DNA from: Prosapia bicincta
Lineage: Eukaryota > Arthropoda > Insecta > Hemiptera > Cercopidae
Assembly: GCA_036971475.1 (NCBI GenBank)
Contig: JBAIZL010000001.1
Location: forward strand, 151,927,544-151,991,543
Direction of reading: 5' to 3'
Length of the DNA: 64,000 nucleotides
Part shown: positions 1 to 64,000 of the stretch, in pieces
How the letters are laid out: each line of letters opens with the position of its first letter
How positions within the stretch are numbered: the stretch's first letter is position 1
Program-made: the position numbers and the translations under genes
Notes under the pieces: model-generated
What the model was told of the DNA's origin: nothing
The model's database searches: none
What the model saw: the letters and a program-made list of their open reading frames with translations, nothing else

Positions 1-501
1 ATTTCTGATATTTGAAACGAGTATGAACTTGTAGAATTACATAACAATGACTGAAGGGCGGCTTTCGAATCCGATAGGATGCATATTTTTGAATTGCCCT
101 TTAAGGTAGGTCTATTTACAAAGATAAAATGCAATTAATTCCTACTTATTACTACCTCCCTCAATTTTCTCTGACTGTTAAGGATAATCCTTTAGAACAT
201 TATTTATATTTGATTCCTTTTACTAGAATTCCAAAAACCAAATCAATATTTTTTTCAAACTGCTGTTCAAGTATTATAAATGTAGTACTACTGGACCTCA
301 TTGAGTGTTAGTTTTTTATTTTCTTTATTCAATCGCTAAAATAGTTTGACAGATGAAGATACATGTTAAAATACCTCAGTCTTTATACCTCAGTATTACA
401 CAGATGTACTCAAGTAATGTGTTATTGTTTTCATTTGTTCCAAGATATTATAATCTGTGTAAACTGTCTTCCCTAGCTTAATTTATAAAGTTTCAACTTA
501 C
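1..501. other. intron of the carbonic anhydrase gene, no feature seen
   Basis: AT-rich sequence downstream (minus strand) of exon 3. I found no exon matching the next carbonic anhydrase segment and no recognisable repeat. Confidence 0.5.
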
Positions 502-669
502 CTGTGTGGCCATTATTCTGCAAAGACATGTCCATAGCTACAGTGTCCCAATTTTCTGTTTTTAATGTAGTAGAAGGATTCTTCACCAGACAATTCCGAG
601 TATCAATATTAATAGGACTTTGATTTGCACCAGTACTTTCAGAAAAACTCAACTTCCAAGTTGAAGGAC
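502..669 (-). CDS. carbonic anhydrase exon 3 (QSPINIDT, NNGHT)
   Basis: This 168-base exon has acceptor TTTAAG and donor CAG|GTAAGT. It encodes PSTWKLSFSESTGANQSPIN followed by IDTRNC, and ends in MSLQNNGHT. QSPI and NNGH are among the most conserved strings of alpha-carbonic anhydrases. It enters and leaves in phase 1. The next exon, expected to carry the first zinc-ligand histidines, is not within bases 1-501. Confidence 0.88.
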
Positions 670-3600
670 CTTAAACATAACTTATCCTTAACTATTATTT
701 TATTAAAAATTTGAGCCCCCCCACTTAGGAATGTATTAGGCGGACATCTTCATATGACCCCAAAGAGAATAGGCATGACCTTGAAAACATAATGTTATGA
801 TAATTCCATATATTTTGGACAAAAGCATCTATGTTCCAGGGGGAGAGGAGTAAGGATATATAAACCCAAAATTATTTGCATAAAAAAGTGTAAATTATTC
901 ATCATGTAAGTGATTATTCATGAATTAAATATATGCTGAAATGCCCTCACATGTTTTTTGGTTATTTCTTACTTGATAAAACAAGAAAGAATGAATCATA
1001 AAAACAACACTGTCTACATCACCCACTTTTATAAAAAAATATGGACAATATATTTTTTTAGCAGATGGCAAATTCGACAGTTGTTTACTAATGGATAGGG
1101 CTGATATTAAACATTAAAATTTAGATAACATAAAATAAAATGTATATTATTCTAAAGAAAGAAAGTTGTTGTTTTGTTTAGGTTGGGGACCCTGTCCTGT
1201 ATTTAACCTCAATATTAGTGTCAATAACAAATACAATTTCTGCAATTAGAATTGAACCGACTGCCCTGTTTTTTAATAAATAACATTCTATTGGCGAAGT
1301 TATGTTTAGTTTTGTCAACTATGGAGTGTTAAGTAATGATTTTTTTATTTAGGACATCTGTGATTAATAATTTATCAATTCATATAAAAAGTGACCAAAC
1401 ACCAGAACAATATTTTGAACCTCTTTAAATTCCTTCTATTGGCTCACACTCTCCTGATATATATGTAAGAAAAATATTAAATATAATTTTCTTGTTTTGA
1501 ATTTTGCCGCGTTGCGAGCATCAGCTGTTTGTTATTTTTAGAAAGATTTTCAGCTGTTGATAATTTAGCATTTTTTGTTTGTTGTCAGAAAAGTTGAAAT
1601 ATGGTTGTTACGTGAAATATTGATTTATTAAAAATAATAGATAATATTGAGTGAACGCTGTTGTGACACAATAATATAAACTAAAATAATTAAGAACTTT
1701 AAATGTCGTTTCTCCATTCGCAGGTATTTATATTATAAGTTATACAACATACATGTGGAACATGATAGTTGGAATAAACATACATACTTGTACAGAGAAA
1801 CTCAGTTGTGGTCTTTATTTTAATTGATGCTGCAAATAATAAAATACCATTATATATATCTGGTACAAAATTTCAATCTTTAATAAAATATGTGTTTATC
1901 TATCCAATTAAGTTCAAATGTATTTTTTTAACCTATAGTGGATAACACTTGATGTTAATAAAGTTTTTTCAAATATTTATTCAATAATTAAATTATAAAA
2001 ATTTGGGGGTCTATCCGAATTCTAACTGTGAACCTTCATGTTCACAGTGTAAGATGCTTTGGCACTGCGGCAACTTTCCAATGCCAAGAAATTAATTTCT
2101 CAGACATATATACATTTTTTCCTCCATTTGTTTGTCGTCGGAATCTCCATTGTACAACCTTAAACTGTTGCCATGGTTACCACAGAATATCATAAATAGT
2201 GCTGTGGGTTAAAAATGAATGAACCGAGTTTAATAAACAAACAAACTGGAAATAAACAAACAATGATAATTTTTTTCTTTCTTGACCTCAGGAGGAATTT
2301 ATTATTTTTTTAAAATGTTTATATTACTTGTTTTAAAATCAAAGCCAATATGAAAGAGATTGTTCTTAGGAACTGGAAAATGCAGAAGCACTATTTATTT
2401 CAGGTACTGGTTCATGTTGTAATATTGAACTTGACAAAAATACTATCAATAGAAAATGTTTTAGAGACTTCAGTTAATGATGGATCTTTTATAAACAGGC
2501 ATTCTCTGATTCCAAAAAAAAATAATCCTAGAAAATAGTTTGGTTGCAGATGATCAATACAAATTTCCTCAAGAATTCAGAAACTGGAAGTTTCAAAAAA
2601 AAAAAATCATTTAATGAATTTAGTTGGTTGGCAATACTCAGAGAAAACGTAATGTCCTTTTTGTAAATATGGTATTATATTCATGAAAGATTTTGATGTA
2701 GGTAAAAAACATTATATAACATTATTTTCCATTGTGAAGTCTACATGTATTATGGTATTTTAATTTTTGTATTAATTAATAATAAATTGTTTATAAGTTA
2801 ATAATATTGTTTATATATAATTTTCATAAATTGTACAGTAGTTGTTTCTCCATTTAGTTATTCATGTGCCGTTTGTACTGCACTGTTTATTTCTCTATAT
2901 TAATATACTCGTACATTTATGATTTCAGAGTGATTTTATGTAATTTAATTTTGAAAGATCTGTTCTTATTTGTTTTGAAAAGTTTAGTGTCACTTGAAGT
3001 TTCAAAGTGTAGCAAGATCTCCAAATCTCAAAAGAAACGACATGATTTAAGTCTTAAAGAAAAACTTGATCTAGAAATATCAATACAGAAAATTACCAAA
3101 ATCGAGTCAACGAAACATTGCATCTCAACTTGGTGTTTCTCAACCTCTCTTATGTAAAATTTTGAAGAACAGAGACTCCATCTTGTCATTATCGAAATGT
3201 AAAGCAAATGTTGACTGCAGAAGAAATCCCCAAGTTGAATCAGCTTAGAAATTATGGTTTAAAAATGTTCACACACAAAAATACTCGAGTTGATGGCGAT
3301 TAATGGGCTAGAAGGCGAGGATCTTGAAAAAAATATATGAAAACAGGATTTTAAAGCCACAGATGGATGGTTCAATCGATAGAAGAAAAGATAAAACATT
3401 GTTTAGAAGAAAACATGTGGTGAAAAAAAGATGTGGATTTTACTGCAGCTGAGGACTGGTTACAGTATAAATGGTTACAACAAAATTTTTGGCTGAGTAT
3501 CATCCTAGCTGTGTATACAACGCATATCAAAGAGGACTTTATTATCATACTTTATCCAAATATACTTATGTATTCAAAAATGAAAATGCTAGTGACTGTA

Positions 3601-4880
3601 AAATATGTAAACAATGTATAACTTTTTTGTGTTGTGTAACATCGTTGGACAAAAAGAAAAACTCTTAATAATCAAGAAATCTAAAAAAATGGAATATGAG
3701 CCTGGAACGCAGCATTTTCGTTCTAATAGACAACTATACTGCACATAACAACATAAGCACTATGCTAAAATATATCAATTGTTTACCTTCTGACCAATAC
3801 TACATCACTTATTCAGCCATGTGACCAAGGCATAATTAAAAATCTGAAAGATTTGCCTTGGTCAACGGGAGATGCATGCTAGAAAAATAGAAAATTTGGA
3901 TGAATTTAAAATCCTTACCTAAAATGGATTGGTCAAAAAAACATCTTGACTCGATACTATCTTTCTTATAGCAAAATCTTGTAATTAAGTTTCTGGAAAA
4001 ACTGTGGAAAATTGCTTTAGAAAAGGTGGGTTTTTATTAAAGATAATCAAGAGCAAGCTTCATCTGAGTCAGAAGAGAACTAGAAGCCTTTTGATTTGTC
4101 TTTAAAAGAACACAATGATTGGGTGGAAGTTGAGGATAGCTTTAAAACAGTAGCAAGAATGACTGAAAACGACATTTGTAAGGAAGCTGATTCAACATCA
4201 AAGGCTACTGAAAAGGAAGATACCGATGATAGTGACAAATATATACCAAAAAGATCTAAGCAGGAAGTTCACTAAGCTCTTGAGATTCTATGGCAGTTTG
4301 TATTAAAAAAGCAAAAATTTCAACATACGTTATGAATATGAAGAATTTATCAACATTATTTTACTAAAAAATTAGAGACAATCTCATATTGAGGAATTCT
4401 TTGTGAAAAATTCAATAAATTTAAAAGTGTGAATAAAATCAAAGTGTTTTATGATGAAGTTTTATACTTATATTAATACGTTTTTTTCAAATTGTGCTAG
4501 ATTCAATTATAGTTTAAAAACATCTACAATGGAATAGAATAATCTGACGTTAAGTATGCCGCAAAATATAACAAGTAGAAGAGCTAGTTACAAAAGTTGA
4601 CTACAGTGCATAAAACTGTCTGGAGTTGCAAATTTGATAATTAATCATGCATGATTTTCATGTGCCTGAATTACATTGTAGTTGTAGTGTTATAGAATTA
4701 AAATTACTAACTGTAATGCCTACATATCATTCAGTAAACATTTGTAATCGTAATACAGGGAGTTCAATGCAGTACTTCACATTGTGATCAGTTAGTTATT
4801 GTTATCGTTTGGTTATTTCTACCAAATTTGCTTCTGACAATATGATTACAATAAGCAGTGGCTACTTTATACGAAAAAAA

Positions 4881-4913
<33 letters not shown>

Positions 4914-5131
4914 GAAGTTAATATATTACTATGTAAGTAATTTTATCCACCATTAAGTGCAATAATTTTACCTTGAGTGATGAGGCACCTTTCGGTCAAT
5001 TGACCGAAAGGTGCCTCATCACTCAAGGTAAAATTATTGCACTTAATGGTGGATAAAATTACTTACATAGTAATATATTAACTTCATAAAGTCAGTGCAA
5101 CGGAAAAACAATGGATAACGTTAAATATCAA

Positions 5132-5213
<82 letters not shown>

Positions 5214-8200
5214 TGTATATACATATACGCCAAATAAAAGAATCCTTTTTTGCCTTATACTATTAGAATATTTTAAAAATTAACCTTGCTATTGTTAAAT
5301 ACATACAATTGATAATCCCTTAATAACCTAAACTGCAATTTATTCTTCTAGGTTTTTTTGTCCTATGTCTTTTTGATTTGGTTTTTAGAAATAAATGGAA
5401 GACAGTTTGATAACTTGCTTCAGCTTAAATTGAAGTAAATTTTATAAAAAATTATAGAGAGATAATGTTTTTAACTGAACTTGCCAGTTGGAAACATTGA
5501 TAATGATTGTTGAATATAATCGAAGTCACATCTAAGAACTTGTAATAACAAGATAATTTATTTAGTCTTTTAAAAAAGTTTCAAAAATGATTATTTTATA
5601 TACATATACAATATACAAACACATTGTTTTGAGTATATAAGCTTTACTAATTTTTAACACTTTTGCATAGTAATTACATAATTTATATAAACTTACCATT
5701 ATGAGAAGAATATCCATAAATAGGCTCACTTAAATATCTATTTTTCCAAATATTGTGATTTTTAATAAAATCTTTAATTGGGTTCCAAGGGCAATCCAAA
5801 ATTTCCAGGCTAAGAAATACTAAAACAGACAGTAATATAAGAGTTTTAAATTGAGACAATATTCCTTCACAAAATATTTGTGTACAAAAAATAATAATTT
5901 TTTAGTGACCTAAGCAGATATTTTAGCCATTATGTTTATATTTCTTATGTTGTTTTAAGCATCTTGATTTCACTGATTAAATCATAAGTAATTATTTTGT
6001 AACTGTTTTTATTTTTGGTAGCTTTAATTCTTATGAATTAAAGTTGATTTTAAATATTGCAGTTTATAGTTACATATTTAGAAGATGACCTGCAAAATCT
6101 TATTAAATTAAGATGTAAGGGATTTGTGTGCTGGTTAAATAATTACTGTCTTAAATCTTCAATTAAAACAAATCAAACATATTTTATTTAGCAAAAAAAT
6201 TATAAAATTACAAACCAAAATACATATTTCTGAAACATTGCGTTAGTTACTGATTTGTGAATATTTAACAATTTACTTATTTATGTAGAAATTTATATAT
6301 TAATAAATCAATGGCTGAAATGACTCTGTTTTTGAGTTTGCTTGCTTGCTCTTTTCATAATTAATTCTTACAATTTAAACTGAAAACAAATGCACCAAAT
6401 AATGCACAAATTACATTTAAATACGCATTGAAAAATTTAAAGTTTATGAATTTTGTACTAAACTGTTTATGCATTTAAATTTTGTGATAGTTCACCAAAG
6501 TTTGAATTTGTTCACTTAGCTGTTTTAACAAAGTGTAGCCTCGCATCCCTCTATTGGAAAAATCCTCAAAATATTCGCTTGGTCATGATTTTGAAAAGGC
6601 TTCAGTAACTCCCGGTTCCATCTTCGTTCTTGGAGACGTGCGCTGTCTTCTACCTTCTGATTACAAGAAATTAAAAATGACTGTTACATTAAAAATTTAA
6701 AATAAAACATTTCCTCGCTCTTGGAGACAACCGTTGCCTTCTACATCCTGATTTCAAGAGAGTTAACTATGGCTAGCAAGCAAGCGCTCTAATTATCGTA
6801 CATCGATTTCCGCGCATACTTTGGTTTCAAATTATTCCAACAGAGACCACTACCAACCAGAGATTTGATTTATTTCTAACAAATCACAATTTTTTGATTT
6901 AGCTCTATTATTGTTACATTTTTTAATACATTCTCGTTCGTTTTCTGAAATTTCCTATATAACACCATCTAAAATGTGTTACAATTTGACTTTAACACTT
7001 GTAATATTTACAAATATGAGTTACGGTCTGAGTTGACAATGGGGTACATCTCCCAAAACGGCCGCCCTCAACAAATATAAGTAGGGGCTACTATAGGCAA
7101 GTTTGTATATATTTACAAGTGTTTTAGTGAAAACTAGTAGCTCATTTGAAGATGGAATCAACAAATATAATTATTTGAAGAACTAAGTTACAACTATTAA
7201 CTTACTATGCATCATAGTAATAGTTTTCACTTAGTTCTTTAAATAATTACTTATGATATAAAAATAATTTCACTATTAATCTTTCTTATTTATTAATTCA
7301 CTTGGTGAAATCACTACCTACTGATAGTTTTCAATAGACGAATTTTGCACTTGTTCAGTAGAATTGCTCAATGCAGTAATAATGAGAAATATCAGTAAAT
7401 ATTATTTACTTTTTTCCTTAGTGAATTAATAAATAAGTATTATTCAGAATCCTCTATAAGTTTTAATTTGTCTTAGTTTGTACTTTTCATTTCTAGCTGG
7501 CGCTTTTAAAATCTTAATTATCAAAAACTGAGTGGAAAATTAAATAAAATAATAAATTTATTAAAAACCACTTTTTATAAACTAATTTACAGTAAGAATT
7601 TACTTTATTAAGTAAACTTTAAAAATTCTATTACTCAAAAGAGTTTCTACGAGGTCCGAAAAATACGCGGACTGAGGTCATAAAAAAAAGTACTTTATTT
7701 GGAAGTTACACGTCTGGGTTTCCTTCAAAGTACTCTCCTCCCCAACACACACACTTATCTCAATGGTGTTTACACTTGTTAAAATAGTCCTGGTACGCTT
7801 CTTTTGTGATGGCTTTCAGTTCCTTCGTCGCATTTGCCTTAATCTCCGAAATCGTTTCAAATCTTCTTCCTTTGAGGGTTTTTTGAGTTTTGGGAATAAG
7901 AAAAAGTCACAAGGAGCGAGGTCAGGTGAGTAGGGTGGGTGGGAAAGAACAGTTTGGCCAAAAACTCATGAGTTCTGAGTGCTGAGTGAGCTGGAGCGTT
8001 GTCGTGATGGAAAAACTGGTTATCACTTCTCCACAGTTCTGGGCTTTTGCGTCGGACGGCGTCCCTCAGGCGTTTCAGTACTTCAATGTAGGTAATCTGG
8101 TTGACTGTAGAGCCTTCAGGGAGGTACTCGTAGTGAACAACACCCTTAGCATAAAAAAAAACTGTCAGGATCACCTTCACATTCGACCGAACTTGGCGAG

Positions 8201-9186
8201 CTTTTTTGGGTCTTGGGGACGTTTGACTCACCCATTGGGATGATTGGACCTTCGTTTCAATGTCATAACCATACACCCATGATTCATCACCGGTTATAAT
8301 TCTTGACAAAAAGTTCTCATCTTCATTTGAACGATCAAGCAGTTCTCGAAAAACCCTGACGCGATTGGCTCTTTGGTCGTCGGTCATCAGGTATGGCACA
8401 AATTTCGCAGCGACGAGGTGCATTTTCAATTTTTCGGTCAAAATCTCTTAACAAGATCTAACTGATATCCCACTCTCTTCTTAAAGTTCCTTAATGGTCA
8501 GATGTCGATTTTCACGCACCAGGGTGTTGATTTTACAAATACTATATTTTTTAATTTGATGTAGAAGGAAATATGAAAGTATTTTTTATATATTGACATA
8601 AATTGTAAGGCTCATTTTGTTCATTTTTATCTCTGCTATCACACTGAAAAGTTTGTTTATAGGAACTGCTGTTGAAATCTGACAAATAGCGTCTTAAACA
8701 AGATAAAAACCTTATTGCTCTTTGTTGCGATTAAAACTTTAAATGTTTTTTTCTAAAAATAATTACAAGGTAAAATTAAAGTTCATATTCATTAGTTATT
8801 CTAAATAAATATGTGAAGGTGAGAGGTGGGAGGAATTACTGGGGCCGAAGGATTGGGGCACAAATCATTATTAGGGCGTCGGCATCAGTAGTGGTATAAT
8901 CTGCACCGATGCTTTTTCTATGTTTTGACAAACCATATTATCTTTCTTCATTCATCTGATTTGATTAACTTTACTATCATTTATTAATATCGCATTCCAA
9001 TTGATAATATTTGTATCACATTACTATAGTTTTACTGCATACTCTCTCACTAGCTATCTTGGAACTTTAAATAACACACTGTACTGAAAAAATGAAATTA
9101 ACATAATACTTACTTAACAGTATGAAAAAAAATAGTAATAGCAAGACGGTAGAGTCATCCAAAAAATCTTTTATCACCTCACCCAT
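502..9186 (-). CDS. alpha-carbonic anhydrase, 5' half of a split gene (3 exons; continues past left edge)
   Basis: Alpha-carbonic anhydrases hydrate CO2 to bicarbonate with an active-site zinc. Joining 9186..9114, 5819..5697 and 669..502 on the minus strand gives one open frame of 121 codons plus one base; both junctions are phase 1. Family signatures appear in order: YGYSSHNGPSTW (the usual WGYSxxNGPxxW), QSPINIDT, and LQNNGHT. The three zinc histidines normally follow the last of these and would lie in exons off the left edge, so catalytic competence cannot be judged and a carbonic-anhydrase-related protein remains possible. The N-terminus has a short polar stretch and then about 18 hydrophobic residues, suggesting a signal peptide or type II anchor. 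Introns hold a Tigger relic, a palindrome and a mariner. The family call is strong; enzyme activity is inferred. Confidence 0.85.
670..2989. other. carbonic anhydrase intron 2, left part, no feature recognised
   Basis: AT-rich intron sequence with short A and T runs. The short open frames here (for example 2350-2538) have no recognisable motif. No terminal inverted repeats or tandem arrays stood out. Confidence 0.5.
2990..4330 (+). pseudogene. decayed pogo/Tigger-type DNA transposase
   Basis: A plus-strand transposase broken by many stops and frameshifts. Readable pieces come in the order expected for Tigger/pogo. There is a CENP-B-type helix-turn-helix (KKRHDLSLKEKLDL near 3040, then QLGVSQPLLCKILKN near 3130), a second DNA-binding part (DGWFNR near 3365, DFTAAEDWLQ near 3435), and DDE-domain remnants: VYNAYQRGLYYHTL near 3520 (family NADETGLYYR), LIDNYTAHNN near 3730, and QPCDQGIIKNLK near 3815. 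A C-terminal acidic tail follows near 4150-4260. The first catalytic D has been replaced (YQRG for DETG). It is an old insertion in carbonic anhydrase intron 2. I could not fix its terminal repeats with confidence. Confidence 0.8.
4331..4879. other. intron sequence, no feature recognised
   Basis: AT-rich sequence between the Tigger relic and the poly(A)/(TA)n tract. It may include the Tigger 3' end: near 4600 there is GACTACAGTG, which could pair with ACAGTAGTTG near 2835, but the match is short. Confidence 0.35.
4875..4912. repeat. poly(A) then (TA)n tract
   Basis: About 24 A residues followed by TATA repeats. It directly abuts the palindrome that begins at 4911. Confidence 0.95.
4911..5134. 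repeat. PLE-leader palindrome inserted in (TA)n, copy 1
   Basis: An almost perfect palindrome with arms 4911-4999 and 5000-5088, centred on CGGTCAATTGACCG. To the right it continues without a partner through a segment that reads ATGGATAACGTTAAATAT and ends at ATCAAGAA against (TA)n. The same sequence with the same two junctions recurs at 62534-62767. A related leader precedes the PLE remnant at 62768-63890. Read outwards from the centre, each arm shows GACCGAAAGG, then TGCC, then TCATCACTCAAGG. This matches the 3' half of a hammerhead core (stem II, GAA, a very short stem III). Confidence 0.85.
5134..5214. repeat. (TA)n microsatellite
   Basis: About 80 bp of TA dinucleotides directly abutting the palindrome. 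Confidence 0.97.
5215..5696. other. intron 2, right end, no feature recognised
   Basis: AT-rich intron sequence leading to the donor of carbonic anhydrase exon 2; nothing else recognised. Confidence 0.45.
5697..5819 (-). CDS. carbonic anhydrase exon 2 (YGYSSHNG)
   Basis: This 123-base exon has a TCTGTTTTAG acceptor and a GTAAGT donor. Two bases complete a codon from exon 1, 40 codons follow, and one G remains. It ends in IYGYSSHN, and its last G joins GT of exon 3 to make the glycine of NGPSTW. That spliced signature is the main proof of the gene model. The segment before it, including CPWNPIKDFIKNH, has no motif I recognise and may be a stalk between the membrane segment and the catalytic domain. 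Confidence 0.8.
5820..7019. other. carbonic anhydrase intron 1, with a ~55-bp direct duplication
   Basis: AT-rich intron. The only structure seen is a diverged direct repeat of about 55 bp (6622-6680 and 6713-6770). Both copies run from CTTGGAGAC through CTTCTAC and TCCTGATT-like sequence to AAG and AG, with starts 91 bp apart. This part is less AT-rich than its surroundings. No coding frame is recognised. Confidence 0.5.
7020..7445. repeat. foldback/MITE-like repeat, shared with 27005-27148
   Basis: Bases 7020-7160 resemble 27005-27148 (both contain GTCTGAGTTGA, ACATCTC, and AACTAGTAGCTCA- or ACTACTAGCTCA-like strings in order). Two inverted repeats follow. One has arms 7168-7200 and 7218-7249, sharing AAGAACTAAGT. 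The other has arms near 7280-7305 and 7420-7440, built on TTATTTATTAATTCAC. Taken together this looks like a composite non-autonomous element. Its class is unknown. Confidence 0.55.
7650..8535 (-). pseudogene. 5'-truncated mariner transposon with broken transposase
   Basis: Mariner moves by cut-and-paste at TA sites. On the minus strand the remnant starts inside the N-terminal helix-turn-helix (VRENRHLTIKEL) and runs through RIITGDESWVYGYD (first catalytic D), SSQWVSQTSPRPKKARQVRS, and FHHDNAPAHSALRTHEFLAK (second D). It then shifts frame near 7940 and continues as YSPDLAPCDFFLFPKLKK (third D). Two stops interrupt the N-terminal part. The 3' terminal repeat begins with TACGAGGTCCG at 7648. 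The 5' end is missing: about 885 bp remain of a usual ~1.3 kb. It sits in carbonic anhydrase intron 1. Confidence 0.92.
8536..9113. other. carbonic anhydrase intron 1, right end, no feature recognised
   Basis: AT-rich intron sequence. A short GC-richer patch (8815-8920) shows no frame or repeat that I can identify. Confidence 0.45.
9114..9186 (-). CDS. carbonic anhydrase exon 1 (start codon, hydrophobic N-terminus)
   Basis: The first coding exon has ATG at 9186 and encodes 24 codons plus one base. The polar start MGEVIKDFLDDST is followed by a run of L and F residues that continues into exon 2. The donor is GTAAGT (minus strand 9113-9108). Seven bases upstream of the ATG lies TTTGTTTCAG, a good acceptor, so the start codon is probably in the second transcribed exon after a 5' UTR intron. 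It was chosen because its phase (one base left over) fits exon 2 exactly. It is less certain than exons 2 and 3, because no family motif lies in it. Confidence 0.65.
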
Positions 9187-9290
9187 TCTGCTGAAACAAA
9201 TTACAAACAATGTTTATTAACCCCCAATAGATACTCACATCAGCAGTATATCAGTATATAAGTTAATAAAACAAGTACATTTTATTTTAT

Positions 9291-9500
9291 TTAATGAAAT
9301 AAAGACTTGTCAAACTTATAGTTTAAGTAATTTTTTTTAAAAATAAATCTACTGAGGCATAATTTCCCAATACCCTTAAGCCTAAGCTGTACAAGATGAA
9401 CAATAACACCTACAGAATCATCATTCATTAAACTGAAATATTCGTCTGAAAAGACATAAGGTAGCCATTCATCACTAGAATCAAGCTTAATCCAACACAC
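9291..9500 (-). CDS. unrecognised 69-residue open frame
   Basis: The frame reads CWIKLDSSDEWLPYVFSDEY, then FSLMNDDSVGVIVHLVQLRL and a K-rich tail. Its composition is more protein-like than most spurious frames here. I recognise no family, however, and it has no paired splice signals that would link it to the carbonic anhydrase gene just downstream. It could be a fragment of a gene or a transposon. Confidence 0.2.
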   Translation of the reverse strand: MCWIKLDSSDEWLPYVFSDEYFSLMNDDSVGVIVHLVQLRLKGIGKLCLSRFIFKKNYLNYKFDKSLFH

Positions 9501-9519
9501 AAATTATGAAACTAAGGAC

Positions 9520-10790
9520 AAAGATGTAACCAATCAAATTAACACAAACAATGGACTTAAAACTACCATCGACATCAAGCATGAAAGACACTACCTTTAT
9601 GAAAGACATGAAAACACATAAAAAACACTACCTGCATATACCAAAAATACCTTTCCTTCAAGCTCTTCCAAAAATTAACTAAACAATATCCCTATTTGAC
9701 AATTATAAACAACCAGAATATCTCAATAGGTAAACCAACAAATCACATGAACAAAATAATAAAATAAATCATGGATTTCAAAAAAAAAAAAAAAACAGGA
9801 AAAACAGATATACACAAAATACAATACATAAATATACTGCCAAACTAACACTCATCTCATTTGAGGAAACGTATATACATATAGGAACGTGTTATCAATA
9901 TTCACTTAACAAAACTCCTTAACATTCTGAAATCCAGATTAATGTACAATGCTACCACTACCCACCTTAATAACATCTTTCAAACCATTACAAAATAAAA
10001 TTATTTAATCTTTTATACAAATTACACTCCCAATTAGATGGCCTAACAATGTGTAGTCCATCAGTAACATCCAGTAAAAGTTCTCCAAGCAAATTGAAAA
10101 AACAGATTCTCTCAAATAATATTCGCTCACACAAAATTATTTACTGACGTAGATATGCCGATGACATCATAAAAACTAATATTAATTATTATTAATATTG
10201 GTAATTATTGCATATCAGTAATTATCAATGCAAAAAACTTTTATCACACATGAACAAAATACACCTCTATGAAAGCTCTGTTTCACCTTGACCTCACTAC
10301 AGCAAAAAGCTTACTCCAAACACATTTATACTAACATTTATAGATTTTCAACAATGACAGACACATCTATCAACAGTACTATAAACCACTCATTTCAATA
10401 TACACATGCTGCCTTTTGGTGCACCTCTGTAGTCTAAATAGAAAAAATACCAATATCCAATGAAAACAAGAACAAAAAATCAACACAATTAAATACTTAG
10501 TACACAGAAGTACATAAAGTAACAAAATAATTGCTAACCGATATCACAAAATACAAGAAATAAGAAAAACAACAGAAGAAGATAGAAAAGGAATTCATCG
10601 CTTTAACAAACACAAACATAAACCTTCATATAAACTACTATTATATAAACTAAACAACAATGCAAAAGTATTCCAAGAACCAGGTATATAAAACTAAACT
10701 GTACTGACTCTAGCAAATTGTATATTGGGACAACAGGTAGCAACTTTCATAGCCAACCTGAACAAAGACTATGGATATATTGAGGCTATA
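9520..10790 (+). pseudogene. Penelope-like element (PLE), decayed RT and GIY-YIG endonuclease
   Basis: PLEs are retroelements whose single ORF joins a reverse transcriptase to a C-terminal GIY-YIG endonuclease. This plus-strand copy has many stops. Readable landmarks, in order, are QLDGLTMCSPSV near 10033 (family QLDGLAMGSPVS), RRYADDIIKTN at about 10148-10180 (RT catalytic motif, normally YVDD), INSTINHSFQYTHAAF near 10370 (family SNHPIQHKHAAF), and GIYKTKLY followed by KLYIGTTGSNFHSQ near 10685-10755 (endonuclease). The order and spacing fit the family well. Confidence 0.82.
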
Positions 10791-11075
10791 GAGGGGTTCA
10801 GAGTTAAATCAGTGACTAAAATAGTAGTGTGATGTTATGACACTCTACTGTGTCCTGTAATTTTTGGGGTGAGCTCACTGCTTAAATGTTTTTGCTATAA
10901 GTAGCACAGTTTTTCATCATAACAGTCAAAGCTAATAGTTTTTTTTTTGTATAGATTTTTGCTTGTGCAAAAACCACCTTGTCCACCTTGAGTGGTGGAA
11001 TTTGGCCTTGATTTTTTTAAGTATCATAAGATAAGAATAATAAATACACAAAAACCTCTTAACCACAAACTTTCT
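10791..11075. other. spacer between a PLE and the minisatellite
   Basis: No recognisable coding or repeat structure. Confidence 0.4.
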
Positions 11076-11094
11076 TTATTTTACCCTTATGTAC

Positions 11095-12500
11095 ATTTCA
11101 GTTACCAAGTAACCATGCTGAGTGAAAAGATTTGGCCTTCCTGCTTCTAACTGTGCTACCCCCATTTGTGTATTTGTACTGTAGCGAGTTGAGTACTGAG
11201 AAACTTCAGTATTGTTTTTGTTATAGATTCCAGAGTAAACATTCTGAGTGAAAAGATTTGGCCTTCCTGCTTCTAACTGTGCTACAAACATTTGTGTATT
11301 TGTACTGTGGCCAGTTGAATACTGAGAAACTTCAGTATTGTTTTTGTTATAGATTCCAGAGTAAACATTCTGAGTGAAAAGATTTGGCCTTCCTGGTTCT
11401 AACTGTGCTACAAACATTTGTGTATTTGTACTGTGGCCAGTTGAATACTGAGAAACTTCAGTATTGTTTTTGTTATAGATTCCAGAGTAAACATTCTGAG
11501 TGAAAAGATTTGGCCTTCCTGGTTCTAACTGTGCTACAAACATTTGTGTATTTGTACTGTGGCCAGTTGAATACTGAGAAACTTCAGTATTGTTTTTGTT
11601 ATAGATTCCAGAGTAAACATTCTGAGTGAAAAGATTTGGCCTTCCTGCTTCTAACTGTGCTACAAACATTTGTGTATTTGTACTGTGGCCAGTTGAATAC
11701 TGAGAAACTTCAGTATTGTTTTTGTTATAGATTCCAGAGTAAACATTCTGAGTGAAAAGATTTGGCCTTCCTGGTTCTAACTGTGCTACAAACATTTGTG
11801 TATTTGTACTGTGGCCAGTTGAGTACTGAGAAACTTCAGTATTGTTTTTGTTATAGATTCCAGAGTAAACATTCTGAGTGAAAAGATTTGGCCTTCCTGG
11901 TTCTAACTGTGCTACAAACATTTGTGTATTTGTACTGTGGCCAGTTGAATACTGAGAAACTTCAGTATTGTTTTTGTTATAGATTCCAGAGTAAACATTC
12001 TGAGTGAAAAGATTTGGCCTTCCTGGTTCTAACTGTGCTACAAACATTTGTGTATTTGTACTGTGGCCAGTTGAGTACTGAGAAACTTCAGTATTGTTTT
12101 TGTTATAGATTCCAGAGTAAACATTCTGAGTGAAAAGATTTGGCCTTCCTGCTTCTAACTGTGCTACAAACATTTGTGTATTTGTACTGTGGCCAGTTGA
12201 ATACTGAGAAACTTCAGTATTGTTTTTGTTATAGATTCCAGAGTAAACATTCTGAGTGAAAAGATTTGGCCTTCCTGGTTCTAACTGTGCTACAAACATT
12301 TGTGTATTTGTACTGTGGCCAGTTGAATACTGAGAAACTTCAGTATTGTTTTTGTTATAGATTCCAGAGTAAACATTCTGAGTGAAAAGATTTGGCCTTC
12401 CTGCTTCTAACTGTGCTACAAACATTTGTGTATTTGTACTGTGGCCAGTTGAATACTGAGAAACTTCAGTATTGTTTTTATTATAGATTTCAGAGTAAAC
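11095..12500 (-). repeat. 126-bp minisatellite, about 11 units, open in one minus-strand frame
   Basis: About eleven head-to-tail 126-bp units. Internal units differ at only a few sites, chiefly a GCA/CCA alternation (AGRPN versus PGRPN) and GAA/GAG-type changes. Because 126 = 3 x 42, one stop-free frame stays open throughout. A minus-strand frame from 12506 to 11076 therefore encodes 476 residues of a 42-residue repeat containing GIYNKNNTEVSQYS and NTQMFVAQLE. Openness alone is not evidence of a protein. No signal peptide or known domain is seen. The last unit (11095-11200) diverges and then terminates. The array starts about 50 bp from the end of a PLE. I favour a non-coding VNTR; a repetitive structural protein is the alternative. 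Confidence 0.95.
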
Positions 12501-12544
12501 AGACAAACATATAAAAAAAAGTAATATAAAATAATATTAATCAC

Positions 12545-13440
12545 TTAAAACAATAGTTGATGACTATCCGAACTTTAAATTTAGTAAATTTGTTAAAACT
12601 TACTGAAACAGAACATTTTCGAACGCTATGTGCCGATCTTCATCAGTGTCTTCTGCTTGGAGCTATTGGGTCAAGCGGTGACAGTTTTAAAGGTAGGTTT
12701 TCGATAGTATCAAATAGTATGTGTGATTTATATTGTGTTTGTTTGTTTAGTATGTTTGTACTTTGTGTTTTTGTGTGTCTGTATATTTCATATTGTTATA
12801 GTGTGTTGAGATATGGTCCTTTTTTGTTGATGTGTAGGATTTCTAGGTTGTGGTAAATGTCTGTGTATTTGTGTCCTGTTTCATTTATATGATTGTAAAA
12901 TGTTGAGTTGGTGTTATTTGTGTTCCTCGACTCTTTGTTTAAAGCTGCTACCTGTTTGCCCAATGTAGAATTTATTACATTCGTCGCAGTTTAGTTTGTA
13001 TACGCCTGGTGCTTGTAGTTTATCTTTGTTGTTGGTGTTGTGTTGTATTTTGTATTGTAACTTGTTATTAGTTTTGTATGTTATTTTGTATCCTATTTTT
13101 TGAAATTTGCAGGCTATTTTTTTGTTTTTTTGTTTATGTATGGCAATGTGATGTATTTGTTTTCCCTGTCTGTAGTGTTAATTTTAGTGTTTTTCTGTAT
13201 TTTGTATCATAGTTTGTTATTATTGTGGTGCTGTATCCATTTGTGTATGCTAGATATTTAATTGTGTTTAGTTCTTTGTTTATGTTTTCTGTGGTTATTG
13301 GGACTTCTTTGAGTCTATGGAGCATGGATCTGAAGGCAGCGTGTTTGTGTGGATGGGTGGTTTGAGGTGTTGTGGATAAGGGTGTTTGTTGTTATGGGTT
13401 TCCTGTATTGGCTATGAGTCAATACAGTTATGAGTCCTGT
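12545..13440 (-). pseudogene. Penelope-like element copy, family A (C-terminal part)
   Basis: On the minus strand, pieces read MLHRLKEVPITTENINKEL and NTIKYLAYTNGYST (13325 downward). The GIY-YIG part follows, GVYKLNCDECNKFYIGQTG near 13010-12950, and then about 300 bp of tail. The copy at 46840-47945 is closely similar, as is the one at 25275-25850. All three end at the same ~40-bp sequence on the plus strand (GACTATCCGAACTTTAA). Frameshifts and stops make it inactive. A hammerhead-like motif lies in its terminal part. Confidence 0.85.
12606..12652 (-). ncRNA. hammerhead ribozyme-like motif in PLE family A terminus
   Basis: On the minus strand the order is AAGACA, core CUGAUGA (12646-12640), a stem II of about GAUCG/CGUUC with one mismatch, GAA (12620-12618), a minimal stem III AAUGUU, C17 at 12611, and UGUUU (12610-12606). 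The last can pair with AGACA to form stem I (five pairs, one of them G-U). All conserved core positions that I can check are present. PLEs are known to carry hammerheads with very short stem III in their terminal regions (established for the superfamily). Activity is inferred, not shown. Confidence 0.6.
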
Positions 13441-15267
13441 ATGGACTACAAAATTCAAGAATAAAATAATAGCTTGTAAAAGTAATGATATTGCATATTT
13501 TAATATATTTCAATAAATAGATATATTAAATATGTAAATAAGTATAGCATATTAGTATAACATATAGTCATATTAAATAATTGTGTTGAATTTACCTCTA
13601 AAGGAAAATCAGCAGTCAGTACAGAGCAGTGTCACTAAACCTTCTGAGTATAGGCAGGTGGCATCATTACTGTCTCCATCAGTATCTGAATAATTTTCAC
13701 TACCGTAGCTGTTGCCACTATCATCATTTCCTAAGTTAACAATTACTCTGTCTATTACATTCTCCACCACTATGTCTCTCCCAATATCTCTTCCCTCCAT
13801 TTTCTTAGTGTAGCTTAAGCTTAGTTTAAGAATAAAAGAACACAGATATGAAACTAAAAAAAATGCACCCATGTCAGGAATTGCCTGACATGCCAAAGAG
13901 TTTAATAATGATATTAATTGCGTTCCTAAAACTATTGACATAGAGGACAACTATAAGGAAGTGTTATTCTCTATAATGGCTTGCATTCAATTATACACAC
14001 ATATAGTAAACAATACTAGCGATATGGATCAATTACATTGTATATATGAGGATACATTATGGTTGATAGATGAGGAGCTTCGAATGATTTGCAAATGTAT
14101 TACTTAGTTTCTGACAATGTATCTGATCGATAAGTTATAAAACTTACAATTATATGTTTTATTTCAATTGGTTTATTATTGTAATTTATGTTTTATCTTC
14201 ATAAAGCACCATGATAGATCATTTTAAAGGCTTGACTTTATTACACATTAATGTGGAAATGGTATTGTAATTAAAATTATTGATTTTTTTTTACTACTCT
14301 TTGTACTGTTCCTGGTTATTTGTTGCTTTTTTTCATACCCTCACATACACAGACACACATACGGACAGCCACACAGACACACAAAAACACACATGGACAT
14401 ACACACACACACTGACGTAGAGTTACTCATTCATGTTTCTAAACAGATATAGAAGGTTATGTTAATAAATATAAGTAAACTAACACTAAAATTAATATTC
14501 ACGCATTATATTTATACTGTATTAGCCAAAACATTAAAAACTTCAATAAAATACGTAGAAAATATTTACAAACTTAAGCCTAGTAGCAAAAATTTCCATC
14601 AACAGTATTTATTCATAAAATCTACAGAAAATTAAATTTCGTAAAAATGATAAGCCCTGTAGTACTTCGCCAATGACACATTGGTTTCTAATGATTATGG
14701 AAGTTAGATATTAGGAAGTAGGTCTACAGCGATTCACATCTATTTTTTTGCGGGTTATAGGAATTTTGCAAATAGCAATTAGAATAATAATTATGTGAAA
14801 TCAAAAAATAAAACAGGAATAATTAACCCATTGTCATTTTTTTATTAAAAATTCAACTACGATATTGGACACACTGCATCAGAATAATGGCTACAGTTGA
14901 AAGGTGATTAGAGTAGTTGATAATTTTGAAATGATATTTGTATTTTAAAGTTGTTCAAGCTAGGAGTGATGGTTTCAGTATGTTTTTCATTTGGGTACTT
15001 AAATTATAAGTTTGGTCAGTTATTAATTGGTTAAATTCAAACAAAATTTTCACTGATCGTTATGGACAACAGAACCCAAGCTTTTCTTCTAGATATTTTT
15101 TCTATATTACAGGGTAAAACACATTCAATATTCTCAAGAAATATATAATTTTCAAGCTAAACAACTTTAAAACATTTTTAAATTATTGTTTTTAATATTA
15201 TAATCTAAACAAATGATAGAGTTCAAAAATTATTAGGAGTTCTTTGGAACAATTTATCATGATAGCG
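13441..15267. other. intergenic stretch with one unrecognised ORF and a (CA)-rich patch
   Basis: Mostly AT-rich with no repeat identified. It contains CA-rich sequence at about 14340-14412. A minus-strand frame of 113 residues lies at 13950-13609. Its internal part begins MEGRDIGRDIVVENVIDRVI and then becomes acidic and serine-rich (DDSGN, SDTDGDSND). That looks like the acidic N-terminus of some transposases, but no domain confirms it. Confidence 0.4.
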
Positions 15268-15535
15268 CAGTGGCGGCCTTAAAACTTCCGCAGGGCTTCC
15301 TTGACAGGGACCCCTGGGCTCAAAAGGGCCCAGCTGCTCCATTAAAATTTTTAAAAATCGAGCGTAAATGGAAATACATATAACATAGTAACCTCTGACC
15401 AACAGCCTGGAATCAGCAGTACTGAAAGCTGCTACTGCATTGTAAGAAAACCATTGCTATTTTAGAATTAGAAAACTATACTATTTTTGTAAAAGGCGAT
15501 CATATGCCAAAAAAAAGTATAAATTCGATAGTATT

Positions 15536-15581
<46 letters not shown>

Positions 15582-18482
15582 GCCATTAGCATAGCACCTA
15601 CTTAAACTAAAATAGTATGTTATTATAACAAAATAGTAGAAGATATATACCAATTTTACATAGTAATCTACAACTGAGAATTAAGCCACGCCAGTGGCAC
15701 ATCCAAAGAAGGAACCAAAAGGCCTAGCATGGGGAAAAACAAAAATTCATAACTAAATTAAAAATGAAAAGAAAATTATTATATGTTCAACTTCAATTTA
15801 GGTGTAGGGTAATACGAACGACAAAAGATAATAATATTTAGCGTACTTGTAAATTGAATTCTCTGAGTCAGTATTTTATTTTCCTCTAGTGAACGGACTA
15901 TAATAGCCTATATTTATTCTAAACCCGCCATCCTCTGTTGGATAAAATACATGGTTTTATTACCTTTACCGTATTTAAGCGTCTATAACGCGCATTCATG
16001 TATAACGTGCACCCGTATTTCATTATACAATATGTTGGGGAAAATATGAAAACGTCAATAGCTAATAAGTTGTACTTAAGAAAAATTTTAATTGAAATAT
16101 CCAAACACGAATAGTTAAAAAACTTACAATATCTACATTTTGTTTATTTTTAATATTCACTTATCATCACTACTTTCCGAAGATGGTGGAATTTCTTCAT
16201 TCTCTTGAGAATCTTCATTATCACTGTTATTCCATAGCACGCAGTCTTTCGTACCATCCATTACATTGGAAATACCACATTTTTTTAAGGTCTTTACGAC
16301 CGTTTCATATTTGACTGCATTTCAGGCTTTAAGAATCCATTCCAAAATAAGTGATAGGGAAGGTCTCCCCGTTTTCCAAGTTTAGGTATATGTATGTTCA
16401 CCATCACAGATCCACTGGATGTACAGTGTTCCAAAACTGCCTTTGAAAGGTTTATTACCTGACAGGTCAAGAGGCTGAAGTACGGATGCTAATCCTTCTG
16501 GAATTACTGCCGAATAAGATTTCATATCTGCCAGCTTTTCCTTTACGGTTTCAGTCCAACGCGTTTTGAAACTATCTAGGACTAATAGACTGTTTCTCTT
16601 TAACAAAGCACCTGGCCTTCGATTTCATACTGTTTCGATCCAGTCTAAGACTAACCTTTCCTCCATCCATCCTTTCTCATGTGCACAAACAATAACACCT
16701 TGTAGAAGTTTTTCCTTAGGTAATGTTTTCTGCTTAAGTACAACATATGGAGGTAACTTGTGTCTATCAGCAATAATTGAAAGCACGGCTGTGCATCGTT
16801 GCTTCTCGCATCCTGCTGATCCGATCGGTACCGACTTGACTCCCTTTCGTTCAACTGAAGTAGCCATTGGCGTATCCCAAAATATGGGACATTAATCAAC
16901 GTTTCCAATTTGAGTCAATTAAAAATTATTCCTCCTCCTCACTTGTAGATAAATCGATGAAGCTCAATAATTTTATTTTCATATTCATCGAGTTAAAGTG
17001 ATTCACCTTCGAATAAAAAGACCATGTCTACGAAAAAACCTTGCACACCAACCAAGATGCACGAAATTGTGTATTATGGATGTTAAGATGTTCAGCAGTT
17101 CGCCCTGCTTGAACACATATCATTTCCATAGCCGCCGCAAAGGCTGCACTTCTCTTTCTTTGTATAAACTTGACTAGCTGTGTTTCTACATTTGAATACA
17201 TCGCTTTCTTGCCACGGAAAGACCGCCGATCACGATTTGTAAGACGTAATTTTACTTTTTGTTTTTTCCACTCCCAGTCATTCGTTTCCGGTACATCAAA
17301 TATGCACAATGCAGTTATGGAATCTTTACCATTATCTTCTGCATGTTTTATTACTAAAAGTTTAAATTTTGCCATTTACGATGAATGGATGTCTTTTCAC
17401 TTATTGTAAATAAAGTTATCAGTTAACTGATAAACACTAGCTACCTACTGTTTAAGCCGACTAGAATTCCAAACTGTAAGAAGTATAGTGCAAGCAAAAA
17501 AAGAATGCAATAAGTGGGGATTTCCTGGTGTGTCGGTACCTCCTCCTACAAATGAATTTAACAACGGCGAAAAAGAAAGTACCTGCCAGAATTGTACAGC
17601 AATAACCCTTCTCTGTAGTATTCTGTCCTGACGAATTGTAGAAGATAACTAGGAAAACCAGTAAGGTAAACCCCATATTCCTGGGTTTTGTCATTACATT
17701 TATGCCTATTCGTGTATAATTTGCACCTTTATTTTGTAAAAGGAATATACAGAAAAAACATGCGCGTTATACACGAGTGAATACGGTATTTGTGTCTGAA
17801 GTATCCAGTTGTAAGAGCATTATTAGGCTTTGAGTAGCATTAAAATATTAGCAATTTTAAATGTATCATTGATTTTTAAAAATTCTCAACATTTTACTTT
17901 GCGGTAAAATACGCGGTTTTTGAGTTAGCACCTTAAGGTATAACAAAATGAGCATTGAAGTTATTTGATAATTGATAATTATGAGGAAATATTAAAATAA
18001 GGGGATTGTTTAACGATTTAACAGTTATTTAACTTCCTTTTGTACAATCATAACAATAGTCCTTGTCCTCTATGGCTGTTTTGGCAGCTGTTAACATATC
18101 TCTGCAATCGTCAGAGGGTATCGCTAGTTTTAGAGTGGTAAAAATTCAATAGTTTCCTTACTCTCGATTTTACAAAATATACACATTCTTCCTTCTCGAC
18201 TGCTGCACACAGCATAAATATATAATCCCTTATAATGTTGCGACGGCCCGCCAGCTCTCACTCAAATTAATCAATGACTTATTTACGTTATTAAGCTGTT
18301 TATTACATTAACCTTGAAATAGTTTTTTCTGTCATAGACGATAGTGATGTAATAGCTCTAATAAGTGAAAAAATTATAGGCTTTGCATTGCATATTAAAA
18401 GTCGGTTTGATATGCATTTTGTAAAGGGGGCCCCCATTTCTTTTTCCATGGGAGGCCCCTGATCGCTGTGATTTGGCCACTG
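15268..18482. mobile_element. hAT-like non-autonomous element, interrupted by a Tigger
   Basis: The ends are inverted: CAGTGGCGGCC at 15268, and GGCCACTG ending at 18482. Just inside both ends are G/C-rich runs with GGGCC or GGGGGCCCCC, a pattern common in hAT elements with CAGTGGC-type termini. The 8-bp flanks (TGATAGCG and TGAATAGG) match poorly, so a target duplication is not proven. A complete Tigger-like element (15969-17786) lies inside. Without it about 1.4 kb remain, with no transposase frame recognised. A (TA)n tract lies at 15538-15578. Confidence 0.5.
15969..17786 (-). mobile_element. complete pogo/Tigger-type transposon with TIRs and TA target duplication
   Basis: Terminal inverted repeats run CCGTATTTAAGCGTCTATAA at 15969 and, reversed, CCGTATTCACTCGTGTATAA ending at 17786. 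Each continues into CGCGCA. TA flanks both ends (15967-15968, 17787-17788). Minus-strand transposase segments fill the interior in family order, broken by frameshifts: the HTH part (17375-17028, with WKKQKVKLR and FRGKKA), then KGVKSVPIGSAGCEKQRCTA, LPPYVVLKQKTLPKEKLLQG, HEKGWMEE, LLVLDSFKTR, and AVIPEGLASVLQPLDLSGNK. An acidic tail lies near 16200. At 1.8 kb it is the expected size of a full element. It was inserted into the hAT-like element, so it is younger than that one. Confidence 0.88.
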
Positions 18483-20689
18483 TGAATAGGACTACAGCTA
18501 CTCATACTGCGATATATATCTCGATAGTGTGCCTAGTCTTCAAAATTAACTTAGTTTAATTTTCAAACAATTCCACAAATTATGAAAAAAAATTAGATCT
18601 ACAGAATAATAACTTTGTTCTTAATGGTAATAGTCTAAGTGAGGCACGTGCCATTTTTTTTCATTCGACACTTTTGATATATATCAAGTCATACATTTAT
18701 TACCATTTTTTCCTTCATAATTCTTAATATCGATTTTCAAGCCATTACCGATTGATACACCTGAATGCATTTAGGCTGCGTGTTGGTATAAAGCATTTTT
18801 ACACTGCCTCAAGGTCAACCGAAGGAGTTGTTAGAAAAATCCTGAATACTCTCAGGAGTTTGTGATGTATTTATAATATTGATTTATAAGTATGTTACAA
18901 TTGATTACACTTAACTACTGGTGCAACGTGAGTCCTGCACTAACCCTTCATACAGTGTGATATGTAAACATTTACAGTAGCTACCTCGTCCAAGTCCATG
19001 TTCGCCAACATAGTTATGAAACATTTAGAAAGAAATACCAAAAACTTGGGTTTTTCTCCTTTGGAAGGCCAATCTCCGACCGTCACAATCACCGCATCAC
19101 AAGTATTGCGTTTATGTTTTTTTAAATGATGTACGGTGTATCGTTTTTCTTCTTTGACTCGGAACATGTTTTTAAATGCAGATCATCGGTTTTCAACTAG
19201 GAGTTGAATTGTTTCATTAGCGACTGAATGTTTTGCTTGTGAGTCTGTGATGTAGCCATAGCAATGAGGAGAGAAGTATAACTTCTACAGGAATATGAAA
19301 GTAAATTATGAATACGAATGCAAGCCCATATACACTCACATACCCACTACACTCACCCATCTACTCTCCTACTACAGTGGTAATACCATAACAGTTTTCA
19401 TAGCGTGAAGAAAATCGATGTATTCTTTATAGCACGAAGCAGTTGTTTTCTTTACTTTGTGTATTTCCAATGCTCCCGCATGTTTTTATACTTCTGATGA
19501 CAGTTCACTTCCTCGTGAACACGACATCAAAGACTTAATCTGTAATAAAAAGTCGTTATTCATTTGGCTTTCTCTTTTATACATTACTGCGAGTGTCAAT
19601 CCTCACCTGGAGGCTTGTCATTCTTGTTCTCTTCAATACCAGCGTCGCTATTCATTAAAACATCGAATTTTTATAAATGTTTACTTCTAGCTGTAGGTGG
19701 TTGTAGTTTAGATATATTTACTCATACTCCAGAGTATTTCTTAAACAATTCGACAAACAAGCAAGTACATTGTTTTTAATCATTAACTTGTTCAAAAGTA
19801 ACTGCTCTAAATATCTTTACCTTTGTGACCATTCTAGTCAGGTCATGGGGACCATTTCAATTGTCTAAATATCCCTAAAGGCTTTTATCTAAATTGTCTA
19901 CACATTTGAATTATGCATTATTATCGCTTTTTTTATGATAACACTGCTTTTCAGCTCCTGTCAGTTCGCCGAGAAAAGTCATTCTGTAATTTTTGTTATC
20001 ATGACAGTGTGTGTGTGTATGCACGCATGCACGTGCGTGCATGTAGATTTGTGAGGGTAGTATTTATGCCTATATTCTGGAGAGGGGACAGGAGGTGTAA
20101 TATCAGATTTAGCCTTGGTGTAGGAGATGGAGATAGCATACAGTTCGAGCTTGAAGAATTTCGTTACTATATCACGGTGAAAATTGGATCATGGATATCC
20201 TTGGGATAGCGGGTTACAGGAGCCTCATCAACACGTTTAAATAGTTTTTGTTTACAAACACAAAATGAAATTATATGAAGAAAGGAACTAAACGTTTTAA
20301 AAAAATAAATATACTTTACATGCACAGAAAACCTAACAGAGACATTCCTTACAATATAACATACCAGTACAGCCCAGGCTAAACATAAGTTACTATTTTC
20401 CTCGGCTTACATAAGAATAAATACAATAGACAGGTTATGGACAATGTTAAAATACAATTACCAAGTAAATACTGGTAATTGTATTGGTAATATGTAAGAC
20501 CTGCCATCTCATTACATAAGCGATATATAGGTCTATGTAGCATTAGACACTATAGGTGTATCGTGATATTTGAATCGAACTGAAGCTGTAGCTCTGTAAT
20601 TTCTGTGTTGTGTTTCTGTTTTAGTAGTTATTGTCATATGCTAGTAAATTATGGTACTACAAACACCTTTATGATGTCTTCCATAAGGA
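18483..20689. other. intergenic stretch, no gene recognised
   Basis: Holds several frames without known motifs. One on the minus strand at 19167-18940 (75 residues, containing EEKRYTVHHLKKHKRN and MLANMDLDEVATVN) looks somewhat protein-like, but I cannot place it. Plus-strand frames at 19457-19690 and 19913-20209 have no motif. A short TG/CG-rich run lies at 20010-20045. Confidence 0.35.
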
Positions 20690-20870
20690 TTGAGCTTCAT
20701 TAATATGAAAACTATTGGAGAAATGTAAAATAGCTGAAAACCATTACCCTACATTTTTCTTGAATAGCAGCCCCTTAATGATGTACGCTTCCCAGCAACC
20801 AAACTAGATTCTGATGAAGATAGTTGTACAATTAAAAAGTCATATACTTTATCTTTGTTTTAAAAATTTA
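20690..20870 (+). repeat. PLE 3'-end remnant
   Basis: CCAGCAACCAAACTAGATTCTGATGAAGATAG-like sequence, ending in a tract with TTTCAAGTTCAACAAATTG, parallels the end of the PLE at 41500-41640 (CAGCAACCAACCTAGAC, CTGATGAAGATAG, TTTTAAGTTCATTAAGTTG). It includes a CTGATGA hammerhead-core string, but stem II is decayed. Only the terminal region is preserved. Confidence 0.55.
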
Positions 20871-22928
20871 CTTTAATTTCAAGTTCAACAAATTGTTACT
20901 TATAATTAATTTTCAAGCACAATAAATACGTCCTAATCTGTAATTGAATCCTTAAATCATTCAAGGATTACAAAACATGATTTTTAAATAAATAATCTTT
21001 AAAAAAAAATAATGAAAACAAAATCATAATAAAAGGACAGGATGAAGTTTGTTGAATACATGTTAAATTGTGTTAATAATATATCATAAAATTTCATTAA
21101 GCTTACTTACTAATTTTTATTGAGACCAACTGTGTTACGGTAATTCATGTAATCACATTAACAACTTACAAAATTGTAAATTACCTATAATTTTTTTGTT
21201 TTTTGAACCACATTAAACTTTGATAGCAGCTTTTCTTAAACTTGGATTTAAAACTAATATGTAGTTCCCATGGCAACGGAAGTGAAATTATTTATTCTTT
21301 GACCATCAAAACAAAATTGTCACTATCAGATAGGCAATGAAAAAAGTCTACAAATGGAAAATTAATCCGCATCTGATCGTATGCACAAATGAATTTAAAA
21401 CAGGAAAACCAAATTATGTATGAGATTTTTAACGATATTTCAAATAAGTTGCCTGTTTTGTAGGATCTTGGTTAAAAAAAAGAGATACAACGAGATTTAT
21501 GCAGTATGGTAAATCTGTATAAGTGATGATGATAAACAAATGACTTACGTCAAAGTTATTCTCCTTATTTAAATAAGCATTATCATATAACTCTAGTAAT
21601 TTTTTTTTTTTTTTTTGAAAAAGAATGAAATAGATATTGTCATCTTTACTAATCAAATTATATTAATTGCGCACAAAATCAAATAAATCCCAAAATTAAC
21701 TACATTTCTTCAACACCCCAACTACAATTAAATAATAATAATTTAGCTAACAATTATATTAATTATATTAAACAAAGTTAAAATAAGCATTTCATCAATT
21801 CACATTTTTTCTATTGTCAATTAATTATGTCGACTTTTATTTAAAAAAGCTTGCTCCAATTTCTTTGTCTCGGCCGGCAAGGATAATGTTTCTATTTAGA
21901 AGGTTAATCTATAATACTTCTAAATAAATAGTCAGTATTCAGGGTTTTGTTTGGAGAGGGACAAAATGTACAGTTAGTTTTAAAACAATGTATAATGACC
22001 TTATGTAAGTCAAATATTTTTTAGTAACTGTTAAAAAAATATTTCAAAAACAATCACCCTATACATACTGAATTTCTAGACCAGTCTCACCAGTTGCAGA
22101 GTAAAAGAATGACGTCAATTTCCTACGTTGTTTTAACATACGTGAGGAAATATAATTTTCGTTTTTTATTATATTGCTAAATTAAAAGTTAGCCATAAAG
22201 TATTCGATTAGGATAGGGTTGGTTATACAACAAATATTTAAGTTTCCTAAGTAAACTATCCTATTATTACCATGAGTAGTGTTCTTCATTTTTTAAAGCA
22301 TACAATAGCATACGTATATTTAGACGTTAGCTTACGCTAGTGAAACTAATTTTATTTTATTTTTTGACCAAAACCTTTCTACCAGATACTTTATGGATAT
22401 CTTTATACATACAAGTGTTGAGTTAATTTGTGTAGAAAATATCAAAAGGTTCCTGCAAATATAAAAAAAAATCCTGCAGGGATTTCTGCACACATTTTGA
22501 CACGGCATTTAACTGTCTTCAAAGATTGTTACTATATATTTTTCTCGTCAGTAACATACCTGCAACCGGGAGAACACAGCGTTTTTTACAGTTAGTTGGG
22601 TACTAGCAGCCGCATCATCCGCCGCAAGCGAGGAAATCACTCGCCATACTAGCTAACGAAACCACATTCAAATGGAAACATTACCTGTTCTCAATCACAT
22701 TCGTTATTAACAAAAAAACAAATGTAGTCCGCTTGCATCAAATTCAAAAAATATTATATAATCTTTTCGCCTTAATCGAAGTACTTTAGTGTTATCATGT
22801 TCTGGTTGAGCTATTCCGTTCGCCAAATCCTATGTAAAGGTTATTTAAGAATGCCAGAGCTCATCCGATATGCGATTGCTTCGTTTGACATGAATTTGTT
22901 GTGAACAGAGTTATTACTTGCGTACTAT
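20871..22928. other. intergenic stretch, no feature recognised
   Basis: AT-rich, with a poly(T) run near 21600-21616 and no gene, TIR pair or array that I can support. Confidence 0.45.
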
Positions 22929-22973
22929 CAGGCGCGTATCCAGCAACTTGCTTTGGGGAGGGGCGATCGATGC

Positions 22974-23017
<44 letters not shown>

Positions 23018-23542
23018 GTGTGTGCGCGCGCGCGTGCGTGTATATAAAAAAATAGAACAGGAAAAGTTCTTTTTACGCTTGCGTTAAAAATCGGTAACGT
23101 GATAAAGATTCGTAGCAAATTAGACTTTTTAATAAATAATTATTCCAGTTTTGATAACACTTATGGCTAGAGAATATTAATAATTTCATAATAAGCTATT
23201 ATTATAAAAATGGTTTATTAATTAATATAAGTAGTTATTCTTCGAACACGAACAATACCGGACTCAACTGCGAATATTACGCTTGCAAAATCACGTATTG
23301 AAAATCATATGTTCGAGACTAAGCTTCACTAGCGCTATTTGTTGTTAAAACGTTTAGACGTTTACGAGCGTATGCCGAGGGAACGCGTCACATTTTCAAA
23401 TTAAAAATTAAAATTTTATTTTTTATTTACAATAAAAGACGAATTAACTTAAGTAAAAGTATAATTTAATAATATATTGTCGATTTTTAACCCAAAGTTC
23501 TTGAGGGTTGGGGGGCCATCCCCCCCCTTGGATACGCGCCTG
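22929..23542. mobile_element. MITE with TIR CAGGCGCGTATCCA and internal (TA)n
   Basis: The left end is CAGGCGCGTATCCAG at 22929; the right end is TTGGATACGCGCCTG at 23542, its inverse. Immediately outside, ACTAT flanks both sides (22924-22928 and 23543-23547), consistent with a target-site duplication. The TIR resembles hAT ends, but those make 8-bp duplications, so the class is uncertain. The 614-bp element holds (TA)n at 22976-23012, then a TG/CG run, and no transposase. Confidence 0.7.
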
Positions 23543-25274
23543 ACTATAAATTCCGCTCTGGCTTGGCCGCTACCCTCGACTTCCTACCCGCGTCTTCATA
23601 CTAAGTGTCTATTAAAATGTGCTTACTCTACGCCTAACGTTAGCAAAATGTGTACAGCTGTATAGTTTGAAATTCCGCTTCATTAAGCGTCGGTCTGTAT
23701 GTATGTGATTTCTACACAGAGTGCATAGCCGTGTTTTTTTAGAATAACAGAAAACCAATGTTTGTAAAACTGCATTGATTCTTGCACTTCCCACCCCTGC
23801 GTGCCATTACTCGTCGCTCAAGGCAAGAGCTGACTTATAGTGCGTCAGTTATACAATAAAGGGGATTTCCTGTTATTTATCCAATCAAGAATTAACGCTT
23901 AAAAAAAAGGAAATCATTTATTTATGATTGCATAATGGGAATGATAAGTGACGTATTTGGGGAGAACTTCATCTTGGATGTGCCAGAAAGAACTGGGAAA
24001 GCATTTCCAATCACATTGATTTTGGCAACGGTTTGTTAAAAAATGGCATATTCTTAGCTCTGAATTGCCTCTGAAGTATTGCAAAATTAAACCTCTAAGC
24101 TTTGTTTTGTTCCTCATTTATCATCCATGCAATAACAATGTGGCACAGCAAAGCGTGGCAGGGCACAGTTAGTACTGTATTATGATAAATCTAGTATTAT
24201 AAAGGAATGTTTTATAAGAAATGTTTAATTTATAAAGTTTTGCTTACTTATATGTTTTTTTAAATATCCACTTGTATTGTTGGTTAATGTCATTTATAAT
24301 AATTATCTTTATTCTATTTAAAATGAGTTTTGAAGTAATGTAAGAGAATATAAATAAAAGGTGATGCTATATAATATATTTAGCAACTAAATCTATCTTC
24401 TTCTCCCTTTCTGAAATGTAAATGTGTTGCTTTTTAAGTTGGAACTATTCAATCTGTATGACAGAGACTAACGTAGGTGTTTTTCTTGGTTAGTTAATCT
24501 TTCCTTCTTCCTTCTATGTTTACTGTATTTTGAATTTAATAGTTTGATTTGATGTATAATTGATTACACTTTGAGGCACTATATTTACAATATCGCTTGT
24601 TATTAGTTCTGAGTATAAATAGAAGCCTCAACAAGAAATATTATACATACCATTTAAAATGTAATTTTGTACAAGATATACGCAACATATATATATATAA
24701 GATATAAGAAATGAATTAAAAGCAAACTCACCACCTGTTGCCATATTACATAACCTGCTCAATAACCTCAACCTACCTACCAAACATTGTTTCTTTCTGT
24801 TTCCTGTTTGGTTACACCCGGCTTGAAGATTTTCTGTAGGTAGTTGATATACATTTATATAGCTTTTTATGAGTATAAAAAATATTATTTAAGAAGTAGT
24901 TTGTTTCTAGCCGTATTGTTTTCATGAGTTGAGAAAACTTTAAATAGTTACAAAAAAATGTACTTTTAAGTAATTTTACTTTTGGAAAAATAGTTAGGCC
25001 TTGTAATTATATAATTGTTTTCAGCAACCCAGGCTATACACTGGTGATGCTTATATTAAATTTACATCCACAAAACTAGTAATGAAGTAATTCATGTAAT
25101 CCACAGTTAAAACAGCTAATTAATTTTTAGGTTTACATTACATTTGTACATTTTAAAATAACTGAAATGATACTACTATAGTTTTAAGTAACAATATACT
25201 TGTGTGTGTTACAAGTTGCTCTTGAATTTTGTAGTCCATTACGTTCCGTGAAACTTCATTAATCACTTTTACAT
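23543..25274. other. intergenic stretch, no feature recognised
   Basis: AT-rich sequence with a GC-richer patch at 23543-23830. Short frames here show no motif. Confidence 0.4.
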
Positions 25275-25850
25275 TAGTTTATGACTATCCGAACTTTAAT
25301 TTTGTAAATTTGTGAAAACTTACTGAGACAGAATGTTTATGATCACTCCATTGGTAACTTCATGAGTGTCTAAATTTTCTGCTTGGAGTTGTTAGGTTAA
25401 GCGGTGACGGTTTTAATGACAGTTTTTCGATAGTATCAAAGAGTATATGTGATTTGTATTGGGTTTGTTCATTTAATATGTTTGTATTTTGTGTTTTTTT
25501 ATGTATGTATATTTCATATTGTTCTGCTGTGTTGAGATGAGGTTCTTTTTTGTTGATGTGTAAGATTTGTAAGTTATGGTCAATATCTGTGTATTTGTGT
25601 CCTACTCCTTTTAAGTGATTTTAGAATGCTGAGTTGGTGTTCTGTTTATATTCCTCGACTCTTTGTTTGAAGCTGCGATTTTTTTGCCCAATGTAGAATT
25701 TGTTGCAGTTTGCACAGTTTAATTTGTACAAACCTGGTGCTTGTAGTTTATCTTTGTGTGGTGTCCTGTTGTATTTTGTATTGTAGTTTGTTATTAGTTT
25801 TGTATCCTGTTTTTTGAAATTTGTGGACTATTTTATTTGATGTTCAGGGT
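25275..25850 (-). pseudogene. Penelope-like element copy, family A (3' terminal fragment)
   Basis: A minus-strand fragment starting inside the endonuclease linker. It contains GLYKLNCANCNKFYIGQKN near 25740-25680, RVEEYKQNTNSAF, then HLNTAEQYEIYIHKKTQNTN, and the family A tail ending at ACTATCCGAACTTTAA (25288). The hammerhead position is altered (core reads CTCATGA). It is 5'-truncated, as is usual for PLE copies. Confidence 0.82.
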
Positions 25851-26035
25851 CATTTAATGTCGTTTTATAAAACATGTTTTACTAATTTTTGTCTTTTTTT
25901 ATAAAATTATATGGTAAAAACGCTGATTGCGCATCCCCAGTATAATGCGTATTAAATTAATCAGAAACAATTTAACTGGTAAAGATAATTATTAATTTTG
26001 TAATTGCCATGGAAGGTTAATTTTATATACCTATA

Positions 26036-26318
26036 TTGAAATATACCTATGAAGTATCCAGTTAGGATAGATTTGGTTGTAATTTTATATATTTAATCAA
26101 AGAAATGTACAGGTGTATGGCAAGAATAGAGATCATGTGACGTCACCTGGCAAAATGTATTAATCAGCGGAAGCAGAGGTCTAATTAGGTAATGTTGAAT
26201 AAAATTACAACCAAATCTATCCAAATATATTTTAAAACAGGTACATACTAATTATAAAATCACAACCAAATCTATCCTAACTTGAGACTTTATAGGTATA
26301 TTTAAATATACATATACG
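26036..26318. mobile_element. short inverted-repeat element (MITE-like)
   Basis: The left arm has TATACCTAT, CAGTTAGGATAGATTTGG and TTGTAATTTTAT. The right arm (26255-26318) carries the inverse: ACAACCAAATCTATCC, then TATAGGTATATTTAAATATA. Similar arms recur at 27430-27640, so this is a dispersed family. The middle holds a few GTCAC-containing GC-richer bases and no frame. Confidence 0.65.
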
Positions 26319-27148
26319 TTGATACTATGAGCAAGCAACGAATTCCAACTTAAATTTGATAAAATAACTTTCCATGTAGAAACAAATTCTTATAGATATA
26401 GCTCCAGGACATTTTTTTGAACATTTTATTCAATTTTCTCAGGCGGTGGTACGAACCAAAAAGATTGCCTATATTAATTAAAACAACCTCTCACCTCAAA
26501 TTAAACAAATTTTATTTTAACTTTATGTACCTTTCGATTACAAAGTAATCATCTTCAGAGGTATTTTTTTTTACAAATAACTCTGGTTAAAAAGATTGCT
26601 ATTTATGTAGTTTCCAAGTAAAAATAATTGTGTTTGTTTTGCAAACAAAATTTCACCTCATGATTTAGAAATTTATAAGGATAAATATTAAAACTTGTCA
26701 CGACTATATGAAGAACTAATAGGAATTGTAAAGAAATAACTGTGCTCTGCAACCTACATGAAACTTATAAACTCAAGATTTCTCGATAAAAGAGACCACT
26801 ATCTTATACTACACTTCAATACAGTTACATAGTAGCGTAAGAACTAAGTTAAAGTTTATATTAGCCTATGAAAACATTCTTAAACATGTCCTAAAGCTAT
26901 TTTGGCAAATAATTTTAAAAAACTTGTTTTAAATAAATAATAAATCAATAATAATATTAATTAATTTTTTTAATAAATACTTGACTAAAATCAATTATGT
27001 ACTTGTTTTTGTCTGAGTTGAAAATAGGACACATCTCTGAAAACAGCAGTTCTAAATATACATTAAAGTAAGTGTGTTATAGATAAGTATAACACTAATA
27101 TTTGTTCAAATGTTTTTATTGTAAAACTACTAGCTCAAAGTAAGATGG
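26319..27148. other. AT-rich stretch with a PLE-like terminal string and a dispersed repeat
   Basis: On the minus strand near 26560-26500 is CTCTGAAGATGATTACTTTG followed by TAATCGAAAGGTAC, a perfect 6-bp stem between CTGAAGA and GAAA. This resembles the hammerhead-like strings of the PLEs nearby, but TACCT and AGGTA pair directly, leaving no room for stem III. Bases 27005-27148 match 7020-7160. No gene seen. Confidence 0.45.
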
Positions 27149-27912
27149 GGTAATTGTTTAGTTTGCTAAACCGGGCCTATATTTTCATGAAACATTCAGA
27201 AACATGTAAAAAGGCTATTTTCATTGAAATTATTTTTTTCTGTGCCTAGAAACATTATTTTTTCTTAAATTAAAGTTGGTTAAAATTTTCAGCGAGCAAT
27301 GGGCGCGGAGTGATACAAATGTTTTTTTACGTCACAGTGCTGCACATAAGGTTGTACGCATCGGCCCCAGTACGTCACACAACCTTACTTGTGTAGATAT
27401 TTGAGAAACAACATTTTGGCTGAATTTTTATACATATATTTAAATATACTTATAAAGTCTACAGTTAGGATAGATTTGGTTTTAAATTTATACATTACTA
27501 AGTACCTATATTAAAATATACCTAAAAGTGTCCAGTCAGGTTAGATTTGGTTTTAATTTTATACATTACCTAAATGGTTACATTTATACAATTAGAACCA
27601 AATCTATCTGACTGGATACTTCATATTTTATACTTTTATTTTTTTAAATTCATTAAAATTATGCCAAAACGTAATGCTACACATTATCCAAGTGTAATGG
27701 TTAGTACATTTGTGATGTGTATCTCCCTCCGCGAGTCAAGCTGCCTATTCACAACTGCTACATCCGAGCTGAAAATTTTACCCAACTTTAATTTAAGAAA
27801 AAATAATGTTTCTAGGCACAGAAAAAAATAATTTCAATGAAAATAGCCTTTTTACATGTTTCTGAATGTTTCATGAAAATATAGGCCCGGTTTAGCAAAT
27901 TAAACAATTACC
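27149..27912. mobile_element. foldback element with ~175-bp inverted arms and a nested MITE
   Basis: The left arm starts GGTAATTGTTTAGTTTGCTA at 27149. The right arm ends with its inverse at 27912. The arms stay alignable inward over about 175 bp (left: GAAACATTCAGAAACATG, TCTGTGCCTAGAAACATTAT; right: their inverses). Between them, 27430-27640 holds inverted and direct copies of GGATAGATTTGGTT, the same arms as in the element at 26036-26318, apparently a nested insertion. No transposase frame. Confidence 0.75.
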
Positions 27913-28199
27913 ATATGAGATTTAGTTCAGACTTTCTATTTTAGGACAAGCTTAATGAATGATTTTAATTATTACTAAAATGTTATTTTAATTTAAAAAT
28001 AAATATGTTTATAGTTTAGTAACCTATGACCTATAGACATGTTCTTGAGTAGCAAATCAAGCCAAAACTCCGTAAAAAATGGCTAAAACATACTTACAGA
28101 AACATACTTATCCAGAATTCGAAGCAAATTTTTATATGAGAATTTTAAAAAAATCTATAAATTTGATTGTGTGGGTTACATGAGGTATGATGGTATTAA
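27913..28199. other. spacer, no feature recognised
   Basis: AT-rich sequence between the foldback element and a PLE remnant. Confidence 0.4.
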
Positions 28200-28521
28200 T
28201 AGTTAAGAACCCCGAAAGAAATAAAGGAGATTGTATAATAAAAGAAATCAACAATACACATAATAATTTAAAATTTACAATTGAAAAAGAGTAATTGCAG
28301 TTTAAATTTCCTGGATTTGAAATTAAAAAGGAACAGGAGAAAAATAGAATTTGGAATTTTCACAAAAGATACATACATGGACAATGTTATCAATGCAAAG
28401 TTAAACCATCAATTAAATCATAAATTTACGAAATTTAGGTATTTTTTAAACAGATTATAGTATAAAAGACACTTTATTTTAAAAAAAAGAACTGGATACT
28501 ATTTTTCAAATTACAGAGAAT

Positions 28522-28584
<63 letters not shown>

Positions 28585-29010
28585 CAAAGAAGTAATAAGA
28601 AAGTTATAAAGGAAAGTTGAAGCAAGAAGAAATTTAAAAATCGTCCTGGAATGGAATAAAATGGCACAAATGGGGTAAATTTACATAAACGGGACGTTTA
28701 TGATTTTTAAAATGTTTTCAAGAATAATATAGAAGTTGAAATGAAAACTAACAACACATTAAATGGTAATATAGAAAGAATATATAAGTTTAGTAGAAAC
28801 GGGGTGTATAAAATTTAATATAATTGTAAAGTAACATACGTAGGATAAACAGGACAGAAATTTTAAATCGATTATAAAGAGCATATAAGGTCATTTAAAT
28901 ATGAGTAAAATGATTTGAATTATGCTACTCTTTTGCTTAGAGAGGAGCATTCACAGCAAGAAATAAAAATTTATTTTTAAAAGTTTAAAATTATTAGCTA
29001 AATGTGAGGA
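28200..29010 (+). pseudogene. Penelope-like element remnant, interrupted by (TA)n
   Basis: Plus-strand decayed PLE. Readable pieces: EINNTHNNLKFTIEKE near 28230 (region after the RT palm), FHKRYIHGQCYQCK near 28360, and, after a (TA)n tract at 28524-28583, NGVYKI followed by YNCKVTYVG (near 28800-28855; endonuclease) and YKEHIRSFKYE. There are many stops. It resembles family C at the right edge of the window more than family A. Confidence 0.75.
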
Positions 29011-29029
29011 TTCAAGAGTAGGCGTTTAC

Positions 29030-29033
<4 letters not shown>

Positions 29034-29080
<47 letters not shown>
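29034..29080. repeat. (TA)n microsatellite
   Basis: About 46 bp of TA repeats immediately left of a foldback. Confidence 0.97.
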
Positions 29081-29082
<2 letters not shown>

Positions 29083-29092
29083 TGATACCTAT

Positions 29093-29370
29093 TCCTTCAC
29101 GGTTGGAAAAATATGATGAGTAGTTAATGGCTGGAGTACATCCGTTCATTCTGCAGTGTATAAATTCGCAGTTCTGACGTTTTGCTAGAATCTCATCTAG
29201 CATTGACTAGGTGAACCCAACAACAGTTGAACTCTGTTCGCTCTTCAACTGTTGTTGGGTTCACCTTGTCAATGTTAGATAAAATTCTAGCGGAACGTCG
29301 GAACTGCGATTTTATTCACTGCAGAGTGAACGGATGTACTCCAGATAATAACTATTCATCATCATCATCA
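29093..29370. repeat. foldback with ~130-bp arms between (TA)n and (CA)n
   Basis: The left arm (about 29118-29231) and right arm (about 29237-29365) are inverse copies at roughly 85% identity by eye. Shared strings include GGAGTACATCCGTTCA, CTGCAGTG, CGCAGTTC, GCTAGAAT, and GTGAACCCAACAACAGTTGA. The centre is GAACTCTGTTCGCTCTTCAA. Frames from both arms give related peptides (LAKRQNCEFIHCRMNGCTP and LAERRNCDFIHCRVNGCTP). That could mean the parent sequence was coding. Family unknown. Confidence 0.8.
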
Positions 29371-29530
<160 letters not shown>

Positions 29531-29580
29531 ACTCGCATATATACCAAGTAAAATTTTTGTTTAAGTACATTATAGTGTAA

Positions 29581-29581
<1 letters not shown>

Positions 29582-29630
<49 letters not shown>
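29582..29630. repeat. (TA)n microsatellite
   Basis: About 48 bp of TA repeats directly left of a large palindrome. Confidence 0.97.
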
Positions 29631-29632
<2 letters not shown>

Positions 29633-29639
29633 TACATAT

Positions 29640-30000
29640 AGATTTTTTGGACTAGGAGACTGACAGACTTACCTTGGTAAGAGTCCAGTCTGTAGTCTTG
29701 AAATAGAAACACATAAAAGCACTTAACCAATGATATATTTCAACGGCACAGTGGTCTTTGTCAATCAAAGAGAAAACACAAAAAGAAATATGAGAGTATA
29801 TTTCATTCTCTCATATTTCTTTTTGTGTTTTCTCTTTGATTGACAAAGACCACTGTGCGGTTGAAATATATCATTGGTTAAGTGCTTTTATGTGTTTCTA
29901 TTTCAAGACTACAGAGTGGACTCTTACCAAGGTAGGTCTGTCAGTCTCCTAGTCCAAAAAATCTAAATAATCTTTACCAACCAAAACTAACCTAAATATA
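29640..30000. repeat. large palindrome related to PLE family B termini
   Basis: Arms of about 160 bp (29640-29803 and 29815-29972) are nearly identical inverse copies around a short centre near 29808. The outer ends read TTTTTGGACTAGGAGACTGA, CAGACTTACCT and GGTAAGAGTCCA. These match the ends of PLE-B at 60309-62473 (GGACTTGATAGGAGACTGA, CAGACTTACCT) and a nested copy at 62079-62272. It is probably two inverted PLE termini without the body. Both sides abut (TA)n. Confidence 0.85.
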
Positions 30001-30806
30001 TATATATATACATATACACGCATATGAATTTGTGTGTGTGTGTGTCACTAATTTAGTAAATAAATATGTTTACAATATGTTTTATAAGTTTTTACAAATT
30101 TATAAAATTCAAAGTTTGGATAGTCATAAACTAATGTTAAAGCGATTAAGTAAATATGGTTCAATGAACCATGAGTTCTGATAAATAATGTAGAAAAAGA
30201 TAAGAATATTTTCAGAAACCACCATCTAGAACTTAACAGCTGATGGACTCCAAAACAGTGCAATATAGATGACTTACCTTGTTAACTGGCAGAAGCAAAA
30301 ACAGAAGCAAATGTCATTTGGGTTGAAAGTATTTTGGTCACATTTAACACTAGTTTCTACATCAGTAGTATTTTTGATCCTTCCAAACCCAATGTGTTAA
30401 AAAAGTATAACTCTAATTTTACTAGATTGCTACTGGATTATTGATCAGCAATTTTGAACCAAATGATTAATTGTGTTATAAACTATATTTTATGCAACCA
30501 TTGCTGGTTCAATATGATTTTGACTTTTATGACAAATAGAGTTGCAATGTAAATTGCATTTTTCATAAAAGTGATATTTAAAAATCAAAAAGTATGTTTG
30601 AGATTATTAATTAAACAATTTTAAAATTATGTACATAATCAATTACTGTATTACCAATTTACTGAAACTAGTAACAGTAAAATTTTAAAAAAACTAACAA
30701 GAAATTTAAAATTATTAACTAAATCAGCTTTTAAATAAGTTGATTTAAAAAAACACATATTTAACCTTTTTATCTGTGACCTTTAACTTTCTATTTGATT
30801 TTATAG
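30001..30806. promoter_or_regulatory. region upstream of ATIC exon 1 (probable 5' UTR intron)
   Basis: Starts with a short TA/TG repeat. Bases 30110-30145 are an inverse copy of the PLE family A end (GTTTGGATAGTCATAAACTA). Just before the ATIC start lies a pyrimidine-rich run and TTTTATAG (ending 30806), a plausible acceptor. The first transcribed exon and promoter are therefore probably further upstream, but I could not locate them. Confidence 0.4.
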
Positions 30807-30855
30807 GAACCACTTCAGTCAATTTTCTTGAAGTAAATCTAAACATCAATTGATC

Positions 30856-60224
<29,369 letters not shown>

Positions 60225-60245
60225 GTAACTTGATTAAAAATATTC

Positions 60246-60276
60246 ATTATATATATATATATATATATATATTTTT
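60246..60276. repeat. (TA)n tract
   Basis: TA repeats 22 bp after the exon 9 donor, leading into the PLE-B left end. Confidence 0.95.
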
Positions 60277-60426
60277 AGGTTAGTTCTAGTAGAGCTTAAA
60301 GCTTATTTAGGAATTTTTGGACTTGATAGGAGACTGACAGACTTACCTAAAGGCAATAGTCCAAAACTGCAATCTCTTGGAAATAAGCACATATAAAACA
60401 CAATAAAACACTTAATACACTATTAT

Positions 60427-60463
60427 TTGAAATATTTCGATCAACATGATCTTCTTCAGTCAA
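60427..60463 (-). ncRNA. hammerhead-like motif in PLE-B left inverted repeat
   Basis: An inverse copy of the motif at 62319-62355: core CUGAAGA (60459-60453), stem II GAUCA/UGAUC, then GAAAUAUU and UCAA. Confidence 0.5.
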
Positions 60464-62010
60464 GAAAGAGAAAAAAACAAAACAAAAGATTGAAGTGAAC
60501 CACAGATGTGTATAAACATCCAAATGTCACAGATTCACAGATTTATAGTTTATGATATAGTGCTATATGTGATATGTGTAGAAATTGTTATATGTGAATC
60601 GTGTAAAGATCGGTTACTTGAAACTAGATATTAAAAGTCTGTCAGAAGGAAGGTAATGGAGCTGTTAAAAATGGTAGAAGTTAGGGGGAAGTTAAAAGAA
60701 GTTTTATCTGATGTTGAGGTTAGGAGGCTCTCTAGATTTGGTATACCACTGGTATGATAACTCCCATCTTCTTAATTCTGAAGAGTTGCAATCAGGGGGG
60801 AGGGCTTTAATTATTTTGGTGGTATAGCAATCATTGAAAGAGATGATGTTGTGACTAGCAGCGTGTTGAGCGGTTGGCCTGTCTATGTTCATGGTTCCAA
60901 CGTCATGTCTGTGGCCATTCATTCTGATGCTCAGACTATCCGTGGTAAGGCCTATGTACTGTGCCGGGCAAAATTTACATTGTAACTGGTATATTACATT
61001 ACTGGATGTACAAGTATGATGACCCTGAATCTTGAAGTCCACACTGGTTGCTAGGCTATGGAAACTATTTGTTGGGATGTGTATTGGACATGTCTTGCAT
61101 CTTGGTCTATTGCACGGAAAGGAGCCGTGTGGAAGTTTGGGCGGTTTTTCAGTACTTGGATCTGGTAATTTTGGATGTACTAAAATACTTTTTAAATTGA
61201 ACGGTTGTCTGAACCAAATATGTGGTGGATTTGAGAAAAGATCTTTGGTGTGGGCGGAAGCTTGAAGAATCTTGAAGCCATCCTTTAATATTTTGTTCAG
61301 CTTCGTTAGGCCTGGATGGTAATCTGTAACTAAAGACGGTTTGTCCTCCATAGGTGGTCTGGGTACATCAGATGACTGAGCCAAGCGGATTTGATCCTCA
61401 ACAAGTTGTTTAGGGTATCCTCTTTTTTGGAAAGCTAGTAAGGTCTTTCTATTAAAGTCTTCCAATGCTATATCGTTGGAACAAATTATCTTGCCCCTGA
61501 TTGCCTGACTGTATGGTATGGACCTTTTTATATTCATGGGGTGGTTGCTATTGAAATGTAGGTATTGTAGATGGTTCGTCGGTTTGATGTGGACACCTGT
61601 ATAGATATTCTCATCTCTGATAGTTACATCTACATCCAAGAAGGTGATTGTTGCTGCAGACTTCTCCCAGGTGAATTGAAGTGTAGAGCATAGTGATAAG
61701 CCCTTCAAAAAACTTTCCAGTGTTGAGATTCCCTGTGTCCAAATTACGAATATATCGTCTATATATCTGTACCAACAATGGTAGGTGTGTTTGAGTTTTT
61801 AGGAAATCTGTTTCGATATTACCCATGTACAGGTTTGCGTGCGACGGGGCCATCCTGGTACCCATTGCTGTTCCTTTTATTTGCAAATAATTCTTTCCCT
61901 CAAATTGAAAATTATTCTTTTCAAGAATGAATTTGGCGAGGTGAACTAGGAAAGGTGTAGTAGGGTAAGGGTTGTCTGAACGTTTGTTGAGGAAAGTCTC
62001 AGAGAGCTTC

Positions 62011-62041
<31 letters not shown>

Positions 62042-62078
62042 TTATATTTGGGTTAGTTTTGGTTGGTAAAGATTATTT

Positions 62079-62272
62079 AGATTTTTTGGACTAGGAGACT
62101 GACAGACTTACCTTGGTAAGAGTCCACACTGTAGTCTTGAAATAGAAACACATAAAAGCACTTAAACAATTGAAATATATCATTGTTTAAGTGCTTTTAT
62201 GTGTTTCTATTTCAAGACTACAGTGTGGACTCTTAATAAGGTAAGTCTGTCAGTCTCCTAGTCCCAAAAATC
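62079..62272. repeat. palindrome nested in PLE-B
   Basis: Arms of about 90 bp share TTTTTGGACTAGGAGACTGA, GTAGTCTTGAAATAGAAACA and CATAAAAGCACTTAA. It is a shorter version of the palindrome at 29640-30000, lacking the middle. A short (TA)n tract (62012-62029) precedes it. Confidence 0.85.
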
Positions 62273-62318
62273 TATATATATGTTTTTTTTTTTTTTTTTT
62301 TTTTTTTTGTTCTCTTTC

Positions 62319-62355
62319 TTGACTGAAGAAGATCATGTTGATCGAAATATTTCAA
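62319..62355 (+). ncRNA. hammerhead-like motif in PLE-B right inverted repeat
   Basis: UUGA, core CUGAAGA (62323-62329), stem II GAUCA/UGAUC with a 3-nt loop, GAA (62344-62346), A15.1, a 2-nt loop, U, U17, then UCAA pairing with UUGA. The core consensus CUGANGA...GAAA is met. Stem III is a single pair and stem I only four, so activity as a monomer is doubtful. Confidence 0.5.
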
Positions 62356-62469
62356 ATAATAGTGTATTAAGTGTTTATTGTGTTTTATATGTGCTTATTT
62401 CCAAGAGATTGCAGTTTTGGACTATTGCCTTTAGGTAAGTCTGTCAGTCTCCTATCAAGTCCAAAAATT

Positions 62470-62471
<2 letters not shown>

Positions 62472-62533
<62 letters not shown>
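62472..62533. repeat. (TA)n microsatellite
   Basis: About 60 bp of TA between PLE-B and a PLE-leader palindrome. Confidence 0.97.
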
Positions 62534-62537
<4 letters not shown>

Positions 62538-62767
62538 GTTAATATATTACTATGTAAGTAATTTTATCCACCATTAAGTGCAATAATTTTACCTTGAGTG
62601 ATGAGGCACCTTTCGGCAGTGGTCAATTGACCGAAAGGCGCCTCATCACTCAAGGTAAAATTATTGCACTTAATGGTGGATAAAATTACTTACATAGTAA
62701 TATATTAACTTCATAAAGTCAGTGCAACGGAAAAACAATGGATAACGTTAAATATCAAGAATATATA
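62534..62767. repeat. PLE-leader palindrome inserted in (TA)n, copy 2
   Basis: Same sequence and same two junctions as 4911-5134: (TA)n then TGAAGTTAATATATTACTAT on the left, ATGGATAACGTTAAATAT then CAAGAATATATA on the right. The centre differs by a short insertion (CGGCAGTGGTCAATTGACCG) and one CACC/CGCC change. The copies are 57 kb apart. Confidence 0.88.
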
Positions 62768-63895
62768 TATTAAATATGATAATATGTTTTCTTGTAATAT
62801 AGTTAATAAATCAAAAATATTTCAAAAACAAGAATACTTTTAATGCATATAATATTCAAAACTTTTTGCTAATAAAACAATACCAGCATCTTCAGGAAAA
62901 ATAATTATCTAACAAAATATTCTACAAAAAATAAATCATATGTACTATAAACAACATTAACTTTATGTTTATAAATTTCCATTGTTTCACATATATTCAT
63001 CTTTAATCCTTTGTTTAATTCTTTTATTAATTTCATATTTTCTATTTCAGGAAATTAGTGTCCATTATTAATACAATGAGTAGCTAAATTTGATTTGTAT
63101 ATGTTTGGTTTAATATAAGCGTTAAAATGTTCTTTGTATCTTTCTTTTAATTTCTTTTTTGTTTGTCCTACATATAATTTATTACAAGCTTGACATTTTA
63201 TATTATATACACCATTTCTTTTGTGCATATTATTTTGATTATAGTTATTGTAATTGAGTTTTTAATTTTATTATCAGTTTTGTAAATAATTTGTAAATTT
63301 CTTTCTTTAAATAATCTTGTAATTTTTTATTTCATTACCAGTGGATGTAAAAGTTGTCCAAATTTTTTCTCTCTTATTATGTTATTATTTAATTTATCTA
63401 TAGTTTTTCTTTTATATCAATTTCCTAAACCAATTTGATATATTTTATTTTTCACTTTCTTTTGATCATTCAAGTTTATTGGTATTTTGTGCATTCTATA
63501 TAATAAATTATGTACTGCTGCCATATTTTGGTTATATAGATAATTTGAATAATTTGGTATTATTTGATATGTGTGAGCGGGTTTTCTATACATATTATAT
63601 TTCAATTTTTTATTGTTTCTAGTAATTGTAATATCTAAAGAATTTATTTTATTTTTTTTATTTAAATTCATGAGTAAATTTTATATTTCTGTGTATATTA
63701 TTTATACATTTTATTATTTCGTCAATATTTACGTTATTATATTTTACGTTATCCATTGTTTTTCCATTGCACTGACTTTATGAAGTTAATATATTACTAT
63801 TGTAGTAATTTTATCCACCATTAAGTGCAATGATTTTACCTTGTGTGATGAGGCGCCTTTCGGTCACTTGACCATTGTCGAATCACTGATTACTT
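62768..63895 (-). pseudogene. Penelope-like element family C, apparently lacking the RT palm
   Basis: Minus strand. A leader (63895-63760) matches one arm of the palindromes and includes GGTCAAGTGACCGAAAGGCG, a hammerhead-like half. Then NGKTMDNVKYNNVNIDEIIK and CINNIHRNIKFTHEF follow, which in PLEs come after the YVDD motif. After frameshifts come LDITITRNNKKLKYNMYRKP, MAAVHNLLYRMHKIPI, and the endonuclease NGVYNIKCQACNKLYVGQTK with KKLKERYKEHFNAY (near 63215-63120). No RT palm lies between leader and thumb, so the copy is deleted or from a non-autonomous subfamily. Near 62885 a CCTGAAGATGCTGGT string is a degenerate hammerhead core. Confidence 0.75.
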
Positions 63896-64000
63896 TTTCT
63901 CAATTTTTCTGGTGTGGATGTTCGGTCCGTGGTGTTGGTACTTGTTGACGTCATACACTTTTCCTCTTGAGTCTTGTGTATAATGGTTTTGAATAGTATG
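63896..64000. other. right edge, no feature recognised
   Basis: Short sequence within ATIC intron 9, possibly more of the PLE leader; GC-richer than its surroundings. Confidence 0.35.

Follow-up and report, generated by a model that had tools for sequence, protein, structure and literature searches.

What process placed two copies of one short retroelement end head to head in the genome of Prosapia bicincta? The question is raised by a palindrome (c2) in the 64,000-nucleotide stretch that we analysed (contig JBAIZL010000001.1, positions 151,927,544 to 151,991,543; hereafter the window). Its two 85-nt arms are 99% identical (84/85 positions paired) around a 14-nt spacer, a match that cannot be chance. 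The original prediction held that the axis is stem II of a half-hammerhead and that a snap-back of cDNA at that hairpin would give such a structure. A BLAST search with 62532-62767 against the window returned a second copy, c1, at 4911-5140 (97%), and a half unit in inverse orientation at 63739-63882, which forms part of c3 (Table 1). In both c1 and c2 the left arm ends at TTCATA, followed by (TA)n, while the right arm alone runs on into AAAGTCAGTGCAACGG...ATGGATAACGTTAAATATCAAGAA and then into AT-rich sequence; at the end of the c2 tail, ATGGATAACGTTAAATATCAAGAA is read as the first codons of the element's ORF.

The right arm of c2 reads GACC (62629-62632), GAAA, GGCGCC and TCATCACTCAAGG, the order that had been proposed for both arms; the left arm has this layout only from ..CC onward (..CC GAAA GGTGCC TCATCACTCAAGG). 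The complete hairpin GGTC AATT GACC is present once in c2, displaced toward the right arm, with GGTC at 62621-62624. The 3' half of the hammerhead-like motif continues with GAAA, stem III AGGCGCCT (62636-62643) and the 3' strand of stem I, ATCACT (62645-62650), giving a predicted cleavage position at 62644/62645. Since the non-palindromic c3 has the hairpin GGTC AAGT GACC, stem II exists independently of the palindrome. Neither c1 nor c2 has a complete 5' core; each contains the 3' half twice, and the central 50-67 nt of both fold into a plain hairpin, not into the paired ribozyme halves once suggested for the transcript.

Table 1. Positions of palindromes, units and related element features in the window.
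Feature	Position	Strand	Description
c1	4911..5088		perfect 178-nt palindrome, centre exactly stem II GGTCAATTGACC
c1 tail	5089..5135	+	followed by (TA)n
Palindrome D	29113..29362		older; one arm ~30 nt longer before flanking repeat
Family A' pair A'1	29639..29965		head-to-head; axis upstream of hammerhead-like motif
Family A minimal hammerhead	60422..60459	-	canonical; tail arm
Family A' pair A'2	62074..62278		head-to-head; axis at GAAA of motif
Family A minimal hammerhead	62323..62360	+	canonical CTGAAGA-A-GATC..GATC-GAA-ATAT-T; no-tail arm
c2 no-tail arm	62532..62616	-	outer end ..TTCATA adjoining (TA)n
c2 axis	62617..62630		14-nt asymmetric stretch: CAGT and most of stem II hairpin
c2 tail arm, shared part	62631..62715	+	hammerhead-like 3' half and pLTR
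c2 tail	62716..62762	+	only in tail arm; ends with ATGGATAACGTTAAATATCAAGAA
Decayed PLE coding fragment	62905..63777	-	between c3 and c2; GIY-YIG at 63058-63261 (PF01541, E 2.7e-6)
c3	63739..63887	-	non-palindromic unit, both halves of hammerhead-like motif

Copies of the unit were sought in the window's own genome (2.2 Gb), where 22,704 sites match a 25-base unit pattern with at most one mismatch and none matches the reversed control. The palindrome family (family P) is an EN-containing Penelope-like element (PLE). A 514-aa frame in locus L047 matches RVT_1 (PF00078, E 2.6e-12), with a GIY-YIG motif recognised by eye only, at a place without a Pfam match, and L060 carries a GIY-YIG piece (PF01541, E 2.7e-5). 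Besides reverse transcriptase and GIY-YIG, the family has pLTRs in direct or inverted order with an optional tail and the AT-rich simple-sequence targets of PLEs: most printed outer ends adjoin (TA)n, and a few adjoin (CT)n or other repeats. The coding frames of longer copies stop at or just beyond the hammerhead-like motif. A pLTR-only insertion of such an element is the best explanation of c2. The early reading of the unit as a retroelement end with a hammerhead-shaped layout was supported. Directly after the decayed EN fragment, the minus strand of 62860-62900 reads CTGAAGA-T-stem-loop and then AAAA, likely a decayed hammerhead of another PLE family; the fragment (62767-63740) may therefore not belong to the palindrome's family. 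Another arrangement was seen at L057 (891-1781), where an inverted no-tail unit precedes four direct pLTR units without an ORF, spaced ~180-191 nt, an array that resembles retrozyme-like tandem hammerhead units.

In IMG/VR and GTDB contigs a 24-base unit piece had no exact match; PLE protein searches of IMG/VR and a search with an 84-aa fragment also returned no match. IMG/VR matches to a 16-base piece (17 loci) were discarded as chance, having nothing in common with the unit beyond 22 bases. One PLE was found in a GTDB bin, labelled Deltaproteobacteria (L018): a 4168-nt contig whose 196-nt ends are 99% identical and which holds one permuted PLE unit, probably eukaryotic contamination and a tandem array.

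This contig helped us to judge the hammerhead-like motif. Rfam reported no hammerhead in the window, nor in 60000-64000 at a relaxed threshold, a result that is uninformative because the clean minimal hammerhead found in the L018 PLE escapes Rfam too; microRNA-family matches from the same search were rejected, as they were located on long hairpins and (TA)n. The L018 motif is complete (stem I AUCUC/GAGAU, CTGAAGA-A, stem II GGAC..GUCC, GAA, AUAU, C), and the half motif of the palindrome fits its layout. PLE sequences described in the consulted part of PMC6155905 carry hammerhead motifs, usually minimal, with stem I, GAA and a short or missing helix III; the motifs here are alike in these features, and family A and L018 add one extra base before stem II and UH before stem I. 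A window scan that required stem II directly after CTGANGA gave nothing, whereas allowing one extra base gave three matches, against 0.05 expected from shuffled windows. All three (the two family A copies and site 26558) consist of CTGAAGA plus one extra base, stem II and GAAA; the last lies on the minus strand of 26500-26600 and reads CTGAAGA-T-GATTAC TTT GTAATC-GAAAGG.

In c3 the three-way hammerhead layout is present: stem I (5' strand AGTGAT, 63882-63887), a core of exactly 8 bases (TCGACAAT, 63874-63881), stem II (63862-63873), GAA, stem III and UH before stem I. AGTGAT pairs with ATCACT of the palindrome arms as a 6-bp stem I, and over 5 bp with c3's own strand. The c3 motif scores 16, third in the window after both family A copies, where 0.27 motifs with a score of at least 16 are expected per shuffled window, or 0.42 without the demand for a core match. 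In place of the conserved CUGANGA, the core of the palindrome family is TCGACAA. Of 54 arms that reach the upstream half of the motif, a script assigned TCGACAAT to 46, TTGACAAT to two, TCGACAGT to two and other cores to three, at least two of which are junction artefacts; the one unparsed arm (L062) has TCGACAAT by eye. None of the 54 has CTGANGA, and the expectation that the missing half would be CTGATGA was not supported. GTGATTCGACAATGGTC has 19,935 matches in the genome and its control none. TTGACAA occurs as the core of two family-P arms and stands at the aligned place in most printed rows of family A', whose query itself began there. Relative to CTGANGA, TCGACAA replaces C3 by T and G8 by A together, which would keep the 3-8 pair. 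In Anolis, cleavage depends on C3 and G8 and is partly restored by C3G/G8C, according to PMC11167929; the positions of the palindrome family that align with these two are T and A. The hammerhead-shaped motif of the palindrome family would have a core of the U3-A8 type.

The window holds further PLE families that served for comparison. Family A adjoins the palindrome (60243-62537), and its RT/EN fragment shares 60% identity with a leafhopper protein, which hints at an arthropod host; two pairs belong to family A' (Table 1). Palindrome D, in which no coding part was seen, is possibly a further PLE family. We rejected the palindrome at 37694-37883 (90-nt arms) as a PLE-type pair: its ends are symmetric and it is probably a MITE. 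Its centre resembles a stem followed by GAAA and so mimics a hammerhead half, and such resemblance alone is therefore weak evidence. Other occupants of the window are a frame with a Transposase_1 domain (7857-8441, E 3.3e-18) and a minisatellite of seven copies of a 31-nt unit (59391-59608, 96% matches).

We then compared the outer ends of head-to-head pairs, numbering from the G of GACC (r0). One arm carries a tail of ~46 nt and ends at ~r133; the other ends at a single no-tail point, r86/87. Sample 1, ranked for similarity to the query (the best 40 of 167 candidates scored, plus c1 from the window), comprises 34 head-to-head rows. Among the 28 with both outer ends classifiable, 27 combine a tail end with a no-tail end, one (L059) has two no-tail ends and none has two tails. 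Six rows stayed unclassified: in L026 and L049 one arm has the tail, in L057 one arm has the no-tail end, and in all three the partner arm runs into the ORF; L029, the first pair of L030 and L063 have irregular ends. Sample 2, unselected for palindrome similarity, was drawn from the first 100 listed places of the 25-base pattern, among which we picked by reading 18 neighbouring minus/plus pairs separated by less than 450 nt; L110 holds another pair, a nineteenth row, which is interrupted by the locus end. Here 17 of 18 pairs are mixed, none is tail-tail or no-tail-no-tail, and in L107 one end is irregular. Under independence of end types, mixed pairs would make up at most one half on average, and 17 of 17 would have P <= 7.6e-6. 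In family A' (best 40 of 275 candidates, ranked by similarity), a strict rule classed 9 of 15 rows as mixed and one as tail-tail (L067, with L059 the other exception to the mixed rule), and one row proved to be a family A pair; by eye, the short end of four more rows sits at the no-tail place, flanked by (CT)n or other sequence. Rows representing the same places (L028, L033, L034, L035, L038, L048) were dropped, and the duplicates L050/L052 and two L030 pairs stayed in the rows; P pairs at least 420 nt apart and A' pairs with (TA)9 between the arms were left out of the counts. In all arm-end statistics the two arms of a pair are dependent.

Units without a partner within 420 nt also end at the no-tail point (L029, L032 twice, L043, L054, L055), and this point is therefore a start site in its own right. 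Could the pairs be separate later insertions, or products of recombination, that met head to head by chance? PLEs do target AT-rich DNA, including their own ends, and nested copies are seen in L030, L032 and L059. We nevertheless find this hardly credible: most pairs have few or no bases between their arms, and their end types are almost always mixed.

The position of the axis was far more variable. It lies exactly on stem II in c1, L020, L021, L027, L029 and L032, and the junction falls on the stem I strands in L023, L059 and L062, as would be expected if a tail-primed cDNA folded on stem I, stem II or another hairpin and copied itself, its second strand ending or being cut at the no-tail point. 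In the unselected sample, both arms end inside the motif at 7 of 18 loci and elsewhere at the other 11, and none of the 18 has the whole stem II hairpin at its centre, L098 and L111 coming within a few bases. The identification of the axis with stem II, supported for c1 and c2, does not extend to many of the genome copies, among which the axis shifts. Because the unselected sample lacks axes on the whole hairpin, c1 and c2 represent a minority type that the query favoured. In family A' the arms are more than 140 nt apart in 10 of 14 rows, which places the axis upstream of the motif in those rows.

Of the 36 unselected arm ends, 21 fall within the motif span (r -25..21). Ten lie at its 5' edge (r -25..-19) against 1.2 expected from a uniform distribution over the observed range, an excess that, with paired arms dependent, amounts to an effective number nearer six events. 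This edge reads ATCAGTGAT and contains TCAGT, the arthropod initiator consensus, with a putative promoter role. We infer that the PLE RNA frequently begins here, near r -22 (the A of TCAGT); the axis would often lie inside the motif for this reason. Ribozyme cleavage as the source of arm ends at r 16 (L023, L032, L059, L062, with one at r 17 in L031) is not claimed, as only 2 of 36 unselected arms end at r 15-17. Apparent ends at r -33 and near -272 were also set aside; we take them for breaks against the chosen reference L044 and not for real ends.

Arm lengths bear on how many molecules were involved. The no-tail arm is longer in L024, L030, L050, L058, L060 and L062 of sample 1 and in L097, L108, L110 and L112 of sample 2, with L098 longer by 4 nt; the tail arm is longer in L019, L023, L025, L031, L042, L045 and L061 (ends of L019 and L045 by eye) and in L095, L099, L104 and L106 (the end of L106 uncertain). 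Arms are equal within 4 nt in 12 of 25 distinct mixed pairs of sample 1 and 9 of 17 of sample 2. Arm length is not tied to end type. The extreme case is L060, whose no-tail arm runs to ~r -609, into EN coding sequence, and abuts a tail arm that stops at r -2, a difference of ~607 nt. In a snap-back the tail arm must be the template and can never be the shorter, so the longer no-tail arms (six loci in sample 1, four of 18 unselected loci, and L098 by its 4 nt) do not fit. In L021 and L032, moreover, it is the no-tail arm that has the stem loop in native form, and a precise stop at the very site that also ends unpaired insertions would have to be coincidence. Equal arms in about half of the pairs do agree with a snap-back, as do the axes on stems I and II. 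Given the two different fixed outer ends and the no-tail arms that are sometimes longer, we consider the snap-back at a hairpin, which the original prediction had favoured, unlikely.

Head-to-head PLE repeats have been described before. In EN-containing Penelope elements of the rotifer Adineta vaga, the available portion of PMC3846280 reports head-to-head inverted pLTRs (in one case 37 bp shorter than full pLTRs), junction palindromes, a tail that is optional on one of the inverted pLTRs and a preference for simple AT-rich targets, all of which the Prosapia family shares; the word hammerhead is absent from its main text. The same source ascribes the arrangement to self-priming on an antisense template, in which an antisense RNA folds back at its 3' end and is extended from there. 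Such self-priming accounts for the head-to-head order and the palindromes at the axis. Both arms would, however, come from one molecule, which leaves the different fixed outer ends and the longer no-tail arms unexplained, and we regard it as very improbable here. Unlike in the Adineta account, the pairing rule is counted in Prosapia, and the arm lengths argue for two cDNAs. A second system, Poseidon PAc of Anolis carolinensis, has two internal reverse-transcription start sites that bound the tail, a hammerhead near the ORF start, an AT-rich target and a protein with which both target strands are cut and extended, as set out in the consulted part of PMC11167929, where inverted pLTRs are not treated; the Prosapia family is alike in its tail between two start sites, its hammerhead-like motif near the ORF start and its AT-rich target.

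The features to be accounted for, all read from the sequences of the copies, are fixed but unequal outer ends, a variable axis, arm lengths untied to end type, and the motif with its layout and core. We favour, with a probability of about 0.7, an origin from two cDNAs, primed on both strands of the target from two RNA sites and joined close to the ribozyme, at the 5' end of the RNA. A cut in each strand of an AT-rich target would supply two 3' ends, and both would prime reverse transcription on sense PLE RNA. One cDNA would begin within the next ORF copy, where the tail site lies; its counterpart would begin ~46 nt upstream, at the no-tail site. Each would extend toward the RNA 5' end, often the 5' edge of the motif with its initiator-like TCAGT at the first stem, and short stretches of complementary or filler sequence would join the two antisense cDNAs, on opposite strands, head to head. 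In c1 and c2 the self-complementary strands of stem II would help the cDNA ends to anneal. The presumed setting, target-primed synthesis, is common to this reading and the earlier one. If two such events were joined at their 5' ends, the outer ends would be precise and the centre variable, and a shared RNA 5' end would yield equal arms, as a snap-back equally would. The reading is supported by the Anolis PLE protein, which cuts and extends both strands from two RNA sites (PMC11167929, consulted part).

Several points speak against the two-cDNA reading, apart from the exceptions L059 and L067. About half of the pairs have equal arms, as a snap-back predicts; central deletion of symmetric palindromes could mimic unequal arms, though less easily in L060; and the nearly obligate mix of tail and no-tail lacks an explanation, given that the two strands showed no difference in start site in vitro in Anolis (PMC11167929, consulted part). 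An almost obligate division of labour, in which one strand uses the tail site and the other the no-tail site, with joining at a hammerhead-shaped RNA 5' end, is a tentative proposal that we put forward with some doubt.

In LINE-1 twin priming, too, both target strands prime on one RNA, and an inversion results. The likeness ends there: LINE-1 employs a single 3' end together with an internal site, whereas the Prosapia PLE would use two fixed neighbouring start sites and yields a head-to-head order.

Head-to-head PLE repeats and tails were already known, and their derivation from two cDNAs appears to be new; in the available parts of PMC11167929 and PMC3846280 we recognised no link between inverted pLTRs and two start sites or both-strand extension. 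The pairing rule connects these two in vitro facts. For the completion of PLE integration and the head-to-head order of the repeats, the published guess needs antisense templates, whereas the tail/no-tail rule and its independence of arm length point to two priming events on sense RNA. The more than 22,000 unit matches of the palindrome family offer material for a direct test. If the reading is true, the importance of the ribozyme fold would lie in joining at the RNA end, and not in cutting alone.
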